This document shows positions 1-64,000 of a stretch of DNA of 64,000 bases, in pieces (the first letter of the stretch is position 1; each line of letters begins with the position of its first letter). Location: assembly GCF_037977055.1 (NCBI RefSeq), contig NZ_CP150274.1, forward strand, positions 6,696,001-6,760,000. The letters are read 5' to 3'. The translations under genes and the position numbers were made by a program. The stretch is from Paenibacillus sp. FSL K6-1096 (GTDB lineage: Bacteria > Bacillota > Bacilli > Paenibacillales > Paenibacillaceae). Below the pieces are notes generated by a model that saw only the letters and a program-made list of their open reading frames with translations, ran no database searches and had not been told where the DNA came from.

Positions 1-861
1 CCAGTAGCGTTGTTCTACATCGTTCTCTATCTCAACCTGGCCGGCCGGGATTTACGCGATGGGAGCTCTATGCTGGCCATGGCCACGATGCATAACACCC
101 CGTTGTTTATCCTCAGCACCCTGATGCTGCTCTCGGGGGCTTATGTTCTGCATAAAGGCCTTGAGGTGCTGGGCAGAACATCGATTGTATTTGCGGTAGT
201 GGTGGTGGGGATTGGCCTGTTCGGGACGGTTATGCTGATATTCTCCGGGACGATTAATCTGAACAGGCTCCTGCCGGTCCTTGAGAACGGTATCCAGCCG
301 GTAATAGCTTCAGTGCTTCATCAGAATTACATGTTTCCGTTCGGGGAGATCGTCTGCTTCACCATGCTGATGCCTTATCTGGACAATGGTAAAAAAGGTC
401 CCTGGGTCATCGCCGCCGCCATGCTGTTCTCCGCACTGCTGCTGAGCTTCACCATGGCGCTGAATGTGTCGGTACTGGGCGCCGACATCGTGGAGCGTTC
501 GCCGCTTCCGCTGATGCCGACGATCAGCAAGATCACCATCTCGGATTTCATCCAGCGGGTGGATATTTTTGTCGTCATGGTGCTGATTATCGGGGTGTTC
601 TTCAAGATGTCTGTGTTCTTCGCTGCCGCGATGATCGGCATCTCCGAGCTGTTCCGCCTGCCATACCGCAGAATGCTCTACCCGTGTGCGCTGATCATTC
701 TCTTCACCTCCATGCTGGATGCACGCAGCTTCGTTGAGCATCTGGAAGAGGGGAGCATTCTGCTGTACAGGGTCTATCCCTTCATTATGATTGTTATTCC
801 CGGGCTGCTGGTGATCGTTAACACCGTCCGGGATCACTTCTCTGACCCGCGTCCCGGCTGA
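1..861 (+). CDS. Spore germination permease, GerKB/GerAB family (5' end outside window)
   Basis: The reading frame is open at the left edge, so the N-terminus is missing and the first in-window TTG is not a convincing start. About 286 residues remain. They hold at least seven hydrophobic segments in the pattern of the GerAB/GerKB amino-acid/polyamine/organocation permeases: the inner-membrane B subunit of the germinant receptor, which senses small nutrients and triggers spore germination together with the A and C subunits. Landmarks are the LNLAGRDLR segment near the start, FPFGEIVCFTMLMPY, and the C-terminal YRVYPFIMIVIPGLLVIVN. The gene normally lies in a gerKA-KB-KC operon; upstream partners would be outside the window, and no C-subunit gene follows here. 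It ends convergently with the small minus-strand gene, overlapping by 28 bp. The family call is fairly firm; the specific receptor is unknown. Confidence 0.85.
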   Translation, partial: PVALFYIVLYLNLAGRDLRDGSSMLAMATMHNTPLFILSTLMLLSGAYVLHKGLEVLGRTSIVFAVVVVGIGLFGTVMLIFSGTINLNRLLPVLENGIQPVIASVLHQNYMFPFGEIVCFTMLMPYLDNGKKGPWVIAAAMLFSALLLSFTMALNVSVLGADIVERSPLPLMPTISKITISDFIQRVDIFVVMVLIIGVFFKMSVFFAAAMIGISELFRLPYRRMLYPCALIILFTSMLDARSFVEHLEEGSILLYRVYPFIMIVIPGLLVIVNTVRDHFSDPRPG

Positions 862-1091
862 TTTCCGCGTATCCAGTACACGGCATCCGGCACGATCAGA
901 CACAGGAGCAGCACTGCTGCAGTCAGCTTCTCCGAGGCGGTATAGAGCAGATAATTCAGGATGTAGCCAAGATTCTCATGACTATAGCCGAGCAGCAGAT
1001 CCATCAGATACAAATACAGCAGGGACAGCGCCGACAGCAGCAGCAGTACGGCGTATTTGCGCAGCAGCAGCCTTCGGGTTTTCTTTTTCAT
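834..1091 (-). CDS. Small two-segment membrane protein, function unknown
   Basis: 85 residues. The start is ATG at 1091, chosen because AAAGGAG lies 8 nt upstream on the minus strand; the upstream in-frame extension to 1163 has no ribosome site. The protein begins with a basic stretch (MKKKTRRLLLRK), followed by a hydrophobic helix at about residues 13-33 and a second one at about 58-72, so it is probably an integral membrane protein with a positively charged cytoplasmic N-terminus. The last codons overlap the end of the germination permease gene in convergent orientation. I do not recognise a family. The strong ribosome site and membrane-protein composition argue for a real gene. Confidence 0.6.
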   Translation of the reverse strand: MKKKTRRLLLRKYAVLLLLSALSLLYLYLMDLLLGYSHENLGYILNYLLYTASEKLTAAVLLLCLIVPDAVYWIRGNQPGRGSEK

Positions 1092-1257
1092 GCCAGCAGC
1101 TCCTTTGTAATTGAATTCCAGGCTAGTATGAATCAATTGGCCGGCCGTCATACAAGCGGACAAGCGGGGCAGCCCAATTGCCTGCGAAAGCTTATCAAGC
1201 CTCCCGATTTATGTTACATTAGTATGAAACTAATGAGAGTTGGGGGAGGTTCTTGCG

Positions 1258-3132
1258 GTGAAGCCGGATTTACGCTCTGCATGGGAGAATAACGTATTGG
1301 TCGGAGACGGGGCGATGGGAACACTGCTGTATCAGAAAGGGTTCCCGGTTGGTATCTCCTATGAGGAATTGAATCTGACCTCGCCGGGGGTCATTGAGGA
1401 AGTGCACCGGAGCTATATCGACGCAGGTGCCGTACTGCTGGAGAGTAACACCTATTCGGCTAACTTCGACAAGCTGTCCAAGTTCGGGCTGGAGTCCAAG
1501 GTTGCAGAGATTAACCGTGCCGGAGTACGGATTGCCCGCCAGGCTGCCGGAGAGAAGGGCTATGTGGTCGGGGCGATCGGCTCTATCCGCGCCGGCAAGC
1601 GGGCGAATCTGTCTGCGGCTGAGCTGAAGCGGTTCTTCTCGCAGCAGATTGCCGCCTTGCTGGAGGAGCAGCCGGACGGGATCATGCTTGAGACCTTCTA
1701 TGATGTGGAGGAGCTGCATCTCGCCCTGAAGTCGGTCCGTAAGCTAAGTGCACTGCCGGTCATCTGCCAGCTGGCTGTAGACGATTCGGCGCGGACGCTG
1801 GACGGGCTGACCCTGCCGGAAGCATTCCGCATTCTGGAGCAGGACGGGGCGGATGTAATCGGCTTCAACTGCAACACCGGACCGAACGGAATCAAGCGGG
1901 CGCTGGGTACGCTTCAGGGCAGTCTGGTGCTTCCGGTATCCATCTACCCGAACGCCGGGGTAGCGGATTATGTGGACGGCCAGTACCGCTACGGCGCATC
2001 GCCGGAATATTTCGGCCAGATGGCTACGGTCTTCGCCGATATGGGCAGCCGGATTATCGGCGGATGCTGCGGTACGACACCGCGGCATATTGCCGAGATC
2101 TCCGCTGCGCTGAAGGGCTATGTGGTTGAACCGTTGCCTGAACCGGCACCGAGAGCGGCTGAGCGGATCGCCGTCCACGAGCATCTGGCCGAGGATGAGG
2201 GCCAGGGAGGCGGCGAGCCTACGCTGGTCGATCTGGTGAAGGAACGGCACACCGTCATTGTGGAGCTGGACCCGCCGCGCGACCTGGATATCGCGAAGTT
2301 CATGAAGGGGGCAGAGGCGCTGCGCAGGTCGGGAGCCGATGCGCTGACGCTGGCCGACAATTCGCTCGCCGTGACCCGGATGAGCAACATGGCGCTCGGA
2401 CACCTCGTCCAGGCCCGCACAGGCCTGCGGCCGCTCGTGCACATCGCCTGCCGGGACCGCAATCTGATCGGCACACAGTCACATCTGATGGGCTTCGATG
2501 CGCTGGGCATTGACCATGTGCTGGCTGTAACAGGCGATCCTGCGCGCTTCGGGGACCTGCCCGGCTCAAGCTCGATCTATGACCTGACCTCCTTCGAGAT
2601 CATCCGGATGATCCGGCAGCTTAATGACGGCGTGGCCTTCTCCGGCAAACCGCTCAAGCAGAAGGCGAAGTTCGTCATCGGCGCGGCGTTCAATCCGAAT
2701 GTCAAGCATCTGAATAAGGCCGTGGAACGGCTGGAGAAGAAGATTGCTTCCGGCGCGGACTACATTATGACCCAGCCGGTATATGACCCGGAGCTGATTG
2801 TCCGCATTGCCGAGGCCACCTCGCATCTTAAGATTCCGATCTTCATCGGGATTATGCCGCTGGCCAGCGGGCGCAATGCGGAATATCTTCATAATGAGGT
2901 GCCGGGCATCCAGCTCTCGGATGAGGTGCGCGGACGGATGAAGGATCTTGAGGGGGAAGCGGGCCGCGCAGAGGGCGTCAGAATTGCCAAGGAGCTGCTG
3001 GATGCGGCTACTGCCCATTTTAACGGCATTTATCTGATTACTCCATTTATGTTCTATGATATGAGCGTCCAGCTGCTGGAGTATATCTGGACCAAGCAGG
3101 GGCGCCAATTATCCCCCTTGTTTCGCTTGTAA
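1258..3132 (+). CDS. yitJ: Bifunctional homocysteine S-methyltransferase / methylenetetrahydrofolate reductase
   Basis: 624 residues. The N-terminal half is a zinc-dependent homocysteine methyltransferase barrel: GDGAMGTLL near the start, then the zinc ligands in GFNCNTGP (about residues 202-209) and GGCCGTTP (about 268-275). The C-terminal half (from about residue 330) is a MetF-type flavin barrel that makes 5-methyltetrahydrofolate, with VTGDP and YIMTQPVYDP segments. The fusion therefore couples methyl-THF formation to methionine synthesis in the cytoplasm. GTG at 1258 is the start because GGGGGAGG lies 8 nt upstream; an in-frame TTG at 1240 would overlap that ribosome site. B. subtilis yitJ is controlled by a SAM riboswitch, but the 166 bp separating this start from the divergent upstream gene shows no recognisable S-box. 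The gene is followed 35 bp later by the YicC-family gene. Confidence 0.93.
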   Translation: MKPDLRSAWENNVLVGDGAMGTLLYQKGFPVGISYEELNLTSPGVIEEVHRSYIDAGAVLLESNTYSANFDKLSKFGLESKVAEINRAGVRIARQAAGEKGYVVGAIGSIRAGKRANLSAAELKRFFSQQIAALLEEQPDGIMLETFYDVEELHLALKSVRKLSALPVICQLAVDDSARTLDGLTLPEAFRILEQDGADVIGFNCNTGPNGIKRALGTLQGSLVLPVSIYPNAGVADYVDGQYRYGASPEYFGQMATVFADMGSRIIGGCCGTTPRHIAEISAALKGYVVEPLPEPAPRAAERIAVHEHLAEDEGQGGGEPTLVDLVKERHTVIVELDPPRDLDIAKFMKGAEALRRSGADALTLADNSLAVTRMSNMALGHLVQARTGLRPLVHIACRDRNLIGTQSHLMGFDALGIDHVLAVTGDPARFGDLPGSSSIYDLTSFEIIRMIRQLNDGVAFSGKPLKQKAKFVIGAAFNPNVKHLNKAVERLEKKIASGADYIMTQPVYDPELIVRIAEATSHLKIPIFIGIMPLASGRNAEYLHNEVPGIQLSDEVRGRMKDLEGEAGRAEGVRIAKELLDAATAHFNGIYLITPFMFYDMSVQLLEYIWTKQGRQLSPLFRL

Positions 3133-3167
3133 TAATCAATTACAATAGTGTAATGGATGTGATTCCG

Positions 3168-4061
3168 TTGTCTTATAGTATGACCGGATACGGTCAGTCG
3201 GCCCTGCAATTCGGCGGACACAAGATTACGTTTGAAGTCAAATCGGTGAACAACCGTTACTGCGAAGTTGTGCTGCGGATGCCCCGGGAATGGACGGCTT
3301 ATGAGGATCTGCTGCGCAGACTGGTTCAGAGTCATATCAAGCGGGGACGGGTAGATGTTATCATTAATAGAGAACCTGCGGATGGGGCGGCCGAGAGCTA
3401 TGGGCTGAACCGCACTGCCGTGAACGCCTATCTGGAATCAGCGGAGACGCTGGTCCGGGAGTATGGCTTCAAGGGAGAATTATCTCTGGCAGAGCTGCTC
3501 GCCCTTCCCGGTGTTATGGTCTCCAGGGAAGATTCTGCGCCTGCTGGTGAGTCCTGCGAAGAGCTTCCGGGACTGCTGGAGCAGGGGCTTCAGCTTAGTC
3601 TGGATGCCCTGCTGGAGATGCGCGCCCGCGAAGGTTCCCACCTGGCAGCGGATCTGCTGCTGCGGCTTGACCGTCTGCAGGAGCTTCATGCCGAGGTCAG
3701 CGGGCTGGCGCCCCTGGCCGTCCAGGAATACCGCGAGAAGCTGCGGCAGCGGCTGGGCGCGCTGAATGACGGGGCCTTCCCGTGGGACGAGCATAAGTTC
3801 GGCATGGAGGTGGCCTTGTTCGCCGACCGCTGCAATATCGATGAGGAACTGACCCGGCTGGAGAGCCATTTCGGGCAGTGCAGAGCCCTGCTGCTCGGCG
3901 GCGGGCCTGCCGGACGCAAGCTGGATTTCCTGATTCAGGAGATGAACCGGGAGACCAACACGATCGGGTCCAAGTGCAATCATCTGGCGGTAGTGAATCT
4001 CACATTGGATATGAAGGCAGAGCTTGAGAAGATCCGCGAGCAGGCGGCGAATCTGGAATGA
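3168..4061 (+). CDS. yloC: YicC/YloC family endoribonuclease-like protein
   Basis: 297 residues. The family signature at the N-terminus (SMTGYG, then VKSVNNRYCEV) and at the C-terminus (FLIQEMNRETNTIGSKCNH, with the DMKAELEKIREQAANLE tail) are both present, so the protein is full length. Members are cytoplasmic stress-induced proteins; E. coli YicC has been described as an endoribonuclease that promotes RyhB decay, and the Bacillus function is less clear. I prefer TTG at 3168, which gives MSYSMTGYG as in most relatives and has GGATG 9 nt upstream; ATG at 3153 adds five residues and lacks a ribosome site. It opens the yloC-remA-gmk-rpoZ cluster, an arrangement conserved in Bacillales. Confidence 0.9.
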   Translation: MSYSMTGYGQSALQFGGHKITFEVKSVNNRYCEVVLRMPREWTAYEDLLRRLVQSHIKRGRVDVIINREPADGAAESYGLNRTAVNAYLESAETLVREYGFKGELSLAELLALPGVMVSREDSAPAGESCEELPGLLEQGLQLSLDALLEMRAREGSHLAADLLLRLDRLQELHAEVSGLAPLAVQEYREKLRQRLGALNDGAFPWDEHKFGMEVALFADRCNIDEELTRLESHFGQCRALLLGGGPAGRKLDFLIQEMNRETNTIGSKCNHLAVVNLTLDMKAELEKIREQAANLE

Positions 4062-4112
4062 CAGAAGCCTTATGCAAGCAATGATGGAACTTATGGGGGG
4101 AACAACCGGAAC

Positions 4113-4373
4113 ATGGCAATCAAATTAATCAACATCGGCTTTGGAAATATCGTGTCAGCGAACCGTATTATTTCCATTGTCAGCCCGGAATCGGCACCGA
4201 TTAAGAGAATTATCCAAGAGGCCAGAGACCGGCATATGCTGATCGATGCCACCTACGGGAGGCGGACGCGGGCTGTCATTATAACCGATAGCGATCATGT
4301 GATTCTCTCGGCAGTTCAGCCGGAGACGGTCGCTCACCGCCTGTCCAGCAAAGACGACGATAACGACGAATAA
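4113..4373 (+). CDS. remA: Extracellular matrix regulator RemA (DUF370)
   Basis: 86 residues, very close in length and sequence to Bacillus Rem[20 protein letters not shown] at the start, then [11 protein letters not shown] and [12 protein letters not shown]. In B. subtilis RemA is a DNA-binding oligomer that activates biofilm matrix and osmoprotection operons. The preceding GGGGGG at 4095-4100 serves as ribosome site for ATG 4113. It sits between yloC and gmk, separated from the latter by 18 bp, so it is probably co-transcribed with both. The acidic tail SSKDDDNDE is typical variation at the C-terminus. Confidence 0.95.
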
Positions 4374-4391
4374 CAACAAATGGAGTGTACT

Positions 4392-4961
4392 ATGTCAAAA
4401 GGATTGCTGATTATCTTATCCGGCCCTTCCGGTGTCGGCAAAGGCACGGTGTGCTCTGCACTGCGGCCGAGGATGCCCGAGCTCGTCTATTCCGTATCTG
4501 CCACCACGCGTTCTCCGCGTGAAGGCGAACAGGACGGCGTCAATTACTTCTTCAAATCAAGAGAGCAGTTCGCTGACATGATTGAAGGCGACAAGCTGCT
4601 CGAATATGCAGAGTACGTAGGTAATTATTACGGGACTCCGCGTGATTTCGTGGAGAAGACTCTTGAGAGCGGAAGAGATATCATTCTGGAGATTGAGGTC
4701 CAGGGCGCGCTCAAGGTCAAAGAGAAATTCCCTGAAGGCATCTTTGTCTTCCTGCTTCCCCCGTCCATGGACGAACTGAAGGACCGCATCCGCGGACGCG
4801 GCACAGAGCATCCTGATGTAATCAGCCACCGCATGTCAGTGGCCGAGGATGAGATCAGTTTGATCCGTCATTATGACTATGCCGTGGTGAACGATGAGAT
4901 TGATCTGGCCTGCAAGCGAATAGAAAGCATTATTATCGCCGAACATTGTAAGGTGAGATGA
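4392..4961 (+). CDS. gmk: Guanylate kinase
   Basis: 189 residues, normal length. It phosphorylates GMP/dGMP to GDP/dGDP with ATP in the cytoplasm. The P-loop is [10 protein letters not shown] near residues 9-18, the GMP-binding region includes [19 protein letters not shown], and the lid region follows [11 protein letters not shown] 4392 is chosen because GGAG lies 6 nt upstream; an in-frame ATG at 4380 would sit upstream of that ribosome site and has none of its own. The gene lies between remA and rpoZ as in B. subtilis, linking purine nucleotide supply with transcription genes. Confidence 0.97.
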
Positions 4962-5019
4962 GCGGTTTCCGGGAATTAACCATTGATAGATACAGATCAA
5001 AGATGAAGAGGTGTCGTAC

Positions 5020-5220
5020 GTGCTATATCCATCCATTGATGAAATGATGAATAAGGTTGACAGCAAGTATTCTCTGGTAGTAGCTTCCGCCCGCCGGGCC
5101 AGAGCGCTCCGTGAAGGCAGTAAGACGGATATTCTTGCGCCGAAGTCGCATAAATATGTCGGTGTTGCGCTCGAAGAGATTTATGAGGACCGGATTCTGG
5201 TCACACGCGGCGAGGAATAG
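5020..5220 (+). CDS. rpoZ: RNA polymerase omega subunit
   Basis: 66 residues. The sequence (MLYPSIDEMMNKVDSKYSLV, then RRARALREG and KYVGVALEEI) is that of the omega subunit, which helps assemble the beta' subunit into RNA polymerase. The start is GTG 5020: an AGAGGTG ribosome site lies at 5007-5013, whereas an in-frame GTG at 5011 would be inside it. The gene is 58 bp downstream of gmk and completes the yloC-remA-gmk-rpoZ group. A strong hairpin follows its stop codon. Confidence 0.95.
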   Translation: MLYPSIDEMMNKVDSKYSLVVASARRARALREGSKTDILAPKSHKYVGVALEEIYEDRILVTRGEE

Positions 5221-5260
5221 GCTGGCGGATGCCGGTTCAAGAATCGTTGTAGCAGGTGTT

Positions 5261-5299
5261 GAAATGGTGCTGCCCTCGACAGGGCGGCAGAGCCATTTC
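5261..5299 (+). other. Strong two-part hairpin in the rpoZ-coaBC gap
   Basis: GAAATGG (5261-5267) pairs with CCATTTC (5293-5299), and TGCTGCCCT (5268-5276) pairs with AGGGCGGCA (5281-5289) around a CGAC loop, giving 16 pairs with a 3-nt bulge. No T-tract follows, so it is not an ordinary terminator; it could be an RNA processing or stability element. Confidence 0.55.
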
Positions 5300-5352
5300 G
5301 GCCCGGCAGGCGCTTAAATGAATTGATAATGGCCCGTACCGGGCTGTTCCTG

Positions 5353-5379
5353 ACAACCGGAAGGTTGTTATTTTTTTCT
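5353..5379 (+). terminator. Rho-independent terminator upstream of coaBC
   Basis: ACAACC (5353-5358), GGAA loop, GGTTGT (5363-5368), then a run of eight T with one further T after a C. It would end transcription of the yloC-rpoZ group, leaving coaBC to its own promoter or to read-through. Confidence 0.75.
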
Positions 5380-5449
5380 CTATAGATCAGGAAAATATTA
5401 GGAATGGCAGTAGAGCGGGTTCAAATGATGAAGCGGGGGGAGAGCGCAA

Positions 5450-6682
5450 GTGAAGAGCTTACAAGGGAAAACGATTATACTCGGAATTACAGGCGGGATT
5501 GCAGCATATAAGGCAGCGGCATTAACCAGCAAGCTAACCCAGCAAGGGGCAGAGGTGCATGTCATCATGACGGCATCAGCCAAGCAATTCATCACCGAAT
5601 TGACGCTGCAGTCGCTGTCGAAGCAGCGGGTATACAGTGATACATTCCAGGAACGCGATCCGTCCTCCATCTCCCATATTGATCTGGCGGATGCTGCCGA
5701 TCTGGTCCTGGTCGCACCGGCTACCGCCAACATTATTGCCAAGATGGCGCACGGGATTGCCGATGATATGCTGTCGACCACCCTGCTTGCCACTACGGCG
5801 CCCGTGATGATTGCTCCGGCTATGAATGTGCATATGTATCAGCATCCGGCGGTGCTCAGCAATATGGACATCCTCTATAACCGGGGAGTGCAGTTTATTG
5901 AACCGGGCGAGGGGCTGCTGGCCTGCGGATATGTCGGCAAAGGCCGGCTGGAGGAGCCGGAAGCGATTGTGAAGGTGGTCGGGAATTTTTTTGCGCTGCA
6001 GCAGGACAGGAAGTCCGGTCCGCTCAGCGGCCGTAAAGTCGTGATTACCGCTGGAGGAACAGTGGAGCGCATTGATCCGGTCCGTTATATCTCCAATGAT
6101 TCCTCGGGCAAAATGGGCTTTGCGCTGGCGCGCACAGCGCGAGCTATGGGGGCTGAGGTGACACTGATTGCCGCACGCACCGATGAAGCGCCGCCCCGTG
6201 ATGCCGGGATTACACTGGTCCGCGTCCAGTCGGCGCAGGATATGTATGAAGCGGTTATGGAGCGCTGGGAGGATTGTGATATTCTCATAAAAGCTGCTGC
6301 AGTCGCCGATTACCGCCCAAGGCAGAGTGCCGAATCGAAGATTAAGAAGAGCGGCGATACCCTGACGCTGGAGCTTGTGAAGACCACCGACATTCTGGAG
6401 AGTCTGGGAAAGGCCAAGAAAGGGCAGTTCCTGATCGGCTTTGCCGCCGAGACCGGAGACACCGAATTCTATGCCAAGGACAAGCTGGCCCGCAAGAACC
6501 TGGATCTGATTATCGCCAATGATGTAACCGCAGCAGGGGCAGGCTTCGGCACAGACACCAATATCGTTAAGGTTTATGATGCGGAGGGCCTTGTGCTCGA
6601 TCTCCCTTTGATCTCCAAGGATGAGGTGGCCCGGCAGGTGCTGCGGCTGGCTGCAGAGCGGGCTGCCGGAGTCTCGTTATAA
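5450..6682 (+). CDS. coaBC: Bifunctional phosphopantothenoylcysteine decarboxylase / phosphopantothenate-cysteine ligase
   Basis: 410 residues, full length. The N-terminal CoaC flavoprotein domain (about 1-185) has GITGGIAAYKAA, the substrate clamp PAMNVHMY and the catalytic cysteine region ACGYVGKGRL. The C-terminal CoaB domain (about 190-405) has the nucleotide-binding VITAGGTVERIDPVR and the dimer motif SNDSSGKMG. Together they convert 4'-phosphopantothenate and cysteine to 4'-phosphopantetheine in coenzyme A synthesis. The start is GTG 5450 with GGGGGGAG 7 nt upstream. Its TAA stop shares a base with the priA ATG, which indicates translational coupling. Confidence 0.96.
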   Translation: MKSLQGKTIILGITGGIAAYKAAALTSKLTQQGAEVHVIMTASAKQFITELTLQSLSKQRVYSDTFQERDPSSISHIDLADAADLVLVAPATANIIAKMAHGIADDMLSTTLLATTAPVMIAPAMNVHMYQHPAVLSNMDILYNRGVQFIEPGEGLLACGYVGKGRLEEPEAIVKVVGNFFALQQDRKSGPLSGRKVVITAGGTVERIDPVRYISNDSSGKMGFALARTARAMGAEVTLIAARTDEAPPRDAGITLVRVQSAQDMYEAVMERWEDCDILIKAAAVADYRPRQSAESKIKKSGDTLTLELVKTTDILESLGKAKKGQFLIGFAAETGDTEFYAKDKLARKNLDLIIANDVTAAGAGFGTDTNIVKVYDAEGLVLDLPLISKDEVARQVLRLAAERAAGVSL

Positions 6683-9213
6683 TGGATATTGCCAAGGTCA
6701 TCGTCGATGTTCCCGTACGCAGTACCGACCGGCCGTTTGATTATATAATCCCGGAAGCTCTGAAGCTGTGGACGGAGGTCGGCAGCAGGGTAGCCGTTCC
6801 GTTCGGTGGCCGGACGGTCCAGGGGTTCGTGGTCTCTCTGGAATCGGGAGACACCGGCGGGGGCAGCAAGCTGAAGCCGATTGTGGAGGTGCTTGATCTG
6901 CTGCCGCCGCTGTCGCCGGAGCTGGTGGAGCTGGCGGACTGGATGAGCCAGCGGTATGCCTGCAGACGGATCTCCGCCCTGCAGGCTATGCTTCCGACTG
7001 CCCTCAAGGGCAAAGCCGAGCGGCTGATCTCGCTCGGGGACGTTGCGGAAGCGGACCAGCCGCCCGCAGACGAGCTGTTCCCGCTCTTCCTGGAGGCTGA
7101 GGACGAAGAGCAGCAGATTATCGACTTCGTCAGACGCCACAGTGAGGTGTCGATGAAGCTGCTGACCCGTTCCTTCCCGGATGCGGCGGAGACCATCAAG
7201 TTCATGGTGCGGCGCGGGGTGTTATCAGAGAGCCAGTCGATCAAGGATAAGATGGGCAAAAAGAAGCTGAAGGCTGTAGACCTGGCCATTGGCATAGCGG
7301 CAGCGCGGGAATCGCTGTCCGGCTTTCCGGCGCGTTCGGCGCGCCAGAAGGAGGTGCTCTCCTACCTCATCGAGATGGAGGCCATCCTGCCCATGCCGCT
7401 TAAGGATATCCTGTCCATCCTTCAGGTGACGGCCGGTACGGTCAAAGCGCTGGAGGATAAAGGATATATTGAGATCAGTGAAATTGAGGTCTACCGCGAC
7501 CCCTACCGGGGGCGGGACTTCAAGCCAAGTGCTCCGCTGCCGCTGACAGCGGAGCAACAATCGGTCTACGATAGGATCGTAAGCGTAATAGAGCGGCAGA
7601 TGCATGAGGTCTTCCTGCTGCACGGGGTGACCGGCAGCGGGAAGACCGAGATCTATCTGCAGTGTATCCAGCGCTGTATCGAGCAGGGGCGGCAGGCCGT
7701 GGTGCTCGTTCCTGAGATTGCGCTGACCCCACAGATGGTAGAGCGGTTCAAGGGCCGGTTCGGCAGCGGGGTGGCGGTGATGCACAGCCGGCTGTCGGTT
7801 GGCGAGCGTTACGATGAGTGGCGCAAGATCCGCGAAGGCAAGGCCATGGTGGCGGTTGGGGCGCGTTCGGCTGTATTTGCCCCGTTCGCCAATCTCGGCC
7901 TGATCATTATGGATGAAGAGCATGAAGGCTCCTACAAGCAGGAGGAGAATCCGAAGTATCATGCCCGTGATGTAGCAGTGCGCCGGGCGGAGCAGGGCGG
8001 GGCGGCCGTTATTCTCGGCTCGGCGACCCCGTCGCTGGAGAGCTATCATGCCGCGCGCAGCCAGAGCGATATCCATTTCTCGCCGGTGCTGCTGGAGATG
8101 CCCAGCCGCGCACTCGGCAATGAGCTGCCGAAGGTGGATGTGGTCGATATGCGTTCGGAGCTTAAGGAAGGCAACCGTTCCATGTTCAGCCGCAGGCTTC
8201 ATAGCGCCCTGGCGGACAGGCTGGAACGCGGGGAGCAGACGGTGCTTCTGCTGAACCGGCGGGGCTTCTCGACCTTCGTCATGTGCCGGAGCTGCGGCTA
8301 TGTCGCCGGCTGTCCGGATTGCGATATCTCGCTGACCTATCACAGCCGCAGCGACAATCTGCGCTGCCATTACTGCGGCCATGCCGAACCGGCTCCCAAG
8401 CTGTGCCCGGAATGCGGCAGCGAGCATATCCGCTTCTTCGGCACGGGTACACAGCGGGTGGAGGAGGAGCTGGGCAAGCTCTTCCCCGGCATCCGGGTGA
8501 TCCGTATGGATGTCGATACCACAACAGAGAAGGGCTCGCATGAGAAGCTGCTGAACCAGTTCAGGGACAAGAAGGCGGATGTGCTGCTGGGCACCCAGAT
8601 GGTCGCCAAGGGGCTGGACTTCCCCGATGTCACGCTGGTTGGTGTCATCACGGCCGACTCTGCGCTGAATCTGCCCGATTTCCGGGCGGCCGAGAAGACC
8701 TTCCAGCTGCTCACACAGGTGGCAGGCCGCGCCGGGCGGCATCAGCTTCCCGGCGAGGTGGTGGTGCAGTCGTACACCCCTGAGCATTATTCAATTATTC
8801 ACGCCAGCGGCCACGACTACCGGTCATTCGTCCGGGATGAGCTGAAGCACCGCAAGGAGCTGCACTATCCGCCCTATTGCCGGCTGATTCTGGTTACCTT
8901 GTCGCATGAGCAGCTTCCGCTGCTGCTGAAGCTTGCTGAGAATTATGCGCAGGGCATTCAGGGCAAGGCCAGACAATTGCGCTGGTTCGGGAGCCTGGAC
9001 AAGCTCTCCTCCGATGCGCTGGATCTGTTAGGTCCGGTGGCCTCTCCGCTGCCGCGGCTGAAGGGCCGTTACCGGTTTCAGTGTATTATCAAATGGCGCG
9101 GGGCCATCGATGCGATCGGCCTGGCCCGCCAGGTGGCTGAGGAGCTGGAGGATTCGGTCCGGGACAAGGGGCTCCAGATCAGCATTGATGTCGATCCGCA
9201 GATGTTGATGTAA
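6682..9213 (+). CDS. priA: Primosomal replication restart helicase PriA
   Basis: 843 residues, with the extended N-terminus usual in Firmicutes. Order of parts: N-terminal DNA-binding domain (about 1-110), winged helix region, helicase domain with Walker A GVTGSGKTEIY and Walker B/DEAH box MDEEHEGSYKQ, a zinc-binding insertion with paired cysteines (CRSCGYVAGCPDC and CHYCGHAE...CPECGS), helicase motifs V-VI around GTQMVAKGLDFP and QVAGRAGR, and a C-terminal domain. PriA recognises stalled forks and loads the replicative helicase. It begins on the last base of the coaBC stop codon, so the two are co-translated; def follows after 73 bp. Confidence 0.97.
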   Translation: MDIAKVIVDVPVRSTDRPFDYIIPEALKLWTEVGSRVAVPFGGRTVQGFVVSLESGDTGGGSKLKPIVEVLDLLPPLSPELVELADWMSQRYACRRISALQAMLPTALKGKAERLISLGDVAEADQPPADELFPLFLEAEDEEQQIIDFVRRHSEVSMKLLTRSFPDAAETIKFMVRRGVLSESQSIKDKMGKKKLKAVDLAIGIAAARESLSGFPARSARQKEVLSYLIEMEAILPMPLKDILSILQVTAGTVKALEDKGYIEISEIEVYRDPYRGRDFKPSAPLPLTAEQQSVYDRIVSVIERQMHEVFLLHGVTGSGKTEIYLQCIQRCIEQGRQAVVLVPEIALTPQMVERFKGRFGSGVAVMHSRLSVGERYDEWRKIREGKAMVAVGARSAVFAPFANLGLIIMDEEHEGSYKQEENPKYHARDVAVRRAEQGGAAVILGSATPSLESYHAARSQSDIHFSPVLLEMPSRALGNELPKVDVVDMRSELKEGNRSMFSRRLHSALADRLERGEQTVLLLNRRGFSTFVMCRSCGYVAGCPDCDISLTYHSRSDNLRCHYCGHAEPAPKLCPECGSEHIRFFGTGTQRVEEELGKLFPGIRVIRMDVDTTTEKGSHEKLLNQFRDKKADVLLGTQMVAKGLDFPDVTLVGVITADSALNLPDFRAAEKTFQLLTQVAGRAGRHQLPGEVVVQSYTPEHYSIIHASGHDYRSFVRDELKHRKELHYPPYCRLILVTLSHEQLPLLLKLAENYAQGIQGKARQLRWFGSLDKLSSDALDLLGPVASPLPRLKGRYRFQCIIKWRGAIDAIGLARQVAEELEDSVRDKGLQISIDVDPQMLM

Positions 9214-9286
9214 CCGCCCGGCGTGTTACAATCGTTTCATATAGACAGATATTAGACATGTACAGAACAAGGATGGTGTTAGTGTA

Positions 9287-9772
9287 ATGGCAATCAGACT
9301 GATTGTGAAAGAACCGGATGAAGTATTGCACAAAAAAGCAAAAACCGTAACGAATATTACCCCTAACGTTCAAAAGCTGCTGGATGATATGGCAGATACG
9401 ATGTATGACGCAGAAGGCGTGGGCCTGGCCGCCCCGCAGGTGGGCATCCTGAAACGGCTGATCGTCGTGGATGCCGATGAAGAGCACGGATTGATCAAGC
9501 TGATCAACCCGGAGATTGTCAGCATGGAGGGGGAGCAGTTCGGACCCGAAGGCTGCCTGAGTATTCCCGGACTGAACGGAGATGTCCGCCGGGCCGAGAC
9601 AGTGACCGTACGCGGGCTTAACCGCGAGGGTGAGGAAGTGACGATTACCGGGAGCGGCCTGCTGGCCCGGGCATTTCAGCACGAAATCGACCACCTGAAC
9701 GGCGTGCTGTTCACAGACATCGCCGAGAAGGTCTATGAGTATATACCGGAACGCAAAGAAGCTGAGGAGTGA
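9287..9772 (+). CDS. def: Peptide deformylase
   Basis: 161 residues. It removes the formyl group from the initiator methionine of nascent proteins. The three metal/catalytic motifs are all present and in order: [18 protein letters not shown] (metal-binding Cys) and QHEIDHLNG (two metal-binding His and catalytic Glu). The length fits the type 1 enzymes. It is followed directly by fmt, which adds the formyl group, so the pair forms a functional unit; fmt's ribosome site lies in the last codons of def. Confidence 0.97.
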
Positions 9773-9777
9773 GTGTA

Positions 9778-10719
9778 ATGAAGATAGTGTTCATGGGAAC
9801 ACCGGCTTTTGCCGTGCCCTGCTTGCGGATGCTGGTGGAAGAAGGCTATGAGGTTGCCGCTGTGGTAACCCAGCCCGACCGTCCCCAGGGCCGCAAGAAG
9901 ACGCTGGTACCGTCTCCGGTGAAGGAGGCGGCGCTGGAGCTGGGGCTGCCGGTCCTGCAGCCGGAGCGGCTGCGCCGGCCGGAGGCGGTAGCGGAGCTTG
10001 CTGCCTATGAGCCGGATCTGATTGTAACCGCTGCTTACGGGCAGATTCTGCCGAAGAGCGTGCTGGAGCTGCCCAAGAACGGATGCGTGAATGTTCACGG
10101 CTCCCTGCTGCCCAAATACCGGGGCGGTGCTCCGATTCAGCGCTGCATTATAAATGGTGAGCAGGTGACCGGTGTTACGCTGATGTATATGGCGGAAGGG
10201 CTGGATACCGGTGATATGATCTCCCGTGTAGAAGTGCCTATTGAGGAGGAGGATACCTCGGGCACGCTGTTCGTTAAGCTGAGCGCTGCCGGGCGGGAGC
10301 TGCTCCGGGCAGAAATGCCGCGTCTTGCCGCAGGCCGTGTAGAAGCCACCGTGCAGGATGAGAGTGAAGCCACCTATGCGCCCAATCTCAGCCGTGAAGA
10401 TGAACGGATTGACTGGAGCAGGAAGTCGCGTGAAATATACAACCAGATTCGCGGGCTTGTCCCGTTCTCGGGAGCTTTCACCCTGTGGAACGGCGAGACC
10501 TTTAAGACATGGGCTGCTGCGAAGCCGGAGGACGGTCAAGGCGCCGGGGGCGATGCGGCTCCGGGCACAGTGCTGTCTGTGAGCGCGCGCGGGGTAGAGG
10601 TGAAGACCGGTGACGGAACCCTTCATCTGATATCCGTTCAGCCCGCCGGCAAAAAAGCGATGAGCGCAGCCGACTTCAGCCGCGGCACAACGCTTGCGCC
10701 CGGCACGGTGCTCGGTTGA
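9778..10719 (+). CDS. fmt: Methionyl-tRNA formyltransferase
   Basis: 313 residues. It transfers formyl from 10-formyl-THF to initiator Met-tRNA. The N-terminus MKIVFMGTPAFAVP and the catalytic segment HGSLLPKYRGGAPIQ are diagnostic; the C-terminal OB-like domain begins near residue 205. ATG 9778 is the start, with GAGGAG 8 nt upstream located at the end of def; the in-frame GTG at 9769 overlaps that site. The stop codon overlaps the TTG start of rsmB by 4 bp. Confidence 0.96.
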   Translation: MKIVFMGTPAFAVPCLRMLVEEGYEVAAVVTQPDRPQGRKKTLVPSPVKEAALELGLPVLQPERLRRPEAVAELAAYEPDLIVTAAYGQILPKSVLELPKNGCVNVHGSLLPKYRGGAPIQRCIINGEQVTGVTLMYMAEGLDTGDMISRVEVPIEEEDTSGTLFVKLSAAGRELLRAEMPRLAAGRVEATVQDESEATYAPNLSREDERIDWSRKSREIYNQIRGLVPFSGAFTLWNGETFKTWAAAKPEDGQGAGGDAAPGTVLSVSARGVEVKTGDGTLHLISVQPAGKKAMSAADFSRGTTLAPGTVLG

Positions 10720-12188
10720 GCGCGGGCGGCAAGGGAGGAAGCGGCGGCCGTCCGCGCTCTCCCGGCAAGCAGGCTGCCGGTACGCGCAGAGCGGCTTCCG
10801 GCGGTGCTGCCAAACGGCCGGGCGGTAAGGCGCCTGCGCCGGCTTCAGCGCGTGAAGTGGCGCTTGATGTTCTTGTCCGTGTAGAGCAGCAGGGCGCATA
10901 CAGCAATCTGCTGCTCGGCAGCAGCCTACAGAAGGCAGAGCTTGGCCGTGAGGACACGGGACTGGCCACGGAGCTGGTCTACGGTACCCTCTCGCGGATG
11001 ATTACACTGGACTATGTGCTAGGCGGCTTCGTCAGCAAGGGCCTTGCCAAGCTGGAGCCTTGGGTGCGGGGACTGCTGCGGCTGAGCCTGTACCAGATCA
11101 TGTATCTGGACCGGGTTCCTTCCCATGCGGCCGTGAATGAAGCAGTGAATATCGCCAAGCGGCGAGGCCATCAGGGAATATCCGGGATGGTTAACGGTGT
11201 CCTGCGCAGCGTGCTGCGGGCCGGGGAGCTGCCCGTCCTGCCGGAGGGGCTCAGCCGGGAGGAGCGCATCTCCATCCTGCACTCCCATCCGCTATGGATG
11301 GTCCAGCGCTGGTCGGAGGAATACGGGCCTGATACGGCGGAAGCCATGTGTGCGGCGAACAATGAGCCGCCGGCAGTCAGTGTCCGGGTGAATACGACGA
11401 TGACCAGCCGGGACGCGCTGCTGGCCGAGCTGGCAGCGTCCGGCCTGGATGCCGTGGAATCGGAGATCAGCCCCTTCGGGCTGGTGATCCGCGGAGGCGG
11501 TAATCTGGCGCTCTCCTCCTGGTACAGGGACGGCTATCTGTCCGTCCAGGATGAGAGCTCTATGCTCGTTGCCGAAGCCGTGGCTCCCGGGCCGGGCATG
11601 AAGGTGCTCGACTGCTGCGCGGCTCCCGGCGGCAAAAGCGCTCATATGGGCGAATTGATGAAGGATCAGGGACTGATCCTGGCCAATGACCTCCATGAGC
11701 ATAAAGCGAAGCTGATCGCCGAGCAGGCAGCCCGGCTCGGCCTGGAGTGCATTACGACCGCCACTGGCGATGCGCTGAAGCTGGCGGAGTCTCTTCCCCC
11801 GGCATCCTACGACCGGATTCTGCTGGATGCCCCCTGCTCAGGGCTTGGCGTGATCCGCCGCAAGCCTGACTTGAAGTGGCGGAAGCAGCCGGAGGATGTA
11901 GCCGGTATTGCAGCGCTGCAGCGCGAGCTGCTGCAGTCGGTCTCCCGGCTGCTGAAGCCGGGAGGCGTGCTGGTCTACAGCACCTGCACTACGGAGCAGG
12001 CGGAGAACAGCGGAGTGGTTGCCGGATTCCTGGAGCGCAACCCGGACTTCGCTTCGGTAAGCTTCCAGTCCCCCGTATGGGAACGGCTGAAGGGAACCGC
12101 CCTTGCTATGGGAGAGGGAATTCAGCTGCTTCCCCATCATTATGGAAGCGACGGGTTCTATATCGCCCGGCTGCAAAGACTCTCTTAA
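10716..12188 (+). CDS. rsmB: 16S rRNA (cytosine-967-C5)-methyltransferase RsmB
   Basis: 490 residues. The first 45 or so are low-complexity and basic (Gly, Ala, Arg, Lys, Pro), an unusual extension; then come the NusB-like RNA-binding domain (about 45-180) and the Rossmann methyltransferase domain with the AdoMet motif VLDCCAAPGGKS, the DAPCSG motif and the catalytic cysteine in VYSTCT. It makes m5C967 in 16S rRNA. The TTG at 10716 overlaps the fmt stop (TTGA), which supports this start by coupling, but a shorter start within the basic tail cannot be excluded. Confidence 0.93.
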   Translation: MSAGGKGGSGGRPRSPGKQAAGTRRAASGGAAKRPGGKAPAPASAREVALDVLVRVEQQGAYSNLLLGSSLQKAELGREDTGLATELVYGTLSRMITLDYVLGGFVSKGLAKLEPWVRGLLRLSLYQIMYLDRVPSHAAVNEAVNIAKRRGHQGISGMVNGVLRSVLRAGELPVLPEGLSREERISILHSHPLWMVQRWSEEYGPDTAEAMCAANNEPPAVSVRVNTTMTSRDALLAELAASGLDAVESEISPFGLVIRGGGNLALSSWYRDGYLSVQDESSMLVAEAVAPGPGMKVLDCCAAPGGKSAHMGELMKDQGLILANDLHEHKAKLIAEQAARLGLECITTATGDALKLAESLPPASYDRILLDAPCSGLGVIRRKPDLKWRKQPEDVAGIAALQRELLQSVSRLLKPGGVLVYSTCTTEQAENSGVVAGFLERNPDFASVSFQSPVWERLKGTALAMGEGIQLLPHHYGSDGFYIARLQRLS

Positions 12189-12230
12189 CGGATTAACGGA
12201 TGGAGAATCACCCTGGAATTACGGCCTCCC

Positions 12231-12267
12231 GCCCGCAGAAGCATTCTGTGCGGCGGGCTTTTCTTTT
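12231..12267 (+). terminator. Rho-independent terminator after rsmB
   Basis: GCCCGCAGAA (12231-12240) pairs with TTCT...GCGGGC (12244-12258) with a small internal bulge, followed by TTTTCTTTT. It separates def-fmt-rsmB from rlmN. Confidence 0.8.
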
Positions 12268-12349
12268 ACCGGATCTGAGATTTGTGTTAGAATAGGAAGA
12301 ATGAGAAGCAATATGCATATAATTTATGAAAGTTCAGGTGCTTACAACA

Positions 12350-13390
12350 ATGAAACCTTTAATATATGATTTGACATTAGAAGAGTTGCAGCAATGGGCT
12401 AAGGACAACGGGGAGCCGGCGTTCCGCGGCGGACAGATCTTCGATTGGCTCTATGTGAAGCGGGTCAATGAGTTCGATGCGATGAGCAATCTGTCCAAGG
12501 CGCTCCGCAGCAAGCTTGACGAGCAGTTCAGCCTGTCCGCGCTCACTGAAATTACGAAGCTGGAGTCCAAGGACGGCACGGTGAAGTTCCTGTTCGGCCT
12601 GCATGATGACCATGCAATCGAGACGGTTATTATGAAGCATAATTACGGCAATAGCGTATGCGTAACGACCCAGGTTGGCTGCCGGATCGGCTGTACCTTC
12701 TGTGCTTCCACGCTCGGCGGGCTGAAGCGTGACCTGACTGCAGGCGAGATTGTGGCCCAGGTGGTCCGCTCCCAGCAGATCCTGGATGCACGCGGCGAAC
12801 GTGTCAGCAGCATTGTCATTATGGGGACAGGCGAGCCGTTCGAGAATTATGATGCAACGATGAGATTCCTCCGTCTGATGATTCACGAGAAGGGCCTCAA
12901 CATCGGACAGCGCCATATCACCGTCTCCACCAGCGGCATTGTGCCGAACATCTACAAGTTCGCGGATGAAGATACACAGATTAATCTGGCCATCTCGATC
13001 CATGCCCCTAATGATACCCTGCGCTCCAAGCTGATGCCGGTGAACCGCCGGTATCCGTTTGATGATGTGATCGAGTCCCTGCGCTACTACCAGGCCAAGA
13101 CCGGACGCCGGATCACCTTCGAATATGCTTTGATCGGCGGAGTTAATGACCAGCCTGAGCATGCCAAGGAACTGGCCGGTGTGCTCAAGACGATGCTCTG
13201 CCATGTGAATCTGATTCCGGTCAACCATGTGCCTGAGCGCAAGTATGTCCGGACTTCCCGCAATGATATCTTTGAATTTCAGCGTATACTGGCCGATCAC
13301 GGTGTGAATGTCACCATCCGCCGTGAGCAGGGCCATGATATTGCGGCCGCATGTGGACAACTGCGTGCCAAACATATGGAGTTGGGGTGA
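12350..13390 (+). CDS. rlmN: 23S rRNA/tRNA adenine C2-methyltransferase RlmN (radical SAM)
   Basis: 346 residues. It uses two AdoMet molecules to methylate A2503 of 23S rRNA and A37 of some tRNAs. The radical SAM cluster motif is [20 protein letters not shown] binds AdoMet; the catalytic cysteines of the family fall near the C-terminus ([10 protein letters not shown]) and in the [12 protein letters not shown] region neighbourhood. ATG 12350 gives [13 protein letters not shown] as in relatives, with AGGTG 9 nt upstream; ATG 12326 is an alternative adding eight residues. It begins the rlmN-prpC-prkC group and lies 6 bp before prpC. Confidence 0.95.
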
Positions 13391-13396
13391 GGATAT

Positions 13397-14173
13397 TTGA
13401 TCAGAACTGTTCAAGCCAGCGACATCGGCCGGGTACGTACGGTCAATGAGGATTCAGTCTGGATCGGCGCGACGCGCCACGGTTATACCCTCGGCATTAT
13501 CGCCGACGGGATGGGGGGACATTTGGCTGGCGATACCGCGAGCAGGCTCGCGCTGGAGACGGTCAGGAGCCTTCTGGACCCGCTGCCTCCGGAGCTTCCG
13601 GAAGAGGAGCTGAAGACGGCGCTGACTGCCGCCATCATGGAAGCCAACGCCACCGTCTACAGCGAGGCCCAGGGCAATGAGGAGTTTCACAACATGGGAA
13701 CAACTATTGTCGCAGCGCTGCTGAAGGATGCGGCCGGGTTCATCGGCCATATCGGGGACAGCAGGGCATACCTGATTCAGAGTGGCACAGCCAGACAACT
13801 AACCGAAGATCATACACTGGTTCATGAGCTGTTCAAGAGCGGTCAGATCAGTCTGGACGAAATGGATCATCATCCGCGCCGCAATGTGCTGAGCAGAGCT
13901 CTGGGGACAGATACCGAAGTATCTGCGGATCTCGTTCATGTGGAGCTTGAGCCGGGTGAGCTGCTGCTGCTATGCAGCGACGGGCTCAGCAATTATGTAA
14001 GCCCGGAGCATCTGGGCAAGGTAGCCGGAATCCATGAGATATCCCTGGAGGAACGGGCGGATCGATTACTTCAATTGGCATTGCTTGCGGGCGGCAGCGA
14101 TAATATAAGCGTTGCTATGCTGGAACACCAAGGAGAGGCCGCAGTGCCCGAGACAAAGGAGTGGGATACATGA
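13397..14173 (+). CDS. prpC: PP2C-type serine/threonine protein phosphatase
   Basis: 258 residues. The manganese-binding PP2C motifs are visible: VRTVNEDS, IADGMGGHLAG, HIGDSRAYL, and LLLCSDGLSNYV followed by GGSDNISVAM. It dephosphorylates the targets of the neighbouring PASTA kinase. The start is TTG 13397 with GGTGAGGA just upstream. It overlaps prkC by 4 bp (ATGA), the conserved phosphatase-kinase arrangement that keeps the two enzymes in balance. Confidence 0.96.
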   Translation: MIRTVQASDIGRVRTVNEDSVWIGATRHGYTLGIIADGMGGHLAGDTASRLALETVRSLLDPLPPELPEEELKTALTAAIMEANATVYSEAQGNEEFHNMGTTIVAALLKDAAGFIGHIGDSRAYLIQSGTARQLTEDHTLVHELFKSGQISLDEMDHHPRRNVLSRALGTDTEVSADLVHVELEPGELLLLCSDGLSNYVSPEHLGKVAGIHEISLEERADRLLQLALLAGGSDNISVAMLEHQGEAAVPETKEWDT

Positions 14174-16449
14174 TCGGTCACGAATTGGGCGGCCGTTATC
14201 AAATCATTGAACGGATCGGCGGAGGCGGCATGGCGCTCGTCTACAGAGCCCATGATATTCTGCTGAACCGCAATGTCGCTATCAAAGTATTGCGCAACCA
14301 GTTTGTGCATGATGAGGAATTCATCCGCCGCTTCCGGCGGGAGGCACAATCCGCTGCATCATTATCTCATCCGAATGTAGTCAGCATCTATGATGTCGGC
14401 CAGGAAGATGAAGTTCATTATATCGTTATGGAATATATTGAAGGCAAGAACCTGAACGAGATTATCAAAGAGCGGGCCCCGCTGCAGGTGGACGAAGCTG
14501 TGCGGATCGCATCGCAGATCTGTGACGCGCTCGATCATGCGCATATGAACCAGATTATTCACCGCGATATTAAACCTCATAACATTCTGATCGGCCGCAA
14601 TGGCCGGGTTAAGGTCACCGACTTCGGGATTGCCCGCGCGGTTACGTCCACTACGATCACCCAGACGGGCTCCGTCGTGGGCTCTGTCCATTATTTCTCG
14701 CCGGAACATGCCAAAGGCGTAACTACAGGCGAGAAGTCGGACCTGTATTCACTTGGAATAGTACTCTATCAGATGCTCACCGGCGTATTGCCTTTTCTCG
14801 GGGAGAGCCCGATTAGTGTTGCCCTGAAGCATCTGCAGGAGGAATTCGAGGAGCCGCGCCTGCTGAATCCGCTGATTCCGCAGAGCGTGGAGAATGTGAT
14901 TCTGAAGTCGATGCGCAAGAACCCTGACGAACGGTACCAGTCCGCCAAGCAGATGCTCCAGGATCTGGAGACCTGCCTGCTGCCTGAGCGCCGGAGTGAA
15001 GCCAAGATGTCATTCCAGGACGAGGATGACGAGGACCGGACGCGCATTATTCCGGCGATCAAGCCGCTTCAGCGTGGGCTGGGCAGCCGGGCCGGGGGCG
15101 GAGAGGAGCGGCTCCGCAGCATGGAGGAGGCTTCGCCGCCCGTGCCTGAGAAGCACAAGAAGAGCCGTGCCGCACTGTGGATCAGCCTGACTCTGGTTGT
15201 GCTGATTGCCATGGCCGGAGTTGTATGGTACGTCAACTCCAAATTGTCGGTCGATGAAGTATCGGTGCCGGTAGTGACCGGCAAATCCTTCGAGGAAGCC
15301 AAGGCGGAGCTTGAGGCCGTGGGTCTTCTTGCCGAGGAGCCGCCGCTGCAGGAATACAAAGAGGGTTTTGCAGAGAATATCGTCTGGAAGCAGAACAAGA
15401 CCAATACGATGGTCAAAGAAGGCACACATATTATCCTGACGGTCAGCACGGCCAAGACGCTGCCCAAGCTGCCTGATGTTTCCGGTAAGAGCTACGACGA
15501 TGCGGTCAAGGAATTGATGGCCTTAGGTATCGCCCAGGGCAATATCTCTCCAGACGAGCGGTACAGCGAAGAATTCGATAAGGGCAAGGTCATCAGCTCC
15601 GAGCCAGCGGCGAACAGCGAATATGATCCTGAGAACGTTACAGTCAAGCTGATGGTAAGCAAAGGCAAAGAAAGCATCCAGATGCCGGATCTTCTCGGCA
15701 AGACGGAGAAGGAGGCCAAGGCCGAGCTGGAAAAGGTTGGACTTGTGCTGGATGCGGTCAAGGAAGAGCCGAGTTATACGATTGAGAAGGGCAAGGTCAC
15801 CAAGCAATGGGCCTATGAAGCAGGGGATCTGGTTCCTCCTGGTGAGAAGATCACGATCTACATCAGCACAGGGTATGCCCCTGAAGCTCTGGAGTATACA
15901 TTTAATGTTCCTGTTGCGCCGGTTGCAGAAGGCAAGAAGAGCAAGATCCGCATTGTGTTTGCGGATGCGCGCAACAATGGCGAGAATCAGGAATGGGGCA
16001 CGCGCACCATCGGCAAGAGCCAGGTCCTGTCCGTGAATATGGTGCTGGCTCCGAACAAAGACGGAATGGTCTCCGTCTACCGGGACGGGGAATTCCTGGA
16101 GACCTATCCGATTACGTATGTGGATGTCAAGAACGGCAGCGTGCAGCAGCCAGAGCCTCCACCGATGGAGACACCGACTCCTGCGCCAACCGTTGCGCCG
16201 ACAGAGACGCCTACGCCAGACCCGACCATAGAGCCTGAGATTCTGCCGCCGGACGACGGCGGGGAAGGCGGGGAGACGGGTGGCGGGGCGAATAACCAGA
16301 CCGGTTATGTGCCGGGCAGCGCCCAGAATGACAATGTGCAGACTGCTGCGCAGGTCAAAGGTAAAGGCAACAATAACGGCAACGGGCACGCTAAGGGCAA
16401 TGGCCCCGGCAAAGATAAGTCCGGCAAAGATAAGCCCGGCAAACCATAA
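14170..16449 (+). CDS. prkC: Membrane serine/threonine kinase with PASTA domains
   Basis: 759 residues. The cytoplasmic kinase domain spans about 1-275: glycine loop GGGGMA, Lys39, HRDIKPHN with Asp133, DFG at 151-153 and a Thr-rich activation loop TSTTITQT. A linker leads to a single membrane helix at about 336-358, then three extracellular PASTA domains (about 362-570), which in the family bind muropeptides and control spore germination and cell-wall homeostasis. After these lies a beta-rich domain, a Pro/Thr-rich stretch and an unusual Gly/Asn/Lys tail (HAKGNGPGKDK). ATG 14170 has AAAGGAG 8 nt upstream; the in-frame GTG 14161 overlaps it. The long tail beyond PASTA is more than B. subtilis PrkC carries. 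Confidence 0.95.
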   Translation: MIGHELGGRYQIIERIGGGGMALVYRAHDILLNRNVAIKVLRNQFVHDEEFIRRFRREAQSAASLSHPNVVSIYDVGQEDEVHYIVMEYIEGKNLNEIIKERAPLQVDEAVRIASQICDALDHAHMNQIIHRDIKPHNILIGRNGRVKVTDFGIARAVTSTTITQTGSVVGSVHYFSPEHAKGVTTGEKSDLYSLGIVLYQMLTGVLPFLGESPISVALKHLQEEFEEPRLLNPLIPQSVENVILKSMRKNPDERYQSAKQMLQDLETCLLPERRSEAKMSFQDEDDEDRTRIIPAIKPLQRGLGSRAGGGEERLRSMEEASPPVPEKHKKSRAALWISLTLVVLIAMAGVVWYVNSKLSVDEVSVPVVTGKSFEEAKAELEAVGLLAEEPPLQEYKEGFAENIVWKQNKTNTMVKEGTHIILTVSTAKTLPKLPDVSGKSYDDAVKELMALGIAQGNISPDERYSEEFDKGKVISSEPAANSEYDPENVTVKLMVSKGKESIQMPDLLGKTEKEAKAELEKVGLVLDAVKEEPSYTIEKGKVTKQWAYEAGDLVPPGEKITIYISTGYAPEALEYTFNVPVAPVAEGKKSKIRIVFADARNNGENQEWGTRTIGKSQVLSVNMVLAPNKDGMVSVYRDGEFLETYPITYVDVKNGSVQQPEPPPMETPTPAPTVAPTETPTPDPTIEPEILPPDDGGEGGETGGGANNQTGYVPGSAQNDNVQTAAQVKGKGNNNGNGHAKGNGPGKDKSGKDKPGKP

Positions 16450-16498
16450 AAGATAAGCATCAGCAGACCCGGCGCCGGAACCGGCAGGGCTGAAGCGT

Positions 16499-16536
16499 GC
16501 AAATGACCCGGGGATACCTCATCTTGGGTCATTTGC
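16499..16536 (+). other. 11-bp hairpin between prkC and rsgA
   Basis: GCAAATGACCC (16499-16509) is the exact inverted complement of GGGTCATTTGC (16526-16536). No T-tract follows, so it may slow or process the transcript rather than end it; it lies 32 bp before the rsgA start. Confidence 0.55.
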
Positions 16537-16567
16537 ATAAATATCAGGAGAGGAAGGGTCAGCATGT

Positions 16568-17473
16568 ATGCCTGAAGGAATCATAATCAAAGCATTGAGC
16601 GGATATTACTATGTTAAGCCGCTTAAGGATGGACAGATCGCAACCGGGGAAGAAACGGTGCAGTGCCGCGGGCGTGGCATTCTGAAGAAGAAGGGAACGG
16701 CTCCGCTGGTAGGCGACCGGGTCGTCTACATGCTTACGGAGAATGGCGAAGGCATGGTGGATGAGCTGCTTCCGCGCGAGTCGGAGCTTGTCCGCCCGCC
16801 GGTGGCGAATGTGAAGCTGGCGGTGCTGCTGTTCTCCGTCCGGGAGCCGGATATGAACTTGAATCTGCTGGACAAGTTCCTGGTTCATATCGAGCATTCC
16901 GGTCTCGACACGCTGATTGTACTTACGAAGCAGGATCTCGAAGAGGAGGACGGGCAGACTACGGAAGCTGTCAAAGCCCTGTACGAGCGGATCGGCTACG
17001 AGGTGATGGTCACCAGCTCCCTGAACGGAACCGGGGCGGAGGAGCTGCGGCAGCGGCTGGCCGGCGTCATCAGTGTCTTCTCCGGCCAGTCGGGTGTCGG
17101 TAAGTCCACTCTGCTGAACCGGCTTGTGCCTGAACTGGAGCTTGAGACCGGGGAGATCAGCCTGCGGCTTGGCCGGGGGCGTCATACGACGCGTCATGTC
17201 GAGCTTATGGACATCGGGGGCGGCGGTTTTGTCGCCGATACACCGGGCTTCAGCCAGCTGGACTTCCTGGAGCTGGGTGTCGAGGAGCTGTCGGTCTGCT
17301 TCCGCGAGTTCGCCGCCTATGCGGAGAATTGCAAATTCCGCGGCTGCAGCCATCTGCATGAGCCGGGCTGCAAGGTGATTGAGGCGTGGGAAGCCGGAGA
17401 GATTGCCGACAGCCGTTACGGGCATTACAAGCTGTTCTTTAATGAGATGAAAGATAAAAAGCGGAGGTACTGA
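16568..17473 (+). CDS. rsgA: Small ribosomal subunit biogenesis GTPase RsgA
   Basis: 301 residues. It is a circularly permuted GTPase acting in late 30S assembly. N-terminal OB fold (about 1-70), then the permuted G motifs with TKQD before the P-loop SGQSGVGKST, the switch region GRGRHTTRH, DTPGFSQL, and a C-terminal zinc site with Cys and His in CKFRGCSHLHEPGC. ATG 16568 fits the family start MPEGIIIKALSGYYYV; an earlier ATG at 16564 is out of frame and stops after three codons. It is 5 bp upstream of rpe. Confidence 0.96.
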   Translation: MPEGIIIKALSGYYYVKPLKDGQIATGEETVQCRGRGILKKKGTAPLVGDRVVYMLTENGEGMVDELLPRESELVRPPVANVKLAVLLFSVREPDMNLNLLDKFLVHIEHSGLDTLIVLTKQDLEEEDGQTTEAVKALYERIGYEVMVTSSLNGTGAEELRQRLAGVISVFSGQSGVGKSTLLNRLVPELELETGEISLRLGRGRHTTRHVELMDIGGGGFVADTPGFSQLDFLELGVEELSVCFREFAAYAENCKFRGCSHLHEPGCKVIEAWEAGEIADSRYGHYKLFFNEMKDKKRRY

Positions 17474-17478
17474 AACTC

Positions 17479-18147
17479 ATGGTAAAAATTGCTCCTTCCA
17501 TATTGTCAGCGGATTTCGCAGCGCTTGGCGCAGAGGTGGCTGAAGCCGAAGCCAGCGGTGGGGACTGGATTCATGTAGATGTAATGGACGGGCAGTTCGT
17601 GCCGAATATTACACTCGGACCTGTAATTTGTGCAGCGGTGAAGCAGCATACCTCGCTGCCGCTCGATGTTCATCTGATGATTGAGCACCCGGAGAATTAT
17701 ATTGCTGCATTTGCGGCAGCGGGCGCTTCGGTGATCACCGTTCATGCAGAGGCCTGCGTGCATCTGCACCGTGTTGTACATCAGATCAAGGAGCTGGGCC
17801 TGATGGCCGGAGTAGCGATCAATCCGGGCACACCGGCAGCGGCTGTGCGGGAGGTTCTGGCGGATGTAGACATGGTTCTGGTCATGACCGTGAATCCGGG
17901 CTTCGGCGGCCAGGCCTTCATTCCGCGTACGCTGCACAAGATCAGGCAGCTCCGGGAATGGGCGGCCGAGATCAATCATAAGGGCCTGCTGATTGAGGTG
18001 GACGGCGGAATCGCCGAAGCCACTGCGCCGCTTGTCGCTGAAGCGGGAGCCGATGTGCTTGTAGCCGGCAACGCAGTCTTCGGGCGCAGCGACCGTGCAG
18101 CGGCAATCCGCGCCATCCGTGAGGCGGCAGACGGTGCAGTCTCTTAA
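17479..18147 (+). CDS. rpe: Ribulose-phosphate 3-epimerase
   Basis: 222 residues. This TIM-barrel enzyme interconverts ribulose-5-phosphate and xylulose-5-phosphate in the pentose phosphate pathway. Motifs are SILSADFAAL at the N-terminus, HVDVMDGQFVPNIT with metal ligands, LDVHLMIEHPE, TVNPGFGGQ and EVDGGI. It follows rsgA after 5 bp as in B. subtilis; in that species thiN follows, but here a terminator and then spoVM follow directly. Confidence 0.96.
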   Translation: MVKIAPSILSADFAALGAEVAEAEASGGDWIHVDVMDGQFVPNITLGPVICAAVKQHTSLPLDVHLMIEHPENYIAAFAAAGASVITVHAEACVHLHRVVHQIKELGLMAGVAINPGTPAAAVREVLADVDMVLVMTVNPGFGGQAFIPRTLHKIRQLREWAAEINHKGLLIEVDGGIAEATAPLVAEAGADVLVAGNAVFGRSDRAAAIRAIREAADGAVS

Positions 18148-18202
18148 TCCCTGCGGCATTCGCAGACCGAAGGTATAGGCCAAGTTGTGCACGCATAAAT
18201 AT

Positions 18203-18238
18203 GGTTACATGAGCAGAAATCTCATGTAGCCTTTTTTT
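18203..18238 (+). terminator. Rho-independent terminator after rpe
   Basis: GGTTACATGAG (18203-18213) pairs with CTCATGTAGCC (18221-18231) around CAGAAAT, followed by seven T. A clear end to the rlmN-rpe transcription unit. Confidence 0.9.
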
Positions 18239-18330
18239 GTACCATAAGGGAGGTCTGCAGTCCGTTGGAATACAACAGCATGACAGGATAGTCTCCTACT
18301 GCAACGCAAGAATTGATGGGAGGGTGAATC

Positions 18331-18411
18331 ATGAAATTTTACACGTTTAAGCTGCCGAAGTTTTTGGGAGGTTTTGTTAAAGCGATTTTGAACACTTTTC
18401 AGAAGAGTTAA
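18331..18411 (+). CDS. spoVM: Stage V sporulation protein M
   Basis: 26 codons, read directly from the sequence. The peptide starts MKFYTFKLPKFLGGFVKAIL and ends NTFQKS; it matches B. subtilis SpoVM (also 26 residues) closely, including the Pro9 that shapes the amphipathic helix. SpoVM recognises the convex surface of the forespore membrane and anchors SpoIVA, the coat basement layer. A strong ribosome site GGGAGGGTG lies 5-13 nt upstream. Position between rpe and rpmB is as in B. subtilis. The gene is shorter than most ORF cut-offs and easily missed. Confidence 0.95.
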   Translation: MKFYTFKLPKFLGGFVKAILNTFQKS

Positions 18412-18434
18412 GTTCAAACGGATAAGAAAATATG

Positions 18435-18470
18435 AAAAAAAGCACCTTACGTAGGTAAAGGGTGCTTTTT
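18435..18470. terminator. Bidirectional terminator between spoVM and rpmB
   Basis: AAAAAGCACC (18437-18446) pairs with GGTGCTTTTT (18461-18470). A-run before and T-run after make it usable for spoVM on the plus strand and for rpmB on the minus strand. Confidence 0.85.
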
Positions 18471-18485
18471 GCTACAGATATTAAA

Positions 18486-18674
18486 CTATACGCGTTCAAC
18501 CTTGCCGGCTTTCAGAGCACGGGTGCTGACATAGACGCGTTTCGGTTTGCCGTTCACGAGGATACGAACCTTCTGAACGTTGACTCCCCAAGAGCGACGG
18601 TTGCGGTTGTTCGCGTGAGACACGTGGTTACCGCTGCCAGGTTTCTTGCCTGTTACTGTACATTTGCGGGACAT
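18486..18674 (-). CDS. rpmB: 50S ribosomal protein L28
   Basis: 62 residues, full length. [20 protein letters not shown] at the start and [18 protein letters not shown] at the end are typical L28. Only one CxxC-type cysteine is present near the N-terminus (Cys5), so it is the zinc-free form. AAGGAGG lies upstream of ATG 18674 on the minus strand. It is divergent from the DAK-domain gene, with 191 bp between them; convergent with spoVM. Confidence 0.97.
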
Positions 18675-18865
18675 AGATTACACCTCCTTGTTACGTACAC
18701 CTGCATAAAACAATACTTAAATATAATATCACAGCAAAATTTGCTTCGTCAACCGATTCAAAAACATTTATTTCTGAAGACTCTTATAGTACAATATAAA
18801 TTAGTGCATTATGTCCAGTTAATCTTCGAATTGATTAGGCATGAAGTTAGGAAGGGGAATTCTCA

Positions 18866-20653
18866 TTGAGTAAGCGTTCTATAAACGGGACAGATTTTAC
18901 CGCAATGGTACTAACCGGTGCGGAACAGCTGCAGCAGCATGCAGAGCACGTAAATTCCTTGAATGTGTTTCCGGTGCCGGATGGAGATACGGGAACGAAC
19001 ATGAATTTGACGATGACCGCAGGCGCGAACGAACTGAAGAAGAATCATACAGCCTCTGTCGGTCAATGTGCCGGCGTGCTGTCGAAGGGACTGCTGATGG
19101 GGGCGCGCGGGAACTCCGGCGTTATTCTGTCGCAGCTGTTCAGAGGCTTCGGACGTTATGCGGCCCAATATGAAGAGCTGAATACCCAGCAGTTCGCGGC
19201 AGCGCTGCAGACCGGGGTAGACACCGCCTATAAGGCAGTGGTAAAGCCGGTGGAAGGCACGATTCTTACAGTAGCCAAGGAAGCGGCCAAACATGCGGTA
19301 TATTATGCGCGGCGCACCACGGATATTACCGAGCTGATGACTGAGGTTCTCGCCAAAGCGAAGGAAGCCTTAGCACATACGCCTGAGCTGTTGCCTGTGC
19401 TGAAGCAGGTCGGAGTCGTGGATTCCGGGGGCCAGGGTCTGGTCTATATCTATGAAGGCTTCTACCAGCATCTGACCGGGGGGGCATCCGTCGCACCGCT
19501 TCAGCCTTCTGTGCAGGGACAAGCCTCAGTGCCGGCAGCAGCGGCGCCATCAGCTGTGCTGACTAAGCCGGAGCATGTGCCGTCCTCCGTACAGTCCTCT
19601 GCGCAATCCCAGCTCTCTACTGAAGATATTGAATTTTTATATGATATGGAATTCTTCATTAACCGCCGGCTTGGCGCATCCGTGAATTCGGATTTTGACG
19701 AGGATGCGTTTCGGAAAGCGTTGTCAGTGAACGGCGATTCGATTATTGTCATCTCGGATGAAGAGACGATCAAGGTGCATGTGCATTCCAAGACTCCGGG
19801 AGAGGTGCTGAACCTGGCGCTCGTCCACGGGGAGATTACCCAGATTCATATCCTTAACATGCGCGAGCAGCACCGTGATCTGCTGACGGCAGGGATGGAT
19901 ATCGCGCCGATGCCGGATGTTTTCGCCGATATTCCGGAAGAGAAATCGAGTGTGCAGGCACCTGCGGTACCTCCTGCGGATGATCTTGCCCCGTACGGCT
20001 TCATCGCTGTCTCCTCAGGAGAAGGAATTTCGAACATCTTCCGCAGCCTTGGTGTTGATGCGGTTCTGGCCGGCGGCCAGACGATGAACCCGAGCACAGA
20101 GGATTTCGTGAATGCGATCGCTTCAATCTCTGCCAAGCATATCTATATTCTGCCTAATAACTCCAACATTGTCCTCGCTGCACAGCAGGCGAAAGAGCTG
20201 CTGGAGGGTGAGCGTGAGATTACAGTGATTCCAAGCAAAAGCATCCCGCAGGGGATCTCGGCTGCGTTTGCCTTCCAGGAAGAGGATAGCGTTGAGGCCA
20301 ATACGAGCAATATGCTGGAGGCCATCGCGCAGGTCAAATCCGGACAGGTGACCACAGCGGTACGGGATACCGTGATTGAGGCGCTGGAGATCAAGTCCGG
20401 GCAATATATCGGCATTGAGAGCTCGAAGATTGTTGCTGCTGCCGATGACCTGCTGGATGCAAGCAAGCAGCTGCTGACGAACATGCTGGTGAACGGTGAT
20501 GAGATTGTAACGGTGCTGACCGGTGCCGATACCGAAGCGGAAGTGACCGTTGCTCTGGCCGAATGGCTGGAAAAGGCTTACCCGCAGGTTGAGGTTGAGA
20601 TGCATGAAGGCGGGCAGCCGCTGTATTATTATCTTTTCTCGGTGGAGCCGTAA
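18866..20653 (+). CDS. yloV: DAK2/DegV-fused fatty acid kinase subunit (FakA/YloV family)
   Basis: 595 residues. The N-terminal DhaL-like nucleotide-binding domain (about 1-200) has NVFPVPDGDTGTNM, whose aspartates bind Mg-ATP, and ARGNSGVILSQ. A Pro/Ala/Ser-rich linker (about 212-250) leads to middle and C-terminal domains typical of FakA. FakA phosphorylates fatty acids held by a DegV-type FakB, and a DegV gene follows directly here, so the two probably work together in exogenous fatty acid use. TTG 18866 has GGAAGGGGAA about 7 nt upstream. B. subtilis has yloU (Asp23 family) just before yloV; no such gene is present in the 191-bp gap here. Confidence 0.93.
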   Translation: MSKRSINGTDFTAMVLTGAEQLQQHAEHVNSLNVFPVPDGDTGTNMNLTMTAGANELKKNHTASVGQCAGVLSKGLLMGARGNSGVILSQLFRGFGRYAAQYEELNTQQFAAALQTGVDTAYKAVVKPVEGTILTVAKEAAKHAVYYARRTTDITELMTEVLAKAKEALAHTPELLPVLKQVGVVDSGGQGLVYIYEGFYQHLTGGASVAPLQPSVQGQASVPAAAAPSAVLTKPEHVPSSVQSSAQSQLSTEDIEFLYDMEFFINRRLGASVNSDFDEDAFRKALSVNGDSIIVISDEETIKVHVHSKTPGEVLNLALVHGEITQIHILNMREQHRDLLTAGMDIAPMPDVFADIPEEKSSVQAPAVPPADDLAPYGFIAVSSGEGISNIFRSLGVDAVLAGGQTMNPSTEDFVNAIASISAKHIYILPNNSNIVLAAQQAKELLEGEREITVIPSKSIPQGISAAFAFQEEDSVEANTSNMLEAIAQVKSGQVTTAVRDTVIEALEIKSGQYIGIESSKIVAAADDLLDASKQLLTNMLVNGDEIVTVLTGADTEAEVTVALAEWLEKAYPQVEVEMHEGGQPLYYYLFSVEP

Positions 20654-20715
20654 GCCTTCCTGAGTCTTGAGCAAGCAGTGTGGTTCAGCTATATCACAGT
20701 ATGGGGAGGATAATC

Positions 20716-21576
20716 ATGAATCGTACCGTAATCGTTACCGACAGCACCTCCGATATCCCGCCTGCCCTGGCGGAGCAGTACGGCATTGAAGTCGTTCCGC
20801 TGACGCTGATGTTCGGCGAAGAGGCGTTCCGGGATCAGGTGGACATGACTCCGGAACAGTTCTATGAGCGCCTTCCCCGCTCGCCGCAGCTGCCGACCAC
20901 CTCGCAGCCGTCACCTGTCGAATATATGAATGTGTACCGCCGTATCCAGGAGCAGTACCCGGGCAGCCCGATTTTGTCCTTCCATATTTCTTCCGGACTT
21001 AGCGGGACCTATCAGTCTGCCGTTCTGGCCAAATCGATGCTTGAGGAGGACGGGGAAGCCATCACTGTGGTGGACAGCCTGTCGGCCTCTTACGGCTTCG
21101 GCTTCATGGTAGTGGAGGCTGCCCGCCTGGCACAGCAGGGCCAGGAGCCCGCCGCCATCCTGGAGCAGGTGGAGCGGCTGCGCCAGTCGCGCAAGCTGTA
21201 TTTTCTTGTGGATACGCTCGAATATCTGCAGAAGGGCGGCCGGATCGGCAAAGCGTCCGCTATTCTCGGCACGCTGCTTAATATCAAGCCGATTCTGTCA
21301 ATCGATGCAGAGGGAATCATCTATGCGGTAGAGAAGGTCCGGGGCCGCAAGAAGGCCGTTGCCCGCATGATAGAGCTGTTCAAAGCGGATCTGCCGGGTG
21401 TGAATAACATTAATGTAGCCGTGGGCCATACCGCTGAACCGGCTTCCGGCGAAGAATTCCTGCGGGAATTAGCCGGGCATTTCACTCTGAAAGAGAAGGT
21501 TCTGACCAACGTCGGCCCTGTTGTAGGCAGCCACGTGGGCAACGGGACCTTAGCCGTCTTCATCTGGCCCGCCTAG
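20716..21576 (+). CDS. DegV family fatty-acid-binding protein (FakB type)
   Basis: 286 residues. IVTDSTSDIP at the N-terminus, HISSGLSGTYQSA and the YLQKGGRIG segment are DegV/FakB hallmarks; these proteins bind a fatty acid and present it to FakA for phosphorylation. ATG 20716 has GGGGAGG 7 nt upstream; the in-frame upstream ATG at 20680 has no ribosome site. It sits between the FakA-like gene and recG, where B. subtilis has the serine dehydratase genes sdaAB-sdaAA. Confidence 0.92.
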   Translation: MNRTVIVTDSTSDIPPALAEQYGIEVVPLTLMFGEEAFRDQVDMTPEQFYERLPRSPQLPTTSQPSPVEYMNVYRRIQEQYPGSPILSFHISSGLSGTYQSAVLAKSMLEEDGEAITVVDSLSASYGFGFMVVEAARLAQQGQEPAAILEQVERLRQSRKLYFLVDTLEYLQKGGRIGKASAILGTLLNIKPILSIDAEGIIYAVEKVRGRKKAVARMIELFKADLPGVNNINVAVGHTAEPASGEEFLRELAGHFTLKEKVLTNVGPVVGSHVGNGTLAVFIWPA

Positions 21577-21590
21577 GTTAGGGGATGAGC

Positions 21591-23642
21591 ATGGTGCTGG
21601 CTTTGGAATCAATTGAAGTGAAACAAATAACTGGCGTGAGCGCTCAAAAGCAAAGCGAGCTTCACGCCTTTGGCGTCTTTACAGTGAAGGATCTGCTGGA
21701 GTATTATCCGTTCCGTTACGAGGATTTCCGGCCTAAGCCGCTCAGCGAGGTGAAGCATGGCGATAAGGCCACGGTGGTGGCTAAGGTTATCGGCATACCG
21801 GTGCTCCAGCGCTACGGCGGCAAATCGCGCATGAGCTGCAAGATGGTGGCTGAGCCGTGGATGTTCACCGCCACCTGGTTCAACCAGCATTATGCGCGTG
21901 AGCAGCTTACGGTGGGCCGCGAGGTGGTGCTGACAGGCAAATGGGACCAGAAGCGCAACCAGATCACGGTGACGAATTATGAGTTCCCTGACCGCGGAAG
22001 CGGCAAGACGGGAACGCTGCAGCCGGTCTATTCAGTGGGCGGCAAGATTACGCAATCGTGGATGCGCAAGATCATCGGCCAGGGGCTGCAGCAGTACGGG
22101 GAGATGATCCCTGAGATTCTGCCGCACAGTATTATGCGCAAATACGATTTCATGTCGCGTAAAAAGGCTATAGCGACCATTCACCAGCCGGAGGATACCC
22201 GTGAAGGCCAGCAGGGCAGGCGCCGGATGGTGTATGAGGAGCTGTTCCTGTTCCAGCTGAAGGTACAGGCCTTTCGTGTGCTGAACCGCGGCAGAATGGA
22301 CGGTGTGGTCCATACGGTGGACAATGCGACGGTGCGGCAGTTTGTACGGAGCCTGCCCTTTGAGCTGACCGATGCCCAGAAGCATGTGGAACTGGAGATT
22401 CTGCAGGATATGCGCTCCGGGCACTGTATGAACCGGCTGCTGCAAGGGGATGTCGGCTCCGGCAAAACCGTGCTTGCGGCAATCGCGCTCTACGCCACGG
22501 TCAAATCGGGCTTTCAGGGTGCGCTGATGGTGCCGACCGAGATTCTGGCGGAGCAGCATATGCGTTCGCTTACCCGGATGTTTGAGCCGTTCGGCATCAC
22601 GGTCGGTCTGTTAACCGGCAGTGTGAGCGGCCGCAAGCGCAAGGATCTGCTCGCCTCACTTCAGCTTGGCCTGCTGGATGTGGTGGTCGGAACCCATGCC
22701 CTGATCCAGGAGGATGTATTCTTCCGCTCTCTGGGGCTTGTCGTCACCGATGAGCAGCACCGCTTCGGGGTGAACCAGCGCAGTATTCTGCGGCGCAAGG
22801 GCTACAACCCGGATGTGCTGACCATGACGGCGACCCCGATTCCCCGGACACTCGCGATTACCGTTTTTGGCGACATGGATGTGTCTACACTGTCGGAGCG
22901 GCCGAAGGGCCGTGTGCCGATCACCACCTATTGGGTGAAGCCCGATATGATGGAACGGGTGCTGAAGCTGATCAGCCGGGAGATCGACCAGGGACGGCAG
23001 GCTTACCTGATCTGCCCGCTGATCGAGGAGTCAGAGAAGCTCGATGTGCAGAATGCGATTGATCTGCATGTGCAGATGTCGCAGGCTTTTCCGGGGTATA
23101 AGGTGGGGCTGCTGCACGGAAGAATGACGACGTCCGAGAAGGATGAGGTGATGCGGGACTTCTACCGCAACGAGGTGCAGCTCCTGGTCTCTACAACGGT
23201 GGTCGAGGTCGGCGTCGATGTTCCGAATGCCACACTGATGATCATTATGGATGCCGACCGCTTCGGGCTGTCCCAGCTGCACCAGCTGCGCGGCCGGGTC
23301 GGCAGAGGGGAGCATCCCTCCTACTGTGTGCTGATGGCTGATCCGAAGTCGGAGATCGGGCAGGAGCGGATGAGCGCGATGACCGACACGGATGACGGCT
23401 TCGAGGTCTCCCGGCGGGACCTGGAGCTGCGCGGGCCGGGGGATTTCTTCGGAACGAAGCAGAGCGGGCTGCCGGAGTTCCGGCTGGCGGATATGACCGC
23501 TGATTTCCAGGTGCTGGAGATGGCGCGCGATGATGCCGCAGAGCTGCTGCGGGATGCTTCGTTCTGGACTTCACCGGATTATGCCCCGCTGCGCACGTAT
23601 TTGCAGCAGGAGCAGATTTTCCAGGGGGATTTAATTGACTGA
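21591..23642 (+). CDS. recG: ATP-dependent DNA helicase RecG
   Basis: 683 residues. RecG remodels stalled forks and branched recombination intermediates. Wedge domain at about 1-150 (including the OB fold), helicase motif I GDVGSGKTVLAA, motif II TDEQHRFGV, motif III TATPIPRT, and motifs V-VI VSTTVVEVGVDVPNA and QLRGRVGRG. ATG 21591 is preferred: AGGGG ends 6 nt upstream, whereas ATG 21585 touches it. It starts 14 bp after the degV stop. Confidence 0.96.
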   Translation: MVLALESIEVKQITGVSAQKQSELHAFGVFTVKDLLEYYPFRYEDFRPKPLSEVKHGDKATVVAKVIGIPVLQRYGGKSRMSCKMVAEPWMFTATWFNQHYAREQLTVGREVVLTGKWDQKRNQITVTNYEFPDRGSGKTGTLQPVYSVGGKITQSWMRKIIGQGLQQYGEMIPEILPHSIMRKYDFMSRKKAIATIHQPEDTREGQQGRRRMVYEELFLFQLKVQAFRVLNRGRMDGVVHTVDNATVRQFVRSLPFELTDAQKHVELEILQDMRSGHCMNRLLQGDVGSGKTVLAAIALYATVKSGFQGALMVPTEILAEQHMRSLTRMFEPFGITVGLLTGSVSGRKRKDLLASLQLGLLDVVVGTHALIQEDVFFRSLGLVVTDEQHRFGVNQRSILRRKGYNPDVLTMTATPIPRTLAITVFGDMDVSTLSERPKGRVPITTYWVKPDMMERVLKLISREIDQGRQAYLICPLIEESEKLDVQNAIDLHVQMSQAFPGYKVGLLHGRMTTSEKDEVMRDFYRNEVQLLVSTTVVEVGVDVPNATLMIIMDADRFGLSQLHQLRGRVGRGEHPSYCVLMADPKSEIGQERMSAMTDTDDGFEVSRRDLELRGPGDFFGTKQSGLPEFRLADMTADFQVLEMARDDAAELLRDASFWTSPDYAPLRTYLQQEQIFQGDLID

Positions 23643-23709
23643 AACAGGCACATGCCGGCACCCGGGCTCATATACTGTGAATGATTGGATATGACAGGAG
23701 GTGCTGTGC

Positions 23710-23997
23710 TTGGGTTATCAGCAATATGGAATCAGTCCGGCGCTGGTGGAACGCATCAAGACGAAGATGAAGAATCCGGCGGTGAAGGAACGCGTCAAGA
23801 ATATGATTAAAGACATCTCCAAGCAGGAGCTGCAGGACACAGCGGTTGTCCGCAGGCTGGTGCGTAACGCAGCGGCTGTCATGAATGAGAAGCTGACCTC
23901 CGCGCAGGAGGAGCAGATTGTGAAATTCGTCATCGCCCAAAAGATTGATCCGAACAACACGTTTCATCTGATCCGCTTGTGGGGGATGTTCCGCTGA
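23710..23997 (+). CDS. spoVIF: Stage VI sporulation protein F
   Basis: 95 residues. GYQQYGISPALVERIKTKMKN and the conserved C-terminal PNNTFHLIRLWGMFR match SpoVIF, a mother-cell protein needed for proper assembly of GerE-controlled coat proteins in Bacillus. TTG 23710 is the start because AGGAGGT at 23696-23702 lies 7 nt upstream; the in-frame GTG at 23701 overlaps that site. It has no partner gene downstream and ends at a strong terminator. Confidence 0.88.
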   Translation: MGYQQYGISPALVERIKTKMKNPAVKERVKNMIKDISKQELQDTAVVRRLVRNAAAVMNEKLTSAQEEQIVKFVIAQKIDPNNTFHLIRLWGMFR

Positions 23998-24027
23998 AAT
24001 ATCGTGTTCCGCTCCTTGGCTGCAAGC

Positions 24028-24063
24028 AAAAAAGCGTTCCGTGAATAACGGGAACGCTTTTTT
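24028..24063. terminator. Bidirectional terminator between spoVIF and yitT-type gene
   Basis: AAAAAAGCGTTCC (24028-24040) is the exact inverted complement of GGAACGCTTTTTT (24051-24063), with a 10-nt loop. It serves both convergent genes. Confidence 0.92.
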
Positions 24064-24089
24064 GTATTATGCATGAACTGCCGTCCGGC

Positions 24090-24962
24090 TCACCCCGGCG
24101 GCTTATTGCGGAAGAGCGCCCGGATCCGGTTATTGCGGGCGGCGTTAATAACGATGGTGCTGTCCTTATCGCAGCCGTGCACGATGGAGGCCAGCTGCTC
24201 TTCCTCCAGTCTGCTCGCCAGACAGAAGACGGTGCCGGGCTGGCCGTCAGGGCCGGAGGACTCTACGAGCTTGACCTCGCGGTCCAGCGACTGCTGGAGC
24301 TTGCGGCGGATCTCCTCCGGCTTGCTGCTGGTAATCCAGACCGCCTGTGTGAGCGACAGGTCCCGCAGCGAGAACCTCAGCGCTTCAAAAGCCAGCAGGT
24401 AGGCGATAATGCTGTACATAGCCTGATCCCAGCCGAATAAGGAGCCGCCGTACAGCAGGATGGCGACATTGAACAGCATGATGGGCATCTCCGCCGACTT
24501 GGGCGGACCGCCGTTCAGCAGGCGGACGCTCTGCTGCTCGCTTCCCGCCGTCAGGCCGCCGAAGCGGACCGAGATGCCAAGGCCGAGGCCAAGGCACAGG
24601 CCGCCTGCAATGGCTGCAGGCAGCGGTTCGCTGACGGCAGCAGGGAAGTGGTGCAGGGCCAGCGAGCCGGCTGTAAGTCCAATCAGGCCCAGCATCGTAT
24701 ACAGTGCGAAGCGGAGACTGATCTGTCTGCGCGACATCAGAATAAAGGGCAGATTGAACAGGAACAGAAACAGGCCCAGGCGCATCTCGGTGAGATGGGC
24801 GATCAGGGCAGATAAGCCGGTGATTCCGCCCGGCAGCAGCTTGTGGGGCATCAGGAACAGTTCAAGCCCTACGGCAGCGATGAGGCCTCCACCTGTAACT
24901 GCGAGCAGACGCAGCGTCTTGGAATGCCTGCGGGGGGCCGCGCTTCTATAACGGATGTTCAA
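24090..24962 (-). CDS. YitT family membrane protein (DUF161/DUF2179)
   Basis: 290 residues. The N-terminal half holds about five to six membrane helices with the family motif LLPGGITGLSALI and a Gly-rich second repeat (GLCLGLGLGISVRFGGLTAG); the C-terminal part (about 205-290) is the soluble DUF2179 domain, seen in the SQAVWITS...EEIRRKL and FCLASRLEEEQL segments. Function is not established; members are predicted transporters. Two TTG codons are in tandem at the start (24965 and 24962); the second has AAAGGAGG 8 nt upstream and is preferred. Confidence 0.88.
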   Translation of the reverse strand: MNIRYRSAAPRRHSKTLRLLAVTGGGLIAAVGLELFLMPHKLLPGGITGLSALIAHLTEMRLGLFLFLFNLPFILMSRRQISLRFALYTMLGLIGLTAGSLALHHFPAAVSEPLPAAIAGGLCLGLGLGISVRFGGLTAGSEQQSVRLLNGGPPKSAEMPIMLFNVAILLYGGSLFGWDQAMYSIIAYLLAFEALRFSLRDLSLTQAVWITSSKPEEIRRKLQQSLDREVKLVESSGPDGQPGTVFCLASRLEEEQLASIVHGCDKDSTIVINAARNNRIRALFRNKPPG

Positions 24963-25179
24963 CAAGATTTCCTCCTTTCAGCAGGAAACCGGTATTTGGG
25001 GAGCTGTGCGGAAATTGCATCTTCTAGTTTAAGCATAACATAGGATCTGTAGCGGGCCAAATGGATTGCGCTATTTTTACAAGGAAAAAAGAGCGAAAAA
25101 ACGAAACCGGCGGTGCTACACTGCGTATGGTTAAGTAAATTGAACGTTTAGTGAACTTTTCAGCGAAGGAGCGGTACAT

Positions 25180-25581
25180 ATGCATCATATGGGACTAAAT
25201 CACGTTCTTCTATATCCGGCAGCTTCAAGTGCTCACAGCGGAGGAGGCTTGAATGCGACTTTTGTGCTGCAGCTGATTCTCGTGCTGATTGCGTGCTTCG
25301 TTGCCTATACGATTGTGATGCAGATTAAAATCTGGATTACCAATTACACCAGTCCCGTAGAGTCGCGGTTAGCTACAGCGGTGACCAAACGGACAGAGGT
25401 CTGGGGCGGAAGAGGGTATCTGGCGGGCACACATACGAGTTACTATGTCACCTTTGAATTCAGGGACGGGAGCCGCAGGGAGCTGCAGGTGAAGCCCAAG
25501 GCCCATGCGCTGATAGTGGAAGGGGATACGGGCGAGCTGTCTTACCAGGGCAGCCGCTTCAGGGGATTCGCCCGGCATTAG
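25180..25581 (+). CDS. DUF2500 family membrane-anchored protein
   Basis: 133 residues. One membrane helix at about 26-48 (FVLQLILVLIACFVAYTIVM) is followed by an extracytoplasmic or cytoplasmic beta domain with PVESRLATAVTKR, TSYYVTFEFRDGSR and the closing GDTGELSYQGSRFRGFAR, the pattern of DUF2500 proteins of unknown function. AAGGAG lies 8 nt before ATG 25180. No obvious operon partner: the YitT gene is divergent and the P-type ATPase begins 76 bp after its stop. Confidence 0.82.
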   Translation: MHHMGLNHVLLYPAASSAHSGGGLNATFVLQLILVLIACFVAYTIVMQIKIWITNYTSPVESRLATAVTKRTEVWGGRGYLAGTHTSYYVTFEFRDGSRRELQVKPKAHALIVEGDTGELSYQGSRFRGFARH

Positions 25582-25657
25582 AATTCTCCTGTTATTTTTG
25601 GGCAAAACTCCTTATATGGATAGAGTACACAGAATAGTTCATTAAGGAGCTGATGGC

Positions 25658-28387
25658 TTGAGTTCGGATTCTGCCATGGAGAAGAGTCAGGAAGGCACGT
25701 ATTTTCACACGCTGGGTACTGAAGAGGTGCTGAAGCGGCTGGATAGCCGGAAGGAAGGGTTAACCGGGGAGCAGGCCGCCAGGCTGCTGGAGCGTTACGG
25801 CAGAAATATGCTGCAGGAAGCGAAGCGCAAGTCGCTGCTGGCCAAATTTATGGAGCAGTTCAAGAATGTGATGATCTTCATTCTGCTGGCGGCTGCGGTA
25901 CTGTCGGGGATTCTCGGGGAATGGACCGATACGGTGATCATTCTGCTGGTTGTTGTGCTGAACGCCGTGCTTGGCGTCATTCAGGAGAACAAAGCGGAGC
26001 AGGCGCTGGAGGCGCTCAAAAGCATGTCCTCCCCGCTCGCCAGAGTGCGGCGGCAAGGCCAGGTGACCGAGATCAAAAGCGAGGAGCTTGTGCCCGGCGA
26101 TATCGTCCTGCTGGAGGCCGGCAATGTGGTGCCTGCGGATCTGCGGCTGCTGGAGGCGGCTTCCCTCAAGACCGAAGAGGCTGCACTCACAGGAGAGTCC
26201 CTGCCTGCAGATAAGCAGACCGGCGTGCTTGAAGGAGCCGATCTTGTTATCGGGGACCGGACGAATATGGCTTATATGAGCAGCAGCGTCACTTACGGCC
26301 GGGGTGTAGGCGTGGTGACAGCAACCGGCATGAATACGGAAGTGGGGCGGATTGCCGGGTTCATCTCCGAGGCAGAGAATGAAATTACTCCTTTGCAAAA
26401 AAAGCTCGATGAGCTGGGCAAATACTTCACCTTCATTATCCTGGGGGTCTGTGTCGTCATCTTCGTTGTCGGCTGGCTTGAAGGCAGAGAGCTGCTGGAT
26501 ATGCTGCTGACCTCAATCTCGCTGGCTGTCGCTGCGATTCCTGAGGGTCTTCCGGCGATCGTGACGATCATACTGGCGCTTGGAGTTCAGCGGATGGCGG
26601 GGCGCAAGGCGATTATCCGCAAGCTGCCTGCCGTTGAGACGCTGGGCAGTACCGAGATCATCTGCTCAGACAAAACAGGCACCCTGACGCTGAATAAAAT
26701 GACGGTGGAGAAGCTGGTCGTAGGCACTGAGGCGGTGGAGGCGGGTCCTGCGCTGAAGGATACCCCCGGAGGCGGACTGCTGCTGCAAGCGATGACCTTG
26801 TGCAACGATTCCAGCATTGATAACGGCGAAAATACGGCAGATTCAGCCGAGAGGGGCCAAAAGGCTGGCGGCACCCGCAGCGGCAAGGTCATCCTCGGTG
26901 ATCCTACGGAAACGGCGCTGGTCGATTATGCGTTAAGCATAGGGATCGATAAACGGGAGCTGGAGGAGCGCCATCCGCGTGTAGCCGAGCTGCCGTTTGA
27001 TTCCGACCGCAAGCTGATGACTACGATCCATAAGCTGGAGGACGGCCAATTCCGGGTGCTGACCAAGGGGGCGCCGGACGTGCTGGTGTCCAGATGCAGC
27101 CATATCTATGAGAACGGTGAGACGGTTCCGCTGACGGAGGAGCACACCCGCCGGATTGCCGCTGCTAACAAGCAGCTGGCGGACGAAGCCCTGCGGGTTC
27201 TGGCTTACGCTTACCGTGACGAGGCGGAGCTGCCGTCAGCGCCTTCGCCCGAAGCGACAGAGCAGGCGCTGGTGTTCGTGGGGCTGACCGGGATGATTGA
27301 CCCGCCGCGCGAGGAGGTCCGGGACGCTGTGGCCGTATGCAGACGGGCGGGTATCCGGCCGGTGATGATTACCGGGGACCACCGGGACACGGCAGCGGCC
27401 ATTGCCAAGCGGCTTGGCATCATAGAGGATGACAAGGCGGTGCTGACCGGCCGCGAGCTGGATGGGATCAGCGAGGGGGATTTTGCCGCAAGGGTGGCTG
27501 ATTATTCCGTGTATGCCCGGGTCTCCCCGGAGCATAAGGTGCGGATCGTCAAGGCTTGGAGGCAGCAGGGCAAGATCGTGGCCATGACCGGTGACGGAGT
27601 CAATGATGCGCCTGCGCTAAAATCCGCTGATATCGGAGTAGGGATGGGCATTACCGGGACGGATGTGGCGAAGGGTGTATCGGATATGGTGCTGGCCGAT
27701 GATAATTTTACGACGATTGTTGTTGCCGTGGAGGAAGGCCGGAAGGTATACAGCAATATCCGCAAAGCGATCCAGTTCCTGCTGTCGGCTAATCTCGGGG
27801 AAGTGGTGACGCTGTTCATCGCTACCTTGATCGGCTGGCGGATTCTGGAGCCCATTCATATTCTGTGGATCAACCTGGTGACGGATACCCTGCCTGCGCT
27901 AGCCCTGGGGCTGGAGAAGGCGGACCGTGATGCGATGGCGAAGAAGCCGCGGGCCTCCACCAGCAGTATCTTCTCCGGCGGGGTCGGCGTATCGATTATC
28001 TATCAGGGGCTGCTGGAGGCGGCGCTGACTCTCTTGGTCTATAACTGGGCGCATACACATTATGATGAGGGCGTGGCGGTCACGATGGCGTTCGCTACCC
28101 TGGGGCTGCTGCAGCTTACCCATGCCTTCAACGTCAGATCCAATACGAAATCGCTGTTCCAGATAGGGTTGTTCAGCAACCGCTTCATGCTGGGGGCTTC
28201 GGTCATCTCCGGGCTGCTGCTGGTGCTGGTTATTCTGATTCCGGGACTGAACGAATGGTTCGGGGTGGAGCATTTGAACGGCTTGCAGTGGGGCATCGTC
28301 TGCGGGGCGGCACTGGCGATCGTGGTCATTGTTGAGCTGGTGAAGCTGGTGCTGCGGATAAGCGGGCGGGGCAAGAATTGGGAGTAG
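25658..28387 (+). CDS. Calcium-translocating P-type ATPase (type IIA)
   Basis: 909 residues. All P-type landmarks are present: actuator motif TGES in ALTGESLPADKQ, M4 PEGLPAIV typical of Ca2+ pumps, phosphorylation site SDKTGTLTLNKMT, KGAPDVL in the nucleotide domain, and TGDGVNDAPALKSADIGVGMG. Ten membrane helices are expected (two before the actuator, two around PEGLP, six at the C-terminus). It is a homologue of B. subtilis YloB, which exports Ca2+ during sporulation. TTG 25658 has AAGGAG 8 nt upstream. It is monocistronic, closed by a terminator. Confidence 0.93.
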   Translation: MSSDSAMEKSQEGTYFHTLGTEEVLKRLDSRKEGLTGEQAARLLERYGRNMLQEAKRKSLLAKFMEQFKNVMIFILLAAAVLSGILGEWTDTVIILLVVVLNAVLGVIQENKAEQALEALKSMSSPLARVRRQGQVTEIKSEELVPGDIVLLEAGNVVPADLRLLEAASLKTEEAALTGESLPADKQTGVLEGADLVIGDRTNMAYMSSSVTYGRGVGVVTATGMNTEVGRIAGFISEAENEITPLQKKLDELGKYFTFIILGVCVVIFVVGWLEGRELLDMLLTSISLAVAAIPEGLPAIVTIILALGVQRMAGRKAIIRKLPAVETLGSTEIICSDKTGTLTLNKMTVEKLVVGTEAVEAGPALKDTPGGGLLLQAMTLCNDSSIDNGENTADSAERGQKAGGTRSGKVILGDPTETALVDYALSIGIDKRELEERHPRVAELPFDSDRKLMTTIHKLEDGQFRVLTKGAPDVLVSRCSHIYENGETVPLTEEHTRRIAAANKQLADEALRVLAYAYRDEAELPSAPSPEATEQALVFVGLTGMIDPPREEVRDAVAVCRRAGIRPVMITGDHRDTAAAIAKRLGIIEDDKAVLTGRELDGISEGDFAARVADYSVYARVSPEHKVRIVKAWRQQGKIVAMTGDGVNDAPALKSADIGVGMGITGTDVAKGVSDMVLADDNFTTIVVAVEEGRKVYSNIRKAIQFLLSANLGEVVTLFIATLIGWRILEPIHILWINLVTDTLPALALGLEKADRDAMAKKPRASTSSIFSGGVGVSIIYQGLLEAALTLLVYNWAHTHYDEGVAVTMAFATLGLLQLTHAFNVRSNTKSLFQIGLFSNRFMLGASVISGLLLVLVILIPGLNEWFGVEHLNGLQWGIVCGAALAIVVIVELVKLVLRISGRGKNWE

Positions 28388-28391
28388 TATA

Positions 28392-28448
28392 AAAAATGCA
28401 AGAAAGATACCGGCATCTGGTGCTGCCGGTGATCTTCCTTGCATTTTC
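28392..28448. terminator. Bidirectional terminator after the Ca2+ ATPase gene
   Basis: TGCAAG, AAGAT and ACCGGCA arms at 28397-28415 pair with TGCCGGT, ATCTT and CTTGCA at 28423-28443; A-run before and TTTTCTT after. Convergent genes on both sides. Confidence 0.85.
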
Positions 28449-28459
28449 TTCGTTAAAAG

Positions 28460-29401
28460 TTACAGCACACGCTGCATATGCAGCATCACATTGCTCCAAT
28501 ATCCGCTGTCCAGGTCGCTGATCTGCACACCGGGATCACCCCAGGTGTGAATGAATTTACCGCCGCCGATATAGATGCCGACATGGCCGGGAACGGCATC
28601 GCTCTCGAAGCGTCCGGGTACGGTGAAGAAGATCAGGTCCCCTGGCTCCAGCTCGCTCCGCGATACCCGTCTGCCGCGGTTATCCTGGTCTTTGGCCAGC
28701 CGGGGCAGATCGATGCCGAACTTCTGGAAGACATGGCGGGTGAAGGAGGAGCAGTCGAAGCGTTTGGTCTCCTCGTAAGGTCCGGCACCGAAGTCATAAG
28801 GGACACCAAGGAACTTTTTGGCGTAGGCAACTAATTCACCTGTGTCCACATTCGATACGCTCTGAATCCGCAGCGGCTTGGCCGCTTCCCCTGACCCGGC
28901 ATTCGGCCCGGAGGTCTCTCTGTCCTTGGGAGGCGAGATATTGATCTCGCCCGTGGACGGATTCCAGCCCACCTCTGTCTGGAGCAGCTTGGACAGGGCG
29001 GTGGGTGTGATGTAGATTTGGCCTTCGCGCCGGATAGGGACATCCGGAAGGGTAATCCGCTGGCCTAATGAGAACACCTGGCTGGAATCCGGCTGCAGCA
29101 TATACATGACATCGCTGTAGCCCAGCTTCGTATATCCGCCGCTTGAGGTGTCATCCTTCATCCTGTAACCGATGGATGCTGCCGCGGGCTTGAGCGGAAT
29201 CCAGTATTTTCCTTCCTTGTCGGTATACGAATTCTTCTCATAGTAGCTGCCGGCAAAGCTGCCCGTGGGCGTAATGGAGTTGACTTTGGGAGTAGTATCT
29301 TTACTGGAATAGTTGCTGCAGGCTGCCGTACCGCCTGCGGCGGTGATCAGGATGGCGGCAGTCATGATGATTTTGCTGAATTGCGGCTTGATTATTGGCA
29401 T
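28460..29401 (-). CDS. NlpC/P60 cell-wall peptidase lipoprotein with stalk domain
   Basis: 313 residues. Signal peptide with lipobox near residues 19-27 (AGGTAAC), so it should be a membrane-anchored lipoprotein. A copper-amine-oxidase-N-like stalk region (about 45-150; QIYITPTALSKLL) is followed by an NlpC/P60 domain (about 185-310) with catalytic Cys in FDCSSFTRHVF, His in PGHVGIYIGG and the third polar site at FIHTWG. Such enzymes cut D-Glu-diaminopimelate bonds in peptidoglycan. ATG 29401 has GGAG 10 nt upstream. A perfect 14-bp palindrome, ACTTTATATAAAGT, lies at 29424-29437 just ahead of the gene and could be an operator. Confidence 0.88.
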   Translation of the reverse strand: MPIIKPQFSKIIMTAAILITAAGGTAACSNYSSKDTTPKVNSITPTGSFAGSYYEKNSYTDKEGKYWIPLKPAAASIGYRMKDDTSSGGYTKLGYSDVMYMLQPDSSQVFSLGQRITLPDVPIRREGQIYITPTALSKLLQTEVGWNPSTGEINISPPKDRETSGPNAGSGEAAKPLRIQSVSNVDTGELVAYAKKFLGVPYDFGAGPYEETKRFDCSSFTRHVFQKFGIDLPRLAKDQDNRGRRVSRSELEPGDLIFFTVPGRFESDAVPGHVGIYIGGGKFIHTWGDPGVQISDLDSGYWSNVMLHMQRVL

Positions 29402-29565
29402 TAGGCACACGCTCCATTTCCAAACTTTATATAAAGTGTGTGCAAGGCCGCATTTTTTATGTGCAGCAGGCTTTAGTAATCAATGTCAAGGAAAAGTACA
29501 GTCTGGAGAAGGGATTAAGCCTCCTTTGTGCGTGAATTGTAAAATATGGAGCGGACATAAATGAT

Positions 29566-29594
29566 TGACGGGAAATCTGGCTACATATAATATA
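29566..29594 (+). promoter_or_regulatory. Near-consensus sigma-A promoter for the Trp-type ABC operon
   Basis: TTGACG (29566-29571), 17-bp spacer, TAATAT (29589-29594). The gap of 29402-29729 otherwise holds the NlpC gene's 5' region and a 136-nt leader before ATG 29730; I see no T-box or other known riboswitch motif in that leader. Confidence 0.8.
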
Positions 29595-29729
29595 TGTTTA
29601 ATAGATCCGGGGAGCGGAGGACGGCAGGGAGACGGATATTTGCTTTAATGCTTTTATAGATGAAAGCGATAATGCTGAACCGCTAACCTTGATTGTCGCG
29701 CTGACCCATACAAGAAGAGGGGTTATCTG

Positions 29730-30803
29730 ATGAAGAGAAACAAGATATGGCTGGGCCTGAGCATGGCTCTGATGCTCGTGGCAGCGGGCTGCGGGAACAA
29801 TAATGCGGCGGATAATGCAGCAGGCAACGGAAACGCTCCGGCCAGCACCGCAGAGGCAACGGCAGACACTGGCGCTGCACAGGAGAACAAATCCTATACC
29901 ATCGCTATTTCGCAGTATGTGGAGCATCCATCGCTGGATGCCACGCGTGAAGGCTTCATGGCCGCGCTGAAGGATGCTGGAATTGTTGAGGGTGAGAATC
30001 TGAAGGTGGATCTGGAGAATGCACAGGCGGATCAAGCCAACAACCTGTCGATCGCGCAGAAGATTGCCGGTGACAAGAATGATCTGGTGCTCGGGATCGC
30101 TACACCTTCAGCCCAGGCTGTTGTGCAGAATGTGAAGGACACACCAATTCTGTTCGCCGCTGTAACGGACCCGATCGATGCGAAGATTGTTACCGACCTT
30201 GAGCATCCCGGCGGCAATGTGTCCGGCGCTTCGGATACGAACCCTGAATCGATCACCCGGCTGATGCAATTCATCGCTGCTCAGTTCCCGCAGGTGAAGA
30301 AGCTGGGGCTTGTCATCAATGAAGGGGAGCCTAATGCTGTGGTTATGGCCGACATTGCCAAGCAAGAGCTGGACAAGCACGGCATCGAGCTGGTGAAGGC
30401 GCCGATTACCAACACCTCAGAGGTGAAGCAGGCCGCGGAATCGCTGGTTGGCCGGGCAGATGCGATCTACATTACGCTTGATAACTCTGTAGTCAGCGGT
30501 GTGGACACGATCATCCAGACGGCGAATGACAACAAGCTGCCATTCTTCTCGGCGGACCGCGATACGGTAGAGAAGGGCGCTTTTGCCACCGTGGGCTTCA
30601 AATACTATGACCATGGCTATCAGGTGGGCCAGATGGCTGTAGAGGTTCTGAAGAACGGTGCCAATCCTGGCGATATGAAGGTAACAATGCAGGAGAAGCT
30701 GGACCTCATCCTGAACCTGAAAGCGGCAGCAGCACAGGGGATTGAAGTAACGGATGCCATGAAGGCTGAAGTGGCTGATCCTGCGAACAATATCATTCAA
30801 TAA
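29730..30803 (+). CDS. ABC transporter substrate-binding lipoprotein (TrpX-like, ABC_sub_bind family)
   Basis: 357 residues. Signal peptide with lipobox LVAAGC near residue 21, then an acidic/Asn-Ala linker and a periplasmic-binding fold with IAISQYVEHPSLDATREGF, AVTDPIDAKIV and NVSGASDTNPE, the pattern of the PF04392 family. Streptococcal TrpX and clostridial relatives bind tryptophan or tyrosine, so an aromatic amino acid is a reasonable but unproven substrate. It is the first gene of a three-gene importer; a hairpin before the permease gene may let more binding protein than permease be made. Confidence 0.85.
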   Translation: MKRNKIWLGLSMALMLVAAGCGNNNAADNAAGNGNAPASTAEATADTGAAQENKSYTIAISQYVEHPSLDATREGFMAALKDAGIVEGENLKVDLENAQADQANNLSIAQKIAGDKNDLVLGIATPSAQAVVQNVKDTPILFAAVTDPIDAKIVTDLEHPGGNVSGASDTNPESITRLMQFIAAQFPQVKKLGLVINEGEPNAVVMADIAKQELDKHGIELVKAPITNTSEVKQAAESLVGRADAIYITLDNSVVSGVDTIIQTANDNKLPFFSADRDTVEKGAFATVGFKYYDHGYQVGQMAVEVLKNGANPGDMKVTMQEKLDLILNLKAAAAQGIEVTDAMKAEVADPANNIIQ

Positions 30804-30821
30804 CATACAGACATTATTACG

Positions 30822-30847
30822 GGGCGTATCCAATATGGACGCCCTTT
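30822..30847 (+). terminator. Weak hairpin between binding-protein and permease genes
   Basis: GGGCGT (30822-30827) pairs with ACGCCC (30839-30844), with inner CC/GG, then only TTT. Fits a partial terminator or 3' stabiliser that sets the ratio between binding protein and membrane parts. Confidence 0.5.
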
Positions 30848-30871
30848 GCCGCTTGAAGGAGGAAGGCAGCG

Positions 30872-31798
30872 ATGTACAATTCACTGATCGGCGCCCTGGA
30901 AATGGGCTTGCTGTACGCTTTTATGGCCCTTGGGGTCTATATTACATTCCGGATTCTTGATTTCCCGGATCTGACCGTGGACGGGAGCTTCACCACCGGA
31001 GGGGCTATTGCCGCAGTTATGATTACCCACGGCTATTCCCCGCTGCTGGCCACACTGTGCGCTCTGCTCGGAGGGATGGCGGCAGGCATGTGTACCGGAC
31101 TGCTCCACACCAAAGGCAGGATCAATGGACTGCTCTCGGGGATTCTGATGATGATCGCGCTCTATTCCATTAATCTGCGGATTCTGGTCCGGCCCAATGT
31201 CTCGCTGATGGGGGACGATACGGTATTCAGCTCCATGAATCCGCTGCTCGTGATGCCGTTTGCCGTGCTGATCGTCAAAATCCTGATGGATCTGTTCCTG
31301 CGCACTGATCTCGGACTGGCCCTGCGGGCTACCGGTGACAATTCGCGGATGATCCGCAGCTTCGGGGTGAATACGGATACCACTACCATTCTGGGTATCA
31401 GTCTGGCGAATGGTATGGTGGCGCTCTCCGGGGCGCTTATTGCCCAATATTCTTCGTTCGCGGATTCATCGATGGGGATCGGGATGATCGTCATTGGTCT
31501 GGCCTCGGTGATTATCGGGGAAGCGATCTTCGGCGCCGGGAACGTCTTCCGGGCGACGCTGGCGGTCGTGCTCGGCTCGATTGTCTACCGGGTTGTCGTC
31601 GCCATGGCGCTGCGGGTGCCTTGGCTGAAGGCGTCCGATCTGAAGCTGATTACCGCTATTATCGTTATTATTGCTCTGGTGTTCCCGTCCGTTCAGCGGT
31701 TCATGAAGCAGAAGAGCCAGGCCCGCAAACGGACCGCCGAGCTTGCCGAGCTGGCCCAGCGCAGCAAGAGAGGAGGAGCCGCCAATGCTGAAGCTTGA
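30872..31798 (+). CDS. ABC transporter permease (TrpY-like)
   Basis: 308 residues with about eight to nine membrane helices. Short N-terminus MYNSLIGALEMGLLYAFMALG followed by ITFRILDFPDLTVDGSFTTG, the signature of this permease family (branched-chain-permease fold). GAAGGAGGAAGG precedes ATG 30872. The last 14 bp overlap the ATPase gene, a sign of tight coupling. Works with the preceding binding protein and the following ATPase. Confidence 0.87.
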   Translation: MYNSLIGALEMGLLYAFMALGVYITFRILDFPDLTVDGSFTTGGAIAAVMITHGYSPLLATLCALLGGMAAGMCTGLLHTKGRINGLLSGILMMIALYSINLRILVRPNVSLMGDDTVFSSMNPLLVMPFAVLIVKILMDLFLRTDLGLALRATGDNSRMIRSFGVNTDTTTILGISLANGMVALSGALIAQYSSFADSSMGIGMIVIGLASVIIGEAIFGAGNVFRATLAVVLGSIVYRVVVAMALRVPWLKASDLKLITAIIVIIALVFPSVQRFMKQKSQARKRTAELAELAQRSKRGGAANAEA

Positions 31799-32579
31799 TA
31801 ATGTCTCGAAGCTGTTCAACCCCGGCTCGCCGGATGAGAAGGTTGCCCTGCTCGGGATTGACCTGGAGCTGCGCGCCGGAGATTTCGTAACGATCATCGG
31901 CAGCAACGGGGCGGGCAAATCGACGCTGATGAATATCATCTCCGGTGTGATGAAGCCGGACCTCGGGGAAGCGCGTATCGAAGGCAGCTCGATCAGCCAT
32001 CTGGCCGAATACCAGCGGGCGCGCTGGATCGGCCGGGTCTTCCAGGACCCGATGGCCGGGACCGCGCCGCATATGACGATTGAGGAGAATCTGGCCATGG
32101 CCTACAAGCGCGGACGGCCGCGCGGGCTATCGTTCGGGGTCAATGCGGCAAGGCGTAAAGTGTTCCGTGAACAGCTCAGCCGGCTGGGCATCGGCCTGGA
32201 GAACCGGCTGCGGGCCAAGGTCGGGCTGCTGTCCGGGGGCGAGCGGCAGGCGCTCAGCCTGCTGATGGCGACCTTCACCCAGCCGCAGATTCTGCTGCTG
32301 GATGAGCATACGGCAGCGCTTGACCCTTCGCGCGCCGAGCTGATTACTACGCTCACGGAGTCGATCGTGCGTGAGATGAAGCTGACCACGCTGATGGTCA
32401 CGCACAATATGGATCAGGCGATCCGGCTGGGCAACCGCCTGATTATGATGGACAAGGGCTCAATTATTCTCGATTTCGATGAGCAGCGCAAGAAGGACCT
32501 GACGGTCGAGCGCCTGCTGGGCGAATTCGAAGCGATCAGCGGCCACAAGCTGGCCGATGACCGGATGATGCTGGGATAA
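31785..32579 (+). CDS. ABC transporter ATP-binding protein (TrpZ-like)
   Basis: 264 residues. Walker A GSNGAGKST, Q-loop FQDPMAGTAPHM, signature LSGGERQALSLLMA, Walker B ILLLDEHTAALDP and switch His in VTHNMDQA are all present, so it is a competent ATPase. Start ATG 31785, with AGAGGAGGAG upstream inside the end of the permease gene. A terminator closes the operon 13 bp after its stop. Confidence 0.9.
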   Translation: MLKLDNVSKLFNPGSPDEKVALLGIDLELRAGDFVTIIGSNGAGKSTLMNIISGVMKPDLGEARIEGSSISHLAEYQRARWIGRVFQDPMAGTAPHMTIEENLAMAYKRGRPRGLSFGVNAARRKVFREQLSRLGIGLENRLRAKVGLLSGGERQALSLLMATFTQPQILLLDEHTAALDPSRAELITTLTESIVREMKLTTLMVTHNMDQAIRLGNRLIMMDKGSIILDFDEQRKKDLTVERLLGEFEAISGHKLADDRMMLG

Positions 32580-32591
32580 CGAATGAAGAGG

Positions 32592-32638
32592 GCTTGAGGC
32601 GCTGCCGGTTTGTACGGGCTGCGGCTCAAGCTTTTTTT
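32592..32638 (+). terminator. Terminator of the Trp-type ABC operon
   Basis: GCTTGAG (32592-32598) pairs with CTCAAGC (32625-32631) with a GC-rich inner stem, followed by seven T. Confidence 0.8.
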
Positions 32639-32758
32639 GATTTATTAGGAAACTATAGTTTCTTCCTGCTGTGGGAAAGGTGTGCGTACATTTGTGAATA
32701 AGAGTTCTTGGGAAAATTCGTAGAGTGGCTTAATGCTAAATGTGACTGAAGGCTGAAT

Positions 32759-32944
32759 GTATGTGAAAAACAACATACATTGTATTCGCAAGCAGGCATA
32801 CGGCCTGTATGTATGTGAAAAACAGCATACATTGTGCTCGCATGCAGACATATGGACCAAATGTATGTGAAAAACAGTATACATTGTGTTCGCAAGCAGA
32901 CGTATGGTCCAAAAGTATGTGAAAAACAGCATACATTGTGTTTG
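32759..32944. repeat. Tandem array of 52-bp hairpin repeats (3.6 units)
   Basis: Units start at 32759, 32811, 32863 and 32915: an exact 52-bp period, the last unit cut after about 30 bp. Each begins GTATGTGAAAAACA and contains AATGTATG-type arms paired with CATACATT around a GAAAAAC-containing loop; the rest of the unit (CGCAAGCAGAC and TATGG) is also conserved, so there are no unique spacers. 52 is not a multiple of three and no open frame crosses it convincingly. The remainder of the 544-bp gap (32580-33123) holds the ABC operon terminator and the SDR ribosome site. Confidence 0.9.
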
Positions 32945-33123
32945 AGTCAAGGTAATCTTATTCATCTATCCTTTAGGGTGATTTTGTTCTTGTGCGGGGG
33001 ATTTATGCTATGGGTGCAGGAACCGGGCACAATATAAGGGACATACCGATTCAACATGCGGGATGCGGGTAAAGTTAAGGAAGAACTGGACTGAACCACA
33101 CAGACCTTAGGAGGCGACTGCAT

Positions 33124-33915
33124 ATGACTGCGAAGAAACTGGAGGGTAAAGTGGCAATCGTTACAGGAGGCGGCTCGGGCATTGGCCGGGCATCGGTACT
33201 GGAGTTCGCAAGGAACGGGGCCAAGGTGGCATTGCTGGACCGGACGGTAGAGAATGCGGAGGAGGTGGCTGCGCAGATCCGCCGGGAAGGCGGCGTAGCC
33301 ACTGTATTTGAGTGCGATATTGCCGAGCCGCAGCAGGTCGAGCATGCCGTGAAGGAGGTTGTCAGCAAGTATGGACAACTGGATATTGTCTTCGCCAATG
33401 CCGGGATCAACGGGGCGATGACTCCGATTGAGACGATGGATATCGAGGCCTGGGACCAGACGATTCAGATTAATCTGCGGGGGACCTTCGCCACCGTCAA
33501 ATATGCCATTCCCCATCTGAAGGAGAAGGGCGGCAGCATTCTGATCAACAGCTCCATTAACGGCAACCGGGTGTTCTCCAACATCGGGTTCTCCGCCTAC
33601 AGCACAACGAAGGCCGGACAGGTCGCATTCATGAAAATGGCGGCGCTGGAGCTGGCCCAGTACAAAATCCGCGTCAACGCCATCTGTCCGGGAGCCATCA
33701 CTACGAATATTGACGATAATACCTATCCTTCCGATGATCTGAAGGAAGTACAGATTCAGGTGGAATTCCCGGACGGCGGCCAGCCGCTGGAGAAGGGACC
33801 CGGACGTCCGGATCAGGTAGCCAAGCTGGCGCTGTTCCTGGCCTCGGAGGATTCGGATCATATCAGCGGAACCGAAATCTTCTGTGACGGGGCAGAGTCG
33901 CTGCTGCACGGCTGA
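33124..33915 (+). CDS. SDR family oxidoreductase
   Basis: 263 residues, classical short-chain dehydrogenase. NAD(P)-binding TGGGSGIG at about 15-22, acidic residue after the second strand (LLDRT) suggesting NAD preference, NAG in VFANAGING, catalytic Ser in INSSI and Tyr-x3-Lys in SAYSTTK, and the C-terminal ISGTEIFCDGA. GGAGG precedes ATG 33124 by 12 nt. Substrate cannot be told from sequence. It stands alone between a repeat array and a long hairpin. Confidence 0.9.
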   Translation: MTAKKLEGKVAIVTGGGSGIGRASVLEFARNGAKVALLDRTVENAEEVAAQIRREGGVATVFECDIAEPQQVEHAVKEVVSKYGQLDIVFANAGINGAMTPIETMDIEAWDQTIQINLRGTFATVKYAIPHLKEKGGSILINSSINGNRVFSNIGFSAYSTTKAGQVAFMKMAALELAQYKIRVNAICPGAITTNIDDNTYPSDDLKEVQIQVEFPDGGQPLEKGPGRPDQVAKLALFLASEDSDHISGTEIFCDGAESLLHG

Positions 33916-33972
33916 TTCTTCTAGAAGCTGTCAATTGTTCATAGGATGAATAATGTAAAGTCTTGGCCGAAG

Positions 33973-34052
33973 CGGACAGTGTTCCATGGCCGGACCCGCG
34001 GGCAGTTGCTGCCCCGGGCTCCGGCCAGCAGGAGCGGCGGTCCGTTTCTTGT
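33973..34052 (+). terminator. Long GC-rich hairpin after the SDR gene
   Basis: GGCCGGACCCG (33988-33998) and GGGCAG (34000-34005) pair with CTGCCC (34009-34014) and CGGG-C-TCCGGCC (34015-34026), giving 17 pairs with two single-base bulges and a TTG loop. An outer CGGAC/GTCCG pair (33973-33977 with 34040-34044) precedes TTTCTTGTT. It may end the SDR transcript or act in the leader of the mgtC-like gene. Confidence 0.55.
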
Positions 34053-34147
34053 TGCCGGAACTGTAAATTGAGGTGAAGTTTGCGGTGCTTTTCAGGTATA
34101 CTGATCTAAGTGCCATGGCGGCGAAGAAGGAGGAAGCATTCATAGAT

Positions 34148-34870
34148 ATGGACCTGTTACACACTGAAGCAATTATTAAACTGCTGGTGGCCATGCTGTT
34201 CGGGCTGTTCATCGGGATTGACCGGCAATTGAAGCAGAAGCCGCTGGGAATCCGGACCAGTATGGTCATCAGTATCGCCAGCTGTCTCGTTACGCTTGTC
34301 TCGATACATGCCTATGACAAATTCGGCGGACCGGAGCATCCGAGCATGGACCCGATGCGCCTGGCGGCGCAGATTGTCAGCGGAATCGGGTTCCTGGGGG
34401 CAGGCGTCATTCTGCGCCGGGGCGGGGATGCCATCTCCGGGCTGACCTCGGCGGCGCTGATCTGGACGGCTTCCGGCATCGGGATCGCGGTTGGCGCGGG
34501 CTTTTATGTAGAGGCGGGCTATGCGGTGGTGCTGCTGATGTTCGCGGTGAACGCCGTGCCTTATCTGATCAAAGCGATCGGACCCGAGGTGCTGAACAAA
34601 CATGAGATCTCCATTAAGATTATCATGGAACCGAACTATATTCTTACCGATGTCATTCAGAAGATTGAGCAGCGGCACGCTATCGCCGACACGCGCAAAG
34701 CGCGCAAGACCGGACGGACCATCCGGCGGATGAAGATCAAGGATCTCGACGACGGACGGCAGCTGATCGATATGGTCGTCTCCGCACCGGATAAGGAGTA
34801 TGCGACAGAAATCTACTATGATGTCAAAAAAATTGAGCATGTCATGAGCGTCGAAGTTGAGCAGCTGTAA
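34148..34870 (+). CDS. MgtC/SapB family membrane protein
   Basis: 240 residues. Four to five membrane helices in the first 150 residues with the family core FGLFIGIDRQLKQKPLGIRTSM, IGFLGAGVILRRGG and GLTSAALIWTASGIG, followed by a soluble ACT-like C-terminal domain (about 150-240). MgtC proteins help survival at low Mg2+ and modulate the F1Fo ATPase in pathogens; the role here is not known. ATG 34148 is the most family-like start although the nearest AGGAGG is 15 nt upstream; an in-frame ATG at 34115 is possible. Confidence 0.88.
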   Translation: MDLLHTEAIIKLLVAMLFGLFIGIDRQLKQKPLGIRTSMVISIASCLVTLVSIHAYDKFGGPEHPSMDPMRLAAQIVSGIGFLGAGVILRRGGDAISGLTSAALIWTASGIGIAVGAGFYVEAGYAVVLLMFAVNAVPYLIKAIGPEVLNKHEISIKIIMEPNYILTDVIQKIEQRHAIADTRKARKTGRTIRRMKIKDLDDGRQLIDMVVSAPDKEYATEIYYDVKKIEHVMSVEVEQL

Positions 34871-34952
34871 AAATGACATGTTGCCATTCCGGCAGATGTG
34901 GTACTCTATCTAGGAGAGAGTCATTTTGAACTTATGGAAGGAGATTAATGTA

Positions 34953-35945
34953 ATGGCATCAATTACAGCTTTTGAAGGACACTATGAGGGAGAAGCAGCG
35001 GTCTGGCTGAAGGCCGGACGTTATGAGGCTGCCATTCTGCCCGGGATCGGAGGCAATCTGATCTGCTTCCGCGATACTGAGAGCGGTTACCGTTTCCTGC
35101 ATGAGCCTGGCGCGGAAGAGATGGAAGCGTTCAAAGCCAATCCCGGCATTCACGGCATTCCGGTATTATTTCCGCCTAACCGTTACGAGGATGGAGAATT
35201 CCCTTGGGAGGGTAAGACCTACCACCTGCCGGTCAATGAACCCGCCACCGGGAACCATCTGCACGGCTTCCTACATACAGCAGCATGGGAAGTAGAGGAA
35301 TTCGGCAGCGGCGTAAGCGAAAGCTTCGTCACTGTATCCATCAAGGTGGATGAGAATCACCCGTCCTATCAATATCTGCCGTTCAAATACACCGTGAAGC
35401 TACGCTATACGCTCGGCGAAGCCGGCCTGTCCCAGCAATTGCTGGTTCACAACGACGGTGATGTGCGGATGCCTTGTCTGCTTGCCTTCCACACGGCGGT
35501 GAATGCGCCGTTCGCACCAGGCAGCACAGCCCAGGATTACCGTGTCAAGCTGACCATCGGGGACCGCTGGGAGCTGAGCGACCGGATGCTGCCGACCGGC
35601 AAGTTCCAGGAGCTGACTGCGGATGAGCTGGCGATGAAAGGGGAAGGCGTGTATCCGTTCTATGCCTCGATGGACAACCACTATACCGCTGCCGCCCAGA
35701 ACGGCCGCAACCGGATGGAGCTGACTGACAGCAAGGCCGGGGTTACCCTGGTGTATGATGTCGGCACCTCCTACAAGCAGTGGATGATCTGGAACAACGG
35801 CGCGACTGAAGGCTTCTTCTGCCCTGAGCCGCAGATCAACCTGGTGAACGCACCTAAGGTAGATCTGCCGGCGGATGATATCGGCCTGTTCGGTCTGGAG
35901 CCGGGCGAGTATTGGGAGGAGAGCAGCCGTCTATATGTGAAGTAG
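34953..35945 (+). CDS. Aldose 1-epimerase family protein
   Basis: 330 residues. Galactose-mutarotase-like beta-sandwich with conserved His in NHLHGFLH (about residue 97-104), HTAVNAPF in the middle and the catalytic glutamate region FFCPEPQIN near residue 298. It would interconvert alpha and beta anomers of a hexose or a related sugar phosphate. ATG 34953 has GAAGGAG 9 nt upstream; an ATG at 34926 range lacks a site. Stands alone; a long imperfect palindrome follows it. Confidence 0.88.
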   Translation: MASITAFEGHYEGEAAVWLKAGRYEAAILPGIGGNLICFRDTESGYRFLHEPGAEEMEAFKANPGIHGIPVLFPPNRYEDGEFPWEGKTYHLPVNEPATGNHLHGFLHTAAWEVEEFGSGVSESFVTVSIKVDENHPSYQYLPFKYTVKLRYTLGEAGLSQQLLVHNDGDVRMPCLLAFHTAVNAPFAPGSTAQDYRVKLTIGDRWELSDRMLPTGKFQELTADELAMKGEGVYPFYASMDNHYTAAAQNGRNRMELTDSKAGVTLVYDVGTSYKQWMIWNNGATEGFFCPEPQINLVNAPKVDLPADDIGLFGLEPGEYWEESSRLYVK

Positions 35946-35947
35946 GG

Positions 35948-36159
35948 GAGATAGCTCGAACAAGTAAAACCCACTTAGGGCTCAACCGTGACTACAGAGA
36001 ATGTTTGACTTCCGGTCGCTGTTAGGTTTGTATTTCCTGATTTAAACTGCTGTTCGCAGTAGAAATACAACCCTAAAGGCGAACGCTATCGCTCCTACAG
36101 TTCAAACTTCTCCTCCATCACTCTACCCTAAGTGTAAAATTACTAATTCAAGCTATCTC
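35948..36159. repeat. 212-bp imperfect palindrome (MITE-like or structured RNA)
   Basis: Arms pair along most of the length: GAGATAGCT (35948-35956) with AGCTATCTC (36151-36159), CACTTAGGG (35972-35980) with CCCTAAGTG (36126-36134), TTAGGTTTGTATTTC (36022-36036) with GAAATACAACCCTAA (36062-36076), and a central ACTGC/GCAGT stem around TGTTC. No ORF. It fills most of the 345-bp gap 35946-36290. Confidence 0.75.
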
Positions 36160-36184
36160 TGTGAGAAGAGAGTAGGAAGAGCAA

Positions 36185-36215
36185 AGAGAGCAGCATCAGC
36201 GCTGCTCTCTTTTTT
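36185..36215 (+). terminator. Terminator upstream of LTA-synthase-like gene
   Basis: GAGAGCAGC (36186-36194) pairs exactly with GCTGCTCTC (36101+100 to 36209) around ATCAGC, followed by six T. It probably ends the aldose epimerase transcript beyond the palindrome. Confidence 0.9.
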
Positions 36216-36290
36216 CTGGTTTTGGATGCTGAATTTTAAGGCGGTTTTAAGCAAAAAGGCGTATACTACTCCTTTAACAGTTAGGAGTGG

Positions 36291-38108
36291 ATGGATTTGT
36301 TGCGATTATTGCCTACTAAGCGTTTATTGTATTTGCTGATTGTTCTGCTGGCTGTGGGGTTCGGTCTGAATTTCTTTCTGCAGACGGCTACGTTCCGTAT
36401 GAATCTGTCTCAGGCGCTGGAGTGGATTGGCACCAATCCATTGCTATATATGAGTGGAAGCTTGTTTATTTTCTGTGTCCTGCTGCTAAGCTCTGTGATT
36501 GTGCCGAATACCTATGCGGGACCGGCTGTGGTCAGTCTGTTGTTCCTGCTGCTTGGCATCGCCAGTGATCAGAAGCTGGCGACGCGCGGGGAGCCGCTGT
36601 TTCCGTGGGACCTGATGCTGCTGAAGAATGCTGAAGGGATGAGCAAGATTACCAGCGGGATGATCTCACCGGTTGCAATTATTGTTGCTGCTGCGCTGGT
36701 TGCCGGTCTGGTCTATCTGATTGTTAAGCTGCCGAAGAACCGGATCAGCTTTCCATTGCGGGCCGTGCTCGGCGGGATATCTGTGGGGCTGAGCGCGTAC
36801 TTCCTCGTGCTGGTCAGCAGCCAATCCCCGGTTGTGGCAGCTATGAATTACCAGAATATCTTCTGGAACCAGAAGGTCAATTATACACAGAACGGATTCG
36901 TGTACGCCTTCGCCGGGAATCTGCGGCAGAGCCTGATGGAGAAGCCGGCGGGCTACAGCCGTGAGGCAGTGGAGACGGTGGCCGCCAAGTATGCGGCATT
37001 GCCGGATGCGCCGGTGCAGGCCGGCCTGGACGAACAGCCGAACATTCTGTTTATGATGAATGAGGCGTTCTTTGATCCCACCCGTCTGCCCGGGTATACC
37101 CTGAGTGAAGATCCGCTGACATTCATCCATGGGGCGGCGGAGCAGACCCCGTCCGGTTATTTGCTGTCCCCGGAATTCGGCGGCAATACAGCCAATGTGG
37201 AATTCGAGGCGCTGACCGGGCTGTCGATGTATTTCCTGGGAGATGGAACGATTCCCTATCAGCAGCGACTGGTCAAAATGTCCTCCCTGCCGTCCATCGT
37301 CAGTATTCTGAAGGACAGAGGCTATGAGGCGCTGGCGCTGCATCCGTTCGATGAGACCTTCTACAACCGCAACCGTGTCTATCCTATGCTCGGCTTCGGC
37401 CGCTTCACCAGCGAGAAGGATCTGCCGGATGCGGCCCGCCTGACCCCGGAAGGATATATCTCGGATAAGGCCGCGGTTGATGAGGCGGTCAGCCAGCTCA
37501 AAGCAGCCTCCGGCCCTGCTTTCCTGCATCTGGTGACGATGCAGAATCATTTTCCGTTCACCAAAGGGCTGAACGGACCGAACACCATCACCGTCCAAGG
37601 CGGACTGCCGGAACAGAAGGATGAGCTGGAGACCTATATGCAGGACGCCAAGCTGACGGATGAGGCGCTGGCCTATTTGCAGCAGGAGCTGTTGACAATT
37701 AAGCGTCCAACCATTGCGGTCTTCTGGGGAGACCATCTGCCGGCACTCTCGGCCGGAATCTATACAGAAGCAGGCTGGGACCAGCAGCCGCGGCTGAAGC
37801 ATGAGACCCAGCTTATGATTCTGGCGAACTTCGATATTGGAAAAGAGCCGCTGGGCAGCCTGAGCCCAGCCTTCCTGGGTCCCGCAGTCTTCAAGCTGTC
37901 AGGCCAGACCTTGCCCGCCTACTACAAGCTGCTGGAGCGGGTGCGCGAAGCCGTTCCGGGCCTGAGCAAGCAGGTGCTGATCGGACCGGGTGACAGCGGC
38001 ATCCTGAAGGAGCTGACTCCGGAGCAGCAGGCGCTGCTGGACGACTACCGCCTGATTCAATATGACCTGCTCGAAGGGGAGCAGTATGCGGCGAAGCTGA
38101 TGTTCTAA
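36291..38108 (+). CDS. LTA synthase family sulfatase-fold membrane enzyme
   Basis: 605 residues. Five membrane helices in the first 180 residues, then an extracellular alkaline-phosphatase-superfamily domain. The nucleophile threonine lies in SPEFGGNTANVEFEALTG (about residues 290-300), metal-binding residues in the MMNEAFFDP segment and in VFWGDHLPA near the end; HLVTMQNHFPF provides the conserved His. Such enzymes transfer glycerol phosphate from phosphatidylglycerol to build lipoteichoic acid or related polymers. The gene is monocistronic and convergent with the BtrH-like operon, 16 bp away. The start could also be TTG 36297, which is better spaced from AGGAG. Confidence 0.9.
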   Translation: MDLLRLLPTKRLLYLLIVLLAVGFGLNFFLQTATFRMNLSQALEWIGTNPLLYMSGSLFIFCVLLLSSVIVPNTYAGPAVVSLLFLLLGIASDQKLATRGEPLFPWDLMLLKNAEGMSKITSGMISPVAIIVAAALVAGLVYLIVKLPKNRISFPLRAVLGGISVGLSAYFLVLVSSQSPVVAAMNYQNIFWNQKVNYTQNGFVYAFAGNLRQSLMEKPAGYSREAVETVAAKYAALPDAPVQAGLDEQPNILFMMNEAFFDPTRLPGYTLSEDPLTFIHGAAEQTPSGYLLSPEFGGNTANVEFEALTGLSMYFLGDGTIPYQQRLVKMSSLPSIVSILKDRGYEALALHPFDETFYNRNRVYPMLGFGRFTSEKDLPDAARLTPEGYISDKAAVDEAVSQLKAASGPAFLHLVTMQNHFPFTKGLNGPNTITVQGGLPEQKDELETYMQDAKLTDEALAYLQQELLTIKRPTIAVFWGDHLPALSAGIYTEAGWDQQPRLKHETQLMILANFDIGKEPLGSLSPAFLGPAVFKLSGQTLPAYYKLLERVREAVPGLSKQVLIGPGDSGILKELTPEQQALLDDYRLIQYDLLEGEQYAAKLMF

Positions 38109-38124
38109 CCGTGAAGCGGGAAGG

Positions 38125-39120
38125 TCAGCGCAGTCCGATATCATGGAATCGGTTCTCGATCGGCTCACGGAGCAGATGGCGGATGGACTGGATCGCTGCG
38201 GTCTCGATACGCTTGGCTTCCCGGAGGAGCGGGAGCAGGGAGTCAGCATCAATGGAACCTGGAGCCGCTGGCGCATGTACAGGCTTTTTGTTAAGAGTGA
38301 CGGTAATTTCATTATAGACAGCAGTCAGAGCCGCATAATGTTCTGCAACGCCATCAACTTCTGGCCAATACTGGCAGGCTTCCCTTGCGTAGGCAGCAGT
38401 GTCCTGTTTCAATCCTGCATAGAAGATCAGCGTCTCATAGGCTCCGGCAGTATCATAGGTCTTGTCCGCCAGGGCTTCCAGCATGGCATCATAGGCCTTC
38501 AGGCCGCAGGCATAATGCGCTTCCGGCAGCATCGGATCATGAACCTCTGCCTTGTACACCGCCTGAATGAAGGACTCTCTGATCACCTGAACGATATCCT
38601 TCCGGATCTGACCTTCATAGATCTGGCCATACCAATAAGGTGATTCATTCCTTCCGAATTGATCGTAAGGCAGCTCCAGCTCAGCGGCAGACGTATTTTC
38701 CCTGTAATAGAAAAGCTGCCGCTCATCATCACAACGGGTAATCACCACGAAACGGTCCTTCCAGCAGACCACCCCGGTGCCTTGTTCAAGGGATTGGCGG
38801 ATTGCCGTAATGGCCTGCCTCTGATAGAGAGGGAAGGTGGGGCTGAAGTTAAAGCCTGCACCCTGGCTGGCGATAATGCCGATCAGATCTGCAGCTACGT
38901 AATGTTCAGCCGCCCAGTTATATGCCGTAGCAGAATCCGGGTGAAGCTGTCTGTGCACAGACAGGCGGAAGCATAAGGCCGTCATTCCGGCCAGCATCGG
39001 CCTCGACAGCGTGAACCAGCCTTTGGCCGACAGGACCTGGTGCATGGCATCTGCAAAATAGAGCGGAACACACGGATGATCCACTACGGCAGATACGTGC
39101 TTATTATGGTGGTCCTTCAT
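38125..39120 (-). CDS. BtrH-like protein, second paralogue (function unknown)
   Basis: 331 residues. Clearly related to the preceding gene's product: MLAGMTALCFRLSVHRQLHPDSATAYNWA here corresponds in layout to MLSGLSGMAFKFTVH there. The N-terminal half resembles the BtrH N-terminal (papain-like) domain seen in peptide/antibiotic tailoring proteins, but I see no clear Cys-His catalytic pair in the usual place, so it may be non-catalytic. The C-terminal half is helical. ATG 39120 overlaps the upstream gene's TGA (ATGA), which fixes the start and implies co-translation. It is the last gene of a WYL-regulator operon. Confidence 0.6.
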   Translation of the reverse strand: MKDHHNKHVSAVVDHPCVPLYFADAMHQVLSAKGWFTLSRPMLAGMTALCFRLSVHRQLHPDSATAYNWAAEHYVAADLIGIIASQGAGFNFSPTFPLYQRQAITAIRQSLEQGTGVVCWKDRFVVITRCDDERQLFYYRENTSAAELELPYDQFGRNESPYWYGQIYEGQIRKDIVQVIRESFIQAVYKAEVHDPMLPEAHYACGLKAYDAMLEALADKTYDTAGAYETLIFYAGLKQDTAAYAREACQYWPEVDGVAEHYAALTAVYNEITVTLNKKPVHAPAAPGSIDADSLLPLLREAKRIETAAIQSIRHLLREPIENRFHDIGLR

Positions 39121-40124
39121 CGTGCGGTATGCACCCCCCATCTCGGCAGCGTGGACCGCTTCAGGTCCGGGTACTGTCCGGAAATTATTTTGACCCGCCC
39201 CATGGCCCGTTCCTCCAGCTCCAATGCCTTCTCCAAAGCAGCACAGAGAGCAGGAAGCTGATCCTGCACCAGCAGCTTGCGGCCGCTCTCTTCCTGAATT
39301 GCAGCAGCCAGCGGTCCGCCCAGTTCTTCCACCAGCTCAGCATACAAGCGCTGAACCTCCTCCAGCCCCGGCAATACAGACTGAACCTCCTGCAGATAAG
39401 CGGAGATCTCAATCCGCGATGTCTGGTAGGATTCGAGGATGTAGACAGCGCCGAAGCTGTCAAATCCGCCCTGCTGAAGCGCACGAATCAGGAAACTGTA
39501 GGCCAGGCGGCCTGAACCAAGGCTTACGTCAGGAAGTGTTTTGTGTGAAGTCTCCCAATCCTCCAGTGCAAGCCGAAGCGATTCAAGTACAGCATCCTGC
39601 AGCGGAATCTTCACCCGCTCTCCGACAAACATACAGTCCCAAAAGGGCGTGAAGTTAAGGCCGAAGTTATCATACAGCACAATCTGTGTCTCGCCGGACC
39701 AGCCGTCCTGTACATAGAACACGCCGTCCTCCTCATCATAACCATGAATTACGCCGAATTCCGGTATCCAGTAGATGCAGGCCAGGCCGCGGTCGAGACT
39801 CTGCTTCACATTGTCAATAGCGATCCGCTGGTACTCCCCGAACGAAGCATGTCTAATTCTCCCGCCGTCATCCAGCAAGAAGATCCCGAGATTATCGACA
39901 GCCCGGCGATGCTCTGTGCCCCACTGTCCGTAAGCTGTAACAGACATGGGGAGAAGCTTCTCATGTACGGTGAATTTGAAGGCCATGCCGCTTAGGCCGG
40001 AGAGCATGAATTTTGGACCCTCGAATAATCCGGCGGCAGTCGTTACGGCATAGAGCGCATCGGTAAAAGATTTCGATTCCCGCTTCATCTGAACGTCAAG
40101 AATTACGCCTGATCGCTTGCTCAC
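39117..40124 (-). CDS. BtrH-like protein, first paralogue (function unknown)
   Basis: 335 residues. Contains LSGLSGMAFKFTVHEKLLP, IYWIPEFGVIHGYDEEDGVFYVQDGWSG and a helical C-terminal region ending in LEKALELEERAMGRV. The layout matches the BtrH N-terminal-domain family and the neighbouring paralogue; the family assignment is inference from motif shape. GTG 40124 overlaps the WYL gene's stop (GTGA) and has AGGAG 8 nt upstream. Three genes in an unbroken run of 4-bp overlaps strongly suggest one functional unit. Confidence 0.6.
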   Translation of the reverse strand: MSKRSGVILDVQMKRESKSFTDALYAVTTAAGLFEGPKFMLSGLSGMAFKFTVHEKLLPMSVTAYGQWGTEHRRAVDNLGIFLLDDGGRIRHASFGEYQRIAIDNVKQSLDRGLACIYWIPEFGVIHGYDEEDGVFYVQDGWSGETQIVLYDNFGLNFTPFWDCMFVGERVKIPLQDAVLESLRLALEDWETSHKTLPDVSLGSGRLAYSFLIRALQQGGFDSFGAVYILESYQTSRIEISAYLQEVQSVLPGLEEVQRLYAELVEELGGPLAAAIQEESGRKLLVQDQLPALCAALEKALELEERAMGRVKIISGQYPDLKRSTLPRWGVHTAR

Positions 40125-41035
40125 TGTTCATTCTCCTGTTCCTCCAGCCGTTTCAACGTTGCCTCACAGATGCTGCGGAGCTTGTCCTTCAGCCATTTGG
40201 GGGCCAGGACGGCAATCCACTCTGCGCGGAGTAATTGTGCGATGAACGCGCGGGTATCATAAAAATCAACCTCATAGACATCTTCGGCGGCGGCGCGGAG
40301 CTTGTAACCGTCCCATGAGCTGTCCAGAGGCAAACTGTTCATACGGATTCTCGCCGTGAATGGCTTCAAGGGTCTGGTCTGCTCCACCGGTGCTTCAGGG
40401 CCATCCTCTCCAGGGGTGAAGACCCTGCCGGTCAGCGTTAGCTGGCGGATGCCGGACAGGCTGTAATATTCACTCCGTCCGTCTCCCTCCACAGCAGCCA
40501 CCAGATAATCATCCTCTACCCGGCGGCTCAGCTGCAAAGGACAGAGATACAGCTCCTGCGGCGTGTCCTGGCCGTTCCGGTAGAGAACGTGGAGCACCCT
40601 GCGGGCCCGGATCGCCTGCTCCAGCATCTCCATGACCTGCAAGCGGTGAGGATTCACTTCAAATACAGGCAGCTTCAGCTCCCTCTCCGCAAGAGGCTGT
40701 TCCGTGAAGCGCTCAAGCAGATCTCCGACCTTGCGGATCGACTGGGCGTTCTCATAATCATAATGGCTGTACCGGTAAGCCAAATATTTCAGCACCCGCT
40801 GCTCCTCGTCTGTAATGTACAGATGGGGGAGAACGAAGCTGTTATCCTCATAGATATATCCGCGCTGCTTCGCTACATACCGGAGCGGGGCCCGCAGCGA
40901 TTCCGCCAGATATTCAATATCCCGCTGCGCCTGGCGCCTGGAAATCTCGAACTGCTCAGCCAGCTTACTGCTGTTCGGATACGCCAGCTGGCGGATCTGC
41001 TGGTCAAACCACTGAATCCGGTGAATATGGCTCAT
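40121..41035 (-). CDS. WYL domain transcriptional regulator
   Basis: 304 residues. N-terminal winged helix (about 1-65: NSSKLAEQFEISRRQAQRDIEYL), central WYL domain (about 125-205: VLHVLYRNGQDTPQELYLCPLQLSRRVEDDYLVA) and the WCX C-terminal domain (about 220-300). WYL proteins are ligand-responsive regulators, often of defence or DNA-damage genes. ATG 41035 has GGGAG upstream; longer in-frame extension lacks homology. It heads the operon with the two BtrH-like genes and probably regulates it. Confidence 0.85.
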   Translation of the reverse strand: MSHIHRIQWFDQQIRQLAYPNSSKLAEQFEISRRQAQRDIEYLAESLRAPLRYVAKQRGYIYEDNSFVLPHLYITDEEQRVLKYLAYRYSHYDYENAQSIRKVGDLLERFTEQPLAERELKLPVFEVNPHRLQVMEMLEQAIRARRVLHVLYRNGQDTPQELYLCPLQLSRRVEDDYLVAAVEGDGRSEYYSLSGIRQLTLTGRVFTPGEDGPEAPVEQTRPLKPFTARIRMNSLPLDSSWDGYKLRAAAEDVYEVDFYDTRAFIAQLLRAEWIAVLAPKWLKDKLRSICEATLKRLEEQENEQ

Positions 41036-41118
41036 GCTTCTCCCGCTCCTTCCTGTCAGCTTCCAGTATAGCTGGTGAAGACTTTTAAGGCCAGAAAGAC
41101 CGCTCCTTCGAAAAGAAA

Positions 41119-41170
41119 CAAGGATGCTGCCCGGCATCCATGCACGAAGCATGAAGCAGGGGCATCCTTA
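41119..41170 (-). terminator. Terminator of the zinc-ribbon gene
   Basis: On the minus strand AAGGATGC (41169-41162) pairs with GCATCCTT (41127-41120) with an inner CATGC/GCATG stem, followed by GTTTCTTTT. Confidence 0.7.
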
Positions 41171-41177
41171 TGCCAAT

Positions 41178-41366
41178 CTAGCGGGTTGCTGCGTCTACTC
41201 TAACCTGCGCGGCTTTGTCGCAGCGCTTGCAGACCTTCAGGGCGGTGCCGTCGGATTTTATTTTGGTATAGAGCAGCTTGATTCTAGTGGAACCGCAGAC
41301 CGGGCAGGTGCCGCGCCCACGGGAGGGAAGGGTCCAGAGTACCCGTCCGCGTTTGGTTTTTGGCAT
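41178..41366 (-). CDS. Small zinc-ribbon protein, function unknown
   Basis: 62 residues. Two knuckles, CPVC at about 21-24 and CKRC at about 46-49, form a typical zinc ribbon; the rest is very basic (MPKTKRGRVLW, TKIKSDG), suggesting nucleic acid or ribosome contact. GAGG lies 9 nt before ATG 41366; an ATG at 41381 would overlap it. I do not recognise a named family; compared with ribosomal L33/L32 proteins it shares only the ribbon. Confidence 0.65.
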   Translation of the reverse strand: MPKTKRGRVLWTLPSRGRGTCPVCGSTRIKLLYTKIKSDGTALKVCKRCDKAAQVRVDAATR

Positions 41367-41465
41367 GTTCGTAATCCTCATTTCGTTTATTTGATGGTAC
41401 TTGTCCAGTATAAAGCAGCTGGTACGACATAAAATGTCGCAGCAAATCCGGATTTCAAAGCGTAA

Positions 41466-41495
41466 TTGACGAAATGGCTTCCCTGAGATTAGACT
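41466..41495 (+). promoter_or_regulatory. Promoter for the sugar-sensing operon
   Basis: TTGACG (41466-41471), 18-bp spacer, TAGACT (41490-41495), 67 bp before ATG 41563. Confidence 0.55.
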
Positions 41496-41562
41496 GGATT
41501 GGTGTTGTGGAAGAAGTGCGGTAAAGCTGCCGATTTTTAGGTTTTTGAAAGGGGTTACAATT

Positions 41563-42576
41563 ATGAAAAAGCTCTGGCTGGTCTATGTGTTACTGATTGG
41601 AATCTTCGTGATCTATGTGCTGAATTACAAGCAGCAGAGTGATTCGGCCGACCCGTGGGAGACCGCCGGGCTGCGCGGGAATATTGAAGATAAATATGTG
41701 ATGGTCACCTTCCAGCTGGGCATTGACTACTGGAAAAGCGTGCTGAAGGGCTTCGAGGATGCCGCTGAGGAGCTTAACGTCTCTGTCGAGTACCATGGCT
41801 CGACCCAGCATAATGCAAGCGAGCAGATGACCGTGCTGGAGCAGACCATCGCCAAGAAGCCGGCGGGGATTGCGATTTCGGCCGTGAATTCCAAGCTGCT
41901 CACTGCAACGATCAATAAGGCGGTGGAAAGCGGGATTCCGGTGGTGCTGTTTGATTCGGGAGCGCCGGACAGCAAGGCATACTCGTTCCTGGGAACGGAT
42001 AATTATAAGGCCGGAACCCAGGCGGCGCACAAGATGGCCGAGCTGACCGGCGGTACAGGGGAGGTTGCCATTATTACCACACCGGATCAGCATAATCACC
42101 AGGAGCGGACAGAGGGCTTCACCGATACGATCCGCAGCAGGTATCCGCAGATGAAGCTGGTGGCGGTTAAGGACGGGCGGGGAGATCAGGTGGCGTCCAG
42201 AGAAGCCGCCGAGCAGCTGCTGGCTGGCTATCCGCGGCTTGCCGGGATTTTCGCTACAGAGTCCAATGGGGGCATCGGCGTAGCGGAGGCGGTTGATGCA
42301 GTGCGCAGCGGCGGTCCGGCCCCGCAGATCATCAGCTTTGATACGGATAAAGGCACACTTGATCTGGTGAAGCAGGGCAAGATTGCCGCTACCATGGCCC
42401 AAGGGACCTGGAACATGGGGTACTGGTCGCTGACCGAGCTGTTCCATCTGCACCGTGATCTGGCAGCAGACCCTGAGGCCTATACCAATAACAAGCCCCT
42501 GCCTGTCCCCGATTCGGTAGATACCGGAATTGATGTGGTCACGCGGCAGAACGTGGAGAATTATTATGCCAAATAG
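41563..42576 (+). CDS. Membrane-anchored sugar-binding protein (sensor partner)
   Basis: 337 residues. One hydrophobic segment at residues 4-21 (LWLVYVLLIGIFVIYVLN) without lipobox acts as signal anchor, then a type I periplasmic binding fold (RbsB/ChvE type): VTFQLGIDYWKSVLKGF, KPAGIAISAVNS, PVVLFDSGAP and GIFATESNGGIGVAEA. It is followed by a YesM-type kinase and YesN-type regulator, so it most likely presents sugar to the kinase rather than to a transporter; such three-part sensors are known in Firmicutes. ATG 41563 has AAAGGGG upstream. Confidence 0.85.
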   Translation: MKKLWLVYVLLIGIFVIYVLNYKQQSDSADPWETAGLRGNIEDKYVMVTFQLGIDYWKSVLKGFEDAAEELNVSVEYHGSTQHNASEQMTVLEQTIAKKPAGIAISAVNSKLLTATINKAVESGIPVVLFDSGAPDSKAYSFLGTDNYKAGTQAAHKMAELTGGTGEVAIITTPDQHNHQERTEGFTDTIRSRYPQMKLVAVKDGRGDQVASREAAEQLLAGYPRLAGIFATESNGGIGVAEAVDAVRSGGPAPQIISFDTDKGTLDLVKQGKIAATMAQGTWNMGYWSLTELFHLHRDLAADPEAYTNNKPLPVPDSVDTGIDVVTRQNVENYYAK

Positions 42577-42606
42577 CAGCTTGCGAATGCCGCAGAGGGG
42601 GAACCA

Positions 42607-44487
42607 GTGATGCGCAGGGTCAGCGGGAACATGGAAAAGCTGAAGCTCAATAATATGCCGATCCGCTATAAGCTGATTATTCACTTTTTGCTGATCAGCA
42701 TTCTGCCTGCCATCGGCCTGGGCTTCCTGATTGGCTGGACGGTGGACCGGATCGTGGAGGAGCAGAGCAACGAGAATACCATGCAGCTCATCCGCAAGGT
42801 GAATACGGCCATAGAGAGCGATGTGGAGAATCTGCAGAAAATCACCTATCTCATCTCCTTCGATCCGGGGGTGCAGAACTTCCTTAAGAACGGGGCCGGC
42901 ACGGTACAGTCCGGACCGGCAGCGGGAAACGGTGAATCGGCTGAATATAACATCCGCAAATTTCTGCAGGGCTTCACGACACTCAGCTCCGAGGTTGCCG
43001 GCATTATGCTGGTTAACCGGGAAGGGGCGTTCATCAGCAACGAGATGTATGCCCGCTCCGGTACGCAGCTTACAGAAGAGTCCTGGTACAAGCAGGCTGC
43101 GGAGAATAAAGGGATATTCCTCATCGTCGGCCATCCTTACGGCCGGGCGGTCCGCTCACATGCGGATTACAAGGAGAGCGAGGTGGTCTCGGCGGTAAGG
43201 GCGATTGTCAATCCGGAAACACAGGTTGTGCAGGGCGTAGTGCTGGTGGATCTGAAGCTGCGGGTCATTGCGGAGACTGCCCGGGATGTAACGCTAGGCA
43301 AGACCGGCTACCTTACGGTAGTAGACAATAATGGAGAGCTGATCTATGCCCCTCAACACCCGCTGCTGCGCAAAATTCCGGCAGGCCTGTTCACCGAGCC
43401 GTCCGGGATCACCTCAGAGACCGTAGACGGCCGGCGGCTGCAGCTCATCTACCGGACCTCGCCGTTCACCGGCTGGACCACAATGGGGGTGTTCCCGATG
43501 GATGAATCCGCTTATGGGGTGCGGGAAATCACATTCAATGTGGTAACCTTTGTGTTTGTGGTCTGTATGCTGGGCATGACGGCTTCGTTCTATCTGGCGT
43601 ACTCCATCTCCCGTCCGATCGGGCAGTTAGCCTCCTTCATGAGCAAAGCGCAGTCCGGTGACCTGACCATCCGGTACTGGGGGAACCGCTCCGATGAGAT
43701 CGGGCTGCTCGGCCGCAGCTTCAATACGATGCTGGCCCAAATCGGGCGGCTGTTGTCGCTGACGGAGCTGCAGGCGCGGCAGAAGCGCGAGGCTGAGCTG
43801 CGCAGTCTTCAGGCGCATATTAAGCCGCATTTTCTCTACAATACGCTGGATACCATCCACTGGATGGCCCGCAGCAAGGGGGCGGAGGATATTGCCGAGG
43901 TGGTGCAATCCCTCTCGAAGCTGTTCCGGCTCGGACTGAGCAAGGGCAGCGATATCATTCCGCTCGCTGATGAGCTGGAGCATATTCACAGCTATTTGAA
44001 AATTCAGCATGTCCGCTACAGCTCCAAGCTGACTTATTCCATCGAAGTAGAGCCGCAGCTCCAGGAGCTGTACGTGCTCAAGCTGCTGCTGCAGCCGATG
44101 GTGGAGAATGCTATCTATCACGGCATTAAAGAGCGCCGCGGTCCCGGGCATCTCACCATTCAGGTTACGGAGCGGGAGAATACACTCTACCTTACGGTAA
44201 GCGATGATGGCGCGGGGATTCCCGCAGACCGGCTCCGGGAGTTGAAGCAGCGGCTGGAAGCGGTGGGAACCCGCGAACAGGAGCCTGCTGAGCCGGAGAC
44301 TCCGGTGCAGAGCGCCGCTGGTAGCGGCTACGGTATTTTGAATGTACAAGCGCGGATCAGACTGACCTATGGGGCGCCTTACGGTCTTGAAATTGAGAGT
44401 GAGCCGGACAAGGGGACTGTGGTCACAGTCCGTCATCCGGTGGTCCGGGAGAATATACCGGTGAAGAATGTGGGAAGAGGAGGATAA
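42607..44487 (+). CDS. YesM-type sensor histidine kinase
   Basis: 626 residues. Membrane helix at about 23-46, extracellular Cache-like sensor (about 47-300), second helix at about 303-328 (TFVFVVCMLGMTASFYLAY), HAMP (about 329-382), then the His_kinase domain with the phosphorylated His in HIKPHFLYNTLDTIHWMA and the HATPase domain with MVENAIYHG and DDGAGIP. GTG 42607 and ATG 42610 both follow GAGGGGG. It overlaps nothing but lies 2 bp before the regulator gene. Probably senses sugar through the preceding binding protein. Confidence 0.92.
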   Translation: MMRRVSGNMEKLKLNNMPIRYKLIIHFLLISILPAIGLGFLIGWTVDRIVEEQSNENTMQLIRKVNTAIESDVENLQKITYLISFDPGVQNFLKNGAGTVQSGPAAGNGESAEYNIRKFLQGFTTLSSEVAGIMLVNREGAFISNEMYARSGTQLTEESWYKQAAENKGIFLIVGHPYGRAVRSHADYKESEVVSAVRAIVNPETQVVQGVVLVDLKLRVIAETARDVTLGKTGYLTVVDNNGELIYAPQHPLLRKIPAGLFTEPSGITSETVDGRRLQLIYRTSPFTGWTTMGVFPMDESAYGVREITFNVVTFVFVVCMLGMTASFYLAYSISRPIGQLASFMSKAQSGDLTIRYWGNRSDEIGLLGRSFNTMLAQIGRLLSLTELQARQKREAELRSLQAHIKPHFLYNTLDTIHWMARSKGAEDIAEVVQSLSKLFRLGLSKGSDIIPLADELEHIHSYLKIQHVRYSSKLTYSIEVEPQLQELYVLKLLLQPMVENAIYHGIKERRGPGHLTIQVTERENTLYLTVSDDGAGIPADRLRELKQRLEAVGTREQEPAEPETPVQSAAGSGYGILNVQARIRLTYGAPYGLEIESEPDKGTVVTVRHPVVRENIPVKNVGRGG

Positions 44488-44489
44488 CC

Positions 44490-45710
44490 GTGCTGGACAA
44501 ATGGAGAGTAATGATAGCCGATGATGAGGGGATTATCCGAGATGGTATCCGGCAATGCGTCGACTGGGAGGGTCTGGGCATGGAGGTGGTTGCCGAAGCA
44601 GAGGACGGGGAGGAAGCGCTGGAGCTGGCCGTAGCGCAGGCTATCCATATTGCGCTGGTCGATCTGAACATGCCGATTATGCATGGAATGGAGCTGATGA
44701 AGCGGCTGAGAGAGCAGCTGCCCGGCTGCAGAATTATTGTCATCACCGGCCATGATGAATTCGCTTATGCCCAGGAATCGATCCGCCTGCAGGTGAATGA
44801 TTATATTCTTAAGCCGGCGGAGCCGAAGCAATTGATGGAGGTGCTGAGGGGGGTCCGCGACAGGCTGGAGTCGGAGCAGCGGCAGAGCCGGCATCTGGAG
44901 CAGTCCTCCCGGCAGCTGCAGAAGAGCTTCCCGCTGCTGCGCGAGCGCTTCTGCCAGGAATGGCTCGACGGGAACCTGAGCGCGGCCGAGATCCGGGAGC
45001 AGCTGCTGTTCCTGCGGCTGCCGCCTGAGCGGCCCGAGCTGCTCGGCATCATCCGCTGGAGATGGGAAGGCCGCCAGCCGCGTATGAAGGAGACGGAACG
45101 GCAGCTTTTCCTGTTCGCCATGGAGAATATTGCTGCGGAGCTGCTGGAGCCGTATTCCCGGGTGATCTTCCGTGACACGGCCGGTCTGATTGTCATTCTG
45201 CTATGGGATGCTGCGGGCGAGCGGGCGCTGGCCGGAGTGGAGGAGGCGGTGCGCACCACGCTCAAAATCGCCGTCGAAGCCGGTATCCGCCACGTTGAGG
45301 GCGACCTTACGGAGCTGGGGGCGGTCTACCGCAGCTGCCGGGTGGCGCTGGCTAAGGAGCAGCCGCTATCCCCACTGGTCCGCCGGGCGAAGCAGCACAT
45401 CCAGGAGCATTACAGCGAATGCGGGCTGACGCTAGAGGGGACAGCGGGTTTGCTCCAGGCCTCCCCCGTCTACCTGAGCCGCCTGTTCAAGCAGGAGCTG
45501 GGCGAATCGTTCGGCTCTTTCCTGACGCAGACCCGCATCCGCCGGGCCGCACAGCTGCTGCACGCAACGGACCTGAGCATCAGCGAGGTAGCGGAGCAGT
45601 CCGGATACGAGAGCCAGCATTATTTCAGCACGGCCTTCAAGAAGCATACCGGCGTATCCCCGCTGCAGTTCCGTAAGGGCGTGATGCCTGGGGTGGGGGA
45701 TGGCAGGTAG
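44490..45710 (+). CDS. YesN-type response regulator with AraC DNA-binding domain
   Basis: 406 residues. Receiver domain (about 1-120) with DDE at 11-13, phosphoacceptor Asp58 in LVDLNMP, and KP at about 108. A helical linker leads to a C-terminal AraC double helix-turn-helix (about 300-400) with SPVYLSRLFKQELGESF and ISEVAEQSGYESQHYFSTAFKKHTG. It most likely activates the sugar ABC operon downstream, from which it is now separated by the IS110 element. The start is GTG 44490 with GAGGA nearby. Confidence 0.92.
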   Translation: MLDKWRVMIADDEGIIRDGIRQCVDWEGLGMEVVAEAEDGEEALELAVAQAIHIALVDLNMPIMHGMELMKRLREQLPGCRIIVITGHDEFAYAQESIRLQVNDYILKPAEPKQLMEVLRGVRDRLESEQRQSRHLEQSSRQLQKSFPLLRERFCQEWLDGNLSAAEIREQLLFLRLPPERPELLGIIRWRWEGRQPRMKETERQLFLFAMENIAAELLEPYSRVIFRDTAGLIVILLWDAAGERALAGVEEAVRTTLKIAVEAGIRHVEGDLTELGAVYRSCRVALAKEQPLSPLVRRAKQHIQEHYSECGLTLEGTAGLLQASPVYLSRLFKQELGESFGSFLTQTRIRRAAQLLHATDLSISEVAEQSGYESQHYFSTAFKKHTGVSPLQFRKGVMPGVGDGR

Positions 45711-45801
45711 GGAGATGAAGAATAGGTATTTTTACTATGATTGCTTGGGATGCGGGTTTAGCGTTCAATGAAGAGTGAATCCGCCGAGTAATGTTTGTGA
45801 A

Positions 45802-45833
45802 GCGCCTGTGGTCATTAGACTACAGGCGTTTTT
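45802..45833 (+). terminator. Terminator after the response regulator gene
   Basis: CGCCTGTgGTC (45803-45813) pairs with GACtACAGGCG (45818-45828) around ATTA, followed by five T. Confidence 0.85.
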
Positions 45834-45853
45834 AATGGGCGAAGAAGCCACAT

Positions 45854-45925
45854 GAGCAAATGTAATCGAAAAACCGATTACATTCAACCGCCGCGTGGGC
45901 AAGTGAGCAAATGTAATCGAAAAAC
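45854..45925. repeat. 51-bp hairpin repeat array, left part (split by IS110)
   Basis: One full unit begins at 45854 and a second at 45905, both GAGCAAATGTAATCG...; the hairpin is AATGTAATCG paired with CGATTACATT around AAAAAC. The second unit is broken after CGAAAAAC at 45925 and continues at 47514, so removing the insertion restores a 51-bp period. Gap 45711-46190 holds this array, the terminator and the left end of the IS. Confidence 0.9.
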
Positions 45926-46040
45926 AGTCATGACAAGACAGAGGCCTTGTCACCCCCAGGAATGAAAATAAGTGGGTGGCATCCGTCGCATCCATTCTAA
46001 ATGAGGCTGGAGTCGTCAACACTACATATACAAATCAAAG

Positions 46041-46168
46041 GGCGGAAACGGTTACTGGGACATACCCCGTTCGAAAAACCGTTCTATTGCGCTTTTCGAG
46101 CATCGCCTATTGTAGCCCCCAAAAGTACGTGTATTAAATTACACTCATTCGAGCGCATGATTTGTAAA
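46041..46168 (+). ncRNA. Candidate IS110 bridge RNA (limits approximate)
   Basis: In the 5' noncoding part of the IS. TCGAAAAAC (46071-46079) equals the nine target bases ending at the core (45917-45925). ATCG (46102-46105) is complementary to CGAT just right of the core. GTATTAAAT (46131-46139) equals the right end GTATTAAAC (47505-47513) apart from a last base allowing a U-G pair. CATGATT (46156-46162) is complementary to AGTCATG, the first seven bases of the IS, with one G-U pair. This target-then-donor order is that of the published IS621 bridge RNA model; transcript ends and fold were not determined. Confidence 0.65.
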
Positions 46169-46190
46169 CTGACGATGGAGGATGGTAGGA

Positions 46191-47405
46191 ATGGATGCTG
46201 TACGTATGTGTTGCGCCGGTCTGGACGTGCACCAGGAAACCGTTGTGGCCTGCGTGATGAAAGGACCGATCGAACAGAAACCCCAATGTCACCTGAAAAC
46301 CTTTGGGACGACAACCAAAGAATTGCTAGGCCTGCAAGATTGGCTGAGTGAACACGGGTGTCGGGAGGTAGTGATGGAGAGTACCGGCGTGTTATGGAAA
46401 CCGGTATGGAACATCTTAGAGGGCAGTTGTGACCTCGTCCTGGCCAACGCCCGGCGGGTAAAGAATACGCCGGGTCGAAAAACGGACATGCAAGATGCGC
46501 GCTGGTTAGCGCAATTGCACCGTTGCGGGCTCATTGAAGGCAGTATGGTGCCAGAACAAGACATCCGGGATTTGCGGGATTTGACCCGTTACCGGAGTAA
46601 GATGGTGCAGGCGGTGACGGCGGAGAAAAACCGCATTCACAAAATCCTTCAGGATGCCAACATCAAGCTGACCACCTTTATGTCCGATCTCTATGGGGTT
46701 TCGGGACGGGGCCTGCTCCAGAAGATCATGGACGGCGAGGTCGTGGACGAAGTGACCGTTAAAAACCTGGTCAAAACCCGTTTAAAACAGAAAGTTCCGC
46801 AGCTACTCGACGCGCTCAATGGCAAGTTGCGCCGTCATCATCGGGAGATGATTCGAGACCACTGGGACCACTTGGTCTATTTGGAGAAAAGAATCACGGA
46901 ACTGGAAGCGCGAATCGAGGCGAAGGCAGAACCGTACCTTGACTCCATTCCGGGAATTGAGCGGACGTCTGCCGTGACCATTTTTGCCGAAGTGGGGCCG
47001 CATGTCGCGGAGATGTTCCCGAGTGATGCGCAGTTTGCTTCATGGGCGGGAGTGTGTCCAGGGAACAACGAAAGTGCGGGAAAGCGAAGAAAGTCAAAAA
47101 CGATGCAAGGGAACAAGCATCTGAAAGGGGCGTTGTGTCAGGCGGCTTGGGCGAACGCTCGCTCCTCGAACCGGATCGGCCAATTCTTTCGACGAATCCG
47201 GAAGAGACGAGGCGATAAAAAAGCAAACGTCGCCACTGCGCATTTGCTGATTCGAATCCTCCATGCCCTAATGCGGGAGAAGAGGTCATACCAAGAAATA
47301 GACGTCTCACTAGGCGATGAGACGTCCAAGAAAAACAGGTTGGATCGGTATGTGCAATATATCCAGCAGTTAGGATATAGCGTGCAACTAAATCCTACCC
47401 CATAG
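46191..47405 (+). CDS. IS110-family recombinase (DEDD transposase)
   Basis: 404 residues. N-terminal RuvC-like DEDD domain with Asp12 (GLDVHQ), Glu63 (VMESTG), Asp99 and Asp102 (KTDMQDARWLAQL); a coiled-coil-like middle; C-terminal Transposase_20 domain with IPGIERTSAVTIFAEVG and the putative nucleophile Ser295 in CPGNNESAGKR. All key residues are intact, so the element may be active. ATG 46191 is chosen, with GGAGG 9 nt upstream; ATG 46182 overlaps that site. Base use differs from neighbours (many cgg/aaa/ttt codons), consistent with acquired DNA. Confidence 0.93.
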   Translation: MDAVRMCCAGLDVHQETVVACVMKGPIEQKPQCHLKTFGTTTKELLGLQDWLSEHGCREVVMESTGVLWKPVWNILEGSCDLVLANARRVKNTPGRKTDMQDARWLAQLHRCGLIEGSMVPEQDIRDLRDLTRYRSKMVQAVTAEKNRIHKILQDANIKLTTFMSDLYGVSGRGLLQKIMDGEVVDEVTVKNLVKTRLKQKVPQLLDALNGKLRRHHREMIRDHWDHLVYLEKRITELEARIEAKAEPYLDSIPGIERTSAVTIFAEVGPHVAEMFPSDAQFASWAGVCPGNNESAGKRRKSKTMQGNKHLKGALCQAAWANARSSNRIGQFFRRIRKRRGDKKANVATAHLLIRILHALMREKRSYQEIDVSLGDETSKKNRLDRYVQYIQQLGYSVQLNPTP

Positions 47406-47513
47406 TCTTCCCTTTTTCAAAAAAAACGAAACGTTTTTTGGGGGCGGTGGGTCTTTTTTTGTCAAAATCCAGTCTGCGGCGCGTTTTCCGGTACTTTTAT
47501 TTTCGTATTAAAC

Positions 47514-47580
47514 CGATTACATTCAACCGCCGCGTGGGCAAACGAGCAAATGTAATCGAAAAACCGATCACATCCGGCCC
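47514..47580. repeat. 51-bp hairpin repeat array, right part
   Basis: CGATTACATTCAACCGCCGC completes the unit broken by the IS; another unit starts at 47544 with GAGCAAATGTAATCG and an imperfect right arm (CGATCACATC). It carries a further intact TCGAAAAAC site at 47556-47564. Confidence 0.85.
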
Positions 47581-47727
47581 ACCGCCATGTGTATGGGGTC
47601 ACCGGTCCCAATATACGCAGGATGCCCCGCCCCCCTTCAACTGCACATAAGTTATATTTTCACAAAAACAGTAGACTGAGTGTAAATACACCGCCTGCCC
47701 TTCGCTGCTATACTCGGTTTGTCACAC

Positions 47728-47740
47728 GGGAATCCCGTGG
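47728..47740. promoter_or_regulatory. Palindrome upstream of sugar-binding protein gene
   Basis: ACGGGAATCCCGT, arms ACGGGA and TCCCGT, 34 bp before ATG 47774; a second dyad GTGTA-AA-TACAC lies at about 47680-47691. Either could be the target of the YesN-type regulator or a repressor. The rest of 47581-47773 shows nothing else recognisable. Confidence 0.4.
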
Positions 47741-47773
47741 AGCCAACAGTATATTTCAGGGGGTAGTGCAGGA

Positions 47774-48868
47774 ATGAAACGCTATTCGGTAGTATTGTCT
47801 CTTCTGCTAACAATGGTAATGATCTTGTCTGCATGCAGCGGTAACAGTAATTCTTCGGGAGGCAGCGGAGATGGGGGCAAGGGCAAGGTTGGACTTGCGA
47901 TGCCGACGAAATCCTCGGAGCGGTGGGTGAATGACGGCAACAACATGAAGAAGGAATTCGAGAAGCTCGGGTACACAACGGATCTGCAATATGCCGAGGA
48001 TGTCGTTGAGAACCAGGTCTCCCAGATTGAGAACATGATCACCAAAGGCGCGAAAGCAATTGTTATCGCTTCCATCGACGGTGAGGCGCTGACGGATGTG
48101 CTCCAGAAGGCTCATGACGCTAACGTTAAGGTCATTGCCTATGACCGTCTGATTAAAAAAAGCGAATACGTCGACTATTATGCAACCTTCGATAATTTCA
48201 AGGTGGGTGTGCTGCAGGGCTCCTACATTGAAGAGAAGCTTGGCCTGAAGGACGGCAAAGGGCCGTTCAACATCGAGCTGTTCGGCGGCTCGCCGGATGA
48301 CAACAACGCCTACTTCTTCTTCGACGGCGCGATGTCGATCCTCAAGAAGTATATCGAATCCGGCAAGCTGGTGGTGCGCAGCAATCAGATGACGATGGAC
48401 CAGGTGGCGACCCTGCGTTGGGACGGTGCGGCAGCTCAAGCGCGGATGGATAATCTGCTGAGCGCGAACTATGCCAGTGAGCATCTGGATGCGGTTTTGT
48501 CTCCGTACGACGGCATCAGCATCGGCATTCTCTCCTCCTTGAAGGGGGTAGGCTATGGTTCCGGCGACAAGCCGCTGCCGGTGGTGACCGGGCAGGATGC
48601 CGAGCTGGCGTCCGTGAAATCGATTCTGGCCGGAGAGCAGACACAGACGGTGTTCAAGGATACCCGCGAGCTAGCCAAGAAGGCGGTGCAGATGACCGAG
48701 AGTGTGCTGAATGGAACGGAAGCCGAAGTCAATGACACCACAACCTACGACAACGGGGTCAAAATCGTCCCGTCCTACCTGCTGGAGCCGGTATCTGTGG
48801 ACGCAAGCAACGTGGATAAGGTGCTGGTAGAGGGAGGCTATTATACCAAGGAGCAACTGGGGCAATAG
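47774..48868 (+). CDS. Sugar ABC transporter substrate-binding lipoprotein (ChvE/XylF type)
   Basis: 364 residues. Signal peptide with lipobox ILSAC near residue 21, Ser/Gly linker, then a type I sugar-binding fold: [62 protein letters not shown] and [12 protein letters not shown]. These features match ChvE/GguA-system proteins, which bind xylose, arabinose, galactose or glucose. It is the first gene of a complete importer with GguA- and GguB-type partners. GGGGG lies upstream of ATG 47774. Confidence 0.9.
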
Positions 48869-48966
48869 CAGCCGGGCAGCATATGGCGGCAGTCCGGCAG
48901 CGGTTCGGAAGCAGGGCCGCGCCGGAACAGCCGTTATCTAGTCACAAGGAAAGCTGGGTGGGAGAT

Positions 48967-50496
48967 ATGAGCGAATTTATTTTGGAGATGAGAGGCATTA
49001 CGAAGACCTTCCCCGGCGTCAAAGCGCTCTCCGATGTCCATCTGCAGGTGAAGGCAGGCGAGATTCACGCCCTCTGCGGGGAGAACGGGGCAGGCAAATC
49101 CACGCTGATGAAGGTGCTGAGCGGCGTCTATCCGCATGGAACATATGAAGGAGATATCCTGTACCAGGGGCAGGTCTGCCAGTTCAAGGATATCAAGGAC
49201 AGCGAGGGCCTGGGAATTGTTATTATTCATCAGGAGCTGGCGCTGATTCCGTATCTGTCGATTTCGGAGAACATCTTCCTCGGCAACGAGCAGGCGAGGC
49301 GCGGGGTGATCAACTGGCACGAGACGACGGTGAAGACCAAGGAGCTGCTGGCCACCGTCGGCCTCAAGGAGTCGCCGTTTACAGAGGTATCTTCCATCGG
49401 TGTGGGCAAGCAGCAACTGGTAGAGATCGCGAAGGCGCTCTCCAAGGAAGTGAAGCTGCTGATTCTCGATGAGCCGACGGCGGCGCTGAATGAGGATGAT
49501 AGCGAGAACCTGCTGGACCTGATCCTGGAGCTGAAGCAGCGGGGGATATCCTCGATTATCATTTCCCACAAATTGAACGAAATCGAGAAGATAGCGGATT
49601 CAGTCACGATTCTGCGGGACGGACAGACCATTAAGACACTGGATATGAAGCAGGATGCGGTGACGGAGGATGTCATTATCAAGGGCATGGTCGGGCGGGA
49701 TCTGACGAACCGCTACCCGGAGCGCACGCCGGAGCTGGGCGAGACAATCTTCGAGATCCGCGACTGGGAGGTGTACCATCCCACGCAGGCGGACCGCAAA
49801 ATGCTGGACCAGATCAACCTCCATATCCGGCGCGGCGAGGTGGTCGGCATTGCCGGGCTGATGGGTGCGGGGCGAACGGAGCTGGCAATGAGCGTGTTCG
49901 GCAAGTCTTACGGCCGGCGGATCAGCGGGCAGACATTCATGCACGGCAAGGAGGTGCACCTGAACAACATCACCCAGGCGATTGAGCACGGGCTGGCCTA
50001 TGTCACCGAGGACCGCAAGCATTACGGACTGATCCTGATCGACGACATCAAGCGGAACATCTCGCTAAGCAGCCTGAACAAGCTGTCCCGCCGGGGCGTG
50101 ATCAATGAGAATGAGGAGGTTCTGGTTGCGGAGGAATACCGCAGGAAGCTGAACATCAAGACCCCCAGCATTCTGCAAAAGACGGTCAACCTCAGCGGCG
50201 GCAACCAGCAGAAGGTGGTGCTCAGCAAATGGATCTATGCCGGACCGGATGTCCTGATCCTGGATGAGCCTACGCGCGGTATTGATGTGGGGGCTAAATA
50301 TGAAATCTACTCGATTATCAACGATCTGGCGGCACAGGGCAAGGGTGTGCTGGTGATCTCCTCCGAGCTGCCGGAGATTATCGGGATGTGCGACCGGATC
50401 TACACCATGTGCGAGGGGCGGATCAGCGGGGAAGTTGAGCGGAAGGACGCCACGCAGGAGCTTTTGATGAAATTTATGACACGAAGCAGGGGGTAA
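48967..50496 (+). CDS. Sugar ABC transporter ATP-binding protein (GguA/MmsA type)
   Basis: 509 residues, tandem ATPase. First domain: Walker [10 protein letters not shown] and Walker [12 protein letters not shown], with the signature region altered to [17 protein letters not shown]. Second domain: degenerate Walker [11 protein letters not shown], signature [11 protein letters not shown] and [22 protein letters not shown] is typical of the GguA/MmsA branch. The N-terminus [21 protein letters not shown] fixes ATG 48967, with GGTGGGAG just upstream; the longer frame from 48883 has no site. Six bp separate it from the permease gene. Confidence 0.92.
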
Positions 50497-50502
50497 CACC
50501 GC

Positions 50503-51666
50503 ATGGAAGCCATTAGTGAACTATTCAAAAAAAATATCCGCCAATACGGCATGATCATTGCCCTGATCTTTATCTCTGTGTTCTTTCAAATTCTGACGGA
50601 CGGCATTCTGCTGAAGCCGCTGAACGTCACCAACCTGATTCTGCAGAACAGCTACATTCTGGTGCTGGCCATCGGGATGGTGCTGGTCATCATCACCGGT
50701 CATATCGACCTGTCGGTCGGTTCGGTGGCCGCCTTCATCGGTGCATTGTCCGCGATCATGATGGTCGATATGGAGATGAATCCGGTCCTGGCAGTAGTAA
50801 TCTCACTGCTGATGGGTGCGCTGGTCGGGGCCTGGCAGGGCTTCTGGGTTGCTTATATCAAAATCCCGGCGTTCATCGTCACCCTGGCGGGGATGCTGCT
50901 GTTCCGCGGATTGACAATGATCGTGCTGAACGGTCAGTCGATTGCCCCGTTTCCTAAGTCATTTCAGAAGATCAGCTCCGGCTTCATTCCAGATGTCGCC
51001 AGCGGCGGCTCGCTGAACATCCTGACGCTGATTATCGGCGTTGTCCTGTCGCTGCTGGTGATCTATCAGGAAATCCGCAGCCGCCGGGTTACGGTGAAGT
51101 ACGGCTTTGACCAGTCTCCGGTCTGGATGTCCGTAGCCAAGGCTGCCGCGCTGGTGATCGTCATCAATCTGTTCACCTATGTTCTGGCGCAATATAACGG
51201 AATTCCGAATATCCTTGTGATTCTGCTGGTGCTGATCGTGATCTACTCCTTTGTAATGAACCATATGACGATGGGCCGGCATATCTACGCACTGGGCGGG
51301 AATGAGAAGGCGGCAAGCCTCTCCGGCGTCAAAACCAAACGTGTGACCTTCTGGGTCTTCGTCAACATGGGTGTCCTGGCCGCCCTGTCCGGTCTGGTGT
51401 TCGCAGCACGCCTGAACTCGGCGACACCTAAGGCCGGAACCAACTTCGAGCTGGATGCCATCGCCGCCTGCTTCATCGGCGGAGCCTCGGCCTCCGGCGG
51501 CATCGGGACCGTGGTCGGCGCTATTATCGGCGGGCTGGTCATGGGGGTCATGAACAACGGGATGTCGCTTGTCGGCCTCGGCGTTGACTGGCAGCAGGGC
51601 ATCAAGGGACTGGTGCTGCTGCTGGCGGTGGGCTTTGATATCTATAACAAGTCGAAGACGGCGTGA
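50503..51666 (+). CDS. Sugar ABC transporter permease (GguB/MmsB type)
   Basis: 387 residues, about ten membrane helices in the RbsC-like fold: GMVLVIITGHIDLSVGSVAAFIGA, GFWVAYIKIPAFIVTLAGMLLFRG, GRHIYALGGNEKAASLSGVKT and the closing GIKGLVLLLAVGFDIYNKS. It pairs with the preceding ATPase and binding protein to import a pentose or hexose. A terminator follows immediately. Confidence 0.92.
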   Translation: MEAISELFKKNIRQYGMIIALIFISVFFQILTDGILLKPLNVTNLILQNSYILVLAIGMVLVIITGHIDLSVGSVAAFIGALSAIMMVDMEMNPVLAVVISLLMGALVGAWQGFWVAYIKIPAFIVTLAGMLLFRGLTMIVLNGQSIAPFPKSFQKISSGFIPDVASGGSLNILTLIIGVVLSLLVIYQEIRSRRVTVKYGFDQSPVWMSVAKAAALVIVINLFTYVLAQYNGIPNILVILLVLIVIYSFVMNHMTMGRHIYALGGNEKAASLSGVKTKRVTFWVFVNMGVLAALSGLVFAARLNSATPKAGTNFELDAIAACFIGGASASGGIGTVVGAIIGGLVMGVMNNGMSLVGLGVDWQQGIKGLVLLLAVGFDIYNKSKTA

Positions 51667-51676
51667 AAATATTAGC

Positions 51677-51721
51677 GAGCCGGACCGGGACTGCGCAAGC
51701 AGGAGCGGCTCCGGCTTTTTT
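51677..51721 (+). terminator. Terminator of the sugar ABC operon
   Basis: AGCCGGA (51678-51684) pairs with TCCGGCT (51710-51716) with an inner CCG/CGG, followed by TTTTTT. Confidence 0.85.
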
Positions 51722-51807
51722 CGTCGCAGCTTGCAGCATCCGCCCGGGATATGGATAATAGCATCAAAGGTGCATTACCATTCTATGACGGATTCAGGAG
51801 GAAACAG

Positions 51808-52476
51808 ATGCAGATTATTGCCATGCTGACGATGCTGATTGACCATGTCGGCCTGATTTTTTACCCGGGTGAGCTGGCCTGGAGATATGTGGGGAGAATT
51901 GCCTTCCCGATCTACTGCTACGCGCTGGTGCAAGGGCATATCCATACGTCCTCCCGGCCCCGTTATCTGCGGCGGCTGCTGGTTATCGCGGTGCTGGCCC
52001 AGATTCCGTATAACCTGGCGATTGATCCTGGCGGCTGGAATGTAGTATTCACGCTGCTGTTCTCTGCGCTTGTCCTCACGGTGCTGGATCTGCTGCCCAA
52101 GCTGTGGATGGGCATTCCGGTCGTAGTGGCGGCTGTGCTGCTGACGGATGCGCTGCCGCTGGATTACAACGCCTACGGGCTGCTGCTGGTGCTGATCTTC
52201 CGGTACACCCGCTCCTACTGGCTGGTGCTGGCGCATATGGCGCTGAATGTATTTTATCTCTTCTATTATAATTGGCTGGTGCAGCTGGCCAGTATTGTGC
52301 CGACGATTCTGATTGCGCTGACGCCGGGCTTCTGGACGCTGCTGGAGAAGAGACGCCTGCCGCGCTGGGTCTGGTGGAGCTTTTATCCGGCACATTTAGC
52401 TGCTCTTGCTCTGGTAAAGTTTCTCATGTTCGAAGATTGGGTATTTATAGATTGGCGGAGTTTATTCAGCGTGTAA
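51808..52476 (+). CDS. TraX family membrane protein
   Basis: 222 residues, six to seven membrane helices. The N-terminus MQIIAMLTMLIDHVGLIFYP and the segment YVGRIAFPIYCYALVQGH are the TraX signature (acyltransferase-like fold; plasmid F TraX acetylates pilin, chromosomal roles unknown). ATG 51808 has AGGAGG 6 nt upstream; the in-frame ATG at 51751 lacks a site. No partner gene in the same transcript is evident. Confidence 0.88.
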   Translation: MQIIAMLTMLIDHVGLIFYPGELAWRYVGRIAFPIYCYALVQGHIHTSSRPRYLRRLLVIAVLAQIPYNLAIDPGGWNVVFTLLFSALVLTVLDLLPKLWMGIPVVVAAVLLTDALPLDYNAYGLLLVLIFRYTRSYWLVLAHMALNVFYLFYYNWLVQLASIVPTILIALTPGFWTLLEKRRLPRWVWWSFYPAHLAALALVKFLMFEDWVFIDWRSLFSV

Positions 52477-52568
52477 GGTGTCAATGATTTCCTGCGCTGT
52501 ATTTACAAATCCCCTCTCCTTTGAGATGATGGATACGTTGCCAAATTATGAGCTAGAGGAGACATGCT

Positions 52569-54077
52569 ATGAAGAAAATGAAAGCAAGAACCAAATGGCT
52601 GGTGCCGATTCTCGCCCTGCTGCTGATTCTGTCCGGCTGTCAGGCCGTCGGCGGTTTCGATGTCAATAAGGCGTTGCTTGGGGATATCGATGTGAAATCG
52701 TCGGAATCCAGCACTACGATGAGCCTAAGCGCTGTACCGGCAGCAGGCATCAGTGCAGAGGACCAGGAAGTTGTCGATCTTATTAATTCTTTATCCCTTA
52801 CACTCGGTCATGTGAAGATGCAGGATAACACGACTCTCTCAGCAACAGGAGTTGTCGGTTATAAGGAACTGAAGATTCCGTTCTCCCTCTACATGGACCA
52901 GAAGAACATGGTCTTTACTGCAGAAGGCGCGAAGCAGCCGTTCTATATCCCGCTGGCGAGCAATGAAATGCTGCTTGGCCTGGAAGTTACTGATCCTGCC
53001 AAGACCATGGAATTCTCCAAGCTGGTCTCCCAGTTTGTGGTCAAGAATCTGCCGAATCCGGGTGCGATCAATGTATCGTCCGTATCGGAAGCGGTGTATG
53101 GCCAGCAGACCAGCTTGACGAAGCTACATACAGAAATAACCGGCGAAGAGTTCCCGGTATTGCTGAAGAGCTTCCTGAGATCGGTGTCCAAGGATACCGA
53201 AGGCTTCACTGCCCTGATCAGCGGATTCTATGATTATATGTATCCATTGCTCAAGGACAGAGCGGAAGATCTGAACAGCATCGGTCTGGGCGATATTCCG
53301 CTGGAAGACAAAGAAGGGGTAGTTACCGTAGTACATGATGCGGCCAAACTGGCTGTGGATGCCCTGCTGCTCGTCTATGACAAGCAATTGGAGAATCTGT
53401 ATGAACAGACCCCTGAACTCAAGACTGTACTTGGCAAGGATACGAAGCTGAGTGTGGATATCTTCGTGGACAGCGGCTTCCATGTGCGCAAGCAGAACAT
53501 GGAACTGAACGTGGCCCTGCCGTCCAGCAGTGACCTGCCGCTGCAGAGCATTAATCTGAAGGCAGCATCGGAGACCTGGAATGTGAACGGCTCTGTAACC
53601 GCAGATCCGATCTCTACAACCGGAGCCATCGATGCCACCAATCCGGAGATGACTCCGGGTGAGACCCTGAGAAACTTCGAGCCCGGCTCAGCGATGCATA
53701 AGATGCTCAAAGATGAGATGAAGATCACCTCCAAGAGCCTGATGATCGCGCCGGATGATGATTATTATTATCCGATCGTAGAAGATGGCACCACCTACGT
53801 ACCGCTGCGTTATGTGGCCGAGGATATGGATGCCAAGGTGGAGTGGGATGCCCCTAACCGTGCCATCAAGGTAACCGATGATGTATACGGCGATCAGCTT
53901 GTATTCAAAATCGGTTCAGCCCAGGCAGTGATTGCCGGGACAACCGTGAAGCTTCCGCAGGCAGTATTTGTGGATGAATACGGAGATGCCTATGTGCCGC
54001 TGCGTGTACTGGCCCAAGGCCTGCACGCCACGGTGGAAGTGGATGAAGACGGTTATATCTGGATTGACCGTCCATAA
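52569..54077 (+). CDS. Lipoprotein with copper-amine-oxidase-N (stalk) domain
   Basis: 502 residues. Signal peptide LVPILALLLILSGC with lipobox Cys at about 23. A large middle part (about 60-370) of unknown fold is followed by a C-terminal stalk domain pair (about 395-500) seen in GTTYVPLRYVAEDMDAKVEW and AYVPLRVLAQGLHATVEV. The stalk domain is a common surface module in Paenibacillus and does not bind copper by itself. Function unknown. AGAGGAG precedes ATG 52569. A terminator closes the gene. Confidence 0.85.
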   Translation: MKKMKARTKWLVPILALLLILSGCQAVGGFDVNKALLGDIDVKSSESSTTMSLSAVPAAGISAEDQEVVDLINSLSLTLGHVKMQDNTTLSATGVVGYKELKIPFSLYMDQKNMVFTAEGAKQPFYIPLASNEMLLGLEVTDPAKTMEFSKLVSQFVVKNLPNPGAINVSSVSEAVYGQQTSLTKLHTEITGEEFPVLLKSFLRSVSKDTEGFTALISGFYDYMYPLLKDRAEDLNSIGLGDIPLEDKEGVVTVVHDAAKLAVDALLLVYDKQLENLYEQTPELKTVLGKDTKLSVDIFVDSGFHVRKQNMELNVALPSSSDLPLQSINLKAASETWNVNGSVTADPISTTGAIDATNPEMTPGETLRNFEPGSAMHKMLKDEMKITSKSLMIAPDDDYYYPIVEDGTTYVPLRYVAEDMDAKVEWDAPNRAIKVTDDVYGDQLVFKIGSAQAVIAGTTVKLPQAVFVDEYGDAYVPLRVLAQGLHATVEVDEDGYIWIDRP

Positions 54078-54097
54078 GCTGTAAGCACTACAGGAAG

Positions 54098-54135
54098 ACC
54101 GGAGCCCCTGAACGATCAGGCGGTTCCGGTTTTTT
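54098..54135 (+). terminator. Terminator after the stalk-domain lipoprotein gene
   Basis: ACCGGA...CCTGA (54098-54110) pairs with TCAGG...TCCGGT (54115-54130) around ACGA, then six T. Confidence 0.88.
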
Positions 54136-54175
54136 GGCGTAGACGGGAGTTAACAATTTGGTATGTAGATTAGGC

Positions 54176-54204
54176 TTGACATAATAGGTTTACTGCAATA
54201 GACT
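54176..54204 (+). promoter_or_regulatory. Promoter of the blaI-type operon
   Basis: TTGACA (54176-54181), 17-bp spacer, TAGACT (54199-54204). The -10 lies inside the left arm of the operator palindrome, so repressor binding would block polymerase. Confidence 0.75.
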
Positions 54205-54235
54205 TAATTATAAGTAGAGGTCTATTGCAGTAAAC
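54188..54235. promoter_or_regulatory. Perfect 16-bp inverted repeat, putative BlaI-type operator
   Basis: GTTTACTGCAATAGAC (54188-54203) and GTCTATTGCAGTAAAC (54220-54235) are exact inverted complements, 16 bp apart, 20 bp before the regulator start. The TACTGCA core is not the classical TACANNTGTA motif, so this would be a variant site. Confidence 0.75.
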
Positions 54236-54255
54236 TTATTAAGCACAAAGGCGGG

Positions 54256-54630
54256 ATGAACGAAGTGGAGACCTATAAACTTTTCGATGCTGAATACAAA
54301 TTTGCTTGCCTGGTCTGGGATCATGAGCCTATTAATTCGACAGAGCTGGTGAAGCTTAGCCTCTCCACCCTGGGCTGGAAGAAGTCTACGACTTATACCG
54401 TGTTAAGGAAGCTATGTGAACGAGGTGTTCTCAGGAACGAGGGTGCGATTGTTACGGCTATTATTCCGAAGGCGGAGGCCCAGCGCTATGAGAGTCAGAC
54501 GGTGGTGGAGCGGACCTTTGGCGGGTCTTTGCCGCAGTTTTTGACGGCCTTTCTTGGAGACAAGAAGTTATCTGCGAAGGAGGCAGCGGAGCTGAAAAGG
54601 ATTATTGAGGAGGCTTCCGAAAGACGATGA
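54256..54630 (+). CDS. BlaI/MecI/CopY family repressor
   Basis: 124 residues. Winged helix at about 1-75 (ELVKLSLSTLGWKKSTTYTVLRKLCERGVLRNEG) and a helical dimerisation tail with LPQFLTAFLGDKKLSAKEAAELKRIIEEA. Such repressors are cleaved or released when the partner membrane protease senses a signal. It overlaps the M56 gene by 4 bp (ATGA). The start could be GTG 54265, better spaced from AAAGG, but ATG 54256 is kept. It likely represses its own operon through the upstream inverted repeat. Confidence 0.92.
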   Translation: MNEVETYKLFDAEYKFACLVWDHEPINSTELVKLSLSTLGWKKSTTYTVLRKLCERGVLRNEGAIVTAIIPKAEAQRYESQTVVERTFGGSLPQFLTAFLGDKKLSAKEAAELKRIIEEASERR

Positions 54631-56075
54631 CCCACTTGTGGATAAATATTCTGAATATGAGTATTACCGCCAGTTATGTGGCCGTTGCGGTGATGCTGGC
54701 AAGGATCATCCTGAAGCGTGCGCCCAAGCTCTTCTCTTATCTTCTGTGGTCGGCAGTAATCATCCGGCTGCTCCTTCCGGTCAGCTTCACCTCAAGCTTC
54801 AGTATTCTGGGGCTGGTGCAGCCCGCAGGCCATACGGGTACAGGGGTGATGGAATTCGTTCCGAAGAATATCGGATTTCAGCTACAGCCTGCGGTGGACA
54901 CAGGGATTGGCGGTTCAGACAGCCTGATTAATAACCTGCTTCCCGCTGCGGCGCCGGCGGCAAGTGCTAACCCCGTGCAGCTTCTCCTGTGGGGCGGGAG
55001 CATCGTCTGGCTGACAGGCGTTGTAGCCTTGTTAATGTACAGCGTTATCTCTTACTTACGGATTGTGCGCAGAATCCGTACGGCAACCTTGGTGAGCGGC
55101 AATATTTACGAGAGTGACCAGATTGCTTCACCATTTGTGTGCGGATTTGTGAAGCCGAGAATCTATATTCCTGCGGGTCTTAGCGTACAGGAGCTGCCCT
55201 ATATTCTGCTGCATGAGCAGACTCATATCCGCAGACGGGATTATCTGATTAAGCCCCTAATGTTTCTGCTGGTGATTCTCCACTGGTTTAATCCGCTGAT
55301 GTGGCTGTCTTACCGGCTGATGAGCAAGGATATGGAAATGTCCTGTGATGAAGCGGTCCTCAGGAAGCTGGGTCCGCAGATCCGAAGCAGCTACTCCAGC
55401 TCTTTACTGGCCCTGGCTGTGCACAGAAGCGGTCTGGCCACCGGCAGCTCGCTGGCTTTTGGGGAGGGCAGTGTGAAGGCCAGAATCAAGCATGTTCTTG
55501 CCTACCGCCAGCCGACTTCGGCAAGTATCACAGGCTCCATCCTGGTGCTTGCCCTTATCATTGCAGGCTGTACGGCCAATCCTCAGCCGCTGGAGCCGCC
55601 GAAGCTCTATTCCGGTTACGCAGTGAAGCAGCTTCTGGAGAGCCAGACCCCATATGTCGGTAATAACAGCAAGGTATCTGAGCTGGTTGCCGGAATGCCG
55701 CTGCCGGATGGGCTGGAAGGGGCAGGTATTGAGCTGACCACGGGCTCCCGCCCTTACGGATTAACGGTCAATTACCTTATGAACGATAAGACAGGCATGT
55801 GGAACGAGGAGCTGGGGGCGCTAACCCGCGAGCCGCTGCTCAGCAATTCGGTGCTGCTCTTCAGCCTGATTGATAATGTAGATATCATCAACTACAGCTT
55901 AGCGGATGACGGAGTCTCGTACAGCTTCACCTTCACAAGAGAAGAGGCAGATGAACTTATCGGGGAAGACGTGCGGCAGTATGCCGGTGATGAAGCGGGA
56001 CAGCGCAAGCTGATTGAGCGGCTGGCCAGCGTGTCTCTTGATGCCCAGCCGGCTGCGGTAGGTGAACAGATCTGA
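54627..56075 (+). CDS. M56 family (BlaR1-like) membrane metallopeptidase with DUF4825 domain
   Basis: 482 residues. Four membrane helices (about 7-27, 35-55, 118-145, 210-230) with the zinc protease motif HEQTH near residue 196 and the downstream SCDEAVLR; a hydrophobic segment at about 295-312 ends the protease part. The C-terminal 165 residues lack the penicillin-binding sensor domain of BlaR1 and instead look like DUF4825 (YAVKQLLESQTPYVGNNSKVSELV). So it probably senses something other than beta-lactam. ATGA overlap with the repressor gene indicates a sensor-repressor pair; no beta-lactamase gene is nearby. Confidence 0.9.
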   Translation: MTHLWINILNMSITASYVAVAVMLARIILKRAPKLFSYLLWSAVIIRLLLPVSFTSSFSILGLVQPAGHTGTGVMEFVPKNIGFQLQPAVDTGIGGSDSLINNLLPAAAPAASANPVQLLLWGGSIVWLTGVVALLMYSVISYLRIVRRIRTATLVSGNIYESDQIASPFVCGFVKPRIYIPAGLSVQELPYILLHEQTHIRRRDYLIKPLMFLLVILHWFNPLMWLSYRLMSKDMEMSCDEAVLRKLGPQIRSSYSSSLLALAVHRSGLATGSSLAFGEGSVKARIKHVLAYRQPTSASITGSILVLALIIAGCTANPQPLEPPKLYSGYAVKQLLESQTPYVGNNSKVSELVAGMPLPDGLEGAGIELTTGSRPYGLTVNYLMNDKTGMWNEELGALTREPLLSNSVLLFSLIDNVDIINYSLADDGVSYSFTFTREEADELIGEDVRQYAGDEAGQRKLIERLASVSLDAQPAAVGEQI

Positions 56076-56192
56076 CGGGAATTTTTACATGATGTCTGAT
56101 TTCGGTTAATCCGGTTCTCCATCATAGAGGGTATACTGGTGGAACGTGAGCATGAAGCGGCTTACAGTTCAATAATAAGGGAGAAGGCGGGA

Positions 56193-57407
56193 ATGCGGAC
56201 AGAATCGCAGGCAGTGCCCGGGATGACACGGAAGGGCAAGGCCGGGGCCTTGCTGGAGGTGCTGCTTGTATCGGTTAAGCTCGGCCTGACCTCATTCGGC
56301 GGTCCCATTGCCCATCTGGGCTACTTCCACAATGAGTATATCCGCCGGCGGCGGTGGATGGATGAACGGAGCTATGCCGATCTGGTTGCACTGTGCCAGT
56401 TCCTCCCCGGTCCGGCCAGCAGCCAGGTGGGTATTGGCATAGGCATTGTACGGGCAGGCCTGCTGGGGGGCGTGGTGGCCTGGCTGGGCTTCACGCTGCC
56501 TTCGGTCCTGGCGCTGGTCGCCTTTGCAATCCTGCTGCAAGGCATGGATATTGGCCAGGCAGGCTGGATTCACGGGCTGAAGATTGTGGCTGTAGCAATA
56601 GTAGCCCAGGCTATTCTGGGCATGGGGCAGAAGCTGACTCCTGACCGGAGCCGGGTGACCCTGGCGGTGCTTGCCGCATCCGTTACACTGCTGTGGCATA
56701 CTCCTTACAGTCAGGTGCTGACCATCGCCGCAGCCGGGATCGCCGGAATAGGGTTATACCGCTCACAGAAGCTGGAAGAGGCAGCTAAGCTTGATATCCC
56801 GGTCCGCCGGACTGTTGCAATTGCCTGTTTAGCTCTGTTTGGCGGATTGCTGATCGCACTGCCGCTCTTTAGGGGATCGGCGGAGGCGGGGGGACTGGCC
56901 ATGTTTGACAGCTTTTACCGTTCCGGTGCGCTGGTCTTCGGGGGCGGGCATGTGGTGCTCCCGCTGCTGGAGCAAGAGGTTGTACCCCCGGGCTGGGTTA
57001 GCCGGGCCGACTTCCTGGCCGGATATGGCGCTGCGCAGGCGGTTCCCGGTCCGCTGTTCACCTTTGCCGGTTATCTTGGAGCGATGACAGCGGGAGTATC
57101 CGGGGCCATCGTGGCTATACTCGCCATCTTCCTGCCAGCCTTCCTGCTGGTAACAGGCGCACTGCCGTTCTGGAATGGGTTACGGCAAAGCCCGAAAGTC
57201 CAAGGTGCACTGATGGGCATCAACGCCGACGTGGTCGGAATTCTGCTGGCCGCCTGGTATGACCCGCTGTGGACCACAGCAATTCTGGCACCGGTGGACT
57301 TCGCCCTCGCAGCGATCCTGTTCGTCATGCTGGTGTTCTGGAAGCTGCCGCCTTGGGTGGTGGTTGTAGCGGGTGCAGCGGGCGGAGTGGTGATTGGCAT
57401 GTTGTAA
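56193..57407 (+). CDS. chrA: Chromate transporter ChrA (two CHR domains)
   Basis: 404 residues. Two homologous halves: LGLTSFGGPIAHLGYFHNEYIRRRRW with QFLPGPASSQVGIGIG in the first, and SGALVFGGGHVVLPLLEQEVV with AAQAVPGPLFTFAGYLG in the second. About ten membrane helices. The long-chain form exports chromate in characterised members; other anions are possible. ATG 56193 has GGAGAAGGCGGGA upstream; a GTG at 56139 has no site. Closed by a bidirectional-type terminator. Confidence 0.92.
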   Translation: MRTESQAVPGMTRKGKAGALLEVLLVSVKLGLTSFGGPIAHLGYFHNEYIRRRRWMDERSYADLVALCQFLPGPASSQVGIGIGIVRAGLLGGVVAWLGFTLPSVLALVAFAILLQGMDIGQAGWIHGLKIVAVAIVAQAILGMGQKLTPDRSRVTLAVLAASVTLLWHTPYSQVLTIAAAGIAGIGLYRSQKLEEAAKLDIPVRRTVAIACLALFGGLLIALPLFRGSAEAGGLAMFDSFYRSGALVFGGGHVVLPLLEQEVVPPGWVSRADFLAGYGAAQAVPGPLFTFAGYLGAMTAGVSGAIVAILAIFLPAFLLVTGALPFWNGLRQSPKVQGALMGINADVVGILLAAWYDPLWTTAILAPVDFALAAILFVMLVFWKLPPWVVVVAGAAGGVVIGML

Positions 57408-57409
57408 GC

Positions 57410-57462
57410 AAAAAAAGGCTTTTCCAGTAAGTCATTCATGACTGCTGAAAAAGCCTTTTTGT
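57410..57462 (+). terminator. Terminator after chrA
   Basis: AAAAAGGCTTTT arm (about 57413-57423) pairs with AAAAGCCTTTTT (57449-57460) with an inner GTCAT/ATGAC stem; T-run at the end. Confidence 0.85.
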
Positions 57463-57588
57463 ATGCACATTTTTTTCAAGACCTAATTCAACATAATAAC
57501 AGAGCGCAAAGAAACAGTCTATATTTTTTTCGGGAGATAGAATACAGTGGGGTAGCCGGCAATACAAGAAGAAGCGGAGTGTTGTTCT

Positions 57589-58572
57589 TTGAAATTTCAT
57601 TGTCATCTTGAGGCTGCGGACCTGCAGGAATATGTGAAACAGGTCTTCGGCAACAGTTATTCTGTCACCAAGGTCAGCAAGCTGGAAGGGGGAGCCCAGA
57701 AGGTGGTCTACAAGCTTGACTGCACCGGCGGATTCTCCTGCATCCTGTATGTGTGGGATCTTACGATGAATTATTTTCAAGAAGAGATTGCGAATGCCGA
57801 ATTGAATGCCCAGTCCTATGGCAGCGGGTTATTTGAAATCAACAATAGATATCTATTTGAACATTCCATCCGGACACCACTCCTCTATGATATGAACAGG
57901 AGCCGGGAACAATATAACTTCGATTATGCACTCGTCGAGTATATCCCCGGAGAAGCTGCCGAAGCATATTTCGGACATCCAGATTCCAAGGCGAAGGATC
58001 TTATCTTCGAGCAGATCGGAGAGATGATTCGGACAATGCATGAGGGAGAGAGCGGAGTCTACGGCAAACCGGACCAGGTTCAAGCTGCCCTCAACCAAAG
58101 ACCGTGCCATCTGAATCAGCTATACAATGGAATTGCCCAATTGTCTTATGCAGCAGAGCATCATGAAGTGATCCGCAAGAATCAAGTGAAGCTGCTCGAC
58201 AAGCTGTACGAACTGGAAGCCAGAATAACACCCAGAAGGCGTTATGGATTTATCCATGGAGAGCTTGGACCCAATCATATTCTGGTGACGGGGGAGCAGC
58301 TGGAGCCTTGCCTGATTGATATTGAAGGCGCTGAATTCTATGATATTGAACATGAACACAGCTTCCTGGAGATGCGGTTTGGCGGGTTCTACTGCTATCT
58401 GAAGAATGACCGGCTGGATGATAACCGGCTGCGGTTCTATAAGTTCCACCATCATCTGTCCTTAATCTCAGGCGGGTTGAAATTACTTCTGAGAGGTTTC
58501 CCTGACCAGCAGCTCGCGAGAGCAATTCTGGATAGTCATACCGCATCTGCACTGCAATATATAGAAGGTTGA
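57589..58572 (+). CDS. Aminoglycoside phosphotransferase-like (APH/choline kinase fold) protein
   Basis: 327 residues. Kinase-like fold of the APH family: VSKLEGGAQKVVYKLD as nucleotide loop, HGELGPNHILV (about residues 222-232) as the catalytic loop (His-Gly-x-x-x-x-Asn, with Glu where Asp is usual) and CLIDIEGAEFYDIEHE as the metal-binding DxE/DFG equivalent. The catalytic aspartate replacement makes activity uncertain. Substrate unknown; could be a sugar, choline or antibiotic. TTG 57589 has GGAG 9 nt upstream. Stands alone. Confidence 0.8.
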   Translation: MKFHCHLEAADLQEYVKQVFGNSYSVTKVSKLEGGAQKVVYKLDCTGGFSCILYVWDLTMNYFQEEIANAELNAQSYGSGLFEINNRYLFEHSIRTPLLYDMNRSREQYNFDYALVEYIPGEAAEAYFGHPDSKAKDLIFEQIGEMIRTMHEGESGVYGKPDQVQAALNQRPCHLNQLYNGIAQLSYAAEHHEVIRKNQVKLLDKLYELEARITPRRRYGFIHGELGPNHILVTGEQLEPCLIDIEGAEFYDIEHEHSFLEMRFGGFYCYLKNDRLDDNRLRFYKFHHHLSLISGGLKLLLRGFPDQQLARAILDSHTASALQYIEG

Positions 58573-58602
58573 TCCGCAAAGAACAAACTTGTAAGGAGCA
58601 CA

Positions 58603-58780
58603 TTGTTGCACATTTTGCATGATTTCTCTATCACAATTACCGGCTGTGGTACAATGTTGCATTAATTGCAGGAATTCCGGTGCAGAGAGCAAGTTAGAGC
58701 TGATTTTGTTGCATTTTGTGCAGGATTTCAGCATTTGACCGCCTATATAGAGCAGTATTGTTGCATTTTGTGCAGGATTT
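58603..58780. repeat. Degenerate tandem array of 51-52-bp hairpin repeats (4 units)
   Basis: Copies start at 58603, 58654, 58706 and 58758. The last two share TTGTTGCATTTTGTGCAGGA exactly; the first two are variants. Read on the minus strand each unit has TGCA arms around CAAAA, a small hairpin with an A-rich loop as in the other two arrays. The rest of gap 58573-58896 holds only the hairpin at 58807-58840. Confidence 0.75.
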
Positions 58781-58806
58781 TTCAAAAATGTTCCTGGCTG
58801 CGAAGC

Positions 58807-58840
58807 ATAGCCTCTCATCCTTACAGGGATGGGAGGCTAT
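58807..58840. other. Hairpin near the 3' end of the phosphoesterase gene
   Basis: ATAGCCTC (58807-58814) and CATCC pair with GGATG and GAGGCTAT (58833-58840). No T-tract on either strand, so a terminator role is uncertain. Confidence 0.5.
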
Positions 58841-58896
58841 ATACGTTTCTGGAGCGGACCCGCCGCACCCGCGGCAACGGCCTTATTCAGAGCCTG

Positions 58897-60303
58897 CTAT
58901 TGCGTTGTCAGCACCATCTCCAGCGATATATTGCTCTGCCCGGAATGCTCGGTCATGCTGCGGATGTATCCCGACATGAAGCCGCCGTCCATGCGCTCCC
59001 ACAGCTTGAAGCCGGGCATGGCCTTGATCTCCTCCAGTGAAGCTGCGGCGGTGCCGGCGAAATATTTCACATTGAGGCTCGACATCGTCTCGGCCATCGA
59101 TTGCTTCTCTGCCTCAGTAAAGGGACTGTCCTGCAGTCTGCTCATGGCCTTCTCGTAAGAGTTCACGGCGAAGGTCTCTTCCGCATATCTTTTGAAATTC
59201 AGCAGGTTAGGATCGCTCTTGCCGCCCGCCTTAGCCCAGCCCTCCACATCCACCGCAGCCGTGTTATAGGTGACGCTTCTGGAGCGGGGATCAAAGGTCA
59301 TGCGGCCGTACTGGTGCGGATTCACCGCCATGGCGCTTGTGGCAATATCATATACAGGCATGGCCGGATCAGCGGAATTCACTTCGGGATCCCGGCGGAT
59401 ATCCTGCATATGAATATGCCCGGATAATACAAGATTCAAGCCGTCCTGGCGAAAAGCCTTCAGCGTCTGCTGGCTGTTATTAAGCTTGAAGCCCGATACC
59501 GCCATCGAGGTATGACTCAGCACATTGTGATGCATCACGGTGATGATCGAGTCATGCTCCTGAGCGGCCAGCTTCACATTCTCATCGATCCATGTCAAGG
59601 TGGACGGCAGCAGGCGGCCGTCGGTCTGCGGGAAATTATACTCTTCATTATGCGCATACTGGGCACTGTCGATCATCAGCAGCCGGAGGCCGGGCGCTGC
59701 CTTCACCACATAGCTAAGGCTGTCAGTGTCGCGCGAGACCGCTTCCTTATAGCCGAAATCCCCATACAGGCGAAGGAAATCGTCAGGATTAATATGCGGT
59801 GCGACCACTTGCTTGTCCCCGCTGAACGATCTGGCCCAGGGATTGTTGATATCATGGTTGCCCGGCACAACATAGACGCTGGTTCCGGCCGCCTCGATCC
59901 GGTGCAGCTTGGCAGTCAGCTCCTTATGGCTGGCGGCCTCGCCGTTATTGGTGAGGTCGCCGCTGAGAATCAGGAAGTCCGGCTGCTTCTGTCCGGCTTC
60001 ATAGACCAGAGCTTCAGCCAGCTCATCACTGTAAGGGAGCATTTTGCCGTCACCGCCTCTGACATAGGTCTGGAACGCCTGGCCGCCGTCTTCTAATGAC
60101 TTCGCCAGATAGTGCGTATCGGTTGCGACCCAGAAGGAGACAGGCTGCGAAGCACCGGTTACGGGTGCGGCGACTGCCGGAGCAGCATCTGTACCGGGGG
60201 TAGCTGTGTCCCGGCAGCCGCTCAGCAGGAGGGCAGAGGACAACAGCAGGAATAAGACGAGTTTCAACTTGGATGTAGAGCCGTGAATCCGTGAAGAAGG
60301 CAT
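58897..60303 (-). CDS. Metallophosphoesterase lipoprotein
   Basis: 468 residues. Signal peptide with lipobox LLLSGC near residue 30, Ala/Pro linker, then a calcineurin-like phosphoesterase domain with all metal motifs: DTHY (for DxH), ILSGDLTNNGE, VPGNHD, MHHN and SGHIH. Expected on the outer face of the membrane, hydrolysing a phosphodiester or monoester of unknown identity. AGGTGG precedes ATG 60303. The C-terminal 140 residues are helical and without a recognised fold. Not in an operon. Confidence 0.9.
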   Translation of the reverse strand: MPSSRIHGSTSKLKLVLFLLLSSALLLSGCRDTATPGTDAAPAVAAPVTGASQPVSFWVATDTHYLAKSLEDGGQAFQTYVRGGDGKMLPYSDELAEALVYEAGQKQPDFLILSGDLTNNGEAASHKELTAKLHRIEAAGTSVYVVPGNHDINNPWARSFSGDKQVVAPHINPDDFLRLYGDFGYKEAVSRDTDSLSYVVKAAPGLRLLMIDSAQYAHNEEYNFPQTDGRLLPSTLTWIDENVKLAAQEHDSIITVMHHNVLSHTSMAVSGFKLNNSQQTLKAFRQDGLNLVLSGHIHMQDIRRDPEVNSADPAMPVYDIATSAMAVNPHQYGRMTFDPRSRSVTYNTAAVDVEGWAKAGGKSDPNLLNFKRYAEETFAVNSYEKAMSRLQDSPFTEAEKQSMAETMSSLNVKYFAGTAAASLEEIKAMPGFKLWERMDGGFMSGYIRSMTEHSGQSNISLEMVLTTQ

Positions 60304-60510
60304 AATGCCACCTGCTTTCTATATTTTGGCTGAATCATTGTAGCTTATTTGCGTCGCGGTTGTATATACGAAAAGTTAGCAGGCTGTTTCTAATCGGCTT
60401 GTCCGGCTTATAGAAATTAGTGGAAGGCGTATAAATTCAGCGAAACCTGCGACACTAAGAGCGGATAGGAGCAAGAGCGTCTGGTTACAGGAAAATGTTG
60501 TGAGTCCGCC

Positions 60511-60561
60511 TTGCTTTTACGCAGGAAAAGTGCTAAAATTTAAAAAAGTAAGTTACTTAAC
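60511..60561 (+). promoter_or_regulatory. Promoter and putative operator of the nitroreductase gene
   Basis: TTGCTT (60511-60516), 17-bp spacer, TAAAAT (60534-60539). GTAAGTTAC and AAGTTACTTAACTT dyads follow directly at 60546-60564, where a repressor such as a MarR/HxlR protein could bind. Confidence 0.6.
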
Positions 60562-60581
60562 TTAATGGAGGTAGTTATTTT

Positions 60582-61181
60582 ATGTCTAAGAGTTTTTTTG
60601 AAGCGGTAAAGGGCAGACGTTCGGTATATGCAATCAGTAAAGAGTCCCCTATCTCTGACGAACAAATTCAAAAGATTGTTGAAGAGGCCGTATTACATAG
60701 CCCAACCTCCTTCAATTCCCAGAGCTCCAGAGCGGTAGTGCTGCTGGGAGAGAACCATGATAAGCTGTGGGATATCACAGCAGAGACGCTGCGCAAGATC
60801 GTTCCGACTGAACAGTTCGAAGGCACTGCACAGAAGCTGTCTTCCTTCAAAGCAGGCTACGGCTCCGTGCTCTTCTTCGAGGATCAGGCTGTGGTGAAGC
60901 AGCTGCAGGAGAACTTTGCGCTGTATGCCGATAATTTCCCGATCTGGGCGAACCAATCCTCCGGGATTCTGCAATATGTAGTATGGACAGCCTTCGCTGA
61001 ACAAGGTGTTGGCGCTTCGCTGCAGCACTATAATCCGCTGATCGACGATGAAGTGAAATCAACCTTCGGCATTCCGGCAGAGTGGAAGCTGATTGCCCAG
61101 ATGCCGTTTGGCGGTGTGGTAACCCCTCCAGGCGAGAAGGAATTCCAGCCGATTGAAGAACGCGTGAAGGTTATCAAGTAA
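60582..61181 (+). CDS. Nitroreductase family protein
   Basis: 199 residues. FMN-binding RRSVYAISKES at the N-terminus, HSPTSFNSQSSR (the SPSxxNxQ-type flavin motif), and IWANQSSGILQYVVWTAFAEQGVGASLQHYNPLID. Close in style to the small oxidoreductases of Bacillus (YodC/YdgI type) that reduce nitro compounds or quinones with NAD(P)H. GGAGG lies upstream of ATG 60582. Monocistronic, with an inducible-looking promoter. Confidence 0.9.
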   Translation: MSKSFFEAVKGRRSVYAISKESPISDEQIQKIVEEAVLHSPTSFNSQSSRAVVLLGENHDKLWDITAETLRKIVPTEQFEGTAQKLSSFKAGYGSVLFFEDQAVVKQLQENFALYADNFPIWANQSSGILQYVVWTAFAEQGVGASLQHYNPLIDDEVKSTFGIPAEWKLIAQMPFGGVVTPPGEKEFQPIEERVKVIK

Positions 61182-61207
61182 GTAAACTGCATAGAGACAG
61201 GTTTAGA

Positions 61208-61265
61208 ACCTCCCTGATCCGGCTAAATATGATTATAGTCATATTGCCAGATCAAGGAGGTTTTT
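61208..61265 (+). promoter_or_regulatory. Terminator hairpin that contains the ribosome site of the next gene
   Basis: ACCTCC (61208-61213), TGATC, GGC and AATATGA pair with TCATATT, GCC, GATCA and GGAGGT (61256-61261), about 21 pairs, then TTTTT. The 3' arm includes AGGAGG, the ribosome site for ATG 61269, so the same hairpin can end transcription of the nitroreductase gene and mask translation of the following one. Confidence 0.7.
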
Positions 61266-61268
61266 ATC

Positions 61269-61463
61269 ATGCCATGGAATAAGGACAACTACCCGGATTC
61301 ACTGAAGAACTTCACTGCACCGGTGCGGAACAAGGCGGTGGAGATTGCCAATGCGCTGCTGGAGGATGGCTACGAGGAGGGCAGGGCGATTGCAATTGCG
61401 ACCGCGCAGGCCAAGGAGTGGGGCGAGAATCACGACAAGCAGATCCGCAAAAAAGATCATTAA
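61269..61463 (+). CDS. Small YdaT-like conserved protein
   Basis: 64 residues. MPWNKDNYPDSLKNFTAPVR, then KAVEIANALLEDGYEEGRAIAIATAQAKEW, matches the N-terminal domain of B. subtilis YdaT (general-stress regulated) and many stand-alone small proteins of unknown function. Its ribosome site lies within the 3' arm of the preceding hairpin, so expression probably needs that hairpin to be opened or its own promoter. Confidence 0.75.
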   Translation: MPWNKDNYPDSLKNFTAPVRNKAVEIANALLEDGYEEGRAIAIATAQAKEWGENHDKQIRKKDH

Positions 61464-61500
61464 AATGGGAGCACGCCCCTTTCATGCCGGATATACAACA

Positions 61501-61533
61501 AGAGGACAGGCGGTTACCCGCCTGTCCTCTTTA
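61501..61533. terminator. Hairpin between YdaT-like and foldase genes
   Basis: AGAGGACAGGCGG (61501-61513) is the exact inverted complement of CCGCCTGTCCTCT (61518-61530). Only short T-runs flank it, yet it separates convergent genes. Confidence 0.75.
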
Positions 61534-61549
61534 CATACAGAACTTATCG

Positions 61550-62779
61550 TTATTTCGCACCTTCAGTTGGAGCTGCTGAAGCTTCCGGCGCTTCGCTTTC
61601 AGCCGGAGGTGTAGAGGCATCCGGTTTGTCAGTCAGGGTGTTGGTGATCTTGGCATTCTTGGTCAGATCAGCCAGCCAGCCGGAGGACATCTGCTGTACC
61701 TTTTGAGCAGTCAGCGTCTTCTTGATCTCGTCTTTCTTCTCGGCCAGCGTGTATTCATGCGCTTCCTTGCGGTCAGTTACCTTGATGACGTGGTAGCCGT
61801 AATCCGATTTCACCGCACCGCTGGTTTCGCCGACCTTCAGCTTGAACGCTGCATCCGAGAATTCAGGGACCATGTCTCCCTTTTTGAAGAAGTTCAGGTC
61901 GCCGCCATTATCCTTGGAGCCGGTGTCTGCGGATTTCTCTTTGGCCAGTGCCGCAAAGTCTGCGCCTTCCTTAAGCTGCTTCACGATGGCTTCTGCTTCT
62001 TCCTTCGTCTTCACCAGAATGTGGGACGCGCGCACTTCCTCTTCCTGGTTGAAGCTAGCTTTGTTCTCATCGAAGTATTTGCTGATTTCTTCATCGGTAA
62101 CGGTTACCTTCGGTTCGATCAGCTTACGGATCTCGACCTGCAGCGGCATCTGCTTCTTCAGGTCATCAATGGTCATCGAGCTCTGCTGCAAGGCGTTATT
62201 CAGCGCTTCCTCGCCGCCGAACTGCTTGGTCAGGTCTTCAATTTCCTGATTGATGTCTGCATCAGTAACGGTAATGTTGGCTTTCTTGGCTTCCTGGCCT
62301 ACGAGCGTGGTCGTGATCAGGTTCTCCAGGGTGGTCTTCCCGCCGGCTTCAACCAATTTATCATACAGCTCGGCTTTGGTGATGTCCGTGCCGTTCACGG
62401 AAGCAACCGCTGTCTTGCTGTCATCTTTGCTGAAAGGCTGTACAACAAGCACTACAATCAGAGCCGCTGCGAGCACGAGCGAAGCAACCATCCAGCCCTT
62501 GCCGCCGCCGGCTGCAGCCGGTGCAGGGGGAGGAGTGCTGCCGCCGCCAACCTTATTCATCACAGGAACAGTTTCCTCTGCCTTCGGAGCTTCAGGCTTG
62601 CCGGGATCTTCAGTAGAAGCTTGTACAGATTCCTGCGGGATCAAGGCCTCTTCAGAGGAAGCCTCTTGGCCGGCAGGCTGAATCGGATCGCTGCTTTCGG
62701 GTGATACTGTGGAAGGTTCACCTTCCGGGGTATTGCTGTTTTCAAGGTGTTCATTTTCATTGAAATCTTTTTTGTCCAT
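61550..62779 (-). CDS. Membrane-anchored parvulin-type peptidyl-prolyl isomerase (PrsA/SurA-like)
   Basis: 409 residues. An acidic cytoplasmic N-terminus of about 95 residues with Pro/Glu/Ser repeats, one membrane helix at 96-114, SurA-like helical N-domain (about 120-245), parvulin domain at 248-336 (ASHILVKTKEEAE, DLNFFKKGDMVPEF, YGYHVIKV) and an Ala/Glu/Pro tail. PrsA folds secreted proteins outside the membrane; here the lipobox is replaced by a signal anchor with a long inner tail, an unusual layout. ATG 62779 has GGGAG 12 nt upstream. Confidence 0.9.
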   Translation of the reverse strand: MDKKDFNENEHLENSNTPEGEPSTVSPESSDPIQPAGQEASSEEALIPQESVQASTEDPGKPEAPKAEETVPVMNKVGGGSTPPPAPAAAGGGKGWMVASLVLAAALIVVLVVQPFSKDDSKTAVASVNGTDITKAELYDKLVEAGGKTTLENLITTTLVGQEAKKANITVTDADINQEIEDLTKQFGGEEALNNALQQSSMTIDDLKKQMPLQVEIRKLIEPKVTVTDEEISKYFDENKASFNQEEEVRASHILVKTKEEAEAIVKQLKEGADFAALAKEKSADTGSKDNGGDLNFFKKGDMVPEFSDAAFKLKVGETSGAVKSDYGYHVIKVTDRKEAHEYTLAEKKDEIKKTLTAQKVQQMSSGWLADLTKNAKITNTLTDKPDASTPPAESEAPEASAAPTEGAK

Positions 62780-62867
62780 TATAATTAATGACTCCCTTCA
62801 ATATAGGTGATGCCTGTCTTTCTACAACTTTACCAGAAAACAGGATTTCAAACCTTAAGAAAGTATA

Positions 62868-62887
62868 AAAAAGCACTGGTGCTTTTT
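62868..62887. terminator. Short bidirectional terminator
   Basis: AAAAAGCA (62868-62875) pairs with TGCTTTTT (62880-62887) around CTGG. Confidence 0.6.
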
Positions 62888-62908
62888 AAGATTCCGTTAA
62901 TAAACAGC

Positions 62909-62949
62909 AAAAACCGGAGCAGCCATGGGGTCTCCATGCGGCTCCGGCT
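62909..62949 (-). terminator. Terminator of the LytTR gene
   Basis: On the minus strand CCGGAGC (62947-62941) with inner CATGG/CCATG pairs with GCTCCGG (62920-62914) followed by TTTTTG. Confidence 0.85.
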
Positions 62950-62972
62950 CGATGTGAGGGCGGTAATCCGGC

Positions 62973-63308
62973 TTAAGAGCTGAGTCCTTTGAGCAGATGG
63001 CGGATACTCTCCTGCTTGCGTCTGGGGACGCGTACGGACTTGGCATACAAGCCCATTTCGCCGAAATAGATGCAGTCATCTTCAATGGAGCTGATCTTGT
63101 TAAGGTTGACATAACAGCCCCCGTAGACATGATAATAGCTGCTGTTTGACAGTAAGCGGTTTAGTTGCTCGGCAGTCATTCTCTTTTTGATATTGTAGTT
63201 TCTGCCGTGAAAAATGACCAGGTCGTGACCTCCGACCTTAAAGAACAGAATGTCTGTCTCCACCTCGAAGTCCTCGTATACATTTCTGGCTTCCAGCAGG
63301 CTGCTCAT
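62973..63308 (-). CDS. Stand-alone LytTR DNA-binding domain protein
   Basis: 111 residues, made almost wholly of a LytTR domain: DILFFKVGGHDLVIFHGRN, MTAEQLNRLLSNSSYYHVYGGCYVNLNKISSIEDD and the basic end VRVPRRKQESIRHLLKGL. There is no receiver domain, so it is either a one-component regulator or works with a membrane inhibitor as in LytTR regulatory systems; none is adjacent within the window. GGGGG lies before ATG 63308. A CcpA site overlaps its promoter. Confidence 0.88.
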   Translation of the reverse strand: MSSLLEARNVYEDFEVETDILFFKVGGHDLVIFHGRNYNIKKRMTAEQLNRLLSNSSYYHVYGGCYVNLNKISSIEDDCIYFGEMGLYAKSVRVPRRKQESIRHLLKGLSS

Positions 63309-63339
63309 TCGTGTTCCCCCTTTATTATATTAACAGAGA

Positions 63340-63353
63340 TGTTAGCGCTTTCA
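63340..63353. promoter_or_regulatory. cre site (CcpA operator)
   Basis: TGTTAGCGCTTTCA; read on the minus strand TGAAAGCGCTAACA, a full match to the cre consensus. It lies directly downstream of a TATAAT (minus strand, 63359-63354) that probably serves the LytTR gene, so repression by CcpA in glucose is likely. Confidence 0.8.
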
Positions 63354-63423
63354 TTATAGCATACTCTGCGGATTTTGAGAAGTCTTATTTTTGAAATGTT
63401 TTTTGTCATTTTTTCCGTTGCAT

Positions 63424-63452
63424 TTGTCATCTCTCACGAAAAAATGTAAATT
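63424..63452 (+). promoter_or_regulatory. Promoter of the lactonase gene
   Basis: TTGTCA (63424-63429), 17-bp spacer, TAAATT (63447-63452), 33 bp before ATG 63485. Confidence 0.6.
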
Positions 63453-63484
63453 ATAAAGATTAGAACTTGAAGGAGGAAGGCAAG

Positions 63485-64000
63485 ATGACGGAACAAACCA
63501 AGCTGCTGCTGTTTACCGGCTCCTACGCTACAGCGGAGGACAGCGGCGTTCAGGTGTTTGCATTTGACGGTGAAGCGGGAGGGACGCTTGAGCGGCTGGA
63601 TACTGCAGCAGGCCTGACGAACCCGACATTCGTGAATGTAGACCCTTCCGGGCTGAAGCTGTATGCCATTGGCGAGAAGCGCAGCGAAGAGGGTGGCAAG
63701 GAAGGGGAAGTGATTACCTTCGCCATAGATCCCGAGAACGGCAAGCTGACGGAGCTGGCACGGATAACAACCATGCCGTCGGCTGGCGCTGGGCAGACTA
63801 CTACCTGCAATATTAACAGAGATGCGGACAGCCGCTATCTGGTTGTATGCAGCTATCACGGGGGATCGGTCGGAGTCCTCAAGCTGGATGCGGCCGGACT
63901 GCCCGAGAAGCTGACCGATACCGCCCAACATACCGGCCGCGGAGTCCTTCCGGGCCAAGACCGGCCGCATCCGCACTCGGCAATCTTCAGTCCTGATGAG
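63485..64000 (+). CDS. Lactonase family (6-phosphogluconolactonase-like, seven-bladed propeller), 3' end outside window
   Basis: 172 residues up to the window edge. TGSYATAEDSGVQVFAFD, TNPTFVNVDPSGLKLYAIGE, TTTCNINRDADSRYLVVCSY and HPHSAIFSPDE repeat the YbhE/Pgl propeller blade pattern (x-P-x-x-[VI]-DPSG). The family hydrolyses 6-phosphogluconolactone in the pentose phosphate pathway, although several members act on other lactones. GGAGGAAGG precedes ATG 63485. The gene is divergent from the LytTR gene and shares the intergenic region with the cre site. Confidence 0.88.
   Translation, partial: MTEQTKLLLFTGSYATAEDSGVQVFAFDGEAGGTLERLDTAAGLTNPTFVNVDPSGLKLYAIGEKRSEEGGKEGEVITFAIDPENGKLTELARITTMPSAGAGQTTTCNINRDADSRYLVVCSYHGGSVGVLKLDAAGLPEKLTDTAQHTGRGVLPGQDRPHPHSAIFSPDE

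What the first reader, a model, noticed from the sequence alone, without database searches (positions are those of the whole stretch)
45926..46190. IS110 element with a legible bridge RNA: target guide and donor guides can be read off
Seen: the IS interrupts a repeat unit, so both borders and the original target are known. In its 5' noncoding region TCGAAAAAC (46071-46079) equals the target's nine bases ending at the AC core; GTATTAAAT (46131-46139) equals the IS right end through the core apart from one G-U; CATGATT (46156-46162) is complementary to the first seven IS bases; ATCG (46102-46105) complements the four target bases right of the core. Known: IS110 recombinases (IS621) are guided by a bridge RNA with target loop first, donor loop second. 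Inference: this element's RNA directs it to these repeats. The exact target match extends to 11 nt (TCGAAAAACCG), unlikely by chance in 260 bp. Caution: TCGAAAA could also fold on TTTTCGAG (46093-46100).
Basis: partly seen in the sequence, partly recalled or inferred. Interest (0 to 1): 0.88.

Follow-up and report, generated by a model that had tools for sequence, protein, structure and literature searches.

The report
IS110 element with swapped guide RNA
A mobile DNA element in a Paenibacillus-type genome appears to carry a guide RNA that steers it into a family of hairpin repeats, and in this element and its relatives the two target-reading parts of that RNA sit in the opposite order from the best-studied example.

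Summary
The finding is real, but half of its annotation is wrong. The window holds an IS110-family element with a bridge-RNA-like region in its left end. Seven copies lie in the genome; all seven sit in the loop of the same hairpin repeat.

The other two do not. The supported one is AACGGTT (46047-46053), 5' of the left guide, at the one place that covaries clearly with right targets in a scan of 31 lineages. CATGATT (46156-46162), read as right donor guide, lies in conserved helices. The core is probably AA, not AC.

A covariation-supported structure shows the target loop running right guide, hairpin, left guide. That is the reverse of IS621 and ISEc21 and the order reported for IS1111, yet here the RNA is upstream and the protein about 410 aa. 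I call it a new variant of a known kind: an IS110 clade with a swapped target loop. No RNA or activity was measured.

The parts
45925..47512 (+). IS110-family element: left end from C45925, right end GTATTA 47505-47510 plus core AA 47511-47512; shared AAAC leaves up to 3 bp of ambiguity from this copy alone
   Evidence: copies and flanks; core placement from 23 lineages
45917..45924 (+). left target TCGAAA plus core AA, in the loop of the repeat AATGTAATCGAAAAACCGATTACATT
47511..47522 (+). core AA and right target CCGATTACAT, the other half of the interrupted repeat
46030..46165 (+). predicted core of the guide (bridge) RNA
   Evidence: consensus fold of 23 lineages; model R1 finds it in 7 of 7 own-genome copies at E about 1e-19 to 1e-20 (the window copy is in the training set)
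46030..46036 (+). helix P1, 5' strand, pairs with 46159-46165
   Evidence: 7 pairs, 5 with changes on both sides
46040..46044 (+). helix P2, 5' strand, closes the target loop with 46080-46084
   Evidence: 5 pairs, 2 with changes on both sides
46047..46053 (+). right target guide AACGGTT; CGGTT is complementary to core plus right target AACCG
   Evidence: the one place that covaries clearly with right targets
46056..46069 (+). apical hairpin of the target loop (stem 46056-46058 with 46067-46069)
   Evidence: 100% of cells paired, no double changes
46071..46079 (+). left target guide TCGAAAAAC (8 nt of target and core, plus a C that is conserved whatever the target)
46088..46157 (+). donor arm closed by helix P3 (46088-46095 with 46151-46157)
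   Evidence: 7 pairs, 6 with changes on both sides
46131..46139 (+). left donor guide GTATTAAAT, equals the right end GTATTA plus core AA
   Evidence: homologous positions in the relatives (the right ends were located with this motif, so that test is circular)
46182..47405 (+). recombinase, 407 aa; lacks 6 residues present in the other six copies and in the aligned relatives

Best explanation
This is an IS110-family element whose left end encodes a guide RNA of about 136 nt. Helix P1 encloses two arms. The first is the target loop: P2, then the right target guide on the 5' strand, an apical hairpin, and the left target guide on the 3' strand. The second is the donor arm, with the left donor guide. 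[quoted passage not shown] Shown by sequence: copies, sites, RNA fold with covariation, left guide, right guide and their order. Inferred: that the RNA is made, the circle intermediate, strand chemistry, and the donor pairing on the right side.
For: 7 of 7 copies in the same repeat at the same base, six of them identical to each other. Left guide matches own left flank, z 14.1 over 31 lineages. Two copies in one strain, P. cremeus L083 and L084, carry different left guides, each matching its own left flank at 9 of 9. Right guide: obs 2.72 of 5 versus 1.43 under permutation, highest of 1000 permutations 1.93, next separate column z 2.6; 26 of 31 lineages fit their own target better than others', and 0 of 20000 permutations reach the observed value after thinning to 24, 15 or 11 lineages. 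Distant set of 30 lineages under 47.5% identity (one, L102, also in the 31): 5' side P 0.0046, 3' side P 0.62. Fold: 95.8% of cells paired versus 84.1% shuffled, covariation 0.492 versus 0.253 (0 of 500 shuffles), best slid version 0.163. Model R1 matches 36 of 53 sources not used to build it at E up to 1, 24 at E up to 0.01; none of the three contrasts L225, L230, L238 (IS621) matches. Protein over the cut-offs of PF01548, PF02371 and NF033542.
Against: No RNA was measured. In 5 of 31 lineages the right guide fits no better than others' targets; one, L171, reads as a 7-nt match shifted by one base. The measure 'further standard pair types' is only weakly above shuffles (23 of 500), the apical hairpin has no double changes, and structure and alignment come from the same sequences. 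17 of 53 sources (14 of the 50 relatives) gave no R1 match. The window's own RTG pairs only AACCG (5 nt); the next target base mismatches. In its single-sequence fold the left guide pairs with TTTTCGAG (z -1.61). No convincing promoter was found. Left and right core agree at 79 of 90 sites, not all. The right donor guide is unidentified.
Confidence: 0.86

Rival explanations
1. One reading: IS621-like bridge RNA with left target guide first and right guide ATCG at 46102-46105, right donor guide CATGATT.
For: Order known from IS621 and ISEc21 (PMC11208160, PMC11187229); ATCG does complement CGAT in the window copy.
Against: ATCG column z -0.8; columns 332-340 reach at most z 1.0. The block around it, GAGnAYCGCCnATTG, is shared by elements with other right targets. 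In the genome's own copies only CCGA is common to the right targets, the fourth base of CGAT varies. CATGATT lies in P3 and P1, and some relatives keep CATG at the left end without it in the RNA (L097, L099).
Confidence: 0.04
2. The upstream region is not a guide RNA; the recombinase protein reads the hairpin repeat directly and the matches are incidental, or the matching sequence was copied from the target.
For: The target is a palindromic repeat, a common protein target; the single-sequence fold is not unusually stable (z -1.61); no RNA data.
Against: Guide and target change together over 31 lineages on both sides of the site, at fixed places within a fold with compensatory changes; different guides in one strain (L083, L084).
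Confidence: 0.05
3. The element is really of the IS1111 group, for which right-guide-first order is already reported, so nothing is swapped.
For: Order top-strand complement first is the order reported for IS1111 seekRNAs (abstract and sections of PMC11187229). One relative, L134, has the RNA downstream of its gene as in IS1111.
Against: RNA upstream of the gene, recombinase 407-413 aa against 330-350 aa given for IS1111 in that paper; no long subterminal inverted repeat was seen at the ends, though none was searched for systematically. No tree with named IS110 and IS1111 proteins was built here.
Confidence: 0.1

Closest known systems
IS621 bridge RNA and recombinase (IS110 family, E. coli)
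   Same: DEDD recombinase with PF01548 and PF02371 domains; guide RNA encoded upstream; internal loop with left and right target guides around an apical hairpin; left donor guide; insertion into palindromic repeats. Profile of this clade matches IS621 chain 8wt6_A at E 1.7e-23.
   Different: Target guides in the opposite order: IS621 left guide nt 50-58, right guide nt 77-80 (passages of PMC11208158; checked by reading the IS621 copy L238). Here a helix P1 joins the two ends of the RNA around both arms; [quoted passage not shown] Core AA/AT, not CT. Protein about 410 aa, not 328.
ISEc21 seekRNA (IS110 family)
   Same: Upstream noncoding region, two target-matching stretches.
   Different: Top-strand match lies 3' of the bottom-strand match in ISEc21 (PMC11187229 section 12); here it lies 5'.
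IS1111-group seekRNAs (ISEc11, ISPa11, ISKpn4)
   Same: Top-strand complement precedes bottom-strand match (PMC11187229).
   Different: RNA downstream of tnp and 330-350 aa proteins in IS1111; here upstream and 407-413 aa.
ISPpu9, ISPpu10, ISPa11, IS621 as repeat-targeting IS110 elements
   Same: Insertion at a fixed place of a dispersed palindromic repeat (PMC1525189, passages).
   Different: Other repeats and hosts; the repeat here has a 51-bp tandem period and is polar with respect to replication.

Membership tests
IS110 family | DEDD (RuvC-like) N-terminal domain, PF01548 | tested here: met
   89.5 bits, cut-off 29; D15, E66, D102, D105 invariant in 10 aligned sequences (that these are the DEDD residues is recalled)
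IS110 family | C-terminal Transposase_20 domain, PF02371, with conserved serine | tested here: met
   71.8 bits, cut-off 21.3; S298 in G--P----S invariant in 10 sequences, followed by A or N, then G, not directly by G as in the SG motif of PMC11187229
IS110 family | NCBI IS110 RNA-guided transposase model | tested here: met
   NF033542 264.1 bits, cut-off 140
IS110 family | Insertion without a target duplication other than a short core | tested here: met
   flanks of 7 copies continue the repeat with no duplication beyond the shared AAAC
IS110 family | Circular intermediate with joined ends | not testable with these tools
   needs PCR or sequencing
IS621-type bridge RNA | Left target guide on the 5' side, right target guide on the 3' side of the target loop | tested here: not met
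   right guide 5' of left guide
IS621-type bridge RNA | Guides for target and donor in two loops of one upstream RNA | tested here: inconclusive
   both target guides and left donor guide placed; right donor guide not found
IS1111 group | RNA region downstream of the transposase gene | tested here: not met
   RNA at 46030-46165, gene at 46182-47405; relative L134 is an exception
IS1111 group | Transposase of 330-350 aa | tested here: not met
   407 aa here, 413 aa in the six full copies
IS1111 group | Top-strand complement 5' of bottom-strand match | tested here: met
IS1111 group | Subterminal inverted repeats of 7-17 bp | not tested
   no systematic search was made

The most novel reading that the evidence does not exclude
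Guide order is not a marker of IS110 versus IS1111. A large clade of about 400-aa IS110 recombinases, found here in Bacillota and, with weaker support, in other phyla, uses a third bridge-RNA layout: closed by helix P1, target loop right-guide-first, normally upstream of the gene but able to move to the other end, as in L134 where a homologous RNA (43.4 bits) with a left guide matching the left flank at 9 of 9 lies downstream. The two halves of the target loop have therefore been exchanged, or the loop inverted, during evolution of this family.
Probability: 0.68. Interest if true: 0.72.

Novelty: new variant of a known kind. Interest (0 to 1): 0.62.

Why it matters
Bridge RNAs are being developed as programmable recombination tools, and the only solved structures that the profile search brought up are IS621 (328 aa), ISCro4 (341 aa) and a third, weak hit of 331 aa. 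A clade with about 410-aa proteins and a target loop in reverse order says that the protein-RNA arrangement is not fixed, and gives a testable prediction of which bases to change. It also corrects a rule of thumb that the order of the two target matches separates IS110 from IS1111, which rested on one IS110-type seekRNA and IS621.

Tried and rejected
Rfam: no match at gathering threshold in the window and none up to E 10 over 45900-46250, so no library model helped. Promoter scan of 45800-47620: two promoter-like sites, both on the minus strand, expected 1.5. Right donor guide: scans of the first 3, 4 and 7 bases of the left end gave at most z 3.4 with no consistent place; the left end varies too little for this test. 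Left donor guide: its covariation value (z 8.5) is circular because right ends were located with it. Viral contigs: 3 loci only. Plasmid protein search: 770 records, none at 60% identity or more. One extra RNA-model match in the own genome at 393063-393178 (E 0.55) has no recombinase beside it and is probably chance. Rows dropped: of 43 groups of upstream regions from 124 loci, L022, L132 and L144 were left out as misaligned, L171 and L172 were left out of the left-target test because the left-end pattern was misplaced, L013 also from the core count, and groups without a readable left or right end could not be used; 31 of 43 entered each of the left-target and right-target tests and 23 the core count. 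Site counts hold a few copies fetched twice from one genome (L078 and L219; L087 and L177), so they are slightly inflated; lineage counts are not affected. The IS621 order in the G035 family was read by eye only and not tested.

Full report
The element. The recombinase ORF at 46182-47405 scores over the curated cut-offs of PF01548 and PF02371 and of NF033542, NCBI's IS110 RNA-guided transposase. A profile of ten relatives matches IS621 (8wt6_A, E 1.7e-23) and ISCro4 (E 2.5e-20) among solved chains. The window is part of a 7.19-Mb genome, unnamed in the tool, with seven copies of the element. Six copies are identical to each other; the window copy differs from them at 60 aligned positions, including an 18-bp in-frame gap that removes six residues present in the other copies and in the aligned relatives. 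The window copy is thus a diverged and possibly inactive copy; the six identical ones speak for recent movement.

Target sites. In 7 of 7 copies the left flank ends AAT(G/A)TA(A/G)TCGAAAAAC and the right flank reads CCGA(T/A/C)(T/A/C)ACA, that is, the element sits in the loop of the hairpin repeat AATGTAATCG-AAAAAC-CGATTACATT. TCGAAAAACCGA occurs 236 times in the genome, 3 times as the reversed control. The repeat lies in tandem arrays: 62 of 88 gaps between neighbouring enumerated units are exactly 51 bp. Of ten genomes chosen by hand, nine, the own one included, carry the AATCGAAAAACCGA form (39 to 276 copies); among 60 relatives a stricter form was found in the own genome and one other.

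Collecting relatives. Searches gave 37 of 60 relatives with a match at E up to 0.001, 48 of 394 family genomes at E up to 1e-90, 79 loci from named genomes, capped at the best of at least 578, and 3 viral loci. Upstream regions of 124 loci at 47% identity or more fell into 43 groups, called lineages here, by similarity of that region.

Left target guide. At the place homologous to 46071-46079 the RNA matches the bases left of the element in nearly every lineage, 7 to 9 of 9 in the listed rows apart from misplaced left ends. The permutation scan gives z 14.1 for this column; the next value is 3.6 or lower. P. cremeus L083 and L084 carry different guides (ATAAAAAAC and GCAAAAAAC), each matching its own flank at 9 of 9. 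In one branch the guide is TGCGAAAAAC and copies sit at TGCGAAAAAC or, with one mismatch, at TCGAAAAAC.

Right target guide and order. For 31 lineages with readable right flanks (87 distinct sites) every alignment column was scored for complementarity to the lineage's own right target and compared with 1000 permutations of targets among lineages. One place stands out: columns 267-268, window 46047-46053, obs 2.72 of 5 against 1.43 (z 8.5; with core z 9.0); the neighbouring shift has z 4.7 and the best separate column z 2.6 to 2.9. 26 of 31 lineages fit their own target better than those of others, 5 do not; after thinning to 24, 15 or 11 lineages by RNA identity, 0 of 20000 permutations reach the observed value. 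Examples: L079 GGATTT for AAATCC, L087 GCCAAAT for ATTTGGC, L091 CGTTAT for ATAACG, L169 GCATTT for AAATGC. In 30 lineages of under 47.5% identity, ends found only by exact matches, the 5' side still exceeds permutation (4.17 versus 3.72, P 0.0046) and the 3' side does not (3.90 versus 3.93, P 0.62); this is weaker evidence.

Control of the convention. The same reading on an annotated IS621 copy (NZ_CP147105.1, locus L238) shows the flank ATCAGGCCT and, in the upstream region, ATCGGGCCT before the hairpin and GTAG after it, as published (left guide nt 50-58, right guide nt 77-80). [quoted passage not shown] So the order found here is truly reversed. In a 28%-identical IS110 family of G035 (five copies), reading by eye suggests the IS621 order; this was not tested.

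Structure. RNAalifold on 23 lineages gives P1 (46030-46036 with 46159-46165), P2 (46040-46044 with 46080-46084), an apical hairpin (46056-46058 with 46067-46069) and P3 (46088-46095 with 46151-46157). Counts: 95.8% of cells paired (84.1% in shuffles, 0 of 500), 13 of 22 pairs with changes on both sides (9.1, 1 of 500), covariation 0.492 (0.253, 0 of 500), further pair types 33 (29.7, 23 of 500); slid versions reach at most 0.163. The right guide lies on the 5' strand and the left guide on the 3' strand of the loop between P2 and the apical hairpin. A covariance model finds the seven own-genome copies at E about 1e-19 to 1e-20 and one weak extra match, and, among 53 loci not used to build it, 36 at E up to 1 and 24 at E up to 0.01; the three contrasts (two other IS110 groups and IS621) do not match. 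E-values of the model are rough.

Core and ends. Left and right core agree at 79 of 90 sites, and in 20 of 23 lineages the commonest base after the core on the right is not C although the guide's last base is C in the tabulated lineages. The core is therefore AA (or AT), and the C is the element's first base.

Comparison with print. Siddiquee and co-workers report that the two target matches come in opposite order in IS1111 and in the one IS110-type element they studied (abstract, sections 6, 12, 13, 14 and passages). The present clade has the IS1111 order with the RNA upstream and a protein of the length they give for the IS110 subgroup (395-455 aa). Text searches and passages of the papers they brought up did not show this combination; the library lacks most subscription papers and preprints, and figures were not visible, so the elements drawn in Durrant Fig. 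6 and Extended Data Fig. 10 could already show it.

Mechanism. By analogy with IS621 (inferred): the excised circle presents right end, core and left end; the RNA pairs its donor arm with this junction and its target loop with the repeat; the recombinase exchanges strands at the core. Because the guide fixes orientation, the element takes the orientation of the repeat. All seven copies point with the replication fork if dnaA (3,688,784) marks the origin, as do 66 of 70 repeat arrays.

Noticed in passing
G000 genome; window arrays at 45860-45925 and 47511-47573: The 51-bp hairpin repeats are polar with respect to replication: 143 of 158 enumerated units and 66 of 70 arrays point with the fork, taking dnaA at 3,688,784 as origin (158 of the 176 TCGAAAAACCGA(A/T) copies were listed; the other 60 copies were not). 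In genome G243 listed copies also switch strand by region. Cause unknown; lagging-strand or fork-linked spread is one idea.
   Followed up: partly
L134:2384-3885: A Deltaproteobacteria MAG element (40% identity) keeps the left-end motif but has the homologous RNA downstream of the gene; its left guide AACAGAAAC equals the left flank at 2384. A natural move of the guide RNA between element ends.
   Followed up: partly
L038, L046, L051, L052, L058 near 1600: Recombinases of G028, G034 and G014 copies break frame at a run of 8 or 9 A; the frame goes on in another phase. It recurs in three genomes and many copies, which suggests slippage (transcriptional or translational) rather than decay.
   Followed up: no
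window 46938: Window copy lacks 18 bp (six residues) of the recombinase that the six other copies and aligned relatives have.
   Followed up: partly
L201-L203 (G251): An IS110 of 47-48% identity with its own guide (TGCGAAAAC) sits at related hairpin repeats in another genome, so two element lineages seem to use the same repeat family.
   Followed up: no
L105:2055-2478: Two copies of the guide RNA in tandem upstream of one recombinase gene; possibly insertion next to a remnant of an older copy.
   Followed up: no
relatives G028, G034, G014, L087: Several other lineages also sit in repeated intergenic sequence, e.g. TTAACGGGAG...CTCCCGTTAA hairpins beside L087.
   Followed up: no
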